DNA from: Marinobacterium mangrovicola
GTDB taxonomy: Bacteria; Pseudomonadota; Gammaproteobacteria; Pseudomonadales; Balneatricaceae
DNA: 64,000 bases
Direction of reading: 5' to 3'
NCBI RefSeq assembly: GCF_004339595.1
Contig: NZ_SMFU01000008.1
Coordinates: forward strand, 186,001-250,000
The translations under genes were made by a program, and so were the position numbers. Position 1 is the stretch's first letter. Every line of letters starts with the position of its first letter. A model generated the notes under the pieces. That model was not told the origin of the DNA, made no database searches, and saw nothing but the letters and a program-made list of their open reading frames with translations. Positions 1 through 64,000 of this stretch are shown here, piece after piece.

Positions 1-408
1 CGGGTTCTGGTCGCCCAGGCGGCACTCGAAACCGGTTGGGGGCGCTCCATTATCCGCGATGCGGCCGGCAGCAGTAACAACCTGTTCAATATCAAGGCCA
101 GTGGTGGCTGGTCTGGCGACAAAGTGGCTGTGCAGACGATGGAATATCGCGATGGGCTGCCGCAACCGGAGCGCGCCGAGTTTCGTGCCTACGACTCCCT
201 CGAGCAGAGCCTGAACGATTATGTTCAGTTTATTCAGAACAACCCGCGTTATGAAAACGCCCTGAAGCAGTCCGGTAACCCGGTTGCTTATCTGCAGGAG
301 CTGCAGCGCGCGGGGTATGCCACTGACCCGGAATACGCCAGTAAGATCGAACGGATTTTTAGCGGTAATACGCTGGCGGCGATCACCGGTCAGCCTCAAG
401 AAGGCTGA
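1..408 (+). CDS. flgJ: FlgJ, flagellar rod-associated peptidoglycan hydrolase (C-terminal part)
   Basis: The reading frame is open from base 1, so this is the 3' end of a gene that begins left of the window. The visible 135 residues start inside the glucosaminidase (muramidase-like) domain. They show the catalytic-Glu segment QAALETGWGR, then the SSNNLFNIKA segment, and further on the YDSLEQSLNDYVQFIQNNPRY segment typical of the family's end. FlgJ caps the growing rod with its N-terminal half and cuts periplasmic peptidoglycan with this half so that the rod can pass. It lies directly upstream of flgK and flgL, the usual end of the flgBCDEFGHIJKL run. The identification is firm; the rod-capping half is not visible here. 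Confidence 0.93.
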   Translation, partial: RVLVAQAALETGWGRSIIRDAAGSSNNLFNIKASGGWSGDKVAVQTMEYRDGLPQPERAEFRAYDSLEQSLNDYVQFIQNNPRYENALKQSGNPVAYLQELQRAGYATDPEYASKIERIFSGNTLAAITGQPQEG

Positions 409-422
409 TGCTCAGCCGATAA
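396..422 (+). promoter_or_regulatory. Probable sigma-28 (FliA) promoter of flgKL
   Basis: A perfect -10 element GCCGATAA lies at 415-422. With the canonical 11-base spacer, the -35 position 396-403 reads TCAAGAAG, which keeps T.AAG of the consensus TAAAGTTT. It overlaps the last codons of flgJ and lies 71 bases before the flgK start. The hook-filament junction genes are commonly read late by FliA, which fits. The -35 is weak, so confidence is moderate. Confidence 0.55.
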
Positions 423-493
423 GCAATAGATAACCAGCCGATACGGAATGGCAAAGTTCAAGGCGTCCAAGACCGGGTGCCGCGGAGATTAAA

Positions 494-2554
494 ATGAGTT
501 CCAGCATACTCAATATTGGTGTTCAGGCGCTTAACGCTAACCAGAGCGCTTTGACGACCGTCGGCCAGAACATCGCCAACCTGAATACTGAGGGCTATAG
601 CCGTCAGACAGTTCAGTTTGGCACTCAAGATCCGCCGATCCTCGGTGTTCAGATCCAGGATATCAATCGCGTGACCGACCAGTTTCTGGTGCGTCAGGTC
701 TGGTCTGATAACTCGACGTTTAGCAGTAATGAGGCGTTCTCGGAAAAGATCGCACTGCTGGACAGCATGCTGGTATCAGAGTCCACCAGCCTGTCTGCGT
801 CTATGGACAGCTATTTTGCGTCTTTGCAGCAGGTTGTGGATGACCCGCTGTACATTGCCAATCGTGAACTCTTTCTCGCCGAAGCTCAGTCATTGACCAA
901 CTCCTTTAATGACTTTGATTCTCGGCTTCGTAGTCAGACGGATTCCATCAATACTGAAATCCGCAGCATGGCCCAGACGGTCAACTCGATTACCCAGAAC
1001 ATTGCCGATCTGAACGTGCAGATCGGTACCCTGGAGACGGCGGGACAGAACTCTAACGAGCTGCAGGACCGGCGCGATCTGCTGGTAAAAGAGCTCTCAG
1101 GCTATGTATCGACCAATGTTATCTCTCAGGATGGCATCACCTATAACGTGATGATGGGGGATGGTCAGCCACTGGTGGTAGGTAGTAGCGCGGCGACGTT
1201 GCAGGTACGTACGGGGGACGCAGATCCAACCCAGCTTGATATCTATATGACCAATGGCAGTGGTGTGGAAGCCAGAGTTACGGATCAGCTTGGCGAAGGC
1301 TCTATCGGTGGTATGGTGCGTTATCGTGACGAGGTGCTTCAGCCCACGATCAATGAAGTTGGGCGTTTGGCGCTGGTTTTCTCAGAAACAATGAATGAGC
1401 AGCACCGCAAAGGGATGGACCTGAACGGTGATATGGGGCAGGACCTGTTCCGCGACATTAGAAGCGGAGAAGTCACGGCCAACGCTAACAATAAGAATCT
1501 TAATGTTTCCGCGTCGGTTGGTTTTTACGATGTAGGAGCGCTGACCGCCAGCGACTATCGTGTCGAGGCAACCGGTGTCGATACGTTTACAATCACCCGG
1601 TTAAGTGATGGTAAAAAAATCACCTCGGCCGAGCTGAGTGATCTGTCCTCTTTGCCTCAGGACGAGCGGGATCTGGACCAGTCCGGGGTGTTTGTCCGCG
1701 ACGGCAATCAGTTGACCATCAGCCTCGACGGCATGACCATGAAGTTCAATGGTCAGATGTCGCGTGGAGATAGTTTCCTCGTCCAGCCTACTCGCTCTGC
1801 GGCACAGTTGATGGATGTGGAAATTACCAACCCCCGTATGCTCGCTTTGGCTTCGCCTTTGCGAGTTGAGCCTGCCACCACCAATAGCGGTAATGCAGAA
1901 ATCACTAATGTGGAGATTGCCGCCACCCAGGATAGCTCGCCGTTACGCCAGGTCGTGCCGGTAAACCTGGAGGTCGTATTCAACGCGGATGGTAGTTACA
2001 GCGTTTATGACGTGCGTGACGAAAATAATCCCCAGCAGATTGATCTGATCGACGCCGAGGGTAATACAGTAAGTGCCTTGCCTTACGTCGCGGGTGAGCC
2101 GATCAGTTTCAGTCTCGCCAGCACGGCAGACGGTCAGCAGGCGGGCGACCTGGCGGAGGGCTACGATTTCAGTATAACGCTGACAAACCAGCCCAATGCC
2201 GGCGATCGCTTCACCATCGAGCGCAACGTGGATGGTTATTCCGATAACAGTAACGCCCTGGCTATGTCCAATCTGCAGAATGCTGAAACTGTTGATGGTT
2301 TTAGCTATCAGGATACCTATGGTCAGATGCTGGCTTGGGTGGGCACTCAGGCAAGTACTGCTGAAATCGCTTACAACTCAAGCCGTTCAGTGCTCCAGTC
2401 CAGCGAGAATGCGCTGCAGAGCGTAGCGGGTGTAAATCTGGATGAAGAAGCCGCCAACCTGGTGCGTTTCCAGCAGGCTTACTCTGCGTCCGCCCAGCTT
2501 ATAACGGCTTACCAGACCATATTCGACAGCCTGATTTCGGCTGTGCGGAGGTAA
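494..2554 (+). CDS. flgK: FlgK, hook-filament junction protein 1
   Basis: FlgK (HAP1) forms the first ring between hook and filament and is exported through the flagellar type III system. The 686-residue product has the conserved N-terminal coiled-coil region (SSSILNIGVQALNANQSAL, then IANLNTEGYSRQTV). Its C-terminal partner helix ends AYQTIFDSLISAVRR, so both D0/D1 halves are intact. The middle, about residues 330-600, is long and divergent, as expected for surface-exposed domains. A GGAG ribosome site sits a few bases before the ATG at 494. The stop is followed after two bases by flgL, indicating translational coupling. Confidence 0.97.
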   Translation: MSSSILNIGVQALNANQSALTTVGQNIANLNTEGYSRQTVQFGTQDPPILGVQIQDINRVTDQFLVRQVWSDNSTFSSNEAFSEKIALLDSMLVSESTSLSASMDSYFASLQQVVDDPLYIANRELFLAEAQSLTNSFNDFDSRLRSQTDSINTEIRSMAQTVNSITQNIADLNVQIGTLETAGQNSNELQDRRDLLVKELSGYVSTNVISQDGITYNVMMGDGQPLVVGSSAATLQVRTGDADPTQLDIYMTNGSGVEARVTDQLGEGSIGGMVRYRDEVLQPTINEVGRLALVFSETMNEQHRKGMDLNGDMGQDLFRDIRSGEVTANANNKNLNVSASVGFYDVGALTASDYRVEATGVDTFTITRLSDGKKITSAELSDLSSLPQDERDLDQSGVFVRDGNQLTISLDGMTMKFNGQMSRGDSFLVQPTRSAAQLMDVEITNPRMLALASPLRVEPATTNSGNAEITNVEIAATQDSSPLRQVVPVNLEVVFNADGSYSVYDVRDENNPQQIDLIDAEGNTVSALPYVAGEPISFSLASTADGQQAGDLAEGYDFSITLTNQPNAGDRFTIERNVDGYSDNSNALAMSNLQNAETVDGFSYQDTYGQMLAWVGTQASTAEIAYNSSRSVLQSSENALQSVAGVNLDEEAANLVRFQQAYSASAQLITAYQTIFDSLISAVRR

Positions 2555-2556
2555 TT

Positions 2557-4149
2557 ATGCGTATATCCACAGGCCAGATTTACACTAATGCCAACCAGAA
2601 CATGATGGAGAATCAGTCTTCTCTGGCTGATATCCAGAATAAGTTGGCCAGTGGCAAGGAGTTTACTTCTCTGGCGGAAGATCCCGTGGGAGCGAGTCGG
2701 GTGGTTAGTTTGCAGCGTGAGCTGGCGCAGCTTGAGATGTATCAGGGCAACGTAGATGCTTCACGGCGTCGGCTTCAGCTGGAAGAAACCACCATTGGCG
2801 ACCTGAACACTGCCACCGATCGTATGCGCGAGCTGGTGTTGCAGGCGGCTAACGGTACGATGTCCGATCCGGACCGTGTGGCCATCTCTTATGAACTGGA
2901 AGACCTGGTGGAGTATGCCGCTGGTTTGATGAACACCCGTGATGCCAAGGGGGAATACCTGTTCTCAGGCTCTCAGGGCAGCACCCAAACCTACGTAAAA
3001 GGGGTCGATGGCCGCTACGAATACATGGGTGACAGCAGCTCCCGCTCGATTCAGGTGTCCAGCGCGCTCTACGCTCAGTCAACGGACTCGGGGCAGTTTC
3101 TGTTTGAGTCGGTACTGAGTGAGGCCGGGATCAAGCAGGTCGGTGGTGATGACCCTGGATTAAATGGCTCTCTGCTTGAGTTTGATGTAACCGACGCTGA
3201 GGCTTACGAGTCATTTATGCGCGAGCATGGAGATTTGAAGCTCAGTGTAACCAGTGGCCAGGATGATGGCAGCGGGACCTCAGTCTACCGCTATGCGCTG
3301 ATCGATAGCGCGGGTCAGGTTTTGGCGGAGGGCGCGTACGACGAAACCGCAGCTGCAGAAGACCGGGTCGAAACCTTTGAACTGGAGGGTATCTCCTTTC
3401 AGGTTCAACTACCGGACAGTGTTGATAATCCAGACTACAGCATCAGCAATAGTGCGTTGATTGACTCGGTGGCCATCTCTGACAACCAGGCTTATTCTGA
3501 TTTAATGCGCCTTGCGGGCGGCGAGGTCAGTATCCAGACAGCAGGGGATGAAACCAGCGGTTTTACCTATTCGCTCGTCGATTCCGCTGGAGACCCGGTT
3601 TCTAGCCTGGCCGGTGTAACGTTATCAGGCACGCCGCCGCAGTTTACCGTGTCAGTGGATTCTGGAGCGGGTTCTGTGCCCGCCTTGGATATCATCCGCA
3701 ATGTCGCGACCGATGATACAAACGGGCCGGTAACACTCTCTTTTATCCCTGCGGATGAAACGACGCTTCAGTTTGATCAGCCACCAACCAATATACTCAA
3801 CGAAATGCTGGATACCGTTGAGCTGATGCGCGAACCGATTGCCGGTTATCCGGAAGGGCTAGCCAAGCTACAGGAGCGTTTTGCCCTCACGCTGGATCAG
3901 CTGACGATGTCGCAGGAGCGTTTATCGGAGGCGAATGCGACAGTAGGATCGCGTCTCAACAAGCTGGATAACGCAGAGTCCAGCAATATGGATTTTCAGC
4001 TGATGGCTGAGTCCACCCTGTCATCGGTACAAGACTTGGACTACGCGGCCGCATCGACTGAACTGGCTAAACGTCAGTTGGCGTTGGAAGCAGCGTATGC
4101 CAGCTTTAACCGGATTCAGAGTCTGAGTCTGTTCGATTATATCCGGTAA
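2557..4149 (+). CDS. flgL: FlgL, hook-filament junction protein 3
   Basis: FlgL (HAP3) is the second junction ring, onto which flagellin assembles. The N-terminus MRISTGQIYTNANQNMMENQ and the C-terminal helix LALEAAYASFNRIQSLSLF are the flagellin-like D0/D1 segments of the family. The product is 530 residues, well above the roughly 300-420 usual for enterobacterial and many pseudomonad FlgL. The extra length is in the central exposed part, about residues 190-400. It begins two bases after the flgK stop, so the two genes form one operon. Confidence 0.96.
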   Translation: MRISTGQIYTNANQNMMENQSSLADIQNKLASGKEFTSLAEDPVGASRVVSLQRELAQLEMYQGNVDASRRRLQLEETTIGDLNTATDRMRELVLQAANGTMSDPDRVAISYELEDLVEYAAGLMNTRDAKGEYLFSGSQGSTQTYVKGVDGRYEYMGDSSSRSIQVSSALYAQSTDSGQFLFESVLSEAGIKQVGGDDPGLNGSLLEFDVTDAEAYESFMREHGDLKLSVTSGQDDGSGTSVYRYALIDSAGQVLAEGAYDETAAAEDRVETFELEGISFQVQLPDSVDNPDYSISNSALIDSVAISDNQAYSDLMRLAGGEVSIQTAGDETSGFTYSLVDSAGDPVSSLAGVTLSGTPPQFTVSVDSGAGSVPALDIIRNVATDDTNGPVTLSFIPADETTLQFDQPPTNILNEMLDTVELMREPIAGYPEGLAKLQERFALTLDQLTMSQERLSEANATVGSRLNKLDNAESSNMDFQLMAESTLSSVQDLDYAAASTELAKRQLALEAAYASFNRIQSLSLFDYIR

Positions 4150-4187
4150 CCCGGTAGGGCATCATTGGAAGTAGGTTTTGAGGGACT

Positions 4188-4214
4188 GGCCGGTTGAACT
4201 TGAGTCTACCGGCC
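4188..4214. terminator. Hairpin between convergent flgL and fliT
   Basis: GGCCGGT (4188-4194) pairs exactly with ACCGGCC (4208-4214) around a 13-base loop, in the 94 bases between two converging genes. There is no T-run on either strand, so it is at best a weak or factor-assisted bidirectional terminator. Confidence 0.35.
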
Positions 4215-4243
4215 GTCTCCACTACTGCTAACTAACTGAAGCC

Positions 4244-4564
4244 TTATTTGAACTGACCATAGGCTTTGCTGGCCTTCTTACTGCGCATCAGCTGGTTATG
4301 TTCTTTACCCAGCTCATCGCGTTTTTGAGTCAATAGCTGCAAGACTTTCTTTTCCAGCTCCCGCGATTGCGCAATAAGCTTTCTGGCTTCCGCTACCTCT
4401 TCATCCGGCCATTGTTGCCTACTTGCTTTATCCAACTCGGCAACCAAAGTGGCCCGCTGTTGCTGAAGGCCGGTAATAGGCTCGAGCTCTCCGGCCTGGG
4501 TTTTGTCGTAGAGAGCCAGGGTTATCTGAAGCAGTTCCAAGGCTAGCTGATTTAAACTCTGCAT
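4244..4564 (-). CDS. fliT: FliT-like flagellar export chaperone
   Basis: This 106-residue, highly charged, all-helical protein resembles FliT, the export chaperone for the filament cap FliD. The C-terminal part reads VLQLLTQKRDELGK, followed by a tail ending KASKAYGQFK. From memory, enterobacterial FliT has an equivalent pattern, with a VKQLLQ..MDELAK helix and a conserved ..AYG end. FliT normally follows fliD-fliS. Here it lies on the opposite strand, 15 bases downstream of the large glycosyltransferase gene, and the two are probably co-transcribed. FliT is short and variable, so the call rests on context plus this C-terminal pattern. A generic flagellar coiled-coil protein is the alternative. 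Confidence 0.7.
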   Translation of the reverse strand: MQSLNQLALELLQITLALYDKTQAGELEPITGLQQQRATLVAELDKASRQQWPDEEVAEARKLIAQSRELEKKVLQLLTQKRDELGKEHNQLMRSKKASKAYGQFK

Positions 4565-4579
4565 CTCGGGGCACTCCGC

Positions 4580-7500
4580 TTAAGGGCGCGTAAGATTGGA
4601 ATAGGTCACTTGATTAAAGCTCGCAATCATCCAGGTCAGTTCTTCTGGAGGGAAATTGCCGGGTGTTAGTTCGAAGTGGGCCATCCTGCCAACCATTGTG
4701 ACCGGTTTTGCCAGCCGCTCTACCACGTGATAGTACGGACGGTCACCATAGTCATCGAACAGAACGATGGTTGGTTTTCTTATTTTCATGACGGCAGCCA
4801 CGAAGCAAGCAACCCTGAAACGGCCGTCAATCAGAATGACGTCAGGTTCAGTAAAGTCGTCTCTATCCCAGACGCTTAAGGGATATTTGTGGAAGTTACG
4901 CCAGCTTGAATCGTTAATTGGATAAGCCCAGGGGCCTGTCTTTCCAACGTTTACGGTGTGAATGATAGCGGGAGAGGGGGGCGCTGCCTGCTCAAGATAC
5001 TGAACGATGTTAGCTGCCCAGTTCAGGTCATTTTCGACTGTGAAAACCTGCTTGTTTTCCATCTCAGAGGCAAGGACAGTTGAGCCGCCACTGCCGTACT
5101 CCAGGATGCAGGTAGCATCTGAGTAAACTTTTTTAAGATATTTGGCGACCTCTGTGGGTAGAGTCAAATCAGGCCGTTTTATCGACGTCGATGTTGTTTC
5201 TGCACCCGTGTCGGTTGGCTCTGGGCTTGGAGCCTGCGTGGGCATAAGGCGTGGTTTTTGGCGAACACCAGACGCTGGCACATGTGGCTGCTTACTAGCA
5301 ACTTCTTGGCGGACTTTATACTGGATGTACTTTTCGGCCTCTTCGTCGGAGTTGCGGCCAAGCACTTCGTAGCCAAGCCCTTCCAGACTAAATACCGTAT
5401 CCGCAATGAAGGCGAGCTTTCTGCGTTGGTTCGTGGAGAGTGACTCCATACGCTCATGGCTGGGGATAAAGAGCGCGGTCGCTGAAACCAGCTCGTCGGC
5501 GTAGTTGTTAGCACCAATAATGTTCTGTGGCACCGGTGTGCGGCTCTCTTCCTGATTTAAGCAGTAGAACCGGAAACCGTGTCTTGCTGCCCAATGTGAT
5601 ACTTCAGCCAAATTGGGCTGGCGATCATGAGTTGCCTGAAACACGATGTCAGTCTGAATCAGCAGGGTGTCCTTCAATGCTTCAGAGCCATGTTCCAGTA
5701 CCTCAACGCTATTGTTCAGGTTGTCGAGTATCAGCCAGTCGATTGCCGGTAGCTCACTGACTTTATCGAGCTCCAGGGTATTGATCGGTAACTCTGCCAA
5801 GGTTGTTAACGAGTTCTTTAGTTTCTCGGTAAAGTGAGCGTCACCTTTCGGTTTCAGAGTTCCACTTAGTTTTGCATCCTGGCAGGCATAGAGTGTTGCT
5901 GGGCTGCCTGAGCCCAGCAAAATATTGGGGTAGTAATGTACTCCCTGCGCCTGCCTTAGAGGGTGCTTTAACTTGTTGCTTGCGGGATCAAAGGCGATTA
6001 GCTCAAGTGTGCCCTGCTCCAGCATCTGTTTAATCACGGGTACACCAAATAGCTGTGCACCGTGGTCAATGGCGATGACCTTGCCTTCGAATTCCCAACG
6101 ATAGGTTCTTGCCTCATCTTCGGGAGGAGGCTCCGGGTGTTGGAGTATCACTGGCTCTGACTCACCTTGAAAGAGCACTTCACCGTTCTCGTTAAAGTTA
6201 AGCGCGGCTGGTGTCTTGCTTTCGCAATGACGCTGCCAAATCGCACGTAGCGCGTTGTTGAGGTGGCCTGCAAAGGAGGCTGCATCACAGACGGGCGATT
6301 TCTGCAGAACTTCTCGAAGATGAGTACGAATCACGGCGAGACTGTCGACGTCTGAGGCAAGCTCAATGGCGCGATCGCGGTACTCTTCCCAGCTATGAGT
6401 TACAAGTTCTGGCATCCCTGCGTTAATGAGGTGTGTAGTCGAGTGGCGACCCGCGAACGTGGGGCCGGGCATAGTGACCACTGGAACACCCATTATAAAC
6501 GCCTCACAGGTTGTTAAGCCTCCAGAGTACGGCCAGGTGTCCAGTGCAATATCGACGCGGTGGTAGCACTTGAGTAGGTCCGGGTGAGGGGAGACGCCTT
6601 CTAGAATTACTCGCTCGCGCACGATGCCCTGCTCTTCGAATTGCGTCAGAATCTTCTCGCAGAACTCAGGAGCACCGTAACTTTTACTTTTCAGGAATAA
6701 TCGTGAGTTGGGTACTGCGCCTAGAATACCCGCCCATTGCTCGATCAGTTCAGCGTTAACCTTCATACCGTTATTGAAAGAGCCGAACGTGATGTAACCG
6801 TTTTGCTTAGCTGGCAGGCTGCTCTCTTCAGGGAGATAGGAGGGAGGTTCATAACAGATATAGTCACCGGGCAGGCGTACCAGCTTTTCTGTGTACATTG
6901 AATCCGTGCCCTCGGGCGTTTCATAGCGGTCGCTCAATAGGTAATCCAGAATTTCTGAGCCGCTGGTATTGATCAGCCCGCCGACCCATTTGATCTGAAT
7001 CGGTGCGGGCTTTTGTGTCAGGGTAAGCATGCGTGAACCGCTGTGATGACCTGCCATATCAATCAGTATATCGATCTGGTCCGCGCGAATTTGATCGGCC
7101 AATGCATCGTCAGTTATATGATTGACCAAGCGATAATTGCATATCTTTTTAAATCGTCGGGTAATCGCATCCTCGCCAGAGAACATGCTATATGCGTAAA
7201 ACTCATAGGCATAGCCGGGCAATCGCTCGAGTGCGGCAATAATCATCTGGCCGACAGGATGGAACTGAAACCCCTCGGATATCATGCCGAGCCTTAAAAC
7301 TCGTGAGGGGACGGGGTCTGTCTGGGTGTTGCTCGGCGCTGGTGGAAAGAGCTTGTCCCACTCCAGGCATGCCTCGTAAATCGATGCTTGGGTCTCTTGG
7401 GGGTTGTAGTGGCGGTTAGTGATCAGATTGCTAAAAATATAGGCATTTTGGGGGGCTAGTTCGGCAGCTTTTTGCAAGCATTCCCGAGCTTTTTCGGGCT

Positions 7501-8014
7501 GACCCAAGATGTTGTGCAGGTTGGAAGCGTTGTTCCAGTAGCGGGCGTTATGAGGGTGTTGCTCAAGTAGACCGTTGAGCACATCCAGTGCTTGCGCCTC
7601 TCGATTTAGCCCCTGCAATACCATCGCTTTATGTGCCAGGTAGATCTCGTTATCAGATACCTTTGCTAAAGCCTGATCGATCGCTTCTAGAGCCTCGGCT
7701 AATCGGCGCAGGCGTTCCAGAGCGAACGAGCGGAGGTATTGATTCTGGGCATTTCCAGGGTCGACGGAAACAGCTCTTTCGAGCGTGTTGAGTCCTTCTA
7801 TGTAAGCACCAGCGTTAATTTGGGCCTGTCCCATGAGCTGCAGTGCACGAGCGTGCTTCGGCGATATATCAAGGATCTTCTGCAGAAGTTCTTCTACCTG
7901 GTACCAGTCGGCGCTATTCATCGCTTGCAGCGCCAGAGTCAACCAGGACTGGATAATTTTACTATCGGAATTTGTTCTGGAAGAGGTGGCGGGGTACTTT
8001 CGCTTGTTTGACAT
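4580..8014 (-). CDS. TPR / O-GlcNAc-transferase-like (GT41) / methyltransferase-like fusion, likely flagellin modification enzyme
   Basis: The 1144-residue protein has four parts. Residues about 20-205 are tandem TPR helices (for example NAGAYIEGLNTLERAVSVDP). Residues about 240-600 are a SPINDLY/OGT-type GT41 catalytic region. It includes DMAGHHSGSRM, KPAPIQIKWVGG, the FGSFNN strand, FLKSKSYG and a nucleotide-sugar-site segment with DTWPYSGG and CEAFIMGVPVV. Residues about 635-880 resemble a degenerate FkbM-type methyltransferase fold (VIAIDHGAQLFG, LIAFDPASN). After a Pro/Thr-rich linker, residues about 955-1144 form another class I SAM-methyltransferase-like domain with a CILEYGSGGST glycine loop and DVILIDGRFR. 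It lies between flgL and fliC with fliT. The most likely role is cytoplasmic O-glycosylation, perhaps with methylation, of flagellin or FliD. Substrate and sugar are inference. The region looks more AT-rich than its neighbours. Confidence 0.85.
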   Translation of the reverse strand: MSNKRKYPATSSRTNSDSKIIQSWLTLALQAMNSADWYQVEELLQKILDISPKHARALQLMGQAQINAGAYIEGLNTLERAVSVDPGNAQNQYLRSFALERLRRLAEALEAIDQALAKVSDNEIYLAHKAMVLQGLNREAQALDVLNGLLEQHPHNARYWNNASNLHNILGQPEKARECLQKAAELAPQNAYIFSNLITNRHYNPQETQASIYEACLEWDKLFPPAPSNTQTDPVPSRVLRLGMISEGFQFHPVGQMIIAALERLPGYAYEFYAYSMFSGEDAITRRFKKICNYRLVNHITDDALADQIRADQIDILIDMAGHHSGSRMLTLTQKPAPIQIKWVGGLINTSGSEILDYLLSDRYETPEGTDSMYTEKLVRLPGDYICYEPPSYLPEESSLPAKQNGYITFGSFNNGMKVNAELIEQWAGILGAVPNSRLFLKSKSYGAPEFCEKILTQFEEQGIVRERVILEGVSPHPDLLKCYHRVDIALDTWPYSGGLTTCEAFIMGVPVVTMPGPTFAGRHSTTHLINAGMPELVTHSWEEYRDRAIELASDVDSLAVIRTHLREVLQKSPVCDAASFAGHLNNALRAIWQRHCESKTPAALNFNENGEVLFQGESEPVILQHPEPPPEDEARTYRWEFEGKVIAIDHGAQLFGVPVIKQMLEQGTLELIAFDPASNKLKHPLRQAQGVHYYPNILLGSGSPATLYACQDAKLSGTLKPKGDAHFTEKLKNSLTTLAELPINTLELDKVSELPAIDWLILDNLNNSVEVLEHGSEALKDTLLIQTDIVFQATHDRQPNLAEVSHWAARHGFRFYCLNQEESRTPVPQNIIGANNYADELVSATALFIPSHERMESLSTNQRRKLAFIADTVFSLEGLGYEVLGRNSDEEAEKYIQYKVRQEVASKQPHVPASGVRQKPRLMPTQAPSPEPTDTGAETTSTSIKRPDLTLPTEVAKYLKKVYSDATCILEYGSGGSTVLASEMENKQVFTVENDLNWAANIVQYLEQAAPPSPAIIHTVNVGKTGPWAYPINDSSWRNFHKYPLSVWDRDDFTEPDVILIDGRFRVACFVAAVMKIRKPTIVLFDDYGDRPYYHVVERLAKPVTMVGRMAHFELTPGNFPPEELTWMIASFNQVTYSNLTRP

Positions 8015-8133
8015 GGGGTGCGGGACCTTGTAGCCGGTTTGAAGCCATCCTAGACAATCTCACTTCCAAGTACCAGATAAGGCGGCCGCTGCAGAGGCCG
8101 TTCAGTTGGTTTAAAAAAGCGACAAAAAAAATT

Positions 8134-8160
8134 TAAAGTCTGTGGACTGGGCGCCGATAA
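8134..8160 (+). promoter_or_regulatory. Sigma-28 (FliA) promoter of fliC
   Basis: TAAAGTCT at 8134-8141, an 11-base spacer, then GCCGATAA at 8153-8160. This matches the FliA consensus TAAAGTTT-N11-GCCGATAA at 15 of 16 positions with exact spacing. It lies 87 bases before the flagellin start, giving an untranslated leader of about 80 bases. Confidence 0.93.
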
Positions 8161-8247
8161 CAGAATTCACAGGCAGTAATTGCTTTGAACCTACAGAACG
8201 AGTGCTAACGCCGCTCAGACTAGCCGAACTTTTGAGGAGAAACTCTC

Positions 8248-9981
8248 ATGGCTATGGTAATCAACTCCAATATCATGTCGCTCAACGCGCAAAACCAGCT
8301 GACCAAGAGTCAGAACGACCTCAATACTTCCATGGAACGTCTGACCAGCGGTAAGCGCATCAACTCTGCAGCGGATGATGCTGCTGGCTTGGCTATCGCA
8401 AACCGTATGACCTCTCAGATTCGTGGTCTCGACCAGGCTGTTCGAAATGCTAACGATGGTCAGGCGCTTATCCAGACCGCGGAAGGCGCGCTGGATGAGA
8501 CTACCAATATCCTGCAGCGTATGCGTGAGCTCTCTATCCAGTCTGCGAACGGTACTTACGATTCCGGTAACCGTGCGACCCTGAACGCTGAGGTTGTTCA
8601 GCTTCAGGAAGAACTGACCCGTATCGCTGAGACTACAAGTTTTAACGGCCAGAACCTGCTTGACGGTTCCATGGGTGACCTGATTTTGCAGGTTGGTTCG
8701 GAAGCGAACCAGACTATCTCTACCACCATCGGCAAACTTGATGCTGAAGGCCTTGGCGGCACTGCGGCCGGTGATGTTGTCGGCACTGAAGCAGGCTCTG
8801 CGCTGGTTACTGCGCTGGTCGCTTTCAACAGCACTAACACTCTGACAATCAATAACCAGAGCGTCGGTGATCTGTCCGATTCCGCAAACCTGCAGGAAGC
8901 GCTGGATACAATCAACTCCAACATTTCAGGTGTCGAAGTTTCCGCGTTCACTGAGATGACCGCTGCTGATGAAGGTACCGGTGTAATCCGCGGTACCGCT
9001 GTGCTTGAAATTAACCTGATCGGCCCGGGAGCTGAATCCAATCAGCTGCAGATTACCGATACTGGCAGCATGGAAGAGCTGGTTGCCAAGATCAACGAAC
9101 AGGGTGAAGGCATGATCAGCGCCTCTCTGGACGAGGATGGTAAACTGCAGCTGGCCAGCGAGACCGGTGCTACGATTACTGTGACTGACGGTACTGGTGG
9201 GGTAGCAGCTGGCCTGACCGATGGGAGTGGTGATGTTACCCAGAATGCGCAGCTTTCCTTCACCATCACAGACAGCAACGTGGACAGTGTAGATATCGGT
9301 ACCACTGGTACCGTAACTACTGCCATGCTGACCGCTGCAGGTGTTCAGACTCGTGACGGTGGCGAGATCACCGGCTTCACCATCACGGCTACTGGAGCGA
9401 TTACTGAGGGTGACTTGGTTATCAATGGTGTTGAGATTGGCGAAGTTGATGCTGGTGCAGCCGTCGGCGGACAGGGTGATAACCTGGCGGATGCAATCAA
9501 CGAGAAAAGTGCAGAAACCGGTGTCGTTGCTACTTCAGATGGTAGTGGCGTGCTGAGTTTGAAAACAGTTGACGGCAGCGAGATGTCTATCTCCTTCCGT
9601 GAAGATGGTACAGCATCAACTGCTACCACCGGTCTTCTGGAAACCAATGACGCAGACTCCGTCGGCAACTCCGTAGCAGATATCGATATCTCTACCGTCG
9701 CCGGTGCTCAGAAAGCGATCGACATTCTTGATGAAGCCCTGGAACAGGTCAGCTCCATCCGTGGTGATCTGGGTGCGGTGAGCAACCGTCTGGATTCCAC
9801 CATGACTAACCTGTCTAACATCTCTGAGAACCAGGCAGCTGCACGTTCTCGAATCGAAGATGCAGACTTCGCGAAAGAGTCGGCTAACCTGTCCCGTGCG
9901 CAGGTGCTGCAGCAGGCTGGTACCGCAATGCTGGCCCAGGCTAACGCCCAGCCGCAGCAGGTACTGTCACTGCTTCAGTAA
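8248..9981 (+). CDS. fliC: Flagellin, filament subunit
   Basis: The 577-residue protein has the textbook flagellin ends. The N-terminus begins [18 protein letters not shown], with [20 protein letters not shown] at about 30-50. The C-terminus carries [16 protein letters not shown] and ends [10 protein letters not shown]. Between about 170 and 480 the D2/D3 region is Thr/Ser/Gly/Asp-rich and hypervariable, a plausible acceptor surface for glycosylation by the neighbouring GT41 enzyme. The ATG follows a TGAGGAGA ribosome site, and transcription is from the sigma-28 promoter upstream. A strong hairpin terminator follows, so most transcripts are probably fliC-only. Confidence 0.98.
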
Positions 9982-10012
9982 GCATCAGGGTAGTGTACTC
10001 TTGATGTAATAG

Positions 10013-10043
10013 AGGCCGCCCTCCAGTGGAGGGCGGCCTTTCT
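10013..10043 (+). terminator. Rho-independent terminator after fliC
   Basis: AGGCCGCCCTCC (10013-10024) and GGAGGGCGGCCT (10028-10039) form a 12-bp stem with a 3-base loop, followed by TTCT. It separates the abundant flagellin message from flaG-fliD-fliS. Confidence 0.85.
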
Positions 10044-10062
10044 AACCTAAGAGGTAAGCGTT

Positions 10063-10470
10063 ATGACCATCGATGCCTCCGGCCTAAACAGCAACAACAC
10101 TCAGCTCTTACCGCAATCGAGTGTGTCTTCCCGTCAGTTGCCTGAAAGTGCGGATATAGCCAGCAATGCCAGTGTTCCCGTGCGTACCCTGAATGCGTCC
10201 ACCGAGGCGGTTCAGCAAGGCGGAGCTGCTGAGCAGCCTGGTCCCACAGCAGAGGATCTGCAGGCTGCTGTCGAGAAGATGAATCAATTGATGGATAATA
10301 CTAATCGATCGCTGCGTTTTGCTGTGGATGATTCCACGAGCGAAATGGTTGTCAAAGTGATCGATATGACCACGGATGAAGTAGTACGTCAGATTCCCAC
10401 GGAAGAGCAGCTCAAGTTCTCTGAGTTTCTAGAGGGCATGGTTGGCTTGATATTTGATGAACGCGCCTGA
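10063..10470 (+). CDS. flaG: FlaG family protein
   Basis: This 135-residue protein belongs to the FlaG family, small proteins encoded between flagellin and fliD that influence filament length. The N-terminal half is polar and low in complexity. The conserved C-terminal half reads AVEKMNQLMDNTNRSLRFAV, then MVVKVIDMTTDEVVRQIP and EFLEGMVGLIFDERA, which is the FlaG signature. It starts shortly after the fliC terminator and ends 31 bases before fliD. FlaG is thought to act at the level of filament assembly, though its precise mechanism is not settled. Confidence 0.92.
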   Translation: MTIDASGLNSNNTQLLPQSSVSSRQLPESADIASNASVPVRTLNASTEAVQQGGAAEQPGPTAEDLQAAVEKMNQLMDNTNRSLRFAVDDSTSEMVVKVIDMTTDEVVRQIPTEEQLKFSEFLEGMVGLIFDERA

Positions 10471-10501
10471 TTGAAAGGCGAAGCGTTGAAGGAGGTTCGT
10501 T

Positions 10502-12574
10502 ATGGCGAATAACATTATTTCTTCCCTTGGGGGAGGGTCCGGTATCGATACCGTTAACCTCGTTACCTCATTGGTAGAAGCCGAACGAGCCCCGCAGGAA
10601 CAAAGGATCGATAGAAAGTCGGAAGAACTCAGTGCCCAGATTTCCGCTTATGGAACGCTGAAAAGTGCACTGTCCGATTTTCAGAGCATGCTTTCACCGC
10701 TGGCCAACCCTAATACTTTTTCGGCCCGCTCGGTGGCGTTTCCAGAAACCGATCTGATTACTCCAGACTCGCTCGATCCCGGGGCTCAGACCGGCAGTTA
10801 CCAGATCGAAGTCCTTGACGTTGCCAGTGCCCAGACTTTGGTCATGGGTAGCAATAGCGATGCAAATGCCGCGCTCGGTGGCAGCGGTACGCTGGATATT
10901 CAGTTTGGCACCTGGACATATGCGGGTACAGATCCTGATAGCTTCGCAGCCAATGCAGATAAGCCCGCGCTGAGTATCGAGATCCAGGAGTCCGATTCTC
11001 TTGAGGATATTGCAGATAAGATCAACGGCACGGATTCAGGTATTCAGGCCAGCGTTATGCGTGTGGGTGATCAGTATCAGCTGATGCTGAGTTCTCCTTC
11101 AGGAGAAGCCAACGCGCTGTCTGTCACCGGTAATGATGATGGAACGGGGTCTGCGCCGGCGCTGCTGCAGGGTTTCAATTTCAATCAGAGTGGCCAGTCC
11201 GCCAGCGTCACCGAAACCCAGCAGGCCAGTGATGCAGTGCTGAAGGTGAACGGCCTTGAGATCCGTCGCGAAAGCAACAAGATGACTGATGTTATCGAGG
11301 GCTTCAATTTCACGGTGAACAAGGCATCTGTTGGCGAGAAGATTAATTTCTCGGTAGAGGCAGATTCTTCGGTGGCTGAACAGGCGATCCGGGATTTCGT
11401 CGATGCCTATAACGCATTTCAGGAAGTGGCCGAAAACCTGACCGGCTACAGTCGTGATGAAGAGAACGTGTTGGTGCGTGGCGATTTGGCTTCAGACAGC
11501 TCAGCCAAGTCGCTGGTGCGTCAGTTACGAAGCTCCCTTACGTCTGAAGTTGCGGGACTTGAGTCTGGTTTCACCGCCTTGACCAACCTGGGTATTCGTA
11601 CTGAAAGAGATGGCACGCTTTCCATTGAGGAAAGTGAGTTCAGCTCTGCCATCAGCAATAATTTTGACGAGGTCGCCGATCTGTTTGCACGTAAAACGTC
11701 ATCAGAAAACGGCTATGTTGAAGTGGGGATGGGAACGCGTATCGGTGCAACCCAGCCCGGCAAGTACGAAGTGGAAGTGACTCAGGACGCGGCCAAAGGT
11801 TATCTGACAGGCGAAGCGTTCGATGCAGCGACCTTGTTCGGCGGAGGCCCGATTGATGCCAGCGCCGGTGATTACAGCTTCCGCGTCAACGTTAACGGGA
11901 CTATATCCAGTATCATCCAGCTCAGTGGCACTTATGCGAACGCTGAAGAGCTGCGTAGCGATCTGCAGTCGCAGATCAACGGTGACGACAATATCAAAGG
12001 CGTCAACGCAGCAGTGGATGTTCGATTTGATGAGGCTACCGGGCAGTTCTCTTTTGAATCCAGGGAATTTGGTCAGGACTCCAAGGTGACTCTGAGTCTT
12101 CAGGGGGCCGATATGGCCAGCATTGGCTTGGGTGCGACCTCTGCGATAACCGCTGAAAATGGGCAAGACGTAAAGGGCACGATAAATGGTGTGGCCGCGT
12201 TTGGATCCGGCAATGTTCTGCTGCCTGAGCTATCTTCCGATGCATACGGTTTAAACCTGACGGTGTCCCCGGGCGCTGCGGGAACCGGGCCGTTCGATAT
12301 CAGCTTCTCGAGGGGCGTGGCCGGTACCATGGACAGCCTGCTCAGTCGCTTCATGTCAAACGAGGGTGTTATCGCTCTGCGTGAAGAGAATATGAGTAAC
12401 CAGCTGGATGGGCTGGAAGAGGACAGGGATGAACTCGATCGCCGAATGGAAAGGTATGAAGCCCGTTTGAGTGCGCAGTTTCTCGCGATGGAGCAGATTG
12501 TCAGCAGCCTGAATGATACCGGTGATTCGCTGGAAGGGCTTCTGGACCGACTGCCCTTTACCGCACAGAATTGA
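10502..12574 (+). CDS. fliD: FliD, flagellar filament cap protein
   Basis: FliD (HAP2) forms the cap that folds flagellin at the filament tip. The 690-residue product begins ISSLGGGSGIDTVNLVTSLVEAERAPQ, the typical N-terminal D0 helix. It ends with a coiled-coil segment (ENMSNQLDGLEEDRDELDRRM, then YEARLSAQFLAMEQIVSSLN), which is the conserved FliD C-terminus. At 690 residues it is longer than the roughly 470 of enteric FliD, with extra outer-domain material in the middle. A GAAGGAGG ribosome site precedes the ATG. fliS follows after 41 bases. Confidence 0.96.
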   Translation: MANNIISSLGGGSGIDTVNLVTSLVEAERAPQEQRIDRKSEELSAQISAYGTLKSALSDFQSMLSPLANPNTFSARSVAFPETDLITPDSLDPGAQTGSYQIEVLDVASAQTLVMGSNSDANAALGGSGTLDIQFGTWTYAGTDPDSFAANADKPALSIEIQESDSLEDIADKINGTDSGIQASVMRVGDQYQLMLSSPSGEANALSVTGNDDGTGSAPALLQGFNFNQSGQSASVTETQQASDAVLKVNGLEIRRESNKMTDVIEGFNFTVNKASVGEKINFSVEADSSVAEQAIRDFVDAYNAFQEVAENLTGYSRDEENVLVRGDLASDSSAKSLVRQLRSSLTSEVAGLESGFTALTNLGIRTERDGTLSIEESEFSSAISNNFDEVADLFARKTSSENGYVEVGMGTRIGATQPGKYEVEVTQDAAKGYLTGEAFDAATLFGGGPIDASAGDYSFRVNVNGTISSIIQLSGTYANAEELRSDLQSQINGDDNIKGVNAAVDVRFDEATGQFSFESREFGQDSKVTLSLQGADMASIGLGATSAITAENGQDVKGTINGVAAFGSGNVLLPELSSDAYGLNLTVSPGAAGTGPFDISFSRGVAGTMDSLLSRFMSNEGVIALREENMSNQLDGLEEDRDELDRRMERYEARLSAQFLAMEQIVSSLNDTGDSLEGLLDRLPFTAQN

Positions 12575-12615
12575 TAATCCGGTGCGTAGGTACCGGTCAA
12601 CAAGGTAGAGTGAAA

Positions 12616-13020
12616 ATGAATACAAGCCCCCTGGCTCAATACAAGAGCATCGATCTGAATACTGCTGCTAACTCTGCCAGCCCTCATGAATTGATCAGTA
12701 TGCTGTTCAAGGGCGCGCTGGAAGCACTTGCCAAGGCGAACGGTGCAATTGAGCGTAAGGATGTTGAGCTGCGAGTTAAGCAGATCAACAAGGCTTCCTC
12801 TATTATCGTAAACCTGAAAGGCTCGCTGGACTTTGAGAATGGCGGAGAAGTTGCCGCTAACCTGGATACACTTTACGACTACATGGTCACTACGTTGATG
12901 CAGGCAAATCGCGAAAACAGTGCGGAGAAAGTCACTGAAGTCGCAGGTCTTCTATCTGAGGTCTTTCAGGGCTGGGCTGCCATCCCGGCGGAAGAGCACA
13001 ACAAGACCTCCGTAAAGTAA
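12616..13020 (+). CDS. fliS: FliS, flagellin export chaperone
   Basis: FliS binds flagellin in the cytoplasm and delivers it to the export gate. The 134-residue sequence MNTSPLAQYKSIDLNTAANS, with SPHELISMLFKGALEALAKA, is the conserved FliS N-terminus and first helix. VNLKGSLDFENGGEVAANL and LYDYMVTTLMQANREN follow as expected. An in-frame ATG lies at 12571, inside the end of fliD, but the ATG at 12616 follows an AAGGTAGAG ribosome site and matches the family start. It closes the flaG-fliD-fliS operon; the usual downstream fliT is absent here (see 4244-4564). Confidence 0.95.
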   Translation: MNTSPLAQYKSIDLNTAANSASPHELISMLFKGALEALAKANGAIERKDVELRVKQINKASSIIVNLKGSLDFENGGEVAANLDTLYDYMVTTLMQANRENSAEKVTEVAGLLSEVFQGWAAIPAEEHNKTSVK

Positions 13021-13045
13021 AACGTTCTGGCTGCTGCGATATCCC

Positions 13046-13076
13046 AAGCCGGCTCCTTGTGAGCCGGCTTTCGTTT
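13046..13076 (+). terminator. Rho-independent terminator after fliS
   Basis: AAGCCGGCT (13046-13054) pairs with AGCCGGCTT (13062-13070), followed by TCGTTT. It ends the flaG-fliD-fliS operon before rlhA. Confidence 0.8.
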
Positions 13077-13205
13077 ATGGGGACGCGGCCGGATGTGCGG
13101 CTCCTCAAACACCGGGTTAGGGTTTCACCGCAAATCCAGCTAAAATTGCCCACATCCTGATACCTCAACAAAGATGCGGCCACACCCTTGGCTGCCGGTG
13201 GACCC

Positions 13206-15200
13206 ATGCTCAAGAAAAACCAGCTCGAACTCCTTAGCCCCGCCCGCGATGCCGGTATCGCGAGGGAAGCGATTCTTCACGGTGCTGACGCCGTTTATAT
13301 CGGTGGTCCGGGTTTTGGTGCCCGCCATAACGCTGCTAACTCTGTTGAGGATATCGCCGGGCTGGTGGAGTTTGCCCATCAGTATCACGCGCGGGTGTTC
13401 GTGACCTTAAATACCATCCTGCATGAAGATGAGCTGGAGCCGGCGCGGGCGTTAATCCATCAGCTGTATAACATCGGTGTGGATGCGTTGATCGTGCAGG
13501 ATATGGGCATCATGGAGATGGATATCCCGCCGATTGAGATCCACGCCAGCACCCAGTGTGATATCCGCCGTCAGGAAAAGGCGGAGTTTCTGTCGCAGGT
13601 TGGCTTCTCGCAGATCGTGCTCGCCCGTGAGCTGAACCTGCAGCAGATCCGTGATATCAGCGACAGCGTTGATGCGGCCGTTGAGTTCTTTATCCACGGG
13701 GCTCTGTGCGTGGCCTTCTCGGGGCAGTGCAATATCTCCCACGCCCAGACCGGCCGCAGTGCCAACCGTGGGGACTGCTCCCAGGCCTGCCGCTTGCCCT
13801 ATACGCTGAAAGACGACAAGGGGCAGGTGGTGGCCTATGACAAGCACCTGCTGTCGATGAAGGACAACAACCAGAGCGACAACCTGCGTGCCTTGGTTGA
13901 TGCCGGCGTACGTTCCTTCAAGATCGAAGGCCGCTATAAGGATGTCAGCTACGTCAAAAATATCACTGCTCATTATCGCAAACTGCTGGATGAGATCCTG
14001 GCGGAGCGCCCCGATCTCGAACGGGCGTCGAGCGGTATAACCGAGCACTTTTTCCAGCCGGATCCGGACCAGACCTTCCATCGCGGCAGCACTGATTATT
14101 TCGTCTCCGAGCGCAAGATCGATATCGGCGCCTTCGATTCACCCAAGTTTGTGGGGTTGCCAGTCGGCGAACTGATCGGTGTCGGCAAAAAGGATCTGAC
14201 CGTTCAGACCACGACCCAGCTTAATAACGGCGATGGTCTCAACGTGCTGGTGAAGCGTGAGGTAGTGGGTTTCCGGGTAAATAACGTCTACCCCTTGTGT
14301 GACTTTCCGTCCGGTGAGGATGACGGCGTTCATTTCTGGCAGTACCGGGTGGTGCCCAATGAGATGCCGCAGGAGCTGGCCAAGGTTCGCCCGCCGCTGA
14401 AACTGAACCGCAACCTGGATCATGACTGGCAGCAGGCACTGACCAAGACCTCTGCCGAGCGTAAGGTGCTGGTGAACTGGCAGTTGGACTCCAGCGAAGA
14501 CAGGCTCAGCGCAAGGCTCGTCAGCGAAGAGGGCGTTGAGATTAGCGCTGAGCTGGCCGGGCCGTTTGAAGCCGCCAAAAACGTCGAAAAGGCACAGCAG
14601 CAACTGCATGACAGCTTCGCCAAGTTGGGTAATACCATCTACCACGCTGAAGAGAGCAGCATTAGCGGGGACGCCCGGTTTATTCCAGGCTCGCAACTGA
14701 AAGCTCTGCGCCGAGATATGATCGAGCAGCTTTCAGAGGCGCGACTGAAGATCCACCCGCGCGGCTTCCGTAAGGCGGTGAGCGACCCGGCTCCGGTGTA
14801 CCCGGATACCCAGCTGTCGTTCCTCGATAACGTCTATAACGAAAAGGCCCGCGCCTTTTATAAGCGCTTCGGCGTACAGCTGATCGAAGCGGCGTTTGAG
14901 GCCCACCAGGAAACCGGCGACGTACCGGTGATGATCACCAAGCACTGCCTGCGCTTTTCGTTCAACCTCTGCCCGAAACAGGCCAAGGGTGTGACCGGCG
15001 TAAGAACCAAGGTGAGCGATATGCAGCTGGTGCATGGCGATGAGGTGCTGACCCTGAAGTTCGACTGCAAGCCCTGTGAAATGCATGTGGTCGGCAAGAT
15101 CAAGCCACATATCTTTAACAGCGCGCTGCCGGGTAGCCAGGCCAGTGGCTCTGCTCACAGCTTTGACCCTGCCAGCTTGATTGCGACCAGCAGCGATTGA
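13206..15200 (+). CDS. rlhA: RlhA (YdcP-type U32 family), 23S rRNA C2501 hydroxylation protein
   Basis: The 664-residue product is a U32 'peptidase'-family protein of the long YdcP/RlhA type, not the shorter YegQ/TrhP type. It carries the U32 signature around EFFIHGALCVAFSGQCNISH and the Cys-containing motifs GDCSQACRLPY, NLCPKQAKG and FDCKPCEMHV, plus the C-terminal collagenase-like extension. RlhA is needed for hydroxylation of a 23S rRNA cytidine, with prephenate-dependent and probably Fe-S chemistry. The ATG at 13206 (MLKKNQLELLSPARD) matches the family N-terminus; an upstream in-frame TTG at 13188 is possible but less likely. It has no known link to motility and is bracketed by fliS and fleQ. 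Confidence 0.93.
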   Translation: MLKKNQLELLSPARDAGIAREAILHGADAVYIGGPGFGARHNAANSVEDIAGLVEFAHQYHARVFVTLNTILHEDELEPARALIHQLYNIGVDALIVQDMGIMEMDIPPIEIHASTQCDIRRQEKAEFLSQVGFSQIVLARELNLQQIRDISDSVDAAVEFFIHGALCVAFSGQCNISHAQTGRSANRGDCSQACRLPYTLKDDKGQVVAYDKHLLSMKDNNQSDNLRALVDAGVRSFKIEGRYKDVSYVKNITAHYRKLLDEILAERPDLERASSGITEHFFQPDPDQTFHRGSTDYFVSERKIDIGAFDSPKFVGLPVGELIGVGKKDLTVQTTTQLNNGDGLNVLVKREVVGFRVNNVYPLCDFPSGEDDGVHFWQYRVVPNEMPQELAKVRPPLKLNRNLDHDWQQALTKTSAERKVLVNWQLDSSEDRLSARLVSEEGVEISAELAGPFEAAKNVEKAQQQLHDSFAKLGNTIYHAEESSISGDARFIPGSQLKALRRDMIEQLSEARLKIHPRGFRKAVSDPAPVYPDTQLSFLDNVYNEKARAFYKRFGVQLIEAAFEAHQETGDVPVMITKHCLRFSFNLCPKQAKGVTGVRTKVSDMQLVHGDEVLTLKFDCKPCEMHVVGKIKPHIFNSALPGSQASGSAHSFDPASLIATSSD

Positions 15201-15226
15201 TTTAAACGCATTGTATGATCGCGACG

Positions 15227-15256
15227 GGGCGCTGCTTCTACAAGGGCGCCCGCTTT
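15227..15256 (+). terminator. Possible terminator after rlhA
   Basis: GGGCGC (15227-15232) pairs with GCGCCC (15246-15251) around a 13-base loop, followed by GCTTT. The stem is short, so this is only a candidate; it lies just before the fleQ promoter region. Confidence 0.4.
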
Positions 15257-15261
15257 AATCT

Positions 15262-15275
15262 GTCAATTCCTTGAC
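15262..15275. promoter_or_regulatory. FleQ-box-like palindrome over the fleQ -35 element
   Basis: GTCAATTCCTTGAC has perfect GTCAA/TTGAC arms and agrees with the published FleQ consensus GTCAATaaATTGAC at 11 of 14 positions. It overlaps the -35 hexamer TTGACA, where binding would block RNA polymerase. Confidence 0.6.
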
Positions 15276-15298
15276 AATCCCCTGAGGTCGAGTAACTT
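15271..15298 (+). promoter_or_regulatory. Probable sigma-70 promoter of fleQ
   Basis: TTGACA at 15271-15276, a 16-base spacer, and TAACTT at 15293-15298, 32 bases upstream of the fleQ ATG. The -35 is perfect and the -10 moderate. Both elements touch FleQ-like palindromes (15262-15275 and 15299-15312), which suggests autoregulation. Confidence 0.6.
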
Positions 15299-15312
15299 GT
15301 CAGAATACTGAC
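15299..15312. promoter_or_regulatory. Second FleQ-box-like palindrome, at the fleQ start site region
   Basis: GTCAGAATACTGAC has perfect GTCAG/CTGAC arms and the same GTCA-N6-TGAC frame as the site at 15262. It matches the FleQ consensus at 10 of 14 positions and lies immediately after the -10 element. Centre-to-centre distance from the first box is 37 bases. Confidence 0.5.
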
Positions 15313-15329
15313 GCAACCCGGATCGACCG

Positions 15330-16766
15330 ATGCAACTCAGCGGATCTAATGTTCTGATCATTGATGATGCCCTGGAGCGGCGTGCTCATCTGCAGGGGAT
15401 CTGCGAGTTCCTTGAACTCCAGTGTCATGTTTTTGACTTCGTGACCTGGCTGCAGCAGGGCAAGTCCTTTGATCTGTCGACTACCTCGGTGGTGTTTCTG
15501 GGCGAAAGCAGCCTGCCGATCTCCCTCAACAAGCTGATTGCCGATCTTAATGACCAGGGGCGAATCCTGCCCAAGGTGCTGGTGTGCGACTGGCCGGAGC
15601 TGTCCGAATCTGACTTTGAAAATGCTGGCGGGGTCGGGCATCTGCAGGAGCCCTACAGCTACGCGGTCATGCTTGATCTGCTGCATCATTGCTATGTGTT
15701 TTCCACGCAGCAGCACTCACCGTCTCATCCTGAGCTTTCGTCCCTAATGGGGCAGAGCCCTTCGATTCTTGAGGTTAAGCGGCTGATCGCCCAGGTGGCG
15801 CCGCGCGATATCAGTGTCTTGATCACCGGTGAATCTGGCACAGGTAAAGAGGTGGTAGCCCGCTGTCTGCATGAGCAGTCTTCCCGGGCAGAGGGTCCGT
15901 TTGTGCCGGTGAACTGCGGCGCGATTCCTGCCGAGCTGCTGGAAAGTGAACTCTTTGGCCATGAGAAGGGCGCTTTTACCGGCGCGATCTCCAGCCGGGC
16001 AGGGCGGTTTGAACTGGCTCAGGGCGGTACGCTGTTCCTGGACGAAATTGGCGATATGCCGCTGCCGATGCAGGTGAAGCTGCTTCGCGTGATTCAGGAG
16101 CGTCAGTTTGAGCGTGTCGGTGGCACCAAAACGCTGGAAGCGGACGTGCGTATCATCGCCGCCACCCATAAGGATCTCGAAACGATGATCGAGGCGGGTG
16201 AGTTCCGTGAGGATCTCTATTACCGCCTGAATGTGTTCCCCATCGAGATGCCCGCATTGCGTGATCGACTCGATGATCTGCCGTTGTTGGTCAATGGGCT
16301 GATCGAGCGTCTCAAAAACGAGGGGATCGGCAGTTTTCGCTTTCATCCTTCGGCACTCGAGTCGCTGCAAAAACATGCCTGGCAGGGCAATGTGCGAGAG
16401 CTGGCCAACCTGCTTGAGCGACTGGCCATTATCTATCCCGACGGCATCGTCGGCGTCTCTGAGCTACCGCCAAAATTCCGCCATATCGATGAACCTGACC
16501 CCGGCCGCTATGAGGCAGATGCTGAGCAGTTGCTTCTGGTCGAAGCGCCTCCAGTATCGACACCGCCTCTGCCGATTTCCGGTGATGTCCAGTTGCCACC
16601 GCAAGGCATAGAGCTGAAGCTGTTTCTGGAAAAACTGGAACGCTCGCTGATCAATCAGGCATTGGAGCGCTGTGCCAATGTGGTAGCCCGTGCCGCCGAC
16701 GAGCTGGGTATTCGCCGTACTACGTTGGTGGAGAAAATGCGCAAATATGGTATCTCCCGACAATAA
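15330..16766 (+). CDS. fleQ: FleQ, sigma-54-dependent master regulator of flagellar genes
   Basis: The 478-residue protein has the FleQ/FlrA layout. It has an N-terminal degenerate receiver (FleQ domain, about 1-130), a sigma-54 AAA+ domain with Walker A GESGTGKE at 167-174 and the sigma-54-contacting GAFTGA loop at 214-219. Next are [10 protein letters not shown] and the arginine-finger region [15 protein letters not shown]-terminal Fis-type HTH ends [17 protein letters not shown]. FleQ-type proteins activate class II flagellar promoters with sigma-54 and, in pseudomonads, switch biofilm genes in response to c-di-GMP. It precedes fleS-fleR as usual. The promoter holds two FleQ-like boxes and a third lies at 15424-15437 within the coding region, suggesting self-control. 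Confidence 0.95.
15424..15437. promoter_or_regulatory. Third FleQ-box-like palindrome, inside the fleQ coding region
   Basis: GTCATGTTTTTGAC, whose reverse complement GTCAAAAACATGAC matches the FleQ consensus at 11 of 14 positions. It lies about 95 bases downstream of the fleQ ATG. Inside a coding region it could be chance, but it is the third GTCA-N6-TGAC site in 176 bases. Confidence 0.35.
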
Positions 16767-16862
16767 GTGCCAACTAATAGGTCCCAGGTACTTACGCTCC
16801 AGATATTCAGTATCCGATAAGTAAGCCCCGAGCAGTGAGCGCCGCAGAATGAGTTCTATGCA

Positions 16863-17945
16863 ATGAGTGACAAACAGCGGATTGCTGAGCTGGAAGCAGA
16901 GGTAGCCCGTCTTAAAGAGGAGCGTCAGGCTCTGGCGCGGCTGCGGCGTCTGATCGACCAGATGCCCAGCGGAGTGCTGGTGATCGATAACCGGGGTCTG
17001 ATTACCGAGAGCAACCCCGCCGCGCGGGAGCTGCTGGGCACCGAGCTCAGCGGCCAGCGCTGGGTGGATGTGATCAACGCCTGTTTTGCGCCTCGCCCCG
17101 ATGATGGTCACGAAGTTTCGCTGAAAAACGGCAAACGGGTCAGTCTCGCCACGAGAGCGTTGGAAGGGGAGCCGGGGCAGCTTGTGTTCCTCTCCGATCA
17201 GACCGATACACGTCTATTGCAGAACAAGCTGCACCACTACCAGCGCCTGTCGGAAATGGGCCGGATGATGGCCTCACTGGCGCATCAGGTGCGCACGCCG
17301 CTCTCTGCAGCGCTGTTGTACGCCAGCCATCTCGGCGCGCCCCAGCTGGATGATGACAAGAGGATCCGCTTTGCCGGCAAGGTGAAGTCACGCTTGACTC
17401 ACCTGGAGCAGCAGGTGCGCGATATGCTGATCTTTGCCCGCGGAGAAACCAAGCTTGAAAACCGGGTCACCGGGCGAGAGCTGGAGCTGCGTATCGATGA
17501 TCTGCTGGATACGCCTCTGGCCGGCGCGGATGCGGACTGTCACCTGGTTAATCAGGCGCCTGATGCGGTGATCCAATGCAACCTGGAAGCGCTGCTGGGG
17601 GCCGTCATGAACCTGGTCAACAATGCTCTCCAGGCCTGTGGTGAGGGGGCTGAACTGACGATTCGCCTGGCGCAGGAAAATGAAAAATTGCGCCTGGATG
17701 TAATCGATACCGGGCCGGGGATGAGCCCGGAGCAGGTGCGTCGGGCGATGGAGCCGTTTTACACCACCAAGTCTCATGGCACCGGGCTGGGCCTTGCTGT
17801 GGCCCAGGTGATCGCCCGTGCCCATCACGGTGAATTTCAGATTCTATCCAAGCCGGGAACTGGCACCTGCGCTACCTTTTTACTACCCCTAATGGAAACG
17901 GCCGCTGACGATTCAGTGGTTGAACAGAGCGGAAAGGATTTATGA
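16863..17945 (+). CDS. fleS: FleS, flagellar sensor histidine kinase
   Basis: This is a soluble 360-residue PAS-histidine kinase with no membrane segment. After an N-terminal coiled coil (IAELEAEVARLKEERQAL) comes a PAS domain (MPSGVLVIDNRGLITESNPAA). The phosphoacceptor box MASLAHQVRTPLSAAL has H141, and the HATPase region shows MNLVNNALQAC, DTGPGMSPEQ and GTGLGLAVAQV. In pseudomonads FleS phosphorylates FleR, which drives class III (basal body-hook) genes. The stop overlaps the fleR start by 4 bases (ATGA), so the two are coupled. No convincing sigma-54 site was found in the 96 bases upstream. Confidence 0.94.
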   Translation: MSDKQRIAELEAEVARLKEERQALARLRRLIDQMPSGVLVIDNRGLITESNPAARELLGTELSGQRWVDVINACFAPRPDDGHEVSLKNGKRVSLATRALEGEPGQLVFLSDQTDTRLLQNKLHHYQRLSEMGRMMASLAHQVRTPLSAALLYASHLGAPQLDDDKRIRFAGKVKSRLTHLEQQVRDMLIFARGETKLENRVTGRELELRIDDLLDTPLAGADADCHLVNQAPDAVIQCNLEALLGAVMNLVNNALQACGEGAELTIRLAQENEKLRLDVIDTGPGMSPEQVRRAMEPFYTTKSHGTGLGLAVAQVIARAHHGEFQILSKPGTGTCATFLLPLMETAADDSVVEQSGKDL

Positions 17946-19327
17946 CCCCTAGTGTACTCATCGTCGAAGATGATCTGGAACTGCGCGAAGCGCTGGCGGA
18001 CACGCTGGAGCTGGCCGATATCGAGCATCTGACTGTAGGCAGTGGTGAGGAAGCGCTGGAGCTGCTGAAGAAGCAGCCGGTTGAGATGGTGGTGTCCGAT
18101 GTGAACATGCCGGGGATCGATGGCCATCAGCTGCTGGCGCAGGTGCGCAAGCACTACCCGGCGACGCCGGTGGCGCTGATTACCGCCTATGGTCAGGTGG
18201 AAAAGGCGGTGGACGCGATTCGTAACGGCGCCGTGGATTACCTGATGAAACCGTTCGAGCCGGAACAGCTGATCGAACTGATCCGCAATCACGCCGCTAT
18301 TGGTGGTAACAGCGGTAATACCAAGGGTAGCGAGCGCGAAGCGCCGGTGGCAGAGTCCGCTGGCAGTCAGCAACTGCTGCAGCTTGCCCAGCGGGTCGCG
18401 CAGACCGATTCCACTGTGCTGGTCACCGGTGAATCCGGCACCGGTAAAGAGGTGCTGGCGCGCTATATTCACGATCACTCCCCGCGTAGCACAGCGCCCT
18501 TCGTGGCGATCAACTGTGCGGCGATCCCGGAAAACATGCTTGAGGCCACGCTCTTCGGTCACGAAAAGGGCGCCTTTACCGGTGCCTATACCAGTGCTCC
18601 GGGTAAGTTCGAGCAGGCCAACGGCGGTACGCTGCTGCTGGATGAGATCAGTGAAATGGACCTCGGTCTGCAGGCGAAGCTGCTGCGCGTGCTGCAGGAA
18701 CAGGAGGTGGAGCGGATCGGCGGGCGCAAGACAATCCAACTGGATGTGCGCGTGCTGGCAACCAGTAACCGCAAGCTCGAAGAGTATGTGTCTGAAGGCC
18801 GTTTCCGCGAGGATCTCTACTACCGTTTGAACGTATTTCCGTTGCAGTGGCAGCCGCTGCGTGAGCGCCGTGAGGATATCGTCCCTTTGGCACGGCGGAT
18901 TCTTGCCCGCCACAGCAGCAAGATGAAACGTGGTCGTGTGCAACTCACGCCAGCGGCGGAAGCGTTGCTACGCGAGCACGACTGGCCCGGTAATGTGAGG
19001 GAACTCGATAACGCGATTCAACGGGCCCTTATCCTGCAGCCAGCCAGCCTGATCGATGGCGCTGATCTGCATCTTGCCGGCGGTGCGATTCCTTTGGCGG
19101 GTGCTGCGGTGGCGCCTGTGTCGGCGGCACCGGTCGTGGCCGCTGAAACTGATGAACAGGCCGGTGTACTCGGCCAGGACCTGCGTCAGCGGGAGTATCA
19201 GTTGATCATCGATGCGCTCAACGCCTGTGGCGGTAGTCGCAAGGATGCATCGGAGAAGCTGGGGATCAGTCCGCGCACCCTGAGGTACAAGCTGGCGCGA
19301 ATGCGGGAAGAGGGGATCGAGTTCTAA
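17942..19327 (+). CDS. fleR: FleR, NtrC-type response regulator for flagellar class III genes
   Basis: The 461-residue protein has an intact receiver (phospho-acceptor D53 in SDVNMPG), a sigma-54 AAA+ domain (Walker A GESGTGKE at 163-170, GAFTGA at 210-215, LLLDEISEMD) and a C-terminal Fis-type HTH (DASEKLGISPRTLRYKLARM). It acts with the cognate kinase FleS encoded just upstream. It closes the regulatory block; the next gene on this strand, acs, belongs to acetate metabolism. Confidence 0.95.
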   Translation: MTPSVLIVEDDLELREALADTLELADIEHLTVGSGEEALELLKKQPVEMVVSDVNMPGIDGHQLLAQVRKHYPATPVALITAYGQVEKAVDAIRNGAVDYLMKPFEPEQLIELIRNHAAIGGNSGNTKGSEREAPVAESAGSQQLLQLAQRVAQTDSTVLVTGESGTGKEVLARYIHDHSPRSTAPFVAINCAAIPENMLEATLFGHEKGAFTGAYTSAPGKFEQANGGTLLLDEISEMDLGLQAKLLRVLQEQEVERIGGRKTIQLDVRVLATSNRKLEEYVSEGRFREDLYYRLNVFPLQWQPLRERREDIVPLARRILARHSSKMKRGRVQLTPAAEALLREHDWPGNVRELDNAIQRALILQPASLIDGADLHLAGGAIPLAGAAVAPVSAAPVVAAETDEQAGVLGQDLRQREYQLIIDALNACGGSRKDASEKLGISPRTLRYKLARMREEGIEF

Positions 19328-19417
19328 ACGGTTTTGCCATAAATATTGTTCATAGTCAGGCTTGAGCGCTATACCCCTGTTTGTAAGTGCTTACGTACTT
19401 GCAATTACCAAGTTCTT

Positions 19418-19446
19418 TAGTCTAAGAATCGATAGACCAATGTCTA
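19418..19446. promoter_or_regulatory. AGACC/GTCTA inverted-repeat element upstream of acs
   Basis: The 258 bases between fleR and acs contain TAGACC-AAT-GTCTA (19433-19446), preceded by another TAGTCTA (19418-19424). This gives three half-sites in 29 bases. A closely similar element (AAGACC-TTG-GTCTA) lies at 29111-29124 between crbS and the symporter genes. LuxR-type regulators such as CrbR commonly bind imperfect inverted repeats of this size, so it is a candidate CrbR operator. The assignment is inference. I see no other clear feature here apart from a GTAAG-TG-CTTAC palindrome near 19385. Confidence 0.45.
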
Positions 19447-19585
19447 ATTCAGGGGCTTAGCACCACTCAAGTATAACTCTATGCAGATTATGAACACTCA
19501 ACTCTGGCCGCATACAACTTCATAATTACACCAGGCCAGAGCAAGATCTGTATAAAAACAAAATACCAAGGCTAGGGGCAAAACC

Positions 19586-21541
<1,956 letters not shown>

Positions 21542-21572
21542 TAGGCGTTAGTCGCCCACAGTTTTGCAGATA

Positions 21573-21611
21573 AAAAACGCCCTGTAGGCACACTGTCTAC
21601 AGGGCGTTTTT
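21573..21611. terminator. Strong hairpin terminator after acs
   Basis: A 15-base arm at 21573-21587 pairs with 21597-21611 around a 9-base loop. The arms begin with A5 and end with T5, so it can work on both strands. It isolates acs from crbR. Confidence 0.88.
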
Positions 21612-21698
21612 CGTTGATACCTGATATGATCCTCAGCGTATAAATTCCGGAATCAGGCAAGATCCCGTAGAAGGATCGAAAGCGAGGGGGAACGAGGT

Positions 21699-22364
21699 AT
21701 GGAGCTGGCCCAGAAAATCATCATTGCTGACGACCATCCGCTGTTTCGTGCGGCGTTGAAACAGGCGGTGATGCAGGCAGTGCCGGGAGTCACCATCCTG
21801 GAAGCGGATACTCTGGCCGCCGTGCAGGAAACCGCAGAAGCCCATGGCGATGCCGATCTGGTTCTGCTCGATATCCATATGCCGGGCGCCCAGGGATTTT
21901 CCGGCCTGGTCTTTATGCGCGGTCAGCATCCAGGAATTCCCGTCGTGGTGGTCTCCGGCAGCGAAGAGCCCCATGTGATGAAGCGGGCGATCGATTACGG
22001 AGCTTCAGGTTTTATCCCCAAATCAGCACCGCTGGAAGTGATCTCCGAAGCGATTACCGCTGTGCTCCAGGGGGAGGAGTGGCTGCCGCAGGAGATCTCC
22101 GAAACCCTCGATGATCTGGTCACCGAAGAGGACCAGAAGTTTGCCGCAGCGCTGGCGTCACTGACGCCTCAGCAGTTCCGCGTACTGACCATGCTGACCG
22201 AAGGCCTGTTGAACAAACAGATCGCCTACGAACTCAGCGTTTCCGAAGCCACCATCAAGGCCCATGTGACCGCTATCCTGCGCAAGCTCGGTGTTCATAG
22301 TCGTACCCAGGCCGTGATCGCGGCGCAGCGTCTCGGTGTAGAGCCGCCAAAGACCGAAGTTTAA
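21699..22364 (+). CDS. crbR: CrbR (ErdR-like) LuxR-type response regulator of acetate metabolism
   Basis: The 221-residue protein has an N-terminal receiver (IIIADDHPLFRAAL, phospho-acceptor D58 in LLDIHMPG, KSAPLEVISEAI). Its C-terminal LuxR/NarL HTH reads LTPQQFRVLTMLTEGLLNKQ, with EATIKAHVTAILRKLGV. Its position immediately after acs and in the same neighbourhood as the transporter-kinase CrbS identifies it as the CrbR/ErdR regulator that activates acs. It has its own short upstream region (87 bases after the acs terminator). Confidence 0.88.
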   Translation: MELAQKIIIADDHPLFRAALKQAVMQAVPGVTILEADTLAAVQETAEAHGDADLVLLDIHMPGAQGFSGLVFMRGQHPGIPVVVVSGSEEPHVMKRAIDYGASGFIPKSAPLEVISEAITAVLQGEEWLPQEISETLDDLVTEEDQKFAAALASLTPQQFRVLTMLTEGLLNKQIAYELSVSEATIKAHVTAILRKLGVHSRTQAVIAAQRLGVEPPKTEV

Positions 22365-22407
22365 CCCGGTTTTGTCGGCGCGAGGGCCTCGATGGTTTTG
22401 ATTTACG

Positions 22408-22432
22408 CCCGTGCCAACCCAGTCGGCACGGG
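22408..22432. terminator. Hairpin between convergent crbR and ynbC
   Basis: CCCGTGCC (22408-22415) pairs with GGCACGGG (22425-22432) across a 9-base loop, in the 98 bases between two converging genes. It lacks a T-run, so a termination role is likely but not proven. Confidence 0.45.
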
Positions 22433-22462
22433 GACGTACCTCCTACAAACCCTCGTTCTGAG

Positions 22463-24217
22463 CTAGTCTTTCCGTGCGATCGATACGGTAAACATACCGG
22501 TGTTATCCACCAGCATGCCTATCTTTTTAAACCCCTCGGCTTCAACCAGCGCATCCATTTCCGCCTGAGTGCGGCAGCGCATGGACCAAAGCTTGCCTTG
22601 ATGATCGTTCAGGGTTTTTGCTATCAGTTTCTGCTGCGAGTGCCAGGGCTGGTTGGTGTATACGTAGAACCCCTGATCGCTAAGCTGACGATGGATGCCT
22701 TTGATCGCCTGGGTGATGAAGGCATTGGTGTTGAACAGCTCAAATACGCCGGATGACACGGCTATCTGGTAAGGTTTTTCTTCAGCGTAACTCTCGGCCG
22801 CAAAGGCATCGGCCTGGACAGCCTGCGCACGATCGCTAAGACAGCGCTCGGCTATCACGCCGGACATGATGTCGATGTTATTGCCCTTCAGATCACGAAG
22901 CTCCAGTTCCAAATCCCCATGTTGGGCGGCCAGCTCGAACAGGTACTGGCCGTTGCCGGCGGCGATATCGACGATGCGTATGGGTGATGAGTCCTCGTTC
23001 TCCCGCCCTGCTTTGAGTGAATCGATACACTGGTTGATCTGCTGCTTCAGCAGCACCTTGCGCTGCCGGATGCCCTGCCAACCCGGTGAATCCAGGTAGA
23101 TCCGGTCGATCAAGCGGCCGATGGGAGTCTTGCCTGTGGCGGTGTTGTTGTAGACATATTCCAGTGAGGCGCCGGAATCGAAGCCCAGCTCCCGGCCGAT
23201 TTTTATCCCCTGACTGATACCACCAAACTGTTTTATAGCCCAGCGTGATAGCGGATAGCTCGGGTTGTAGCAGGGCAGGGCCAAGGCATCGAAGCGGTCG
23301 CGGCTGTAACCGTGTTGATCGGCGTTGCACAGGTCGGGCACCTGGTGCTCACGCTCAAATACCGATTCGACAAATGTCAGGCAGCGCTGGTAGGTCGCGT
23401 TGCGGTCGTCTTCGATAAACAGTGCGTGGTGGGCGCTGGAGTTGTAATGCCACTCCTTGTGTTCTGAACTCAGTTGCTCGTAGAACCTGCGCTGGGGTGA
23501 GCGGTGCACTACCCAGTCCTTGCCGGCAGAGAGCAGCAACAGCGGGGTGGTGATGGCGCCGGCGTCATCTACCAGTCGGCGGCCGGTTTTAAGCGTATCC
23601 AGCAGCAGGGGCGTAGAGATCGACGTGGAGATCAGCGGGTCTTCGTTATAGATCTGCTGTTGCTGGCGATCGTGGGTCAGCATACGCGATTTTACGTAGC
23701 TGCTGACCCGGGGCATGAGTTTGAGTTTCTGCGCCAGTGCCAGTAAGGGTTCTGAAAACGGTATGTACAGGCGGATCTTGAACGCCGGGGTGGCGAGGAT
23801 GATACCGCGAATCTTCGGCGCGTAGTCATGTAACCAGGCCGTGGCAATCACGGCGCCCACACTGCTGGCGATCACTACGAATTGATCGCGCTTAATGCCG
23901 CTGTCCTCTTCGATACGCTGGATAAATAGATCGAGATCGTGCGCCAACTGGGCGTAACTCTCGGCATGATCGCGCTCACCCTCAGACAGGCCGTTACCAC
24001 GCGCGTCCCAGGCATAAACGCTGTAACCCTGCTGAACGAAAAAAACGGCCATTTCCGCCATGCGCGCGGAGTGTTCATGGCCGCGATGCAGCAGCACCAG
24101 AATACGTTGGTTGGAAGTTTCAGGATGCCAGTGGCGAAATACGATCCTGGTGCCGTCTGCTGCATAAAAATGATCGAGCTTGTCCTCAAGGGGGGCGGCA
24201 AGTTTGTCCTTATCCAT
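22463..24217 (-). CDS. ynbC: YnbC-like bifunctional alpha/beta hydrolase and SAM-dependent methyltransferase
   Basis: The 584-residue protein matches the length and two-domain layout of E. coli YnbC. Residues about 15-290 are a monoacylglycerol-lipase-like alpha/beta hydrolase with RILVLLHRGHEHSARM, YAWDARGNGLSEGERDH and the nucleophile elbow IASSVGAVIA. In the elbow the first Gly of GxSxG is replaced, as I recall for this family. The late His region reads HHALFIEDDRN. Residues about 350-584 form a class I methyltransferase with IVDIAAGNGQYLFEL. In E. coli the ynbABCD cluster has a phospholipid-like theme but the reaction is unknown. Its start overlaps the end of ynbA by 8 bases, so the two are translationally coupled. 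Substrate cannot be stated. Confidence 0.88.
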   Translation of the reverse strand: MDKDKLAAPLEDKLDHFYAADGTRIVFRHWHPETSNQRILVLLHRGHEHSARMAEMAVFFVQQGYSVYAWDARGNGLSEGERDHAESYAQLAHDLDLFIQRIEEDSGIKRDQFVVIASSVGAVIATAWLHDYAPKIRGIILATPAFKIRLYIPFSEPLLALAQKLKLMPRVSSYVKSRMLTHDRQQQQIYNEDPLISTSISTPLLLDTLKTGRRLVDDAGAITTPLLLLSAGKDWVVHRSPQRRFYEQLSSEHKEWHYNSSAHHALFIEDDRNATYQRCLTFVESVFEREHQVPDLCNADQHGYSRDRFDALALPCYNPSYPLSRWAIKQFGGISQGIKIGRELGFDSGASLEYVYNNTATGKTPIGRLIDRIYLDSPGWQGIRQRKVLLKQQINQCIDSLKAGRENEDSSPIRIVDIAAGNGQYLFELAAQHGDLELELRDLKGNNIDIMSGVIAERCLSDRAQAVQADAFAAESYAEEKPYQIAVSSGVFELFNTNAFITQAIKGIHRQLSDQGFYVYTNQPWHSQQKLIAKTLNDHQGKLWSMRCRTQAEMDALVEAEGFKKIGMLVDNTGMFTVSIARKD

Positions 24218-24812
24218 GGAATTTAATCACCTTCTGGCTGCGGTTGAGGATGGTGAGGGCTGCGAGGATATTCAGAGCGATAAACAGGAAACTGCCGATG
24301 CTGCCCAACAGGTCCGGCGCAACGGCGAACAGCAGGGCGATTGCGGACATCGCCAAGGCGCGGTCACTTTTGCCCAGGGGGCCTGAATTGATTCTTTGTT
24401 GGCACAGGCTGTAGCCGAGGATGGCGACCACCTCACCGAGCCAGGCGAGCAGTACGAATAGATATACTGAAAAGTCGCTGAACGCAGCGATACCGATAAA
24501 GGCGAGATAGAGCGCCGCGTCGGAGATCAGGTCACCGGTCTCGTTGAGGACGACGCCGGCGCGGCTGGTCATGTTGTGCTCACGGGCCAGCATGCCGTCG
24601 ATGGCGTTCAGCATCATTCTCAGCAGCAGAAAGATCGGCAGTCCCAACCAGAGGGCGGTGGTGTTGATAAAAAAGAGCACTAATCCGTAGGCGATCGATG
24701 CGATACAAGCCGCGGCCGTCACCTGGTTGGGGGTGATGCCTGCGGCGGCGCAGCGGCTGACGATCGGGCGCAGCAGGTTCTGAAAAGCGGGTTTTAAGTC
24801 GTAGAGGGTCAT
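24210..24812 (-). CDS. ynbA: YnbA-like CDP-alcohol phosphatidyltransferase family protein
   Basis: The 200-residue integral membrane protein (about six hydrophobic segments) carries the CDP-alcohol phosphatidyltransferase motif in variant form. The segment NAIDGMLARE continues to GVVLNETGDLISD. Two of the usual acidic residues, the first of DxxDG and the first of the last pair, are Asn. I recall the same Asn residues in E. coli YnbA, so this is a family trait rather than decay. The family makes phosphodiester lipid head groups from CDP-diacylglycerol-like donors. It is the first gene of a two-gene operon with ynbC. The E. coli partner ynbB (CdsA-like) is absent. Confidence 0.87.
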   Translation of the reverse strand: MTLYDLKPAFQNLLRPIVSRCAAAGITPNQVTAAACIASIAYGLVLFFINTTALWLGLPIFLLLRMMLNAIDGMLAREHNMTSRAGVVLNETGDLISDAALYLAFIGIAAFSDFSVYLFVLLAWLGEVVAILGYSLCQQRINSGPLGKSDRALAMSAIALLFAVAPDLLGSIGSFLFIALNILAALTILNRSQKVIKFHG

Positions 24813-25009
24813 CTAAGTCCATTTAGCCTTTTGCCAGGCGCCGTCCAGTTGGCTGCCCGGGAGGTTTGAATCTCGTACACCGCGAACTATACGCAAGAGC
24901 GCGATGACTTGAATTGATACACCTTAGTAAAAGTCGACTACGAGGTGTTTCCAGTAGTTCCCCGGCTTGGTTCCAGCGCAGTGAGTGCCGCCTGTGTATA
25001 TGAAGGATG

Positions 25010-25043
25010 AAAAGCCCCGGCCCGGTGGGTGGGGTGGGGCTTT
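25010..25043 (-). terminator. Terminator of crbS
   Basis: On the minus strand AAAGCCCC (25043-25036) pairs with GGGGCTTTT (25018-25010), enclosing a C/G-rich loop, just past the crbS stop at 25071. The second arm ends in T4. The rest of the 258 bases between ynbA and crbS (24813-25070) holds the ynbA upstream region, with no other feature I can support. Confidence 0.75.
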
Positions 25044-25070
25044 ATGCATGAAAACAGCCGAGCGTTTATA

Positions 25071-28000
25071 TCAGGCTCTGGCAGTGGCGATCATCTTGTT
25101 GATCAGCGCCCTCAGGGCGGCGGGTTTCACCGGTTTGGTCAGCAGCTGTGCGCCCCAGGCAAGAATCTCTTCACGCACCTCGTCGGTGCGGTCGGCGGTG
25201 ATCACCACGGTGGGGATCGGCTTGCTCCAGCAGGGACTCAGGTCGTTCAGGGCCATAATACCGGTCTCGGTTTCACCCAGGTGGTAATCCACCAGCATGA
25301 TGTCCGGTTCCCAGTTTTCCGCTTTTACTTTATCCACTGCCTCCGCACCGGAGAGTGCGGTCAGCACCTCGCAGGACCAGCCTTTCAGCAGTGCTGACAT
25401 CCCCTCGATAATCTTCGGCTCGTTATCGATTACCAGCACCTTGATGCCGTTAAGGCCCTTGCTGCGGATCCAGCCGCGCTGTTCCGGTTTGGGTTTCTGC
25501 GCCTTGCTGGCGTCACCCAGCGGCACGCTGACGCTGAATACCGTACCCTGGCCGGGCCAGGAGCGCACGTTAACGCTATGCCCCAGCATACGTGCGATAC
25601 GCTCGGTGATGGCCAAGCCCAGGCCCAGGCCCTTCACTTCGCTGTGCTTCGGGTTATCGATACGGCGGAACTCCTCGAACACCTCGGAGAGCTTGCTTTC
25701 GGGAATGCCGACACCGGTATCCCAGACCTCCAGCCGCAGGCTGTTGTCCTGGTGGCGTGCGCCCAGCAGCACCTTGCCCTTGGCGGTATAGCGGATGGCG
25801 TTGGAGAGAAAGTTCTGCAGAATGCGGCGCAGCAGCGCCTGGTCGGAGTAGACCACCTGTTTGCAGTTGACGTGATGGAAGCTAAGACCCTTCTCCTTGG
25901 CCACCGCATTAAACTCGGTGGAGAGATGCTGGAACATCGAATCCAGCGCGAAGTGGCTAAAGTTCGGCTCCAGGGCACCGGCGTCGAGTTTGGAGATATC
26001 GAGGATGGCGGTGATCAGCTCTTCGGCAGCGTGCAGGGCGTTATCCAGATTGCCCACCAGCTGAGTGGTTTCCGGCTCGTGTGACTGCTGTGCCAGGGCC
26101 GAGGTGAACAGACGCGCCGCGTTCAGCGGCTGCAGCAGGTCGTGGCTGGCCGAGGCGAGGAAGCGGGTTTTACCCAGGTTGGCGGCTTCCGCATCGGACT
26201 TGGCCTGGCGCAGCTCGTCCTCCATCAGGGCGCGGATGGTGTTCTCCTTACGCAGCTCCTTGTTGACCACCGACAGGGCGTGGGTTCGCTCGCGCACACG
26301 CTGCTCCAGGTTCTCGTTGGTTTCCTGCAGCGCGATCTCCGCCTTACGCCGTTCGGTAATGTCCTGGTAGAGGGTGAAGTAACCGAGCAGGTCTCCGTAT
26401 TCGCCGATATGCGGGATATAGGTTACCTCGGCGTATCGCTCCGAGCCGTCTCGGGTCGGCATGCGAGTTTCAAAGCGCTGGCGCTCGCCGTTCAGTACCT
26501 TGCGAATGTAGTGGTGTCGGTGCTCATGTTCATCCGGCGGCAGAATGTTGCGTGATGGCGTGCCGGCGATGGTGTGGCGGTCGATGCCGAAGGTGTCGGC
26601 ATAGGCCTTGTTGACGAACAGGAAGTTCCGGTCCGGATCCAGGTAGGCGATCAGGACCGGCACGTTGTCCGTGTAAACGCGGATGTTCTGTTCACTCTCA
26701 CGCAGAGCTTCTTCGGTACGCTTGTGTTCGGTGATATCCATGTAGGTGTTGACGTAGCCGCCGTTGGGCATCGGGTTGCCGCGGACTTCGAGTACGGTGC
26801 CGTCAGGGCGGTAGCGCTCAAATGCATGGGGCTCGCCGGAGCTGATCACCGCTAGACGCTCGGCCACCTGATCATCCAGGGTGCCGTTGCTAAGGCCATA
26901 TTCCCCGCGCACGGCGTTGTAGCGGAAGATCTCCTCAATAGGGCGACCCACGCAGACCAGTCCCTCGGGGTAGTTGAACATGTCGATATAACGCTGGTTC
27001 CAGGCGACCACGCGCATATTCTGATCGACCACGCTGATGCCGAGGCTGATGTTCTCGATGGTGGACTGCAGCAGGGAGCGACTGAACCTCAGTGCCTGAG
27101 ACGCTTCATCGACAATCGCCACCACGTCGCCGATCTCCATATCCTTGCCGCGCAGGGTGGAGTCCATGACGATACGGGCGGATGAAGCGCCGATAGCACC
27201 GGCAAGCAGGCGTTCGGTGTGCTGTATCAGCTCCGGTGTTGCCTTGGAGCCGGGCAGTGCCGGGTCTTCGCCGCGATGCAGGGCGTAGGTGGTAAAGGCG
27301 TGTTGGGTACGGCTGATGCCGAGGAAACGCTCTGTGAGCATCTGCAGGTCGCCAACGGATACCTGGCTGGTCATGCGGCCAGGCTCGGCGAAGTGCTTGG
27401 TATGTACGTTGGTGAAGGCACTGGCCTGGATTCTGTCCACCAGGCGCTGGCTGGTGAGCATCGATACACCAATATAGAGCAGCAGGTTAATGCTCAGGCT
27501 CCAGATCACGCCGTGGGTCAGCGGATCGAAATAGCTCAGCCCGAAAAGCGAAGTGGGCGCAGCCCAATCCGGCGTATCCCAGCCCGGTAGCAGCTGTGTC
27601 GGGATAAGGTGGGCGGACTGCATGGCCGGTACGACCAGGGTATAGACCCAGAGCAGGAAGCCGGCGGTGAGTCCTGTCAGTGCGCCGCGACGGTTGCCGC
27701 GTTTCCAGTAGATGCCGCCGACAATGGCAGGCAGGAACTGAATTGCAGCGACGAATGCCAGCAGGCCGAAGGAAGCCAGTGAGCCCTGATCGCCAAGAAT
27801 ACGGTAGTAGAAGTAACCGAGCAGCAGCAGGGTGACGATGGTGATGCGGCGTACGCGCAGCAGCAGCGATCCCAGATCTGAGGTTTCTGCGAGTTTGAGG
27901 CGCGGTATCCGCAGCAGCACCGGCATCACGATATCGTTACACACCATGGTGGCGAGGGTGATGCTGGCGACGATAACCATGCTGGTGGCGGCGGACAGGC

Positions 28001-29000
28001 CGCCGATAAAGGCGAAGGTCGCCAGGTATTCATGTCCGCCGATCAGGGGCAGCAGCAGAACGAAGATATCCGCTTCCTGGCTGGAGGGGCCAAAGTAAAG
28101 AATGCCGCCGGTGGCGATAGGCAGCACGAACAGGGATAGCAGAATCAGGTAGAGCGGGAACAGCCAGCGAGCGGTGCGCAGGTTGCGGTTACGGGTGTTC
28201 TCCACGATGGTGACGTGAAACTGCCGTGGCAGACAGATAGCCGCGCCACAGGCGAGAATAATCTCCGTCAAAAAACTGTCGCCCAGTGGCGCGGTGAAAT
28301 TGGTGTTGTTCTGTAACTGGTGCTGGAGGTTGTTCAGCATGGTGTCGACACCGCCGAACAACCCGAAGGTGACGAACAGGCCTACCGAGAGGAACGCGGT
28401 GAGTTTTATGATCGATTCGAACGCCACCGCCAGTACCAGGCCTTCGTGGTGCTCGGTGGCGTCGATATGGCGGGTACCAAACAGAATGCCGAATACCGCC
28501 ATCGCCAGCGCCACGAACAGAGCGGTATCACTGCCCTTGCTCAGGGCCTCGGTGGCGCCAGGTGCCAGGGCGTTGTAACTGATCGCCACCGCTTTCAGCT
28601 GCAGCGCGATATAAGGGATGGTGCCGAGCACCCCGATCAGTGTGACCAGCACCGCCAGGCTCTGGCTCTTGCCGTAGCGGGAGGAGATAAAGTCGGAGAT
28701 CGAGGTGATGTTTTGTTGCTTGCTGATCAGGATGATCTTCTCGATCATCCGCCAGGCCAGCAGGAACACCAGCACCGGGCCCAGGTAGGTGGCCATGAAC
28801 TCCCAGCCAGTGGAAGCTGCGCGCCCCACCGCGCCGTAAAAGGTCCAGGATGAGCAGTAAACCGCCAGCGACAGGGAGTAGACCACCGGGTTACTCGCCC
28901 ACTTTTTGCCCGCGTCGCTTTTATCCCCGTAGTACGCCAGCCCGAAGAGCAGGCAAAGGTAGGCGAGGGAGATCAGTATGATGGTCCAGCCCGATAACAT
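25071..29000 (-). CDS. crbS: CrbS (MxtR-like) SLC5-transporter/PAS/hybrid histidine kinase
   Basis: The 1309-residue protein fuses a sodium:solute-symporter-like membrane module (about residues 1-540, some 12-13 segments, starting MLSGWTIILISLAYLCLLFG) to a sensor kinase. A linker is followed by PAS domains at about 650-900 (ENISLGISVVDQNMRVVAWN, then NVPVLIAYLDPDRNFLFVN). The HisKA domain has H953 in ASASHDLLQPLNAARL, then a HATPase (DTGVGIPES, GLGLGLAIT) and a C-terminal receiver with D1238 in IMLVDYHLGE. This architecture is CrbS/MxtR, which works with CrbR to induce acs. An in-frame upstream start at 29081 exists, but family alignment favours the ATG at 29000. The symporter part probably senses or moves the substrate. 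It is divergent from the symporter operon. Confidence 0.92.
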   Translation of the reverse strand: MLSGWTIILISLAYLCLLFGLAYYGDKSDAGKKWASNPVVYSLSLAVYCSSWTFYGAVGRAASTGWEFMATYLGPVLVFLLAWRMIEKIILISKQQNITSISDFISSRYGKSQSLAVLVTLIGVLGTIPYIALQLKAVAISYNALAPGATEALSKGSDTALFVALAMAVFGILFGTRHIDATEHHEGLVLAVAFESIIKLTAFLSVGLFVTFGLFGGVDTMLNNLQHQLQNNTNFTAPLGDSFLTEIILACGAAICLPRQFHVTIVENTRNRNLRTARWLFPLYLILLSLFVLPIATGGILYFGPSSQEADIFVLLLPLIGGHEYLATFAFIGGLSAATSMVIVASITLATMVCNDIVMPVLLRIPRLKLAETSDLGSLLLRVRRITIVTLLLLGYFYYRILGDQGSLASFGLLAFVAAIQFLPAIVGGIYWKRGNRRGALTGLTAGFLLWVYTLVVPAMQSAHLIPTQLLPGWDTPDWAAPTSLFGLSYFDPLTHGVIWSLSINLLLYIGVSMLTSQRLVDRIQASAFTNVHTKHFAEPGRMTSQVSVGDLQMLTERFLGISRTQHAFTTYALHRGEDPALPGSKATPELIQHTERLLAGAIGASSARIVMDSTLRGKDMEIGDVVAIVDEASQALRFSRSLLQSTIENISLGISVVDQNMRVVAWNQRYIDMFNYPEGLVCVGRPIEEIFRYNAVRGEYGLSNGTLDDQVAERLAVISSGEPHAFERYRPDGTVLEVRGNPMPNGGYVNTYMDITEHKRTEEALRESEQNIRVYTDNVPVLIAYLDPDRNFLFVNKAYADTFGIDRHTIAGTPSRNILPPDEHEHRHHYIRKVLNGERQRFETRMPTRDGSERYAEVTYIPHIGEYGDLLGYFTLYQDITERRKAEIALQETNENLEQRVRERTHALSVVNKELRKENTIRALMEDELRQAKSDAEAANLGKTRFLASASHDLLQPLNAARLFTSALAQQSHEPETTQLVGNLDNALHAAEELITAILDISKLDAGALEPNFSHFALDSMFQHLSTEFNAVAKEKGLSFHHVNCKQVVYSDQALLRRILQNFLSNAIRYTAKGKVLLGARHQDNSLRLEVWDTGVGIPESKLSEVFEEFRRIDNPKHSEVKGLGLGLAITERIARMLGHSVNVRSWPGQGTVFSVSVPLGDASKAQKPKPEQRGWIRSKGLNGIKVLVIDNEPKIIEGMSALLKGWSCEVLTALSGAEAVDKVKAENWEPDIMLVDYHLGETETGIMALNDLSPCWSKPIPTVVITADRTDEVREEILAWGAQLLTKPVKPAALRALINKMIATARA

Positions 29001-29110
29001 GTCGACAATGTCCAGTTTGTTCAACGTGAATACGGTACACAGTGTAACTCGGTAAAGGCTGGCTGGGGACTGTCGTGGCACAAGCCTGAGCGTAAAGCCC
29101 TACTTATCGT

Positions 29111-29124
29111 AAGACCTTGGTCTA
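29111..29124. promoter_or_regulatory. AGACC/GGTCT inverted repeat in the crbS-symporter divergent region
   Basis: AAGACCTTGGTCTA contains a perfect AGACC-TT-GGTCT palindrome. It resembles TAGACCAATGTCTA upstream of acs (10 of 14 positions equal). It lies between the divergent crbS and DUF4212-symporter genes, so one bound regulator could serve both. CrbR is the natural candidate; this is inference. Confidence 0.45.
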
Positions 29125-29169
29125 GGTTGTTTTTTAACCAGGGCGGCCACTAATCTGTGATGGATGCTA

Positions 29170-29232
29170 CTGGCGCGGTCGTTGTGGCGCCAGGGATTGG
29201 ATTGTCGACACTATGAATCCGACTAAAGTCGG
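29170..29232. repeat. Two hairpins in the leader of the symporter operon
   Basis: CTGGCGC (29170-29176) pairs with GCGCCAG (29187-29193), and CCGACT (29219-29224) pairs with AGTCGG (29227-29232), followed by GGGATTTT. Both lie in the 315 bases between crbS and the DUF4212 gene. The second could act as a weak attenuator. Function is not shown. Confidence 0.4.
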
Positions 29233-29315
29233 GGATTTTATCTTGCGACTCCTTTGTTAGATTCAGCCTGTCTGCTTCCACCAACTGAAATAAAAACAAT
29301 AGATAGGATGGTGCC

Positions 29316-29576
29316 ATGTCTAGCAACAACAGCAGTGCGCAGGCGTACTGGAAAGAAAACCTGCGAATCATCATGACCTACCTGGCGATATGGTTCGTCG
29401 TGTCCTACGGATGCGGCATCCTCTTCGTCGACGCTCTCGATCAGATCCAGTTCTTTGGCTTCCCGCTGGGATTCTGGTTCGCTCAACAAGGTTCTATTTA
29501 CGTCTTCCTCGGGCTCATCTGGGCATACGTGTTCAGCATGAACAAGCTCGACGAGAAGTATGACGTTCACGAATAA
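29316..29576 (+). CDS. DUF4212 small subunit of sodium/organic acid symporter
   Basis: This 86-residue protein has two membrane segments (about 22-42 around IMTYLAIWFVVSYGCGILFV, and 52-75 around GFWFAQQGSIYVFLGLIWAY) and a charged tail (NKLDEKYDVHE). It is the DUF4212 protein always found just before VC_2705-type SLC5 symporters and thought to be their accessory subunit. It is 24 bases from the symporter gene and has an ATAGGATGG ribosome site. It is the functional counterpart of, but unrelated in sequence to, the DUF485 protein YjcH next to E. coli actP. Confidence 0.9.
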   Translation: MSSNNSSAQAYWKENLRIIMTYLAIWFVVSYGCGILFVDALDQIQFFGFPLGFWFAQQGSIYVFLGLIWAYVFSMNKLDEKYDVHE

Positions 29577-29600
29577 CAATAAGTACGAAGGACGCTGACC

Positions 29601-31379
29601 ATGAGTCTTGATCTGCTCACATACCTGTTTATCGGGGGGTCGTTTGCGCTCTATATCGGTATTGCGATATGGGCGCGTGCGGGTTCCACCAAAGAGTTCT
29701 ACGTTGCAGGTGGCGGTGTACCGCCGGTTGCCAACGGTATGGCGACTGCCGCTGACTGGATGTCAGCTGCATCGTTTATCTCCCTTGCCGGTATTGTTTC
29801 CTTTATCGGTCGTGACGGTACCGCTTACCTGATGGGCTGGACCGGTGGTTACGTGTTGCTGGCGATGCTGCTGGCTCCCTACCTGCGTAAGTTTGGTAAG
29901 TTCACCGTGCCTGACTTTATCGGTGACCGTTACTACTCCAATACGGCACGTACCATCGCCGTTATCTGTACCATCGTTATCTCCTTCACCTATGTGGCGG
30001 GGCAGATGCGTGGTGTAGGTATCGTATTCTCCCGTTACCTCCATGTTGAGATCGAAATGGGCGTGGTGATCGGGATGGCGATCGTCTTCTTCTACGCCGT
30101 ACTTGGCGGTATGAAAGGTATCACCTACACCCAGGTGGCGCAGTACTGCGTACTGATCCTGGCGTTCATGGTTCCGGCGATCTTCCTGTCCATGCAGGTA
30201 ACCGGTCACTTCCTGCCGCAGACCGGTCTGGGCGCCACTCTGGAAAGCGGTAAGTCGGTACTGACTACCCTGAACGAACTCTCCGTCGAGCTGGGCTTTG
30301 CCGAGTACACCGCCGGTAAGAAAACCACTATCGATATCTTCTTCCTGACCGCTGCGCTGATGTGCGGTACTGCGGGCCTGCCGCACGTAATCGTACGTTT
30401 CTTCACCGTGCCGCGTGTGAAGGATGCGCGTATCTCCGCTGGTTGGGCGCTGCTGTTCATCGCTATTCTGTACACCACCGTTCCGGCGGTTGCAGGTTTC
30501 GGTCGCGTAAACCTGATCCAGACCATCAATGGCCCGGATAACGCAGGTACCGAGTACGCTGAAATGCCGTCCTGGTTCAAGAACTGGGAAAATTCAGGCC
30601 TGATCGCCTGGGCTGACAAGAACGGCGACGGCAAGGTCAAGTATGAAGCTGGCGCTGCGTTTGACGGTAAGCCTGCCTTCGGTGAAGGCCGTGTGAACGG
30701 TGACGAAAGCATGCAGCGTATCACTACCAATGCGTCCGACAGCGTGAACGAAGTCTACGTTGACCGCGACATCATGGTACTGGCCAACCCGGAAATCGCT
30801 CAGCTGCCGGATTGGGTAATCGCCCTGGTTGCAGCCGGTGCGGTTGCGGCGGCACTCTCCACCGCGGCGGGTCTGCTGCTGGTAATCTCGACCTCGATCT
30901 CGCATGACTTGATGAAGAAGACCATCAATCCGAATATCACCGACAAGCAGGAGCTGATGTACGCACGACTTGCGGCCATTGTGGCAATCCTGATTGCCGG
31001 CTACTTCGGTATCAACCCGCCGGGCTTCGTGGCTCAGGTGGTGGCACTGGCCTTCGGTCTGGCAGCCTCCTCGGTGTTCCCTGCAATCATCCTGGGTATC
31101 TTCAGTACCCGTATGAACACCCAGGGCGCGGTTGCCGGTATGCTGGTTGGTCTGGTCTCCACCATGGCTTACATCATCTACTTCAAGTTCATGGGCGGTT
31201 CTTCAGACCAGTGGTTCCTGGGTATCTCTCCGGAGGGCTTCGGTACCGTCGGTATGATCCTGAACCTGATCGTGGCAACTGTCATCTCCCGGGTGACTCC
31301 GCCGCCGCCGGAAGAGATCCAGCATATCGTCGAGGATATCCGTATCCCGCGTGGCGCTGGCGCCGCACAGAGCCACTGA
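29601..31379 (+). CDS. VC_2705-type SLC5 sodium:solute symporter, probable acetate transporter
   Basis: The 592-residue, roughly 13-segment membrane protein begins LLTYLFIGGSFALYIGIAIW. The SLC5 signatures STKEFYVAGGGVPPVANGMA, TAADWMSAASFISLAGIV and GLPHVIVRFFTVP follow. Between about 313 and 400 it has a periplasmic-type insertion with an EF-hand-like DKNGDGKVKYE loop, as I recall for this subfamily. The context of acs, crbR and crbS argues for acetate or a related short-chain acid as substrate, with Na+ as coupling ion. It resembles ActP but is a different subfamily, so no symbol is given. A strong terminator follows. Confidence 0.9.
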   Translation: MSLDLLTYLFIGGSFALYIGIAIWARAGSTKEFYVAGGGVPPVANGMATAADWMSAASFISLAGIVSFIGRDGTAYLMGWTGGYVLLAMLLAPYLRKFGKFTVPDFIGDRYYSNTARTIAVICTIVISFTYVAGQMRGVGIVFSRYLHVEIEMGVVIGMAIVFFYAVLGGMKGITYTQVAQYCVLILAFMVPAIFLSMQVTGHFLPQTGLGATLESGKSVLTTLNELSVELGFAEYTAGKKTTIDIFFLTAALMCGTAGLPHVIVRFFTVPRVKDARISAGWALLFIAILYTTVPAVAGFGRVNLIQTINGPDNAGTEYAEMPSWFKNWENSGLIAWADKNGDGKVKYEAGAAFDGKPAFGEGRVNGDESMQRITTNASDSVNEVYVDRDIMVLANPEIAQLPDWVIALVAAGAVAAALSTAAGLLLVISTSISHDLMKKTINPNITDKQELMYARLAAIVAILIAGYFGINPPGFVAQVVALAFGLAASSVFPAIILGIFSTRMNTQGAVAGMLVGLVSTMAYIIYFKFMGGSSDQWFLGISPEGFGTVGMILNLIVATVISRVTPPPPEEIQHIVEDIRIPRGAGAAQSH

Positions 31380-31404
31380 TCGCTGATCAGTAGATAGAAA
31401 AGAG

Positions 31405-31442
31405 AAAAAGGGCGCGCCGGCGAGAGTTGGCGTGCCCTTTTT
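31405..31442 (+). terminator. Terminator after the symporter gene
   Basis: AAAAAGGGCGCGCC (31405-31418) pairs with GGCGTGCCCTTTTT (31429-31442), with one non-Watson-Crick position and a 10-base loop. It closes the DUF4212-symporter operon. Confidence 0.85.
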
Positions 31443-31587
31443 ACTAACGACAGTTTTTTCCAGGCGTTACGCATGTCACGTTGAGAGGCGTGACGGTTGG
31501 AAAGGTCTGACGGATCTTCCAGAAACAAGATAAAAACAACAAGAGCCGGGTTGTACCGGACGGGTTTGATGCAGAGGTGTGAGGCCG

Positions 31588-33405
31588 ATGTCCGATTCAT
31601 TCAAGATGGATAACATTCCGTTCAGTCTATTGACGCCGGAAGAGCAGGCGACGGTAGAGGCAAGCCTGGACCTGGAGTATTACCAGCAGGGTGAGAAGAT
31701 CATCACCGCTGGTGAAGCGCCGGAAGGGGTCTATATCATCCTCAAGGGGCGGGTTCGCGAAAGTGAAGGCGCCGATGAGGATCAGCATATCTATGTGCAC
31801 TACCAGAACGAGGATTACTTCGGTGGCTGGTCATCGCTGCGAGGCGAGGCGATTCACGACTTCACCGCTGAAGAGGAGACTATCTGCCATATCCTGCCAA
31901 CCAAGGTTCTGATCGACCTGATCCAGAGCAACGCCCTGTTTGCCGACTATTTTCAGCAGAACTTCAGTGCCAAGAGTGAGATTGTCGCTCAGCACAGCCG
32001 CAATCAGGATATGGCGGAGTTCATGCTTTCCAAGATCGGTAACGCCACCGTGCGTGAGCCGCTGGTGGTGGAAGAGGGCACCAGCATCCGTGAGGCGACC
32101 CGTCTGATGCGTGAGCACAAGGCGGACTGTGTGCTGGCGCGCAAGGGTGGTCGTTACGGTATGGTGACGGGTACAGACCTGCTCGACGCAGTGGTGCTGA
32201 AAGAACGGTCTTTGGATGATGATGTGTCCGAGATCGCCTCCTACCGTTTGGTGACTGCCGATCCCGAGGACTACCTGTTCAATGCGCTGATCACCATGAC
32301 GCAGCAGCAGATCGAGCGCGTGGTGGTGATGTCCGGTCAGGAGATGATCGGTATCGTCGAATTGACCGATGTGCTCAGCTATTTCTCCAGCCACTCCCAT
32401 GTGATCGGTTTACGTATCGAACGTGCCAACTCCCTCGATGAGCTGCGCGAAGCCGCGCGAGGGCTCAACGACCTGATTAAGGCTCTGATCTCCACCGGCG
32501 TTAAGATCCGCTTCACCATGGATCTGCTGGCGGCCATGAACGGACGAATTATCGCCAAGCTGTTTGATCTGACGATTCCCAGCGATATGCAGCCCCATGT
32601 CTGCCTTATCGTGATGGGCTCGGAAGGGCGCGGTGAGCAGATCATGAAAACCGACCAGGATAACGCGCTGATCTTCCGTGACGGCCTCTCGTGGAAGGAT
32701 ATGCAGGCGACGATGAACCGCTTCAGCGAAACGCTGATCTCCTTCGGCTTTCCACCCTGTCCGGGCAATATCATGGTATCCAACCCCCAGTGGGTGAACT
32801 CCGTGGGTGACTGGACCCAGAAACTGAATGACTGGGCCGAGAGCTGCGAGGGTGATGCTCAGATGAATCTGGCGATCGCCGTGGATGCCAAGCCTGTCGC
32901 CGGGAATCAGGCGCTGTACAAGGTGGCGCGAAACTGGTTTCTGCGCCATCTGCGTAACAACGATGTGTTCTTCTCGCATTTTGCCAAGGCTGCGATCGAG
33001 TTTGATACGCCGTTAACCTTCTTCGGCAATATCCGCGAGCGTGGCGAGCTGGATATCAAGAAGGGCGGTATCTTTCCCATCGTGCATGGTATTCGCACCA
33101 TGGCGCTGGAACACAGGATTCTGGCGACTAACACCTATGAGCGTATTCAGGCGCTGGCTGATGCGGGGCAGATCCGCGATGACAACGGCAAGGATATTTC
33201 CGAGGCGCTGTCGCTGTTTGTACAGCTGCGTCTGCGCCAGCAGATTCGCCGTGTTGAAGAGAGCGAGGATGGCTTTGACCCGACTCCGAACCTGATTGAG
33301 CTGGATAAGCTCAACAAGATGGAGCGTGATCTGCTGCGTGATGCGTTGCAGATCGTCAAAGGCTTCAAGAAGCACCTGTCACTCCGCTACCATCTGGGAG
33401 GCTGA
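31588..33405 (+). CDS. Cyclic-nucleotide-binding / CBS / DUF294 putative nucleotidyltransferase
   Basis: The 605-residue soluble protein has three parts. The first is a cNMP-binding-like domain (about 10-130: LEYYQQGEKIITAGEAPEGV, YIILKGRVRESEG). The second is a CBS pair (about 155-275: VREPLVVEEGTSIREATRLM, then VVVMSGQEMIGIVELTDVL). The third is a DUF294 nucleotidyltransferase-like domain with the GlnD-like core VMGSEGRGEQIMKTDQDNAL and a helical DUF294_C tail. It is the companion protein habitually encoded beside VC_2705-type symporters. Its biochemical function is not established; a UTase-like signalling role is a guess. The ATG at 31588 is chosen over the GTG at 31579 because AGAGG then has normal spacing. 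Six bases separate it from the exonuclease gene. Confidence 0.88.
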   Translation: MSDSFKMDNIPFSLLTPEEQATVEASLDLEYYQQGEKIITAGEAPEGVYIILKGRVRESEGADEDQHIYVHYQNEDYFGGWSSLRGEAIHDFTAEEETICHILPTKVLIDLIQSNALFADYFQQNFSAKSEIVAQHSRNQDMAEFMLSKIGNATVREPLVVEEGTSIREATRLMREHKADCVLARKGGRYGMVTGTDLLDAVVLKERSLDDDVSEIASYRLVTADPEDYLFNALITMTQQQIERVVVMSGQEMIGIVELTDVLSYFSSHSHVIGLRIERANSLDELREAARGLNDLIKALISTGVKIRFTMDLLAAMNGRIIAKLFDLTIPSDMQPHVCLIVMGSEGRGEQIMKTDQDNALIFRDGLSWKDMQATMNRFSETLISFGFPPCPGNIMVSNPQWVNSVGDWTQKLNDWAESCEGDAQMNLAIAVDAKPVAGNQALYKVARNWFLRHLRNNDVFFSHFAKAAIEFDTPLTFFGNIRERGELDIKKGGIFPIVHGIRTMALEHRILATNTYERIQALADAGQIRDDNGKDISEALSLFVQLRLRQQIRRVEESEDGFDPTPNLIELDKLNKMERDLLRDALQIVKGFKKHLSLRYHLGG

Positions 33406-33411
33406 TTTTTA

Positions 33412-34041
33412 ATGATAATTCCAAGAACTATCCGCCGCCTGCAGGAGCGTCGGACCCATAAAAACGGCCCCTGGGCAGAACTGTTCGAGTCCTACAGCGG
33501 TGATGAGATCGTCTCACTGGACTGTGAGACAACCAGTCTGGATGTCTCCAAGGCGGAAATTCTCTCCATTGGAGCTGTGCGGATTAAGGGTCAGAAGGTT
33601 AAGACCAGCGACCGCCTGGATATCCGTCTCAAGCCGCCGGCGAGCCTCACCAGTGAATCGATCAAGGTTCACAAAATCCGCGCCAGTGATCTCAGTGATG
33701 GCATCGAGTTGGACGAGGCGCTGGATAAGCTGCTGGCGTTTATCGGTAACCGGCCGATTCTGGGTTACTACGTCAATTACGATATCCGCATGATCGACAA
33801 ATTCCTGCGACCCAAATATGGTTTCGGACTGCCGAACAAGGCGATCGAGCTTTCCCATGTTTATCATGACATTATCAAGTGGAAGCATGTGGGTGGTGAT
33901 GTGGACCTGCGCTTCGATACCATCGCCAGCAAGCTGGATATACCAATCATCCAGCGTCATACCGCGCTGGGCGACGCCATTACCGTGGCGCTGATGTATG
34001 TTCGCCTCAAGCATGGCCAGGCGCCTACCAACACGCATTAG
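33412..34041 (+). CDS. DEDDh-family 3'-5' exonuclease (DnaQ-like)
   Basis: The 209-residue protein has the three exonuclease motifs. ExoI is SLDCETTSLDVSKAEILSIG, ExoII is ILGYYVNYDIRMIDKFL, and ExoIII is HTALGDAITVALMY with the His typical of the DEDDh group. It resembles the proofreading epsilon subunit but is the stand-alone version found next to DUF294 proteins in acetate-symporter loci. DNA or RNA substrate is unknown. It is coupled to the preceding DUF294 gene (6-base gap), so the two probably work together. Confidence 0.88.
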   Translation: MIIPRTIRRLQERRTHKNGPWAELFESYSGDEIVSLDCETTSLDVSKAEILSIGAVRIKGQKVKTSDRLDIRLKPPASLTSESIKVHKIRASDLSDGIELDEALDKLLAFIGNRPILGYYVNYDIRMIDKFLRPKYGFGLPNKAIELSHVYHDIIKWKHVGGDVDLRFDTIASKLDIPIIQRHTALGDAITVALMYVRLKHGQAPTNTH

Positions 34042-34144
34042 GCCTTGCGCGTTAGAAGCCACAGCAGCCGGATCAACCACCGGGATATTGGTTGGCAGTT
34101 GTAGCAAGCCTAACCGGCGCGAGGTTCGTGCCTTCTGCAGAAAG

Positions 34145-34174
34145 AAACCGGGCGCTTGGTCCGGTTTTTGCTTT
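34145..34174 (+). terminator. Hairpin/T-run after the exonuclease gene, overlapping a sigma-54-like element
   Basis: AAACCGG (34145-34151) pairs with CCGGTTT (34161-34167), followed by TT and GCTTT, a usual terminator shape. The same bases also fit a sigma-54 promoter: TTGG, a 10-base gap, and TTGC (GG 34158-34159, GC 34170-34171), 131 bases before fliE. Either or both functions are possible. Confidence 0.6.
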
Positions 34175-34241
34175 ATTTCCCTTTGGTCAGGCTTTTCATA
34201 CTCAAGTGACGTTTATTTGTCGCTTTTGCGAGTCGCTGAGC

Positions 34242-34269
34242 TTGATGTAGTGGGCGTTGAGCCTATAAT
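34242..34269 (+). promoter_or_regulatory. Sigma-70-type promoter of fliE
   Basis: TTGATG (34242-34247), a 16-base spacer and a perfect TATAAT (34264-34269) lie 33 bases before the fliE ATG. Confidence 0.55.
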
Positions 34270-34283
34270 GTCAAAATAATGCC
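34270..34283 (+). promoter_or_regulatory. FleQ-site-like element in the fliE leader
   Basis: GTCAAAATAATGCC matches the FleQ consensus at 10 of 14 positions and shares GTCAAAA(A/T)AATG with two copies in the flhA leader. In P. aeruginosa FleQ binds downstream of the sigma-54 promoters of fliE and flhA, which makes this position meaningful. Confidence 0.4.
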
Positions 34284-34301
34284 GCTCGGGCAGGGGGGAG
34301 T

Positions 34302-34658
34302 ATGGTCGATCGAGCTGATATCAACGGCGTTCTGGCGCAGATGCGTGAGTTAAGAGCTCAGGCTCAGCAGGGCGTGCGTCAGATCGATATGCCGAACCCG
34401 ATTCAGCAGCCAAACCAGGTCGAAAAGACCGAGCAAAGCGAGTTTGGCGATCTGCTTAAGATGGCGATCGATCAGGTCAATAATCATCAGGCGGAAGCCT
34501 CCCGGTTAAGAACCGCCTATGAACTGGGCGATCCCAGTGTGGATCTGCCGCAGGTCATGATCCAGGCCCAGAAGGCCTCCGTCTCTTTTCAGGCGATGAC
34601 CCAGGTGCGCAACCGTCTGGTTAGCGCTTACGAAGATATAATGAATATGGCGATCTGA
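34302..34658 (+). CDS. fliE: FliE, MS ring-rod junction protein
   Basis: FliE joins the MS ring to the proximal rod and is among the first exported subunits. The 118-residue protein shows the conserved C-terminal half: EFGDLLKMAIDQVNNHQAEA, then DLPQVMIQAQKASVSFQAMT and QVRNRLVSAYEDIMNM. A strong GGGGGGAG ribosome site lies directly before the ATG. It is the first gene of the large fliEFGHIJ operon; 28 bases separate it from fliF. Confidence 0.96.
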   Translation: MVDRADINGVLAQMRELRAQAQQGVRQIDMPNPIQQPNQVEKTEQSEFGDLLKMAIDQVNNHQAEASRLRTAYELGDPSVDLPQVMIQAQKASVSFQAMTQVRNRLVSAYEDIMNMAI

Positions 34659-34686
34659 TCGTCGAACTCCGGTTTCTTGAGGCTGC

Positions 34687-36363
34687 ATGGCAGATACGGC
34701 GGGACAGTTCGGGAAAAACAGCTGGGTCTCGGGCTTTAATGGCCTGAGCATGCTGCGTCAGCTCGGCCTGATGGTCGGGCTTGCGGCCAGTATTGCCATC
34801 GGTTTCGCCGTGGTGCTCTGGTCGCAGGCGCCGGATTATCGCGTCCTGTTTTCCAATCTGACCTTTGCTGACGCCAACGAAGTGATCGAGCAGCTCGATC
34901 AGCTTCAGATCCCCTATGAATTCGATACCGCGGGGCGTGCCATTCTGGTACCCCAGGATCAGGTGCATCAGGCGCGCCTGCGCCTTGCCGCCCAGGGCTT
35001 TACCAACGACAAAACCGTAGGCTTTGAACTGCTGGAGCAGGATCAGGGTTTAGGCACCAGCCAGTTTATGGAAACGGCCCGCTATCGGCGTGGCCTTGAA
35101 GGTGAGCTGGCAAGAACCATCGCCAGTATGGTGGCGGTGCGCAACGCCCGGGTTCACCTGGCGATCCCCAAAGAGTCTGTTTTTATCCGCGACTCCCGCA
35201 AACCGCGGGCTTCCGTCTTTGTTGAGATGTTCTCCGGTCGTCGCCTGGAGCGTGACCAGGTGGCCGCTATCGCCAATCTGGTCGCGTCCAGTATCCCCGA
35301 ACTCGATGTGAAAGATGTCACCGTCGTGGATCAGAAGGGCCGGCTGCTCAATACGCGTGACGCCGATACCGATGTGGTGCTGGCTGCGAAACAGCTGGAG
35401 TACACCCGCAGTGTCGAAGATACGCTGCTGAACCGGGTTAACAGCATTTTGCAGCCGGTTGTCGGTCTTGGGAATTTCCGCGCCGAGGTTTCTGCTGACG
35501 TCGACTTTACCCAGATTGAGCAGGCCGATGAAATGTACAATCCGGACCTGCCTGCGCTGCGTAGCGAAAAGACACTGGAGGAGAACCGTGCTGCCGGTGA
35601 AGCGGTGGGTGGCGTGCCCGGGGCGCTATCGAACCAGCCACCGGGACCCAGCAGTGTGCCCGAGGAGGTGAATGCTCAGGGCGGTGCGGGTGCCGGCGCT
35701 AACGGTGTGGCAGGAAGCAGTCGCGAACAGTCGGTAAAAAATTACGAGCTGGACCGCTCGGTCAGTTATACACGGCATCAGCAGGGCCGCATTCAGCGGA
35801 TCAGCGTTGCGGTAGTGGTTGATGATCTGGTCAGCATCAATCCAGCCGATGGCTCCCAGTCCCGGTCTCAGTGGCAGCAGAACGAGCTGGAGCGCCTTAA
35901 GGTGCTGGTTGAAAACGCGGTTGGCTACTCTGCGGCCCGGGGCGATAGTGTTACCGTGGTTAACTCACCCTTTGTGCCGCCAGAGCAGGTTCAGGATGTA
36001 GAGCTTTCGTTCTGGCAGCAGGACTGGTTCTGGGATCTGGGCAAACAGCTGATGGCGGCGCTGTTTGTGCTTATTCTGGTGCTGTTTGTACTGCGTCCGA
36101 TTCTGAAAAGCCTGGCTAGTAGCGACAACCAAAAAGATGAGCTGCACCTGGGGCCTGCCGGCGATGTCTCCGCCGAGCTTGAGGGGCTGGATGGTACCGA
36201 CGTCTCTGATGACAAGGTGACCTTTGGCGGTATCGATAAAAGCATGATGGCGACACCGAACGAAAGCTTTGACTATCAGCTCAACGCCATACGCAGCATG
36301 GTGGCGGAAGATCCGGAAAAGGTCGCTCAGGCGGTTCGGCAGTGGGTAATTGAACGTGAGTGA
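34687..36363 (+). CDS. fliF: FliF, MS-ring protein
   Basis: FliF forms the membrane and supramembrane ring at the base of the flagellum. The 558-residue protein has two membrane segments, at about 28-46 (LGLMVGLAASIAIGFAVVLW) and about 445-470 (LMAALFVLILVLFVLRPIL). Between them are the ring-building periplasmic domains, with YRVLFSNLTFADANEVIEQL and RVHLAIPKESVFIRD. The C-terminal FliG-binding tail ends SMVAEDPEKVAQAVRQWVIE. Its end overlaps fliG. Confidence 0.97.
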   Translation: MADTAGQFGKNSWVSGFNGLSMLRQLGLMVGLAASIAIGFAVVLWSQAPDYRVLFSNLTFADANEVIEQLDQLQIPYEFDTAGRAILVPQDQVHQARLRLAAQGFTNDKTVGFELLEQDQGLGTSQFMETARYRRGLEGELARTIASMVAVRNARVHLAIPKESVFIRDSRKPRASVFVEMFSGRRLERDQVAAIANLVASSIPELDVKDVTVVDQKGRLLNTRDADTDVVLAAKQLEYTRSVEDTLLNRVNSILQPVVGLGNFRAEVSADVDFTQIEQADEMYNPDLPALRSEKTLEENRAAGEAVGGVPGALSNQPPGPSSVPEEVNAQGGAGAGANGVAGSSREQSVKNYELDRSVSYTRHQQGRIQRISVAVVVDDLVSINPADGSQSRSQWQQNELERLKVLVENAVGYSAARGDSVTVVNSPFVPPEQVQDVELSFWQQDWFWDLGKQLMAALFVLILVLFVLRPILKSLASSDNQKDELHLGPAGDVSAELEGLDGTDVSDDKVTFGGIDKSMMATPNESFDYQLNAIRSMVAEDPEKVAQAVRQWVIERE

Positions 36364-37351
36364 ACTGACCGATATTGAAAAGGCGGCGATTCTGCTGATC
36401 AGCCTTGGCGAGTCCGATGCGGCCGAGATTCTCAAGCACCTGGGCCCGAAAGAGGTCCAGAAAATCGGCGAGGCGATGACTCAGCTCGATAACGTGCCTC
36501 AGTCCCGCGTGGAAACCGTGGTGTCTGATTTTCTCGGTGTGGTCAGTGATCAGACCGGTATCGGTATCAACAACGACCGCTATATCCGCGCGATGCTGAA
36601 TCAGGCACTGGGTGAGGAAAAAGCCAAGACGCTGATCGACCGTATTCTGATGACCACCAACACCTCCGGTTTGGATACCCTGCGTTGGATGGATGCGCGT
36701 CAGGTGGCGGAAATTCTGCGTTACGAACACCCCCAGATACAGGCGGTGATCGTGGCTTACCTGGATCCTGATCAGGCGGCCAGCGTGCTCAGTTTCTTTG
36801 ATGAGAAGGTGCGTATCGAACTGGTGATGCGCATCGCAGCGCTGGATCGTATCCAACCTCAGGCGCTGCAGGAGCTTAACGATATGCTGGAGAGTCAGTT
36901 CACCGGCACTCGCACCAGCCAGACCACTACCTTGGGTGGTGTACGCCAGACCGCCGATATCATGAACTACCTGGATTCGAGCATCGAAGCAGAGCTGATG
37001 GAGTCCATCCGCGAAACCGACGAAGGTCTTGCGCTTGAAATCCAGGATATGATGTTCGTGTTTGACAACCTGCTCGACGTGGATGATCGCAGTATTCAGG
37101 TTATCCTGCGTGAAATCTCCACTGATGTGCTGGTCGTGGCGTTGAAAGGCGCCGACACCTCCCTGCAGGAAAAGATCTTCAAAAACATGTCCAAACGTGC
37201 CGCCGAGCTGCTGCGTGATGATCTGGAGGCCAAGGGCCCGGTTCGCGTCAGTGAGGTGGAAACAGCGCAGAAAGAGATTTTGAGCGTGGCGCGCCGCCTG
37301 GCCGACGAGGGTGAGATTGTACTCGGCGGTGGCGGTGAAGATATGATCTGA
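36356..37351 (+). CDS. fliG: FliG, motor switch protein
   Basis: FliG couples stator force to rotation and carries the C-ring switch. The 331-residue product begins MSELTDIEKAAILLISLGES. It shows the FliG-M EHPQ region (YEHPQIQAVIVAYLDP) and the charged C-terminal torque helix (DDRSIQVILREIS, and KRAAELLRDDLEAKGPVR). The start is the GTG at 36356, overlapping the end of fliF by 8 bases; an in-frame TTG at 36350 would add two residues. Confidence 0.96.
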   Translation: MSELTDIEKAAILLISLGESDAAEILKHLGPKEVQKIGEAMTQLDNVPQSRVETVVSDFLGVVSDQTGIGINNDRYIRAMLNQALGEEKAKTLIDRILMTTNTSGLDTLRWMDARQVAEILRYEHPQIQAVIVAYLDPDQAASVLSFFDEKVRIELVMRIAALDRIQPQALQELNDMLESQFTGTRTSQTTTLGGVRQTADIMNYLDSSIEAELMESIRETDEGLALEIQDMMFVFDNLLDVDDRSIQVILREISTDVLVVALKGADTSLQEKIFKNMSKRAAELLRDDLEAKGPVRVSEVETAQKEILSVARRLADEGEIVLGGGGEDMI

Positions 37352-37355
37352 TGTC

Positions 37356-38138
37356 ATGAAGCGAGAAACTCCATCCCCTGTCCTTATTCGTGCCCGTGAT
37401 GCCGGTCGTGTCAGCGCCTGGAAGCTGCCGGACATGACCGACGATGAGCGCGATCGACTTATTGCGCTGGCGCAGAAGCCGGAGCCCGAACCGATCACCG
37501 AGGTAAAGGTGGTTGAGGAGGAGGTCTACGCCGAAAAATTGACACTTGCTCAGTGGGAGGCAATTGTCGAAGAAGCGCGTGCCGAAGGCCTTGAGCAGGG
37601 GCGTGAAGAAGGGCTCGAAGCGGGCCGCAAGGAGGGCTTTGAGCAGGGGCTCCAGCAGGGGCTGGAGGAAGGTCAGGCTAAGATCGACGCTCAGTTGCAA
37701 CGGCTGGAGGCGTTGATTGGGGCTTTGCAGCGGCCCCTGGAAGAGCAGCATCAAGCCCTGGAGGCGACAATTCTTACGCTGGTGGAGCAGCTTGCTGGCG
37801 CGGTCGTGCAGGCAGAGCTGGCCAGTCGTCCCGAGTTGCTCACCGCTGCTATTGCGCAAGCCCTGGACTGTTTGCCGCCAAATCCTGGACCCGTTCGCCT
37901 ACGGCTGAATCCCGAGGATAGCGCGCTGCTCGAGACGCAGGCCGAGCTCCAGGGCTGGGAGCTGATCGAGGATCCTGCCATGACCGCCGGAGGCTGTGAA
38001 TTGCTTGCCGGTGCATCCCGTGTCGATGTGAGTGTCGAAAGCCGCTTTGCTCAGGTAGCGGATCAGCTTAAACGCCGCTTACTGCCGGCGGCCGCTGATG
38101 AGCTGCCTGACGGAGGCGGCGAGGCCGATCCGAAATGA
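37356..38138 (+). CDS. fliH: FliH, export ATPase regulator
   Basis: FliH forms the stalk-like peripheral subunit that holds the FliI ATPase at the export gate. The 260-residue protein has the diagnostic run of GxxxG repeats at about 75-110 ([20 protein letters not shown] and onward) forming a long helix, then the globular C-terminal V-ATPase E-like domain. It starts a few bases after fliG and overlaps the fliI start by 4 bases (ATGA). Confidence 0.94.
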
Positions 38139-39523
38139 CGCTCAACGAGCGGCTGTCCAAGTATCTTAATATCCCCTACCAGGCTCCGCGTCCCGGCACC
38201 GAGGGTCAGATCACCCGTATGATCGGCCTGACGCTGGAGGCTGTGGGGCTGCGTGTCGCCCTTGGTGATAACTGTGTGGTTGAGGTCGCGCCGGGCCTGT
38301 CAGCCGAAGCTGAAGTGGTTGGCTTTGCCGGTGACCGCATCTATCTGATGCCGCTTGAAAGTATCGATGGTTTGAGCCCTGGTGCTCGCGTGGTGCCGCG
38401 GCTTGGCGCCAGTCTGGTCCCTGTTGGGCCCGGGCTGCTGGGTCGGGTGATCGATGGCATAGGGCGGCCGTTAGATGGTCTGGGGCCAGTCCAGGCTGAC
38501 GCCATGGTGTCGCTCAGCGGCGAGACTATTAATCCGCTGAATCGTCACCCCATCGAAACTACACTGGACGTAGGTGTTCGCGCGATCAACGGTTTGCTGT
38601 CGGTTGGTCGTGGGCAGCGCCTTGGGTTGTTTGCCGGTAGTGGTGTCGGTAAGTCGGTGCTGCTCGGGATGATGACCCGCTTTACCGAGGCGGATATTAC
38701 GGTGGTGGGGTTGATCGGCGAGCGTGGTCGAGAGGTTCGCGAGTTTATCGACCAGAGTTTGGGGAAGTCCGGTCGCGAGCGCTCGGTGGTGGTCGCAGCT
38801 CCCGCTGATGACTCGCCCCTTATGCGGATGCGGGCAGCACAGCTGACCACGCGCATCGCTGAATACTTCAGGGCCCAGGGCAAGAACGTACTGCTGTTGA
38901 TGGATTCCCTGACCCGTTATGCCCAGGCGCAGCGTGAGATCGCGCTGGCGGTGGGAGAGCCGCCGGCAACCAAGGGGTATCCGCCGTCGGTGTTTGCCAA
39001 GCTACCCAAGCTGGTAGAGCGTGCTGGGAATGGCGAAACCGGTGGTGGCTCCGTGACTGCGTTTTACACGGTGCTGACCGAGGGGGATGATCAGCAGGAC
39101 CCTGTAGCGGACTCCGCCCGCGCCATTCTGGATGGTCATATCGTGCTTTCCCGGGACCTGGCCGAGCAGGGACACTATCCGGCCATCGATATCGAGGCCT
39201 CCATCAGTCGTGCGATGCCGCAGATCGTGGATCCTACCCATCAGCAGTTTGCGCTGCAGATGAAACGCACCTGGGCACGCTATCATCAGAATGAAGACCT
39301 GATCTCTGTCGGTGCCTATAGCCGCGGCAGTGATGCGGATATTGACCGCTCCATTGAGCTGTTGCCGGCGATGCGCGCATACCTGCAGCAGGGAATGCAG
39401 GAGCCGATGCCGATGAAGCGCTCTATCCAGGAGCTGGTGATGATAATGCAGGCCAAACCTGAACCGCAGAATCAGGCCCAGGGGCAGCCGGCTCCGGCGG
39501 CTGGTCTGAGGCGCAAGCCCTGA
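38135..39523 (+). CDS. fliI: FliI, flagellum-specific export ATPase
   Basis: FliI is the F1-beta-like ATPase of the flagellar type III export system. The 462-residue protein has Walker A GSGVGKS at 168-174, [12 protein letters not shown], the Walker B region [20 protein letters not shown], and the signature [16 protein letters not shown]. Its stop lies 17 bases before fliJ. Confidence 0.97.
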
Positions 39524-39540
39524 AAGGTTGAGAGGCGCGG

Positions 39541-39984
39541 ATGTCGAAAAAGATTGACCGGTTTCAACTCCTGCTGGATCTGGCAGAGCGCAAGCGCAAA
39601 GAGATGGAGCGGTTGCTTGGGGAGTCTCAGCAGCGCGTTGCCCAGGCCGAGGCGGGTCTCAGGCAACTTAAACAGTATCAGCTGGAATACCAGCAGCAGT
39701 TCCAGCAGGCGGGGCGCAGCGGCCTTTCCAGCGGCGGTATCCAGACCTATCAGGCATTTATTTCCAAGGTGAGTGCCACCACTCTGCAGCAGGAGCAGGC
39801 GCTGAAGCAGAGTCAGGCTCAGCTGGAGCAGGTTGAGATCCATTGGCGTCAGGCGATGGCCCATCACAAGGCGATGCAGAAACTGCTCGACAAGGCGGTG
39901 GATGAGCAGCGCAAGCTCGATGACAAGCGCCTGCAGCAGGAGCTTGACGAGCGCTCCCAGCATACCCGTCCCAACTTTATCTAA
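39541..39984 (+). CDS. fliJ: FliJ, export ATPase central stalk/chaperone escort
   Basis: FliJ is a short coiled coil inserted in the FliI hexamer and linked to FlhA. The 147-residue protein is almost entirely a charged two-helix coiled coil (FQLLLDLAERKRKEMERLLG; VDEQRKLDDKRLQQELDERS), with the usual length and position directly after fliI. Sequence conservation in this family is low, so position and helix pattern are the main evidence. Confidence 0.92.
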   Translation: MSKKIDRFQLLLDLAERKRKEMERLLGESQQRVAQAEAGLRQLKQYQLEYQQQFQQAGRSGLSSGGIQTYQAFISKVSATTLQQEQALKQSQAQLEQVEIHWRQAMAHHKAMQKLLDKAVDEQRKLDDKRLQQELDERSQHTRPNFI

Positions 39985-40010
39985 GCGCTTTTTTCACTGG
40001 CTGTTCGATC

Positions 40011-40026
40011 TGGCCCTTTTATTGCT
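40011..40026 (+). promoter_or_regulatory. Sigma-54 promoter of fliK
   Basis: TGGCCCTTTTATTGCT fits the -24/-12 consensus TGGCACG-N4-TTGC(A/T), with GG (40012-40013) and GC (40024-40025) exactly 10 bases apart. It lies 42 bases upstream of the fliK ATG, in the only sizeable gap of the fliE-flhB stretch besides the one before fliL. No FleQ box was found nearby; FleR is the alternative activator. Confidence 0.65.
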
Positions 40027-40067
40027 CCATCCCGGTGTTAGTCGTCGATTAGTTTTGAGGAACGACC

Positions 40068-42260
40068 ATGCCGTCATCCAGTGTTTCCGTTTCACCGATC
40101 AGTGTTTCGGTTTCCATATCTCCATCCAGGCCCGCTGCGGCAGGCTCTGCAGCAGCCGTCGAATCCGAAGCAGGCTTTCAGCAGTGGATGAATAACGCTC
40201 AGAACAGGCAAAGGACATCCGGAGGGGAGGGCGGCGACCCGTTGCCGTCTGAAGGAAAAGATCTGCCCGCGCAGCGGCAAGAAGCTCAAGGAGTCGCCGC
40301 GGATAAGACTCCGAACGGCGATATGGATAAAGCCTCGGGTAGCGAAGCGGAAAAGTCCCATAAAGGTGATGTGGATAATGCCTCGGGCGGCGAGACGGAT
40401 TTAGCGCATCGCGCAGATGCAGATAAGAATCCCGCTGCCGAAGCCGATGAGGCTGAGAGCGGTGACACCGATAAGGCTCAGCGAACGGAAGCGGATAACT
40501 CTCAGAATGATGCGTCGCAGGAAATTCCGAGGGCTGATCTCAGTGGGGCGTCGGATGCTGTCTCGGCTGATGATGTCCAAAAGGTCGATGGTGAGAGTTC
40601 GGCTCTGACGGGCGATACGTCTCGGGCTGGCCAAAATGAAGCTCAAAAGGTAGCTGGCGAGACGGAACCTAAGGCTGCTGCGGATTCAAAAGTTGGCGAC
40701 GTTCCGGATGTGGCTTCAAAGCCGGCGTCGGGTGTCGACTTGCCGGAAGGGGCGGGTAAAGCCACAGAGTCGCAAATGGCTCAAGCTCAAGCTGGAGCTG
40801 CAGTAGCGGAGGCAGCAAATGAGCCAAGTGTCAGGGTTTCGACTCCGACTGCTGATGCGCAGGCCTCAACAGCGAGTGGAGTCTCGCAGGCAGGAACTGG
40901 TAAGCGCGTTCAGGATACGGAACAGGCCGGTGATGTTGGAAAGGTTGCTTCAAGGGAGAGGGGCGATAAGCCTCAGTCGCCTGAGGTCGTTGGGGCTGGT
41001 TCACGGGATTCGGCCAATGATCGTTCCCATATAAGTGCTGAGGGCAGAAGTATTCCGGAGCCTCCGCCTCTGCCAGAACAGGCGGCTCGCCCGGAAGTAC
41101 GCGAAGCTGCGCTGGAAAATGGTCGTGTTGGGCCGCAGCAGACTCAATCCGAGCCGGTTCGAGGTGATCGCCCTGTGGCTGAAATGCCGGGGACGGGGGC
41201 TCAGTCTGATGTCGAAGCTGTAGCTTTGAAGAGTGAGGCGCCGTCGGCTGCTCCTGCCGCAATTGATGGCGCTGGCGGAGATGTTGCTCAGGGGCGTGTC
41301 GAGCAGCGAAATGTTGAACAGGGTCATGTCGGCACGGCTGTGCAGGTAGGGCAGGCAGAGCAGGTTGTTGAAGGTCGCGATACCGCTGCGGCGGCGCAAC
41401 TGGCTGCGCAAGCACAGCCGGTGACCGATTCAGATCCCTCGATTGAGCAGGTTCGCCCGCTGTCAGCTCGGGATACGGTAGCGCAGGCGGTTGAACGCAA
41501 TACGGATATGGGAACTGCGGCAAAGCACCCCGGCGATGGCTCGGCTCAGTTCGTGGCTCAGGGCGCGCAAAGTCCTCAGCAGGGGGCTGCCCGTGCGCAA
41601 TCAGACCCGTTGCTTTCCCAGCAGGCGCAGCAGTTGCAGTCGGGTGGCCAGCCGGCGCAATCAGCGGATACTGATCAGAATGGGCAGTCCTCAAAAGCGG
41701 GCGGTGCGCTGTTTACGGCGGATAGCCGTAGTAGTGCGGATCCCGGGGGGCTTGGCGCTCAGTCGCAACAGCAGAACTCGGCTACTACGCAGCCTGGCGT
41801 CGCTGCCCAGCGTTTTGAAGCTTCTGCAGTAGCGCTTGCCCAGCGCTTGCAGGATCCTGCCTGGGGTCGGGCGATGGGGCAACGGGCGGTGATGATGGCG
41901 CAGTACGGTCCGCGTTCTGCGGAGATTCAGCTCGATCCACCGGAGCTGGGCGCGATGCAGGTACGTGTCCATCTGAACGGCAAGGATCAGGTCAGTGTCA
42001 GCTTTACCTCACCGCATCCGCAGGTTCGTGAGGCGATTGAGCAGCAGCTGCCCCGTCTTAAGGAGATGTTTGCCGAACAGGGAATGGATCTGAATCAGTC
42101 GTCGGTGTCGGATCAGTCGGCTCGGGAGCAGCGTGATGAATCCGGTGGCGAACGTGGTCGCCAGTCAGGTTCCCAGGCCTATGGTGACAGTGGCAGCGCA
42201 GGTGAAAGCCTCATCAATGTTACCCAGGCTCCGGTAGGGCTCGTCGACTATTACGCCTGA
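40068..42260 (+). CDS. fliK: FliK, flagellar hook-length control protein
   Basis: FliK measures hook length and triggers the FlhB substrate switch. The 730-residue protein has a very long, low-complexity, Ala/Glu/Asp/Ser-rich N-terminal ruler (about 1-580). It includes loose repeats of the type DKASGSEAEKSHKGD / DNASGGETDLAHRAD at about 85-125. The conserved C-terminal domain at about 590-690 reads MAQYGPRSAEIQLDPPELG, MQVRVHLNGKDQVSVSFTS and VREAIEQQLPRLKEMFAEQG. It has its own sigma-54 promoter. A second FliK-like gene lies at the right edge. Confidence 0.93.
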   Translation: MPSSSVSVSPISVSVSISPSRPAAAGSAAAVESEAGFQQWMNNAQNRQRTSGGEGGDPLPSEGKDLPAQRQEAQGVAADKTPNGDMDKASGSEAEKSHKGDVDNASGGETDLAHRADADKNPAAEADEAESGDTDKAQRTEADNSQNDASQEIPRADLSGASDAVSADDVQKVDGESSALTGDTSRAGQNEAQKVAGETEPKAAADSKVGDVPDVASKPASGVDLPEGAGKATESQMAQAQAGAAVAEAANEPSVRVSTPTADAQASTASGVSQAGTGKRVQDTEQAGDVGKVASRERGDKPQSPEVVGAGSRDSANDRSHISAEGRSIPEPPPLPEQAARPEVREAALENGRVGPQQTQSEPVRGDRPVAEMPGTGAQSDVEAVALKSEAPSAAPAAIDGAGGDVAQGRVEQRNVEQGHVGTAVQVGQAEQVVEGRDTAAAAQLAAQAQPVTDSDPSIEQVRPLSARDTVAQAVERNTDMGTAAKHPGDGSAQFVAQGAQSPQQGAARAQSDPLLSQQAQQLQSGGQPAQSADTDQNGQSSKAGGALFTADSRSSADPGGLGAQSQQQNSATTQPGVAAQRFEASAVALAQRLQDPAWGRAMGQRAVMMAQYGPRSAEIQLDPPELGAMQVRVHLNGKDQVSVSFTSPHPQVREAIEQQLPRLKEMFAEQGMDLNQSSVSDQSAREQRDESGGERGRQSGSQAYGDSGSAGESLINVTQAPVGLVDYYA

Positions 42261-42351
42261 TGCTTTAGAGCTAAAATCAGTGTGTTATATTAGCGGCAGG
42301 TTCGAGCGCCCTCCGAAAAGGTTGGCGTATGAGTAGGGTAACGAGGAACGT

Positions 42352-42861
42352 ATGGCGGACGACGCGCAGGCCGGAGATCAGGGAAAGAAGGGTTCCAAGA
42401 AGAAGCTGTTTATTATCATCGCGCTGGTTGCCTTGCTGTTGATTGGTGGTGGCGGTGCAGCGGCGTTTTTTCTGTTGGGTGGTGATAGCGAGCAGGCTGC
42501 AGAACCGGCAGAGCCGGTGCGTAAAGAGGCGATCTATACCAAGGTGCGCACGCTGGAAGGCAAGCCGATGTTCGTGGTGACGCTGCAATCAGCCGATGAG
42601 AAGCGCCACTATATGCAGGCCTATATTGAGGCGAAGAGCCGTGATCAGGAGGTTGCAGACGCGCTGACCCTGCACATGCCGCTGATTGTGGCGCGCCTGA
42701 ACACCCTGTTCTCGACGCAAACATTCGAACATCTGATGACCATAGAGGGTAAGCAGGAGTTGCGTGCTCAGGCTACTGATCTGGTTCAGTCGATCATGCG
42801 TGAAAAAATAGGGCGGCCCGGTGTTGAGTCGATTCTGTTCACCAATCTTGTAATGCAGTAA
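42352..42861 (+). CDS. fliL: FliL, stator-associated basal body protein
   Basis: FliL forms a ring around stator units. The 169-residue protein has a short charged N-terminus (QGKKGSKKKLFII), one membrane segment at about 20-45 (LFIIIALVALLLIGGGGAAA), and the periplasmic stomatin-like domain (FVVTLQSADEKRHYMQAYIE, and ending RPGVESILFTNLVMQ). The 91 bases upstream hold no convincing sigma-54 element; TTATATT near 42287 could be part of a weak promoter. It is followed after 11 bases by fliM. Confidence 0.94.
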   Translation: MADDAQAGDQGKKGSKKKLFIIIALVALLLIGGGGAAAFFLLGGDSEQAAEPAEPVRKEAIYTKVRTLEGKPMFVVTLQSADEKRHYMQAYIEAKSRDQEVADALTLHMPLIVARLNTLFSTQTFEHLMTIEGKQELRAQATDLVQSIMREKIGRPGVESILFTNLVMQ

Positions 42862-42872
42862 GCGGAGACGCC

Positions 42873-43856
42873 ATGTCGGTAAAAGATCTGCTGTCGCAGG
42901 ATGAGATCGATGCGCTGCTGCATGGCGTCGATGACGGTGACGTAGACACCGCTGACGAAGAGGGCAGCGAGGAAGACGAAAGCGGCGTCCGCAGTTACGA
43001 CCTGGCCAGCCATGAGCGGATCGTGCGCGGTCGCATGCCGACGCTCGAAATGATCAATGAGCGTTTTGCCCGCCATACCCGTATCAGCCTGTTCAACCTG
43101 TTGCGCCGTACCGCCGATGTGACGGTGGGCGGTGTGCAGGTGATGAAGTACGGCGATTACATCCATACGCTGTACGTGCCTACCAGTATGAACCTGGTCA
43201 AGGTGGAGCCGTTTCGCGGTACCGGTCTGTTTATTATGGACGCCAAGCTGGTGTTCAAGCTGGTTGACCAGTTTTTCGGCGGTGACGGGCGTCATGCCAA
43301 AATTGAAGGTCGTGAATTCACGCCGACTGAAACACGGCTGGTTAATAAGACCCTGCTACAGCTGTTCAGGGATCTGGAGGAGGCCTGGCGGCCGGTTTAC
43401 AAGGTCAAGTTTGAGCATATAGGTTCAGAAGTGAACCCCGCCATGGCCAATGTAATTAATCCCAGCGATGTGGTTGTGGTCAGTACCTTTCAGGTCGATC
43501 TCGAGGGTGGTACCGGTGAACTGCATGTCACCCTGCCTTACGCGATGCTTGAGCCGATTCGTGAGATTCTTGTTTCCGGACACCAGAATACCGAGGAGCA
43601 TCAGGATGAGCGCTGGCGTACCGCGCTGAATCGCGATGTCATGCTGGCTCCTCTGGACCTGAACCTGATTGTCGCTGAGCGTGAGATGACGCTGAGGGAT
43701 GTGATCGAGTTTGAGGCGGGGGACATTATTCCCGTCGACATGCCGGAGAAGCTCGAGCTTTACGCCAACGGCGTACCGATCTACAACTGCCAGCTAGGGA
43801 CCTCCCGTGGTAATCTGGCAATCAAGATTCTGGAACAAATCAAGCAGCCGGACTAA
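42873..43856 (+). CDS. fliM: FliM, motor switch protein with CheY-binding N-terminus
   Basis: FliM is the middle C-ring subunit and receives CheY-P. The 327-residue protein starts with the CheY-docking peptide DLLSQDEIDALLHGV at residues 5-19. The GGXG-containing middle domain includes RTADVTVGGVQVMKYGDYI, PFRGTGLFIMDAKLVFKLVD and FFGGDG. The C-terminal SpoA domain follows (DIIPVDMPEKLELYANGVPI). The docking peptide is also echoed in the CheA linker of this genome. Confidence 0.97.
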   Translation: MSVKDLLSQDEIDALLHGVDDGDVDTADEEGSEEDESGVRSYDLASHERIVRGRMPTLEMINERFARHTRISLFNLLRRTADVTVGGVQVMKYGDYIHTLYVPTSMNLVKVEPFRGTGLFIMDAKLVFKLVDQFFGGDGRHAKIEGREFTPTETRLVNKTLLQLFRDLEEAWRPVYKVKFEHIGSEVNPAMANVINPSDVVVVSTFQVDLEGGTGELHVTLPYAMLEPIREILVSGHQNTEEHQDERWRTALNRDVMLAPLDLNLIVAEREMTLRDVIEFEAGDIIPVDMPEKLELYANGVPIYNCQLGTSRGNLAIKILEQIKQPD

Positions 43857-43880
43857 CCCTCGTCTGCGGAGAGATTTAAC

Positions 43881-44306
43881 GTGAGTGACGAAAATAACGA
43901 TCAGGATCAGCAGGCGCTTGCCGACGAATGGGCGGCGGCCCTGGAAGAGCAGGTGGGCGGTGCCGGCGGCATGGAAGCGATCAGTGATGATGGCGCCAAA
44001 TCTGTAGATCTGGATGAGCTTAAGGATGAATCCACGGCGGTGGGCGATCCCAAGCTGGACGTCATTCTGGATGTGCCGGTGCGCATGACCATGGAGGTTG
44101 GTGGTACCGAGATTCCGATCCGTAATCTGCTGCAGCTTAATCAGGGATCGGTCATTGAGCTGGACCGTGTTGCCGGTGAGCCCCTGGATGTGAAAATCAA
44201 CGGGACACTCATCGCCCATGGCGAAGTGGTGGTGGTTAACGACCGCTACGGAATTCGCCTTACCGATGTGATCAGCCCGCAGGAACGTATCCGGCGGTTG
44301 AAGTAA
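43881..44306 (+). CDS. fliN: FliN, C-ring / export switch protein
   Basis: The 141-residue protein has an acidic variable N-terminus (DENNDQDQQALADEWAAALE) and the conserved SpoA domain LDVILDVPVRMTMEVGGTEI, with LLQLNQGSVIELDRVAGEPL and RYGIRLTDVISPQERIRRL. FliN forms the cytoplasmic rim of the C-ring and docks FliH-FliI. Its stop overlaps the fliO ATG by one base. Confidence 0.96.
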   Translation: MSDENNDQDQQALADEWAAALEEQVGGAGGMEAISDDGAKSVDLDELKDESTAVGDPKLDVILDVPVRMTMEVGGTEIPIRNLLQLNQGSVIELDRVAGEPLDVKINGTLIAHGEVVVVNDRYGIRLTDVISPQERIRRLK

Positions 44307-44728
44307 TGCGTTTGGGTCTTGCTGTCCTCATTTGCCTGATCAGTCAGGCTGGCTACTCTGCCGAAAACAGTACCGTATCTTCCGCCATGCCCAATCCTTT
44401 GGGCTCAGGTGCCGTTATTGAACTGGTGCTCGGTCTTATTGCGGTTATCGGTCTTATTCTGGCGTTGGCCTGGGTGGTCAAACGGCTGAATGTCTTGCCG
44501 GGGCAGCGCGCCGGGATGCAGATTGTGGCGGTACTTCCATTGGGGCAGCGGGAAAAGGCGGTACTGATCCAGGTGGGCGAGCAGCAGATGCTGCTGGGCG
44601 TCAGCAGTTCCCATGTATCGCTACTGGAGAAGTTTGACACTCCGGTGATCGAGCCGCGCAGGGCGCCTGAGGGCGCCTTCGCCAACCGGCTCAAAGAGGC
44701 GATGCAGCAGAGGGGGAGAAAGCCTTGA
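44306..44728 (+). CDS. fliO: FliO, export gate assembly factor
   Basis: FliO helps assemble the FliPQR export gate. The 140-residue protein has a cleavable-looking signal segment ([20 protein letters not shown]), one transmembrane helix at about 35-58 ([20 protein letters not shown]), and the cytoplasmic FliO domain ([20 protein letters not shown], then [17 protein letters not shown]). It overlaps fliN by one base and fliP by one base. Confidence 0.93.
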
Positions 44729-45462
44729 TGCGTTGGCTTTTACTGCCGTTACTGCTGCTCTGTGTGCCCGCCTGGGGTGCCGATACGGCGTTTCCGGCGG
44801 TGACGGTTACCACCGGCGAGGATGGCACCACCAACTACAGCGTCACGATTCAGATCCTGGCGCTGATGACGATGCTCACCTTCCTGCCGGCGATCCTGAT
44901 GATGATGACCTCCTTTACCCGGATCATCATTGTGCTTTCGATCCTGCGGCAGGCGCTGGGTCTGCAGCAGACACCGTCGAACCAGGTTTTGCTCGGACTG
45001 GCGCTATTCCTGACGCTGTTCATCATGACTCCAGTGCTGGACCGGGTGAATGAGCAGGCGGTTCAGCCCTATCTGAATGATGAGCTTGCGCCGCTGGAAG
45101 CGCTGGAAGCGGCCAGCCGGCCGTTTCATCAGTTTATGGTGAGCAACACCCGCGAAAATGATCTGGATCTGTTTATGCGGATATCGGAAACGCCGGATGT
45201 GGCGTCGGCCGAAGAGATCCCGCTGCAGGTGCTGGTGCCGGCGTTTGTTACCAGTGAGCTCAAGACCGCCTTCCAGATCGGCTTTATGCTGTTTATCCCC
45301 TTCCTGGTGATCGACCTGGTGGTGGCCAGTGTGCTGATGGCTATGGGTATGATGATGCTGTCGCCGGTAATCATCTCGCTGCCGTTCAAGATCATGCTGT
45401 TCGTGCTGGTGGATGGCTGGGCGATGGTGATGGGGACCCTGGCCGCCAGCTTTGGCATTTAG
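44728..45462 (+). CDS. fliP: FliP, export gate protein
   Basis: FliP is the main subunit of the export gate pore. The 244-residue protein has a signal peptide ([20 protein letters not shown]). The conserved membrane core shows [40 protein letters not shown] and [20 protein letters not shown]. The ATG at 44728 shares its A with the fliO stop. Confidence 0.96.
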
Positions 45463-45470
45463 GAGGTACC

Positions 45471-45740
45471 ATGACAACCGGAGTGGTGCTGGATCTTTTT
45501 GGAAGCGCAATCTGGGTGGTGGTGTTGATCGTCTCCGCCATCGTGATACCCGGTCTGATTGTCGGCTTGATCGTCTCTATCTTTCAGGCGGCGACCCAGA
45601 TCAACGAGCAGACTCTGAGCTTCCTGCCGCGTCTGATCGTCACGCTGCTGGCGTTGATGGCCTTCGGTCCCTGGATCGTCACCGAGCTGATGGATCAGTT
45701 TAACTACCTCTTCATGAATATTCCGCGGCTGATCGGTTAG
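45471..45740 (+). CDS. fliQ: FliQ, export gate protein
   Basis: An 89-residue protein of standard length with two membrane helices (AIWVVVLIVSAIVIPGLIVG and ALMAFGPWIVTELMDQF) and the conserved loop VSIFQAATQINEQTLSFLPR. It forms part of the FliPQR gate. An AGGAGG ribosome site lies just before the ATG. Confidence 0.95.
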   Translation: MTTGVVLDLFGSAIWVVVLIVSAIVIPGLIVGLIVSIFQAATQINEQTLSFLPRLIVTLLALMAFGPWIVTELMDQFNYLFMNIPRLIG

Positions 45741-45742
45741 CC

Positions 45743-46522
45743 ATGGAAATCGACCTCGCGCAGATCGAACAGATGGTGGGCCAGATACTGCTGCCGCTGT
45801 TTCGAGTCGCCTCCATGCTGATGACGATGCCGATTATCGGTACCCAACTTGTGCCGGTACGGGTCCGCTTGGGGCTGGCGCTGGGTATCACGGCGGTACT
45901 TGTACCCGTTCTGCCTCCTGTGCCTGCGTATGAAGGCCTCTCCGGCGAAATGTGGCTGTTGATTGTCGAGCAGGTGGTTATCGGTACGGTGATCGGCTTT
46001 ACGCTCAATATCCTGATGGAAACCTTTGCCGTAGGCGGCCAGTTGATTGCAAACCAGATGGGTCTCGGTTTTGCGTCCATGACCGATCCAGCTAACGGCA
46101 CCAGTGTGGTGGTCTTGGGGCAGTTCTATCTGATGATGGTAATGCTGATGTTCCTGGCTATGAATGGGCACCTGGTGGTGATCGAGACCCTGGCGATGAG
46201 CTTTGAGGTACTGCCGATCGGTGAGGGAGGGTTGCCGCTGTCCAATCTCTGGCGGATCGTGCTGGCTGGTGGCTGGCTGTTTTCCGCGGGTGTTTTGATG
46301 GCGTTGCCGGCGGTGACCGCGTTACTGGTGGTGAACTTTGCTTTTGGCATCATGACCAAGGCGGCGCCCCAGTTGAATATATTTGCCATCGGCTTTCCTT
46401 TCACTATGGTGCTCGGCATCTTTATTGTCTGGGCCTCTCTGGGCGGCTTTCTCGGTCAGTATGAGCGCTTTGCCGAGTCGGTGCTGGAGCTGATCACCAA
46501 CGTGATCCGGGAGGCCGGCTAG
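45743..46522 (+). CDS. fliR: FliR, export gate protein
   Basis: The 259-residue, multi-span membrane protein starts with LPLFRVASMLMTMPIIGTQL and continues with RVRLGLALGITAVLVPVLPP and GQLIANQMGLGFASMTDPAN, the family signature. It completes the FliPQR pore. It starts two bases after the fliQ stop and ends two bases before flhB. Confidence 0.95.
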   Translation: MEIDLAQIEQMVGQILLPLFRVASMLMTMPIIGTQLVPVRVRLGLALGITAVLVPVLPPVPAYEGLSGEMWLLIVEQVVIGTVIGFTLNILMETFAVGGQLIANQMGLGFASMTDPANGTSVVVLGQFYLMMVMLMFLAMNGHLVVIETLAMSFEVLPIGEGGLPLSNLWRIVLAGGWLFSAGVLMALPAVTALLVVNFAFGIMTKAAPQLNIFAIGFPFTMVLGIFIVWASLGGFLGQYERFAESVLELITNVIREAG

Positions 46523-46524
46523 CG

Positions 46525-47670
46525 ATGGCTGAAGAAACGGGTCAGGAAAAAACCGAAGAACCCACGGCGAAGCGCCTGCGCGAAGCGCGTGAAAAGGGGG
46601 ATGTGCCCCGCTCCAAGGAGTTAACCACCACCTTTCTGCTGTTTGCTGCGGTGGCGGCCGCGTTTATTTTTGGTGGGCAGGTGGTGAACAGCATGGCCGG
46701 GCTCATGCGTTTCAATTTCTCCCTCGATAAGGCGACGATTGCCGATCCGTCGCAGATGATCATTCATTTCGTCAGCTCCATGATCGACGGGTTTATCAGT
46801 CTCTGGGGGCTGTTCGCGCTCTTGGTGGTTGCCGCCGTGGTTGGCCCCATCGCTCTGGGGGGCTGGAACTTCAGCGGTCAGGCATTGCAGCCGAAAGGAA
46901 GTCGTATCAATCCTCTCTCCGGTATCAAGCGCATGTTTTCTCTGAATGCGCTCACCGAATTGCTCAAAGGGATGGCCAAGTTCCTGGTGGTGGGGACGGT
47001 CGCGGTGGGCGTGTTGCTCTGGGATAGGCCTGAGATAGCCTCTCTTGCCAAGCAGTCTGTTAATAATGCCATGGCTCACGCAGTGGATATCATCATCTGG
47101 TCGTTCCTGCTGATGAGTGCTGCGACGATTCTGATAGCGCTCGTTGACGTGCCTTTTCAGGTCTACAGCTATACCAAGAAGCTGAAAATGACGCTGCAGG
47201 AAGTTAAGGATGAGATGAAAAACACCGAGGGTAAGCCCGAGGTGAAAGGGCGTATCCGTCAGATGCAGCGTGAGATCTCCCGTCGCCGCATGATGCAGGA
47301 GGTGCCCGAGGCGGATGTGGTGATCACCAACCCGACCCATTACTCGGTGGCGATAAGGTACGACCAGTCCCGGGGTAATGCGCCGATTGTTGTCTCCAAG
47401 GGCGCTGATTTCCTGGCGTTGAAAATTCGTGAGATAGCCGAAGAACATGAGGTTCCGATACTGGCTTCACCAGCCCTGGCGCGTGCGCTCTACCATGCTA
47501 CCGAGGAGGGCGAAGAGGTGCCTCTTGGGTTGTACAAGTCGGTGGCTCAGGTGTTGGCTTATGTCTACCAGCTTCGCCGTTACCGTCAGCGCCTGGACGA
47601 AAAGCCTGAACCGCTGGATGAGGACGATATTGAGATACCCGAGTCGCTGAGAGTGGACCCGGAAGAGTAA
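46525..47670 (+). CDS. flhB: FlhB, export substrate-specificity switch
   Basis: FlhB sits at the export gate and changes export from rod/hook to filament substrates after self-cleavage. The 381-residue protein has four membrane segments in its N-terminal part and the signature EETGQEKTEEPTAKRLREAR. The autocleavage motif NPTH lies at residues 269-272 (DVVITNPTHYSVAIRYD), followed by the C-terminal domain VVSKGADFLALKIREIAEEH. A short paralogue of this C-domain is encoded at 61538-61819. Confidence 0.97.
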   Translation: MAEETGQEKTEEPTAKRLREAREKGDVPRSKELTTTFLLFAAVAAAFIFGGQVVNSMAGLMRFNFSLDKATIADPSQMIIHFVSSMIDGFISLWGLFALLVVAAVVGPIALGGWNFSGQALQPKGSRINPLSGIKRMFSLNALTELLKGMAKFLVVGTVAVGVLLWDRPEIASLAKQSVNNAMAHAVDIIIWSFLLMSAATILIALVDVPFQVYSYTKKLKMTLQEVKDEMKNTEGKPEVKGRIRQMQREISRRRMMQEVPEADVVITNPTHYSVAIRYDQSRGNAPIVVSKGADFLALKIREIAEEHEVPILASPALARALYHATEEGEEVPLGLYKSVAQVLAYVYQLRRYRQRLDEKPEPLDEDDIEIPESLRVDPEE

Positions 47671-47681
47671 GTCTGATTTAT

Positions 47682-47709
47682 CCCCGGAAGTTGGCGGGGT
47701 TTTTGCTTT
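47682..47709 (+). terminator. Hairpin/T-run after flhB, overlapping the sigma-54 promoter of flhA
   Basis: CCCCG (47682-47686) pairs with CGGGG (47695-47699), followed by TTTTT. The same stretch carries TTGGCGGGGTTTTTGCTTT, with GG at 47693-47694 and GC at 47705-47706 exactly 10 bases apart, a good match to the sigma-54 -24/-12 consensus. flhA is sigma-54/FleQ-dependent in pseudomonads, so a promoter role is plausible alongside termination. Confidence 0.6.
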
Positions 47710-47734
47710 ATCTAGACTTGATCGATCATTTAGC

Positions 47735-47748
47735 GTCAAAAAAATGTT
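47735..47748 (+). promoter_or_regulatory. FleQ-site-like element 1 in the flhA leader
   Basis: GTCAAAAAAATGTT matches the FleQ consensus at 10 of 14 positions. Its first 12 bases are repeated in inverted orientation at 47806-47819. Confidence 0.45.
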
Positions 47749-47805
47749 ATTTAATCGCTACGTAGCCTGTTTTATCCCCAGGGTTGGGGATGGAATGGGT
47801 GTTTT

Positions 47806-47819
47806 GTCATTTTTTTGAC
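47806..47819 (-). promoter_or_regulatory. FleQ-site-like element 2 in the flhA leader
   Basis: On the minus strand this reads GTCAAAAAAATGAC, with perfect GTCA/TGAC arms and 12 of 14 matches to the FleQ consensus, the best in the window. It is 100 bases downstream of the sigma-54 -12 element, as described for P. aeruginosa flhA where FleQ acts from the leader. Confidence 0.6.
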
Positions 47820-47834
47820 GGTATCGGGGGCGTT

Positions 47835-49952
47835 TTGGACCGTACAGCCATACTCAACAATGCACGCAGTTTGTCGCAGGGGAATCTCGGTATTCCTTTG
47901 TTGCTGCTTGTTGTGCTGGCGATGGTCACGCTGCCGATGCCCCCCTTTCTGCTGGACGTTTTTTTCACGTTCAACATAGCCCTTTCGATCGTGGTGCTGC
48001 TGGTGGCTATCTATGCCCTGCGACCGCTCGATTTCGGCGTATTTCCCACGGTGCTTCTTGCTGCCACCCTGATGCGACTGGCGCTTAACGTGGCCTCGAC
48101 CCGCGTAGTGCTGTTGTACGGGCACGAGGGGACCGGGGCGGCCGGTAAGGTGATCCAGGCATTCGGCGACGTGGTGGTCGGCGGTAACTATATCGTCGGT
48201 GTCATCGTGTTCGCGATCCTGGTAATCATCAACTTCGTCGTGGTTACCAAGGGTGCCGGGCGTATTTCTGAAGTGAGCGCTCGCTTTACCCTCGATGCGA
48301 TGCCCGGTAAGCAGATGGCGATCGATGCCGATCTTAACGCTGGCCTGATCAGTCAGGATGAGGCTCGCAGCCGGCGTGCCGAGGTCACTCAGGAGGCCGA
48401 CTTCTACGGTGCCATGGATGGTGCATCGAAGTTTGTCCGCGGGGATGCGGTAGCCGGGATTCTGATCCTGGTGATCAACCTCTTCGGTGGTTTCGGTATC
48501 GGTATGCTGCAGCACCAGCTGAGCTTTGAGCAGGCGCTGCAGTTCTACGCATTGCTGACCATCGGTGACGGCCTGGTCGCTCAGATTCCTTCTCTGCTGC
48601 TCTCAACCGCGGCTGCGGTGATGGTCACCCGCGCGAACTCTGACGAGGGTATGGGGCAGCAGGTGTTCCGGCAGATGTTTGCCTCGCCCCGTGCGCTGTT
48701 TGTGTCCGCGCTGATCCTGGGCATTATGGGTAGCGTACCGGGCATGCCGCATTTCGCGTTCCTGTCCCTGGCAGCAGTTGCCGGAGGGATCGGCTGGTAT
48801 ATCGTTAAACAGGAAGAAAAGCGTAAGCAGGCCCAGGCCGAAGAGGCCGCGGCCGCGCCCGCCGAACGTAGTGAAGCTGAAGTTGCTGAAGATAACCGCG
48901 AGCTCGGTTGGGATGATGTCATGCCGGTTGATATGGTCGGGCTTGAGGTGGGATATCGCCTGATTCCGATGGTCGACAAAATGCAGGGTGGCCAGCTGCT
49001 CAACCGGATTAAGGGGGTGCGTAAGAAGCTGTCTCAGGAGCTTGGGTTCCTGGTGCCCTCGGTACATATCCGCGATAACCTGGATCTGCTTCCCGGCGCC
49101 TATCGGATCACGATGATGGGTGTAGTGGTGGGTGAAGCTGAGATCTATCCGGATCGTGAGCTGGCGATCAACCCGGGACAGGTGTTCGGCGAGGTCGAAG
49201 GTATCAAGGTTAAGGATCCGGCCTTTGGCCTGGATGCGATCTGGGTAGAAAAACCGCAGAAAGAGCGGGCGCAAACCCTCGGCTACACTGTAGTGGATGC
49301 GAGCACCGTGGTGGCTACTCACATCAATAAGGTACTGCAGGCCCAGGCGCATGAGTTGTTGGGTCATGAAGAGGTGCAGCATCTGCTCGATCTGCTGGCT
49401 GAGAAGTCACCCAAACTGGTTGAAGAACTGGTGCCGAAAAAACTCTCGATCAGTGTATTGTTGAAGGTGTTGCAGAATCTGTTGATGGAGCAGGTGCCGC
49501 TGAAAGATTTCCGTACCATCACGGAATCCCTGGCGGAGGCGGTCAACCGAACCCAGGATCCGCTGGCGCTGACCGCCTCAGTGCGTATTTCGCTGTCGCG
49601 CCTGATTGTACAGACCATCAACGGTTCGGCGGCGGAGTTGCCGGTGATTACGCTGGATCCTCAGCTGGAACAGATGCTGCTCGGCTCTATGCAGCAGCGT
49701 CAGCAGGGTGAAGATGGTCTGGTGCTTGAGCCGGGAATGGCCGAACGTCTGCAGAAATCGCTGGCGCAGGCGGCTCAGAACCAGGAGATGAAGGGGCTGC
49801 CGTCGGTACTGCTGGTATCCGCGCCGATCCGTCCTTTACTGGCTAAGTTTGTGCGTTACGGAGAGCAGCTGATCCATGTGCTTTCCTATCAGGAAGTCCC
49901 TGAAAACAAAAATGTCACCATAGTGGCGACAGTTGGGGGACAAAATGGTTAA
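47835..49952 (+). CDS. flhA: FlhA, export gate protein
   Basis: FlhA forms the nonameric ring of the export apparatus and receives chaperone-substrate complexes. The 705-residue product from the TTG at 47835 starts MDRTAILNNARSLSQGNLGI, matching pseudomonad FlhA. Eight membrane segments and the FHIPEP signature MPPFLLDVFFTFNIALSIVV and LRLALNVASTRVVLLYGHEG follow, with TKGAGRISEVSARFTLDAMP. The C-terminal cytosolic domain ends near NVTIVATVGGQNG. In-frame upstream starts (ATG 47790, TTG 47784) would place a predicted FleQ box inside the gene and add unconserved residues. GGGGG just before 47835 can serve as ribosome site. Confidence 0.95.
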   Translation: MDRTAILNNARSLSQGNLGIPLLLLVVLAMVTLPMPPFLLDVFFTFNIALSIVVLLVAIYALRPLDFGVFPTVLLAATLMRLALNVASTRVVLLYGHEGTGAAGKVIQAFGDVVVGGNYIVGVIVFAILVIINFVVVTKGAGRISEVSARFTLDAMPGKQMAIDADLNAGLISQDEARSRRAEVTQEADFYGAMDGASKFVRGDAVAGILILVINLFGGFGIGMLQHQLSFEQALQFYALLTIGDGLVAQIPSLLLSTAAAVMVTRANSDEGMGQQVFRQMFASPRALFVSALILGIMGSVPGMPHFAFLSLAAVAGGIGWYIVKQEEKRKQAQAEEAAAAPAERSEAEVAEDNRELGWDDVMPVDMVGLEVGYRLIPMVDKMQGGQLLNRIKGVRKKLSQELGFLVPSVHIRDNLDLLPGAYRITMMGVVVGEAEIYPDRELAINPGQVFGEVEGIKVKDPAFGLDAIWVEKPQKERAQTLGYTVVDASTVVATHINKVLQAQAHELLGHEEVQHLLDLLAEKSPKLVEELVPKKLSISVLLKVLQNLLMEQVPLKDFRTITESLAEAVNRTQDPLALTASVRISLSRLIVQTINGSAAELPVITLDPQLEQMLLGSMQQRQQGEDGLVLEPGMAERLQKSLAQAAQNQEMKGLPSVLLVSAPIRPLLAKFVRYGEQLIHVLSYQEVPENKNVTIVATVGGQNG

Positions 49953-49986
49953 TGGTTTTCCGCTTTTCGGCCGATAAGGGACGAAT

Positions 49987-51477
49987 ATGAAAGTAAAACG
50001 CATATTTGCACCGGACATGCGCCAGGCCATGCGTCGCGTTCGCGAGGAGATTGGTCCGGACGCGGTTATCGTTTCCAACCACCGGGTTGCCGGCGGTGTG
50101 GAGATCGTTGTCGCGCGTGAAGAGGAGTACGAAGCCGCGCAGAGTGAGCTGAAGCAGGAGCGTGCCCGGCGTCGTGAAGAGCAGGTGCGAATACTGACCA
50201 GCAAAGCGGGGCAGAGCGCGGACAAGCGCAGAGATCTGGAGCAGGTGCTTGAGCGTACGCGTCTCGATATCGCCAAAGCACAGGAAGGTCAGGAACGGTC
50301 TGAGGTATCGCGTACCGCTAACCGCCAACTGGATGGCGATGACGACGAAGAGCTGCACTCCATTCTTGAATCGCTGCGGGAGCGTCAGCGTAGCCGCGAT
50401 GCCCAGCATGCGCCTGCGCAAGAAGCGGCGCCCAAGCCCCGGCCGCGGGAACCTGTTCGGCAGGAACCAGAGTTCAGTCCGCACAGCAGACCGGCTGATG
50501 AGCAGGACAGCGCTCAGATCCGCAATATGCAAAACGAGATCCAGCAGTTGCGCTCGATGCTGGAACAACAGATTTCAGCCAGGCAGGCGGCGCCGCAACC
50601 GGCTCCTCGCCCGCATCATTTCAGTGAGGTTGAGTCGGCTCAGGGCAGTGACCGTAGCAGTGGCGTCAAGGTACAGCTCGAACACCGCTTTGAGCGCTTG
50701 GGGTTGGGTAGCCGTCTAACCTCATCGCTGCTGGCGTCCATCGAGCCGGGGCTACCCATCGATAAGGCCTGGCGCAACTCGCTGGCGCGCTTGGCGGATT
50801 CCATCCCCGTTGTCGGTGAAGAGTTGATTGAGCGCGGCGGTATGCTGGCTTTTCTGGGGCCTACCGGCGTTGGGAAAACGACGACTATCGGCAAGCTGGC
50901 GGCCCGTTACGTGCTTCAGCACGGCAGTTCCAGCCTCGCGCTGGTGACGACAGACAGTTTCCGTATCGCTGCTCATGAACAGCTGAAAACTTTCGGGCGT
51001 ATTCTGGACGTGCCGGTCCGGGTGGTGGATGAAAATCACAGTCTGGAAGAGGTGCTGCAGTCCCTTAAAGGCAAACGCCTCGTGCTGGTGGATACCGCGG
51101 GGATGAATGCCCGTGATCCTTCCGGTCAGTTGCAGCTGGAAATGCTCGAAAGTGTCTCGATTCGGGTCAAGAAACTGTTGGTACTTTCCTGTTCGAGCCA
51201 GCGGCAGCTGCTGGAAAGCGCCTGGCAGACCTATTCCAAGCTGGGTCTGCATGGCTGTGTGCTGAGCAAGATGGATGAGTCGGGCAGCCTTGGCGAGGCA
51301 CTGACACTGGCGGTGGAAAAGCAGCTCCCGGTTGCTTATGTCGCGGATGGTCAGAAGATTCCCGATGATATCGGGTTGGCACGACGCCATGACCTGGTCA
51401 GCCGTGCCGTGGTGACGGCGCAGCGCGATAGCGAGCGAGCCAAGTCGGCCTCCTCTGATCTCTACAGGGCTGGCTGA
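49987..51477 (+). CDS. flhF: FlhF, SRP-type GTPase for polar flagellar placement
   Basis: FlhF recruits the first flagellar proteins to the cell pole. The 496-residue protein has a basic B domain (MKVKRIFAPDMRQAMRRVRE) and a long variable charged linker (about 60-240). The SRP-type NG GTPase follows: GPTGVGKTTTIGKLAARY starting at 291, TTDSFRIAAHEQLKTFGRIL, DTAGMNARD and LSKMDESGSLGEAL. With FleN it sets the single-polar pattern. It is the first of the flhF-fleN-fliA-che genes. Confidence 0.96.
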   Translation: MKVKRIFAPDMRQAMRRVREEIGPDAVIVSNHRVAGGVEIVVAREEEYEAAQSELKQERARRREEQVRILTSKAGQSADKRRDLEQVLERTRLDIAKAQEGQERSEVSRTANRQLDGDDDEELHSILESLRERQRSRDAQHAPAQEAAPKPRPREPVRQEPEFSPHSRPADEQDSAQIRNMQNEIQQLRSMLEQQISARQAAPQPAPRPHHFSEVESAQGSDRSSGVKVQLEHRFERLGLGSRLTSSLLASIEPGLPIDKAWRNSLARLADSIPVVGEELIERGGMLAFLGPTGVGKTTTIGKLAARYVLQHGSSSLALVTTDSFRIAAHEQLKTFGRILDVPVRVVDENHSLEEVLQSLKGKRLVLVDTAGMNARDPSGQLQLEMLESVSIRVKKLLVLSCSSQRQLLESAWQTYSKLGLHGCVLSKMDESGSLGEALTLAVEKQLPVAYVADGQKIPDDIGLARRHDLVSRAVVTAQRDSERAKSASSDLYRAG

Positions 51478-51485
51478 AGCAGAGC

Positions 51486-52307
51486 ATGAATATGAAGCAG
51501 TCTCATCCGGTCAAGGTGGTAGCGGTTACGGGCGGCAAAGGTGGAGTCGGCAAAACCAACGTGTCCGTCAACCTGGCAGCTGCTCTTGGCGAGATGGGGC
51601 GGCGTACGGTGCTGATGGATGCGGACCTTGGGCTTGCCAACGTCGATGTGATGCTGGGGCTGAGGCCCAAGCAGAACATTGTCGATGTGCTGGAGGGCAC
51701 CTGCGGGCTGAAGGATGTCATGGTCGAGGCTGGCGAGAATTTCTATATTGTGCCTGCATCCTCAGGGACCCAGGAGATGACCGCTCTGAGCGTGCATCAG
51801 CACGCAGAGCTGATTCATGCGTTTAACGATATCGCCGATGAGCTAGATGTACTTATCGTTGATACGGCGGCGGGGATTTCTGAATCAGTGGTGAGTTTTA
51901 TACGTGCCGCGCAGGAAGTTCTTGTGGTAGTCTGTGATGAACCGACGTCAATTACAGACGCTTATGCGCTAATCAAGTTATTGAATCGGGATTATCGTAT
52001 GACACGCTTCCGTGTGCTGGCTAACATGGTACGTAGCGACACAGAGGGGCGAAGCATGTTCAGCAAGCTGCTGACCGTGACGGATCGCTTCCTGGATGTC
52101 ACGCTTCAATACCAGGGATCAATCCCTTATGATGAGGCGGTACGCAAGGCTGTGCAGAAGCAAACGCCTGTTTTGAAAGCGTTTTCGACCAGTAAGGCAG
52201 CACTTGCATATAGGCAGCTCGCCAACAAGGTGGATGAGTGGCCCGTATCGACAACATCGCGCGGGCACCTCGAATTCTTTGTTGAGCGTCTGGTTCAAGG
52301 GGTATAG
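51486..52307 (+). CDS. fleN: FleN (FlhG), MinD-like ATPase controlling flagellar number
   Basis: The 273-residue MinD/ParA-type ATPase has the deviant Walker A GGKGGVGKT at 16-24, then VLMDADLGLANVDVMLGLRP, VLIVDTAAGISESVVSFIRA and the C-terminal amphipathic helix. FleN binds FleQ and lowers its activity, keeping flagellar number to one. It starts 8 bases after flhF. Confidence 0.96.
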   Translation: MNMKQSHPVKVVAVTGGKGGVGKTNVSVNLAAALGEMGRRTVLMDADLGLANVDVMLGLRPKQNIVDVLEGTCGLKDVMVEAGENFYIVPASSGTQEMTALSVHQHAELIHAFNDIADELDVLIVDTAAGISESVVSFIRAAQEVLVVVCDEPTSITDAYALIKLLNRDYRMTRFRVLANMVRSDTEGRSMFSKLLTVTDRFLDVTLQYQGSIPYDEAVRKAVQKQTPVLKAFSTSKAALAYRQLANKVDEWPVSTTSRGHLEFFVERLVQGV

Positions 52308-52338
52308 GCAGTACATACGTACTTAGCGCAGAGCTTGC

Positions 52339-53049
52339 ATGTATAACCAGCTGGAATTCAGGTCAGGCCAGGAGCTCGTTGAACAATATGCGCCCCTGGT
52401 GAAACGGATAGCCCGTCATTTGATGGCCAGGTTGCCATCCAGTGTCGTGCTCGATGATCTGATTCAGGCAGGCATGATCGGGTTACTCGAAGCGCTTAAC
52501 AAATACGACCCCGGCAAAGGTGCTAGTTTTGAAACCTATGCCGGGATCAGAATCCGCGGCGCTATCATTGATGAGGTGCGTCGAGGTGACTGGACACCCC
52601 GCTCGGTGCATCGTAACGGCCGGCGGGTAAGCGAGGCGATCGCCCGGGTTGAAGCAAGAACCGGACGTGATGCCTTGGATGCAGAAGTGGCAGCGGAATT
52701 GGGCGTTTCGCTGTCCGAATACCATAACCTGTTGCAAGATTCGTCGGATAGCCGGCTTTTCAGTTTTGATGAGCTCAGCGAATCCGGTGATGACACGGTT
52801 GGGGAACAGTTCGCTGGCGATGATCCGGGGCCGGAAAATTCCACCCAGGGTGGCGCCTTTAAGGCAGCACTGGCACAGGCAATACAGAATCTTCCCGAAC
52901 GGGAAAAACTGGTGCTGGCGCTGTACTACGATGAGGAGCTAAACCTCAAGGAAATAGGGCAGGTGCTCGGTGTGACCGAGTCACGTGTCAGCCAGATCCA
53001 CAGCCAGGCAGCGGCACGGCTGAGGACACGTTTAAGAGACTGGCAATAA
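52339..53049 (+). CDS. fliA: FliA, sigma factor 28
   Basis: The 236-residue sigma factor has region 2 (VKRIARHLMARLPSSVVLDD, LIQAGMIGLLEALNKYDPGK, FETYAGIRIRGAIIDEVRRG), region 3 (RRVSEAIARVEARTGRDALD) and region 4 HTH (LNLKEIGQVLGVTESRVSQI). It reads late promoters such as those before fliC and flgK in this window and is held by FlgM, which is not encoded here. Confidence 0.97.
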   Translation: MYNQLEFRSGQELVEQYAPLVKRIARHLMARLPSSVVLDDLIQAGMIGLLEALNKYDPGKGASFETYAGIRIRGAIIDEVRRGDWTPRSVHRNGRRVSEAIARVEARTGRDALDAEVAAELGVSLSEYHNLLQDSSDSRLFSFDELSESGDDTVGEQFAGDDPGPENSTQGGAFKAALAQAIQNLPEREKLVLALYYDEELNLKEIGQVLGVTESRVSQIHSQAAARLRTRLRDWQ

Positions 53050-53103
53050 AGGGGCTACCCTTTTCTGGTGCCGAAGTAGATTTAATAACCGGGAGAACCT
53101 GTC

Positions 53104-53490
53104 TTGAGCAAAGACATCAAGATTCTTGTTGTGGATGATTTCTCCACCATGAGACGCATCATTAAAAACCTGCTGCGGGATCTGGGGTTCACCAATGTGG
53201 ATGAGGCGGACGACGGCAAGACCGCGCTGCCGATCCTGAAACAGGGGCGAATCGAGTTTCTGATTACCGACTGGAACATGCCTGGCATGAGCGGTATCGA
53301 TCTGATCAAAGAGGTGCGCTCCGATCCCAACCTCGCTCATATCCCCATATTGATGGTGACTGCGGAAGCCAAGCGTGAGCAGATCATCGCAGCGGCCCAG
53401 GCTGGTGTGAACGGCTATGTAGTTAAGCCGTTTACCGCTGCAACGTTGAAAGAGAAGATCGACAAGATCTTCGAACGTCTGCAGGGCTGA
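53104..53490 (+). CDS. cheY: CheY, chemotaxis response regulator
   Basis: The 128-residue single-domain receiver begins with a TTG codon. It has acidic residues in [14 protein letters not shown], phospho-acceptor D56 in [18 protein letters not shown], and the T/K switch residues in [12 protein letters not shown] and [17 protein letters not shown]. CheY-P binds FliM to change rotation. An AACCGGGAGAACCTG stretch precedes the start and supplies the ribosome site. It is followed by cheZ after 32 bases. Confidence 0.96.
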
Positions 53491-53522
53491 CAGGGCTGTA
53501 ACAGGTACCAGAGGAACGCCTT

Positions 53523-54350
53523 ATGGCTGAACAGGATAAGACGGTAGACCTGGACGGGCTGGAAGAGTTGCTGAAGGACAAGGCACAGGAGTTGGTGGCC
53601 GCGTTAGAAGCGGGCAAGCTGCCCCTGGCTATCGAACTGATTAATCAGCTGCAGACCGCCCGGCACGAGGTGTTTTACAACGAAGTCGGTCACCTGACGC
53701 GTGGTTTGCATGAGGCGATCAAATCGTTTTCCAGTGATGTCGGCGGTCAGCTCGATGAGCAGGCCGGTAAGGAAGCGATGAGTGATGCCTCTGACCGCCT
53801 TTCCTATGTCATTGAGCTAACAGAAGATACGGCTCATAAGACAATGGATCGGGTGGATCAGTCCCTGACTCTGGTGGACCGCCTGGATGACCAGAGCTCC
53901 CGCTTTCGCGACCTGCTGATGCTGGTGGGTCAGCTTGAGGGTGAGTTCAAGGCGTTGGATGGTGTTTATGACCGCACCTGCTCTCTGAAAGACGAATCGG
54001 AAAATACGATTGGAGAGCTGCGTACCGCATTGACTGAAATACTCGTCTCCCAAGGGTTTCAGGACATCACCGGGCAGCTGATACGCCGTGTCATCACCTT
54101 GTTGACTCAGGTGGAAAGTCAGCTGGTCAAGCTGATGGATATGGCGTCCAAGGTGGAGCGCCTTAGTGGCGTTGATATTACCGCCTCGTTTGGAAAGTCT
54201 GATGCGGCTGAAGTGGGCGACACCACCAGCAAGCGTGATGAAAAGAAAAACCAAGAAGTGAAGGCTGAGGGTCCTCAGGTACCGAAGGGCGATAACGTCG
54301 CCTGCGACCAGGACGATGTAGACGAGCTGCTTTCGAGCCTAGGATTTTGA
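53523..54350 (+). CDS. cheZ: CheZ, CheY-P phosphatase
   Basis: The 275-residue helical protein has the CheZ core with the catalytic Gln-containing helix LVSQGFQDITGQLIRRVITL, the long dimer hairpin, and at its very end the CheY-docking helix DQDDVDELLSSLGF (262-275). The C-terminal motif is similar in pattern to the FliM N-terminus and to three repeats in the CheA linker. Confidence 0.95.
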   Translation: MAEQDKTVDLDGLEELLKDKAQELVAALEAGKLPLAIELINQLQTARHEVFYNEVGHLTRGLHEAIKSFSSDVGGQLDEQAGKEAMSDASDRLSYVIELTEDTAHKTMDRVDQSLTLVDRLDDQSSRFRDLLMLVGQLEGEFKALDGVYDRTCSLKDESENTIGELRTALTEILVSQGFQDITGQLIRRVITLLTQVESQLVKLMDMASKVERLSGVDITASFGKSDAAEVGDTTSKRDEKKNQEVKAEGPQVPKGDNVACDQDDVDELLSSLGF

Positions 54351-54363
54351 GTAGGAGTACCCT

Positions 54364-56478
54364 ATGAGTTTCGATGCCGATCAGGAAATTCTCGATGATT
54401 TTCTTGTCGAAGCGGGGGAGATTCTTGAGCAGCTGTCTGAGCAGCTCGTAGACCTGGAGCAGCGTCCGGAAGACAGAGATCTTCTGAATGCTATTTTCCG
54501 TGGCTTTCACACCGTTAAGGGTGGCGCAGGCTTCCTGCAGCTGGATGCCATGGTGGAGTGCTGCCACAAGGCTGAAAACCTGTTCGATGAACTGCGTAAC
54601 GGTGAATTAAGTGTTACTCAGGAGTTGATGGATCTGGTGCTGCAAGCCCTGGATGAGGTCAACTCCATGTTTGAGTCGGTTCGCAACGGCATAGAGCCCG
54701 ATCACGCCTCGCCCGAGTTGCTGCAGCGTTTGAAGGATTTTGCCGAAGGGCGTGGCCCATCCAGTGCTCAGGCGCCGGCGCAAAGTGCTCCCCAGCCGGC
54801 GGCAGAACCAGAACCGCAAGAACCGCTGCCGTCAAACCCGAACACACCGAACGACGACTTCGAGGCGCTGCTGGGTGATCTGGCTGGTGCTGGCGGCGCT
54901 GCGACAGAATCTGCAGAGGCGTCGGGATCAGATCTGATTACCGAAGATGAATTCGAGGCGCTGCTGGACGATCTGCATGGAGCCGGCGGCGCACCTGGCA
55001 ATGAAAAGCCGCATCTGCCTGCTTCCAGCGCATCAGAAAGTCCTGCATCGGGCGATAGCGATCTGATCTCTGAAGACGAGTTCGAAAACCTGCTCGACCA
55101 GCTTCAGTCCGAGGGTAAGGGTGCCTTTTCCGGTGTGGCTCAGCCTGCGAAACCGGCTGCGGTGGCCAGTGCACCTGCGCCTCGTCCGGCACCTGCTCCT
55201 CGGCCGGAGCCCGAGCCTGACAGGCCGGCCCCTGCCGTTGAGAGCACTGCGCCGAAAGCTGCGGCGGATACTGCGGCTCGCGCGGCAGCACCGGCGGCTC
55301 ATAAGCCGACTCAGGAAAGTAATGTCCGCGTCGATACTCGTCTGCTCGACAAGATCATGAATATGGTCGGTGAGCTGGTGCTGGTGCGTAACCGTCTGGT
55401 GCGTCTCGGTGTCAGCCAGGAAGATGAGGAAATGGGCAAGGCGGTCGGTACCCTGGATATGGTCACGGCCGATCTTCAATCATCGGTAATGAAGACCCGC
55501 ATGCAGCCGGTGAAAAAGGTATTTGGCCGTTTTCCGCGTTTGATCCGTGATCTGTCTCGCAGCTTGCAGAAAGAGGTCAAGCTGGAGCTGCGCGGCGAAG
55601 ATACCGATCTGGATAAAAACCTGGTCGAGGCGCTGGCAGACCCGCTGATCCACCTGGTTCGTAACTCGGTTGACCATGGCATCGAGGCACCGGAAGTGCG
55701 CGCCAGAGCGGGTAAACCCCGCGAAGGTCATGTACTGCTCTCCGCTGAACAGGAAGGCGACCACATCCTGCTGATCATCCAGGATGATGGTGCCGGCATG
55801 GATCCGGAGAAGCTGCGTAACCTGGCGGTAAAACGTGGCATGCTGGATGAAGAATCCGCACGTCGACTGTCCGATCAGGAGTGTTTTAACCTGATTTTCC
55901 AGGCGGGTTTCTCCACCAAAACCGAGGTGTCTGACGTCTCCGGTCGTGGTGTCGGCATGGATGTGGTTAAAACCAAAATTACCCAGCTGAACGGCACACT
56001 CAGTATCGATTCCGTCATGGGGCAGGGCACCCGGATTGCGATTCAGGTACCGCTGACGCTGGCGATCATGCCGACGCTGATGGTGATTCTTGAGGGGCAG
56101 GCGTTTGCGCTGCCGCTGGTGAACGTCAACGAGATCTTCAACCTGGATCTGACCAAGACCAACATTGTCGATGGTCAGGCGGCGATCATCGTGCGTGATC
56201 AGGCGATACCCTTGTTCCATCTGAAACGCTGGCTGGTCAATGGCAAGCAGAATGAGGCGCTGCCGGAGCAGGGCCACGTGGTGATTGTTACCGTCGGTAC
56301 GACACGGGTTGGTTTTGTTGTCGATCAGCTGGTTGGACAGGAAGAGGTTGTTATCAAACCCCTGGGCACCATCCTGCACGGTACACCAGGACTGTCCGGT
56401 GCCACGATCACCGGTGATGGCCGGATCGCGTTGATTATCGATATTCCTAACCTGCTCAAACGTTATGCGCAGACCTGA
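54364..56478 (+). CDS. cheA: CheA, chemotaxis histidine kinase
   Basis: The 704-residue kinase has a P1 Hpt domain with H49 (FRGFHTVKGGAGFL). A long disordered Pro/Ala linker (about 125-315) carries three copies of a DEFEALLDDL-type motif at 163-173, 190-204 and 233-247. The P3 dimerisation helices start at VRVDTRLLDKIMNMVGELVL. P4 HATPase motifs are LIHLVRNSVDHGIE, IIQDDGAGMDPEKLR and SDVSGRGVGMDVVKTKI. P5 is the CheW-like domain, with LMVILEGQAFALPLVNVNEI. No clear globular P2 domain is visible. The linker may also hold the LID region that binds ParP. Confidence 0.96.
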   Translation: MSFDADQEILDDFLVEAGEILEQLSEQLVDLEQRPEDRDLLNAIFRGFHTVKGGAGFLQLDAMVECCHKAENLFDELRNGELSVTQELMDLVLQALDEVNSMFESVRNGIEPDHASPELLQRLKDFAEGRGPSSAQAPAQSAPQPAAEPEPQEPLPSNPNTPNDDFEALLGDLAGAGGAATESAEASGSDLITEDEFEALLDDLHGAGGAPGNEKPHLPASSASESPASGDSDLISEDEFENLLDQLQSEGKGAFSGVAQPAKPAAVASAPAPRPAPAPRPEPEPDRPAPAVESTAPKAAADTAARAAAPAAHKPTQESNVRVDTRLLDKIMNMVGELVLVRNRLVRLGVSQEDEEMGKAVGTLDMVTADLQSSVMKTRMQPVKKVFGRFPRLIRDLSRSLQKEVKLELRGEDTDLDKNLVEALADPLIHLVRNSVDHGIEAPEVRARAGKPREGHVLLSAEQEGDHILLIIQDDGAGMDPEKLRNLAVKRGMLDEESARRLSDQECFNLIFQAGFSTKTEVSDVSGRGVGMDVVKTKITQLNGTLSIDSVMGQGTRIAIQVPLTLAIMPTLMVILEGQAFALPLVNVNEIFNLDLTKTNIVDGQAAIIVRDQAIPLFHLKRWLVNGKQNEALPEQGHVVIVTVGTTRVGFVVDQLVGQEEVVIKPLGTILHGTPGLSGATITGDGRIALIIDIPNLLKRYAQT

Positions 56479-56512
56479 TCGCGTGCGCGGGAAACCGGGT
56501 TGGAGAGCCTAG

Positions 56513-57745
56513 ATGACGATTCGTGTACTGGTCGTTGATGACTCCGGTTTTTTCCGCCATCGCATCGAGGAAATTCTGCGGGATGATAAACGCGTTGAGG
56601 TGGTAGGGAGTGCGGTCAACGGGCGCGAGGCGGTCGAGAAGGCGCGCGCGCTCAAACCCGATGTGATTACCATGGACGTGGAGATGCCGCAGCTTAACGG
56701 TATCGATGCTGTCCGTATTATCATGCGGGAATGTCCCACCAATGTGTTGATGCTGTCGTCATTGACCCATGAGGGCGCGAGAATCACGCTGGAGGCGATA
56801 GAAGCGGGAGCCGCCGATTATCTGCCGAAAGATATTCGTGCCTGGATGGATAAAAGTCAGGGAATACGTACCCAGCTTATCGAACGAATTCTGGCGCTGG
56901 GTAGCAACCGGCGTTTCCGCTCGGGTTCCGTGTTCGAGCATCGCCATCCGCGATCCAAGGCCAGTACTACTTCGACCATGGTGTTCCGGCCGGATAGCCC
57001 GACACCAACGCGTCCTTCCGCTCGTGTTCCCCGCTCGGCTGAGAGTGCTGAACGCAAACCTGCGCCGCCAGTGAGAAGAGAGATGCCAGCGCGCACGCCT
57101 GCGTTTCGTTCTCCGGCTCCGACAGCAGAGGCAGCAGGCTCCACAAGTAACCCTGCCAAGGTTAAGTTTCCAGACTGCCGGATCGTCGTGATCGGCACTT
57201 CCACCGGCGGCCCCGCCGCGTTGCAGAAAATTCTCACTGCGATCCCTGCCGGCTTTCCCTACCCGGTGCTGCTGGTGCAGCATATGCCGAAAACCTTTAC
57301 CCAGGTGTTTGCCGAGCGCCTCAATCAGCAGTGTGCGCTGGAGGTAAAAGAGGCGGTGGACGGCGATCGCCTGCGTCCCGGACTTGCCTTGTTGGCGCCT
57401 GGTGGGCTGCAGATGATGATCGATCCTCGCCAGACTGATCGTGTGCGGATCCTCGAGGGCGATACCAAACTGACCTATAAACCCAGTGTCGATGTCACCT
57501 ATGCTTCTGCCGCCAAGGCCTATGGTGCCAAGGTGTTGGCGCTGATCCTGACCGGCATGGGGGCCGATGGTTGTGATGGCGCCCGCCTGCTCAAGCGTGA
57601 AGGTGCAAAGATCTGGGCGCAGAGCAGGGACAGCTGCACTATCTATGGTATGCCTCAGGCGGTAGTGAATGCAGGTCTCGCTGATGAGATTCTGGATCTG
57701 GAAGATATCGGCCCGTTGTTGGCGAAGCAGAGCAGGAAAAGCTGA
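56513..57745 (+). CDS. cheB: CheB, protein-glutamate methylesterase/deamidase
   Basis: CheB demethylates chemoreceptors for adaptation. The 410-residue protein has a receiver (VLVVDDSGFFRHRI, D55 in ITMDVEMPQLNG), a long Pro/Arg-rich linker (about 150-215) and the catalytic domain with S230 (VIGTSTGGPAAL), H257 (VQHMPKTFTQ) and D352 (LTGMGADGC). It is longer than many CheB proteins because of the linker. The partner cheR is not in the window. Its stop shares a base with the motC start. Confidence 0.96.
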   Translation: MTIRVLVVDDSGFFRHRIEEILRDDKRVEVVGSAVNGREAVEKARALKPDVITMDVEMPQLNGIDAVRIIMRECPTNVLMLSSLTHEGARITLEAIEAGAADYLPKDIRAWMDKSQGIRTQLIERILALGSNRRFRSGSVFEHRHPRSKASTTSTMVFRPDSPTPTRPSARVPRSAESAERKPAPPVRREMPARTPAFRSPAPTAEAAGSTSNPAKVKFPDCRIVVIGTSTGGPAALQKILTAIPAGFPYPVLLVQHMPKTFTQVFAERLNQQCALEVKEAVDGDRLRPGLALLAPGGLQMMIDPRQTDRVRILEGDTKLTYKPSVDVTYASAAKAYGAKVLALILTGMGADGCDGARLLKREGAKIWAQSRDSCTIYGMPQAVVNAGLADEILDLEDIGPLLAKQSRKS

Positions 57746-58506
57746 TGTTTGGGTTGCTGGGGATACTGGTGGCTGTTGTGGCAATCGTCGGTGGTAACTA
57801 TATCGGCGGTGGCGATCTGTCTGAGCTGTATAACCCCACAGCGGCACTGATCGTGGTTGGCGGTACCCTGGCAGCGGCGATGGTGCAGTCGCCACGGGAG
57901 GATTTTCGTCGTGCCCGACGTTTGTTCGGCTGGGCCTACCGTACCGATGAGCCGGATTTTAATGCCGGCAACCGGGCGCTACGTGACTGGTGCCAACTGG
58001 CGCGCAAGCGCGGATTGATCGCTCTCGAGGCTGAGGCAAACAAGTGTGACGATGCCTTTGTTGCCAATGGCCTGCAGCTGCTTGCCGATGGCCGTCCGCC
58101 AGAGATGATTCGTTCCATACTTGAGGTGGACCTGATCGCCCGCGAGCAGCGTGATTTGCAGGCGGTGCGGGTTATTGAGAGCCTGGGTGGCTATGCGCCG
58201 ACTTTGGGGATTATCGGTACGGTACTCGGTCTGATTCAGGTGATGGCAAACCTGGCGGAGCCCGAAGCTCTGGGGCAGGGTATCGCCACCGCGTTTGTAT
58301 CGACCATATACGGCGTTGCCCTCGCCAACCTTCTGCTGATTCCCACGGCCAACAAGATTAAACGACTGGTTCAGGGGCGGGCGCAGTATCATGAGATGCT
58401 GATGGATGGCCTGGTATTCATTGCCGAGGGGCAGGGGCCGGAGGTGATCCGGCAGCGCCTGCAGGGATACCTGGAGACGGACGATGCCGCGCAGAAGGCC
58501 TCCTGA
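57745..58506 (+). CDS. motC: MotC, second-stator MotA-type subunit
   Basis: The 253-residue MotA/PomA-family protein has four membrane segments. They include a first helix LGILVAVVAIVGGNYIGGGD, a second segment PTAALIVVGGTLAAAMVQSP, and a late pair including GGYAPTLGIIGTVLGLIQVM with the conserved Pro-containing channel segment. The charged cytoplasmic loop contacts FliG. Together with MotD it forms the MotCD stator used alongside MotAB in pseudomonads. The stop overlaps motD by 23 bases. Confidence 0.94.
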   Translation: MFGLLGILVAVVAIVGGNYIGGGDLSELYNPTAALIVVGGTLAAAMVQSPREDFRRARRLFGWAYRTDEPDFNAGNRALRDWCQLARKRGLIALEAEANKCDDAFVANGLQLLADGRPPEMIRSILEVDLIAREQRDLQAVRVIESLGGYAPTLGIIGTVLGLIQVMANLAEPEALGQGIATAFVSTIYGVALANLLLIPTANKIKRLVQGRAQYHEMLMDGLVFIAEGQGPEVIRQRLQGYLETDDAAQKAS

Positions 58507-59386
58507 ACCTGACGCTCCACTGGATCGCTGGATTCTCTCCTGGGCGGATTTCGTGACTCTGCTGTGCGCCTTTTTCGTGATGATGTATGCGATTTCCCAG
58601 GTGAGTGAAGATAAGTACCGGCGTATGAGCGAAGCGCTCTCCGATGTATTTTCCGGCCCCGGTGTGATGCGCGGTGTCAGCCCTGCTGTTGATGGTGGCG
58701 GCGGCATTCTGGAGGGCGGTGAGAGTCGAGAACAGGCCCCCGCAACGCTGGTCGGCCCCGCCGATGAAGGGGAAACACGGCTGCTGAACGATCTGCGCGC
58801 GCGGATGGAGGCGGACTTCAGTGAAGAGATCGCCGGTGGTGAGGTGGAAGTGCAGGGTTCAGATCTCTGGTTTTCCATCGAGTTGCGTTCCAGCCTGTTG
58901 TTTGAAAGCGGCGGCGCCATTCCATCAATAGCAGCCGATCGAGTCTTGTCACAAATCGCTGCAGAGCTCAGGGGGCTGGAAAACCCGGTTCATGTGGAAG
59001 GGTTTACCGATAACGAACCTATCTCTACCGACCGTTACCCTTCCAACTGGGAACTGTCCGCTGCCAGGGCAGCGGCGGTTGTAAGGCTGTTGGCGATGAA
59101 TGGTGTCTCTCCGAGACGTATGGCTGCAGTGGGCTACGGGGAGTTTCAGCCGGCCTACAGTAATCGTACGGCTGAGGGGCGACGGCTGAATCGGCGCATC
59201 GTTATCGTCGTTTCGCGGGATGAGAAAGTCCGCAGGGCGGTGACCTCCTTCGGCAGTGAACAGGTCAGTAATGATGCGGTCAGCGAAATGCTGACCGAGC
59301 AGGACAGCGAGCCGGCGCCGCCGGCGCTGGAGCAGGTTGAAACGGAAGACGGAATTCTGATCCGTCAGGCCAGGCCGGAAGACTAA
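58484..59386 (+). CDS. motD: MotD, second-stator MotB-type subunit
   Basis: The 300-residue protein has a short cytoplasmic basic start (MPRRRPPEPDAPLDRW) and the single helix LSWADFVTLLCAFFVMMYAI. The helix carries the proton/ion-binding Asp of MotB-type subunits and is followed by the plug region. The OmpA-like peptidoglycan-binding domain is at about 130-245 (VHVEGFTDNEPISTDRYPSN, WELSAARAAAVVRLLAMNG, GRRLNRRIVIVVS). It anchors the stator to the cell wall. Confidence 0.94.
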   Translation: MPRRRPPEPDAPLDRWILSWADFVTLLCAFFVMMYAISQVSEDKYRRMSEALSDVFSGPGVMRGVSPAVDGGGGILEGGESREQAPATLVGPADEGETRLLNDLRARMEADFSEEIAGGEVEVQGSDLWFSIELRSSLLFESGGAIPSIAADRVLSQIAAELRGLENPVHVEGFTDNEPISTDRYPSNWELSAARAAAVVRLLAMNGVSPRRMAAVGYGEFQPAYSNRTAEGRRLNRRIVIVVSRDEKVRRAVTSFGSEQVSNDAVSEMLTEQDSEPAPPALEQVETEDGILIRQARPED

Positions 59387-59399
59387 CGGGAAAGTTGCT

Positions 59400-60180
59400 A
59401 TGCAGGTGTGGGCTGTTGCTAACCAGAAAGGCGGGGTCGGTAAAACGACCACAGTGGTAACCCTGGCGGGGTTGCTGGCCGATGTGGGTTACAAGGTGTT
59501 ACTGGTGGACCTGGATCCCCATGGTTCCCTGACCAGCTATTTTCGCTTTGATCCTGATGAGCTCGAGCACAGCGTCTATGACCTGTTTGAACAGCTGCAG
59601 GTCGATGAGAAGCGTACACAGAGTCTGATTGTGCCCAGCTCTCAGCCAGGTATCGATCTGATGCCCGCATCTACTGCTCTGGCGACACTGGAGCGGCGTG
59701 CGGTCGGTAAAGAGGGAATGGGGCTGCAGGTGGCCAAGGCGCTGGCAACCCAGAAAAAATCCTACGATTTTGTCTTGATCGACAGCCCACCGGTACTGGG
59801 TGTGCTGATGGTTAATGCGCTGGCGGCCTGCAATCATCTGCTGGTGCCGGTTCAGACGGAGTTCCTTGCGCTGAAAGGGCTCCAGAGGATGGTGAGAACC
59901 ATCGAGATGGTTAACCGGGCGCGCCGCAACAAGCTGGAGTACACGATTATCCCCACCTTTTACGACCGCCGTACCCAGGCATCTGTCAGTAGTCTTCGCG
60001 AGCTGCATAAGCGCTACGAAGACAACATTTCGACCGCTGTGGTGCCTGTGGATACCAAGTTTCGTAACGCCAGTCTTAAGGGGCTGGTGCCCTCTTCGAT
60101 GGATGCGGGCAGCCGCGGTGTTCACGCCTATGCGAAGCTGTTGAGAAACCTGCTGGAACAGCGCAGAGAGGGCCAGGCCC

Positions 60181-60188
<8 letters not shown>
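59400..60188 (+). CDS. parC: ParC, ParA-like ATPase for polar chemotaxis array positioning
   Basis: The 262-residue ParA/Soj-type ATPase has [10 protein letters not shown] at residues 10-19, then [16 protein letters not shown] and [18 protein letters not shown]. It is encoded in the cheA-cheB-motCD context, where Vibrio and Pseudomonas carry ParC, which places chemosensory arrays at the pole with ParP. It is not topoisomerase IV ParC. It overlaps parP by 8 bases. Confidence 0.9.
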
Positions 60189-60999
<811 letters not shown>

Positions 61000-61098
61000 T
61001 CTGTATCCACGCTGCCCGCCGCTTGAGTTACAATCGGGTGAATAGTCGTCGCGTCTGGCTGATAGTCGGACGCTGGTTTTTTCTGGGGCAGGCCCGCG

Positions 61099-61515
61099 AT
61101 GGATCTGAGTGCCAACAATCTGATTGTTATGATATTCGCCATGCTGAGCCTGGCGACGCTGGTGATCTGCGTCGTTCTCGCGGTGCGTCTACGCAGGCAG
61201 GAACGGCGTCAGCAGGCGTTGATCAATGTGCTGCGTAACGAGATTCGCGCCATGACCAACGGCTCCATCGGTATGGGCAAGCGATTGCTGGCGATTGAGC
61301 ATCGGCTCAATATCACAGTGGAAAAGCAGCAGGAGCTGGAAAACCGCGACCCGGGTGTTCTTGCCTACAATCAGGCGGCCAAGCTGATGGAAATGGGCGC
61401 GGATGTAGACGATCTGGTGCGCAGCTGCGGTATTGGCCGCCCTGAGGCCGAATTGATGGCACTGCTGCACCGCGAACTGCACACTGGCGAGACGCTGCCG
61501 CAACAGCGTCACTGA
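61099..61515 (+). CDS. DUF2802 protein
   Basis: The 138-residue protein has one N-terminal membrane helix (NNLIVMIFAMLSLATLVICV) and a coiled-coil/polar part. The DUF2802 segment is conserved: YNQAAKLMEMGADVDDLVRS, then CGIGRPEAELMALLHRELH. It habitually ends the cheY-to-cheW stretch of pseudomonad-type clusters, next to parP/cheW. Its function is unknown. A GGCAGGC stretch precedes the ATG. It converges on the FlhB-like gene with a 22-base gap. Confidence 0.88.
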   Translation: MDLSANNLIVMIFAMLSLATLVICVVLAVRLRRQERRQQALINVLRNEIRAMTNGSIGMGKRLLAIEHRLNITVEKQQELENRDPGVLAYNQAAKLMEMGADVDDLVRSCGIGRPEAELMALLHRELHTGETLPQQRH

Positions 61516-61537
61516 GGCGTATCCCCCTTTTCTGTTT

Positions 61538-61819
61538 TCAGACCTCTGTTTTCAAACCATAGGTGAAGGCGATAATCTCGGCGATCGCGCGGTACAGCGA
61601 TTCCGGAATCTCATCTCCCAGTTCCAGCCGGATCAGGATCTCCAGCAGTTCAGGGCTTTCGTAGATATGGACATCATGTTCTTTGGCCAGACTGATGATC
61701 TGCTGCGCAATCACCCCCTGCCCCTTGGCCGTTACTCTGGGTGCGCTGCCCGCATCCTGATCATACTTCAGTGCTACTGCCTGTCGGCTCAGTGATGAGT
61801 AATCGTTATCGTCTGTCAT
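61538..61819 (-). CDS. FlhB C-domain-like export protein (FhlB/EscU-type short paralogue)
   Basis: This 93-residue protein aligns with the cytoplasmic tail of FlhB. The segment SRQAVALKYDQDAGSAPRVTAK corresponds to YSVAIRYDQSRGNAPIVVSK of FlhB here, and VIAQQIISLAKEHDVHIYES and SLYRAIAEIIAFTYGL follow. It lacks the membrane part and the NPTH cleavage motif. Similar stand-alone FlhB-tail proteins occur beside FliK-like genes and can partly substitute in substrate switching. Its start overlaps the stop of the FliK-like gene by 4 bases, so the two form an operon. Confidence 0.88.
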   Translation of the reverse strand: MTDDNDYSSLSRQAVALKYDQDAGSAPRVTAKGQGVIAQQIISLAKEHDVHIYESPELLEILIRLELGDEIPESLYRAIAEIIAFTYGLKTEV

Positions 61820-64000
61820 GTGTGCAGGTCCACCAAACGGTGATTAACGGGAGAACGGGTGTCCCTTGGCGGCTTCCCTCGCTGAACCTGTAGCGCTTCC
61901 ACCTCGAATCCGCTGGCGCCAAGCTGCTGCTGGAAACCGTCCAGTTGTTCTCTTATCAGGCGGGTTGTTTCCTCCCGTTCAGCCCAGAAACGTGCACTTA
62001 ACTGCCATTCTTGCTGCAGGCTGACGTGAGCATCTACCGGACCCAGTTCCTCTCTGTCGAAATGGAGTTGAATCGACCACTGGGAAACAAAGCGGCCCTC
62101 TTCGTCAGGCTTTTTGCGTTGCTGGATATGGATTTCGCTGTCCTCAAGTCTATCTCTCTCCAGGCGAATCGGCAGATCCAGCCGGTACTGGCGCTCCAGG
62201 GACCCGTCTGGCATCTCCTGCCAGTTTTGCAGACTGGTGGCCTGATGGCTGGCGCTGCGTGCCTGGAGACCTTTTACCAGCGTTAGCATCTGTTCCCGTG
62301 CCTGGGGTGGCAGCTGGTCCGCCAGATCGGTCAGCTTTCCGAGCTGCTGCTGCAGGGGTGGCAGCTCGCGCTGAGAAGCGGCTGGGTTAGCTCTGGGCTG
62401 GCTGATCAGCCCGCTGGACTGAAGGTGATTCTGCACCACCTGTTGGGTGGTTTTTGCGTCAGTTTTCGGAGGAACGCTGAACAGGCTCAGCATCGACTTG
62501 ATCACCTGTGCCACCGCATCGCCCCCCGGGCGACTGATGGCCGGTATCTGGCGCATCTGGTTCAGTGCATCGCCGGCGGGCAGCTGCTGCGGCAAATTGT
62601 CGCGCAATATTTGCTGTAACCCTTCCTGTAATTTCAGTTGTGCCCCGTTATCATTGCGGGGCGGTGCGAGCTGAAGCTGTATATGGTTATCGCTGGTGCG
62701 GGTCAATTGCACCTCCAAACCTGGTTGCAGCGGTCTGGGGCTGATGAATTCCAGCGTTTGTCCGTTCACGCTCAGGCTGACGCGGATGTTGTCAGCGTTA
62801 GCGGCAATGACCTGTCCAGAGGCGCCTTGGGGAGCGGTCGAAGCTTGCGCGGCAGGCGGAGTCTGTGCGGCGACAGGCGTTTGGGGTGCGGCTGCCGTTT
62901 GATTTGTTGCTGTTGTCGTTGAAGTCGCAGCCGTTGCAGCAGTCGCTGGCGTAGTGCCCGGCTTTGAGCTTTGTGCAGCGGGGCTTGGCGAGGGCGGCGG
63001 TGGATTGTTTGTCGACTCTCTTGATGAGGTTGACGGTGAAGGTTGCTCGCGTGGCGTCGTGTTACTCGCTCCAGCTGTTGTTTGCGACGGGGCAGGCGTC
63101 GGTGCCGGTGGTGTAGCCTGGGATGATGTTGATTTTGGCGTCGATGCCGCCGGCTCCTGCGTTGAAACAGGGGTTATCGGCGCCTGAATACGTGGGTTTT
63201 GTGACTGCTTGTCTGCAGTGCTGCCTGTGGCCGGGGCGCGTTCCTGAACCGTTGGTTGCGGTCTGGGTTGCTCATTATTCGCCGGTGGGGCTTGTGTTTG
63301 AGCAGCCCGGTTAGATGTATCTGCCGTCGCTGGCGCCGGTGTTCTTGGCGTTGTGCTCGCAGGCTGTTGCTCAGGGTTTGTTGCCGTTCCGGTAGGTGGC
63401 CGGGAGGGCGTAGAGGAAGTCTGAGCAGTGTCACTTTGAGTGTTGCCCGCAGCAGCGTTTTGTGAGGAAGAGCTGGGCGGCGGTGTCGTAGGCCGCGCGG
63501 TGGTCGGTTGAGAGTTCTGGCCATCTGCGAGAGTCGGTGTTTGCTGTGAGCCTGTACTGGTTACTACTCGCGCAAGCTGCGTTTCTCCGACCGGCAGGAG
63601 TTGCGTCAGGCTGTTTTGGCTTTGGCTTTGGCTTTGGCTTTGGCTTTGGCTTTGAGCCGGAACGCGGAGCTGCAGAATCGGCGCTTGGGGTTGGGCCTTT
63701 TGCTGCGGCGTTGGATTGCTGCTCTGGGGGCGTGGCTGAGTGCTCAGAAGAGTCAGTTGCACCTTGCCGGCCGCATCCTGGCTCAGGCTGATCTGAGCGC
63801 CGGAATTCAGTGGCCTGGTGGTCAGTAGCTCCATGAGTTGTTTTTGCACCTCGACCTTGATCCGGAACAGGTTGGGGCGCTGTGGGTCCGGGGTCACTTC
63901 CCGTACACTTGCGTCCAGCGTGCGGCCAGCCGCAAGCTCGGCGCGGACATCAGTCTGTCGGGCACCATCTGCGGGCAGCTGTTGCAGTGATTGTACGGGC
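61816..64000 (-). CDS. FliK-like hook-length control family protein (5' end outside window)
   Basis: A second FliK-type gene, open to the right window edge. A GTG at 63897 is possible as a start, but the frame continues upstream with coding-like sequence (LPADGARQTDVRAELAAGRT), so the real start lies outside. The visible roughly 727 residues have a small N-terminal domain (NLFRIKVEVQKQLMELLTTR) and a long Pro/Ser/Thr/Gln/Ala-rich low-complexity middle, with a Ser-Gln repeat near the start. The FliK-type C-terminal domain includes LEDSEIHIQQRKKPDEEGRF, WSIQLHFDREELGPVDAHV and LIREQLDGFQQQLGASGF. It is coupled to the FlhB-like gene. Confidence 0.85.
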   Translation of the reverse strand, partial: PVQSLQQLPADGARQTDVRAELAAGRTLDASVREVTPDPQRPNLFRIKVEVQKQLMELLTTRPLNSGAQISLSQDAAGKVQLTLLSTQPRPQSSNPTPQQKAQPQAPILQLRVPAQSQSQSQSQSQSQNSLTQLLPVGETQLARVVTSTGSQQTPTLADGQNSQPTTARPTTPPPSSSSQNAAAGNTQSDTAQTSSTPSRPPTGTATNPEQQPASTTPRTPAPATADTSNRAAQTQAPPANNEQPRPQPTVQERAPATGSTADKQSQNPRIQAPITPVSTQEPAASTPKSTSSQATPPAPTPAPSQTTAGASNTTPREQPSPSTSSRESTNNPPPPSPSPAAQSSKPGTTPATAATAATSTTTATNQTAAAPQTPVAAQTPPAAQASTAPQGASGQVIAANADNIRVSLSVNGQTLEFISPRPLQPGLEVQLTRTSDNHIQLQLAPPRNDNGAQLKLQEGLQQILRDNLPQQLPAGDALNQMRQIPAISRPGGDAVAQVIKSMLSLFSVPPKTDAKTTQQVVQNHLQSSGLISQPRANPAASQRELPPLQQQLGKLTDLADQLPPQAREQMLTLVKGLQARSASHQATSLQNWQEMPDGSLERQYRLDLPIRLERDRLEDSEIHIQQRKKPDEEGRFVSQWSIQLHFDREELGPVDAHVSLQQEWQLSARFWAEREETTRLIREQLDGFQQQLGASGFEVEALQVQRGKPPRDTRSPVNHRLVDLHT
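63618..63653. repeat. 6-copy GGCTTT hexanucleotide repeat inside the FliK-like gene
   Basis: Six perfect copies of GGCTTT (plus-strand view), encoding a Ser-Gln run on the minus strand. Like the parP repeat it is in frame. Confidence 0.9.

Follow-up and report, generated by a model that had tools for sequence, protein, structure and literature searches.

The region 5' of fleQ, the master regulatory gene of the bacterial flagellum, and the 5' part of its coding sequence carry three copies of the palindrome GTCA-N6-TGAC. This raises the question of whether FleQ controls its own gene at this locus and, if so, in which direction. The window, meaning the whole stretch of 64,000 nucleotides that was analysed, shows the following features around the palindromes:

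15262..15275, + strand: FleQ box 1 (predicted), GTCAATTCCTTGAC, with the putative -35 hexamer in its right half
15271..15276, + strand: putative sigma-70 -35 element TTGACA, assigned by eye, with TTGAC at the same place in most of the listed family promoters
15293..15298, + strand: putative -10 element TAACTT, assigned by eye, weak with a 3/6 match to the consensus
15299..15312, + strand: FleQ box 2 (predicted), GTCAGAATACTGAC, directly 3' of the -10 element and covering the expected start point
15330..16766, + strand: fleQ, encoding a sigma-54-type activator of 478 aa with a FleQ-type N-terminal domain, an AAA+ domain, and a Fis-type HTH
15424..15437, + strand: FleQ box 3 (predicted), GTCATGTTTTTGAC, in fleQ codons 32-36 (Cys-His-Val-Phe-Asp)

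The fleQ gene and its neighbours

The protein encoded in the window combines the FleQ N-terminal domain, the AAA+ sigma-54 interaction domain, and the Fis-type HTH that define the FleQ/FlrA family. The Pfam models score 47.5 bits for FleQ (cut-off, 22), 255.5 for Sigma54_activat, and 54.9 for HTH_8, and the best PDB match is the FleQ structure 8p53_C, with an E value of 1.9e-143 over residues 7-477. Among the best 25 of 30 matches, no NCBIfam model reached its cut-off. The GAFTGA loop is present, and the recognition helix has the same sequence as in P. aeruginosa FleQ. The gene is followed on its 3' side by a histidine kinase and then a sigma-54 response regulator, as expected for fleS and fleR, with flhA, flhF, a MinD-like fleN candidate, and fliA located further along the window. 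The suggestion in the original prediction that FleN takes part in the control of fleQ finds a candidate in the place expected for fleN:

51486..52307, + strand: MinD/ParA-type ATPase, probable FleN (FlhG) between flhF and fliA, identity by position

The MinD models score below their cut-offs for this protein, whose position marks it as the probable FleN, the partner of FleQ. The window also encodes two FliK-type (Flg_hook) proteins, one at 40068-42260 and a further one, 693 aa long, on the minus strand at 61816-63897.

Frequency of the palindrome and match to the FleQ consensus

Exact copies of GTCA-N6-TGAC begin at 15262, 15299, and 15424, as had been predicted. Boxes 1 and 2 form a 37-bp pair, and box 3 lies 125 bp 3' of box 2. 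The 64-kb window contains four copies, compared to 0.90 expected from shuffles, and four were reached in 3 of 100 shuffles; the fourth copy lies at 47806, just 5' of flhA. The whole genome of 4.98 Mb contains 101 sites (with positions listed for about half of them), compared to 82 for a reversed control pattern. Because this difference is weak, genome-wide enrichment was rejected as proof of FleQ sites. The palindrome is barely enriched in the genome, individual sites are near background, and it is the cluster that is unusual. Poisson arithmetic on the 101-site count gives an expectation of about 0.00055 occurrences per genome for three copies within 163 bp. The claim that the trio stands far above chance is borne out by this value, and the genome count, which could have revealed a similar density elsewhere, does not refute it. 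A chance origin of the fleQ cluster was rejected on the cluster arithmetic together with the same-composition and spacing controls described below.

The published FleQ site is a 14-bp pseudopalindrome, GTCaNTAAAtTGAC, which boxes 1 to 3 match at 12, 10, and 11 of 14 positions on the better strand. Values of 11, 10, and 11 had been given before; as written, the boxes match GTCAATAAATTGAC at 11, 10, and 9 positions. The ends of the boxes are exact, and their centres are less AT-rich than the FleQ consensus. The pattern with an AT-rich core, GTCANWWWWNTGAC, has only 3 sites in the genome, namely, fleQ box 2, the flhA box, and C3:329328 within a reading frame that resembles by eye a TonB-dependent receptor. 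Boxes 1 and 3 do not fit this pattern.

Conservation of the boxes in related fleQ loci

Within the genus, box 1 is exact in 8/8 loci, box 2 in 5/8, and box 3 in 6/8. In the g6 loci L126-L129, box 2 is exact in 1 and has one mismatch in 3, and for g6/g10, box 3 is exact in 4/8 loci and carries one mismatch in the other 4/8. In the family outside the genus, all 32 scored loci show an upstream fleQ box with at most one mismatch (22 exact and 10 with a single mismatch). Beyond the family, the order contributes 24 anchored fleQ loci, of which 22 have an exact box and 2 have one mismatch. This sample consists of the most similar FleQ genes, as 40/145 order genomes matched at the threshold. Another 3 of 27 order loci lacked an anchor, and 10 more matching genomes gave no locus. 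Taking genus, family, and order together, an exact box is found near the fleQ start in 55/68 loci. In a spacing control on the same 68 loci, only a gap of 6 among the gaps 2-12 gives such a result, compared to 0 to 4 loci for the other gaps. The 23 control palindromes of the same composition yield 18 matches in total in the 68 loci, 6 of which come from TCAG-N6-CTGA in 5/33 family loci. One-mismatch boxes have a chance of ∼0.1 per 300 bp by rough arithmetic, and their counts therefore weigh less than those of exact boxes. The palindrome is thus kept in orthologous fleQ promoters of the genus, the family, and the order, and the prediction of conserved sites is not refuted. The genus and family scan gave no anchor for L146, and it may place the L020 start codon 12 nt too far upstream.

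Many family members lack boxes 2 and 3; in L022 and L023, box 1 is the only one that is still exact. A further set of named, mostly more distant genomes (loci L046-L075, with 9/30 not anchored and L063 anchored on another gene) contains 21 anchored loci, with an exact upstream box in 2, one mismatch in 10, and none in 9. The exact boxes belong to P. mangiferae and one gammaproteobacterial MAG, and two Vibrionaceae have no box.

Several order relatives outside the family (L168, L169, L173, L175, L177, L178, L183, L184, L185, and L194) often show two boxes upstream of fleQ. These pairs are 49-60 bp apart, with one box sometimes mismatched, compared to 37 bp in the window.

Putative promoter layout and direction of control

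The putative elements TTGACA and TAACTT are separated by a spacer of 16 nt, and box 2 begins at the base after TAACTT, where transcription should begin. A mechanical sigma-70 scan listed no promoter at this fleQ site. Because of this absence and the weak -10 element, the fleQ promoter is counted as a by-eye assignment, which is supported by its recurrence in relatives. In the 30 family promoters listed, TTGAC forms the right half of the displayed box in all except L020, for which the script took box 2, and a weak -10-like element often follows by eye 16-18 bases after TTGAC. The box ends 27-28 nt before the ATG in L133, L134, and L136-L138, which is too near for the layout of the window to hold in these loci. 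Conservation of the right half of box 1 could partly reflect the -35 element alone. Box 1 lies on TTGACA and box 2 lies after TAACTT, which places the boxes on the promoter core insofar as the putative promoter, assigned by eye, is correct. The overlap of box 1 with the -35 element and the location of box 2 after the -10 element, as first described, hold in their positions, and the promoter itself is putative and was missed by the scan.

Repression accompanies FleQ boxes that lie on a sigma-70 promoter or a start point, as described for PbcsD (PMC6424431) and pel (PMC10723142). At both of these promoters, FleQ and FleN repress through promoter occlusion with more than one FleQ box, as is proposed here. 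A FleQ box overlaps the start point at pel and a putative sigma-70 promoter at PbcsD, and the layout in the window resembles both. The known cases concern genes for biofilms, and c-di-GMP relieves their repression (PMC10723142, PMC6424431), whereas the target here is fleQ and the FleQ protein has no LFRS motif.

FleQ could also bind the boxes and activate its own promoter in a positive feedback with a ceiling set by FleN. Many promoters are FleQ activated, and PlapA of P. putida is controlled positively (PMC6424431). However, box 1 on the putative -35 element and box 2 on the expected start point correspond to the layout described for repression, no sigma-54 element is seen by eye at the fleQ promoter, and the title of a reference cited in PMC8036289 describes P. 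aeruginosa fleQ as sigma-70 dependent. Activation is considered rather unlikely, and repression of fleQ by FleQ is likely from the geometry of the boxes.

Box 3 inside the coding sequence

The synonymous sites of fleQ were compared in 14 orthologues, which are those of 30 aligned sequences with the peptide C-H-x-F-D and were picked on protein rather than on codons. The top 5 of 317 five-codon windows of fleQ by excess of synonymous identity overlap box 3, with a z of 4.7, compared to 2.4 for the best window elsewhere in the gene. The box 3 window also ranks first with two close relatives dropped (z of 4.3 compared to 2.4), in 8 diverse sequences (4.6 compared to 2.2), and, with a smaller margin, without the genus (g6+g10) (3.7 compared to 2.6). 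The Asp codon under box 3 is GAC in 13/14 sequences, and GAC is the minority Asp codon in 13/14 of these genes. No other stretch of fleQ is as constrained at its synonymous sites as box 3, a constraint at the level of DNA.

The box might be merely a by-product of the conserved peptide CHVFDF, leaving boxes 1 and 2 as the only operators. The F-D/G-F/Y and W-L-Q parts of this region are indeed conserved in family members without box 3. Against this stand the synonymous positions under the box, the most conserved in the gene, and the residue under the centre of the box, which varies (V, I, N, or D) while the ends of the palindrome persist. An origin in the peptide alone is thus regarded as unlikely.

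Elements of the RNA or of translation near the start, in place of DNA operators, could leave a similar trace, as boxes 2 and 3 are palindromic and would lie at least partly within the transcript. Box 1 precedes the expected start point, and the RNA around box 3 folds no better than shuffled sequence (z of -0.41), which makes such an element highly improbable. An RNA hairpin at box 3 finds no support in the same z value.

Looping between the boxes had been proposed as part of the repression. It is possible; yet the distance between boxes 1 and 3 ranges from 161 to 186 bp across related loci without helical phasing, so that a rigid loop is unlikely. The phase resultant is 0.42 over 14 related loci and 0.15 over 9 distinct distances, neither of which supports a rigid loop with the two boxes in helical phase. 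A role of box 3 as a roadblock or in raising the local concentration is as good an explanation as bridging. Its location within the gene allows a clean test of an intragenic operator via synonymous mutation.

The same motif at other flagellar genes

Two further flagellar genes of the window carry the motif at a similar place:

34270..34283, + strand: one-mismatch FleQ box (predicted), GTCAAAATAATGCC, 32 nt before the fliE ATG
34302-34658: fliE, identified by Pfam FliE
47806..47819, + strand: exact FleQ box (predicted), GTCATTTTTTTGAC, 32 nt before the flhA TTG start

The product of flhA is FlhA by TIGR01398. The sequence GTCAAAATATTGCC is found at the corresponding place before fliE in 4/5 relatives' stretches. 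Before flhA, at -31 in the relatives, the box is exact in G002, shows one mismatch in G003 and G001, and is absent in G006 and G007. The region before fleS contains neither an exact box nor a one-mismatch box with an AT-rich core. Both fliE and flhA are FleQ targets and FleQ dependent in Pseudomonas (PMC6120874). Their boxes share the motif and the gene cluster with the fleQ boxes and, in the window, lie 32 nt ahead of the start codon; in contrast to these genes, which need FleQ in Pseudomonas, the fleQ promoter of the window looks like a sigma-70 type with boxes over its core elements.

The motif alone is a poor predictor of FleQ binding in P. fluorescens, where the published FleQ motif has 536 genome matches, mostly outside the FleQ ChIP peaks, and a robust motif could not be derived (PMC6120874). 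FleQ footprints in P. putida likewise show no conserved sequence in the account of PMC8125075.

A regulator other than FleQ with a GTCA...TGAC site could bind here, since the ends of the box are simple and binding of FleQ at this locus is deduced from sequence; Vfr and AmrZ act at fleQ in Pseudomonas (PMC8036289). The motif and its spacing, however, fit the FleQ consensus (quoted in PMC6120874), the same boxes occur at fliE and flhA, and FleQ marks the region 5' of fleQ in P. aeruginosa (PMC9159945). A different regulator is accordingly held to be very unlikely. The reading of the palindromes as FleQ boxes that control fleQ is well supported by their conservation, the identical recognition helix, and the motif at fliE and flhA. 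Of the FleQ autoregulation originally predicted, the part on FleQ boxes thus gains good support, and the part on repression is only likely from the geometry.

Three side observations concern the same motif and region. The boxes before fliE, flhA, and fleQ (box 2) all begin 31-32 nt before the start codon. A one-mismatch FleQ-like box, GTCAAAAAACTGTC, lies at 28267-28280 inside an SSF-PAS-histidine kinase-receiver gene (25071-29081, minus strand), and a counterpart, GTCAAAAAACTGTC or GTCAAAAAACTGCC, is found in 5/5 relatives scanned, inside this unrelated sensor-kinase gene. In the flhB-flhA gap, a terminator-like hairpin at 47682-47699 overlaps a sequence resembling by eye a sigma-54 -24/-12 element (47682-47707).

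Residues for c-di-GMP binding

In P. aeruginosa FleQ, c-di-GMP is contacted by R144, R185, and R334 (PMC10723142), and a review gives the c-di-GMP signature of FleQ as LFRS, RN, and ExxxR (PMC10333796). The FleQ protein of the window keeps R185 and R334, with R144 replaced by Ser, N186 by Cys, and E330 by Gly, and departs from this signature. The LFRS string is found in 0/30 aligned FleQ proteins of the family, and Arg in the R144 column in 1/30 (L131); N186 is kept in 5/30, E330 in 14/30, R185 in 29/30, and R334 in 25/30. The count for R144 covers 30/41 family loci, as 9 short loci end before this residue and L142 and L146 lie outside the alignment. The family loci without LFRS are the window and L016-L023, L126-L141, L143-L145, and L147-L149. 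All of R144, R185, N186, E330, and R334 are kept in all 11 aligned proteins from outside, and LFRS is present in 24/24 scored FleQ proteins from other families of the order.

The family of the window may therefore sense c-di-GMP weakly or not at all, given the lost LFRS motif and signature residues, with the caveat that R144 also contacts ATP. The proposal that repression responds to c-di-GMP is weakened because LFRS, with the c-di-GMP-contacting R144, is gone here and in 30/30 FleQ proteins of the family.

Proposed negative autoregulation and its relation to known systems

The three palindromes are, with good probability, FleQ boxes through which fleQ is negatively autoregulated. Computation shows the boxes and how far they are conserved, the constraint on the DNA of box 3, and the identical recognition helix; that FleQ binds in this organism, where the promoter elements lie, which sign the effect has, and any bridging are inferred. 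A FleQ dimer, probably helped by FleN, would bind box 1, with the -35 element in its right half, and box 2 at the expected start point. Once FleQ accumulates, the sigma-70 promoter would be closed to RNA polymerase by promoter occlusion. Box 3 would serve as an auxiliary operator, either by increasing the concentration of FleQ locally, by blocking elongation, or by bridging to the two boxes upstream.

Binding of FleQ at its own gene is not new, as 3D-seq with FleQ-DddA marked the region 5' of P. aeruginosa fleQ, a gene that the authors include in the set controlled by FleQ (PMC9159945). That system shares with the window the protein family, the target gene, and a site 5' of fleQ. Upstream fleQ boxes in three Pseudomonas species are exact (P. 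mangiferae) or have one mismatch (P. rustica and P. jessenii). In these loci, the box lies far upstream (-118 or -144), two loci add a one-mismatch site at -32, and none is listed at the place of box 3. In the window, by contrast, all three boxes are exact; one lies on the putative -35 element and another is intragenic. Among the matches listed from the open-access literature, the passages covered do not describe a FleQ operator inside a gene, a FleQ box that incorporates the -35 element of fleQ, or the loss of LFRS in this family; those of PMC9565603, PMC11957545, PMC10621929, and PMC12096822 contain nothing on FleQ acting on fleQ. The site inside fleQ looks like a new twist on known self-binding, and the control of fleQ itself by FleQ is little discussed in the literature searched, as far as its covered passages go.

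The conservation of the boxes points to an old mode of control of fleQ by its own product, common to the examined, most similar FleQ genes of the order. Loss of the LFRS motif singles out a lineage whose standard FleQ switch may operate with changed c-di-GMP sensing or with none. A more tentative proposal, possible but doubtful at present, is that FleQ of this family has been freed of c-di-GMP control and is set mainly by its own concentration via the operator array in fleQ. Here, one box would double as the -35 element, a second would sit on the start point, and a third, encoded in synonymous codons of fleQ, would act as a downstream roadblock or bridge. If true, flagellar commitment would run as a homeostatic circuit, independent of the usual second messenger.
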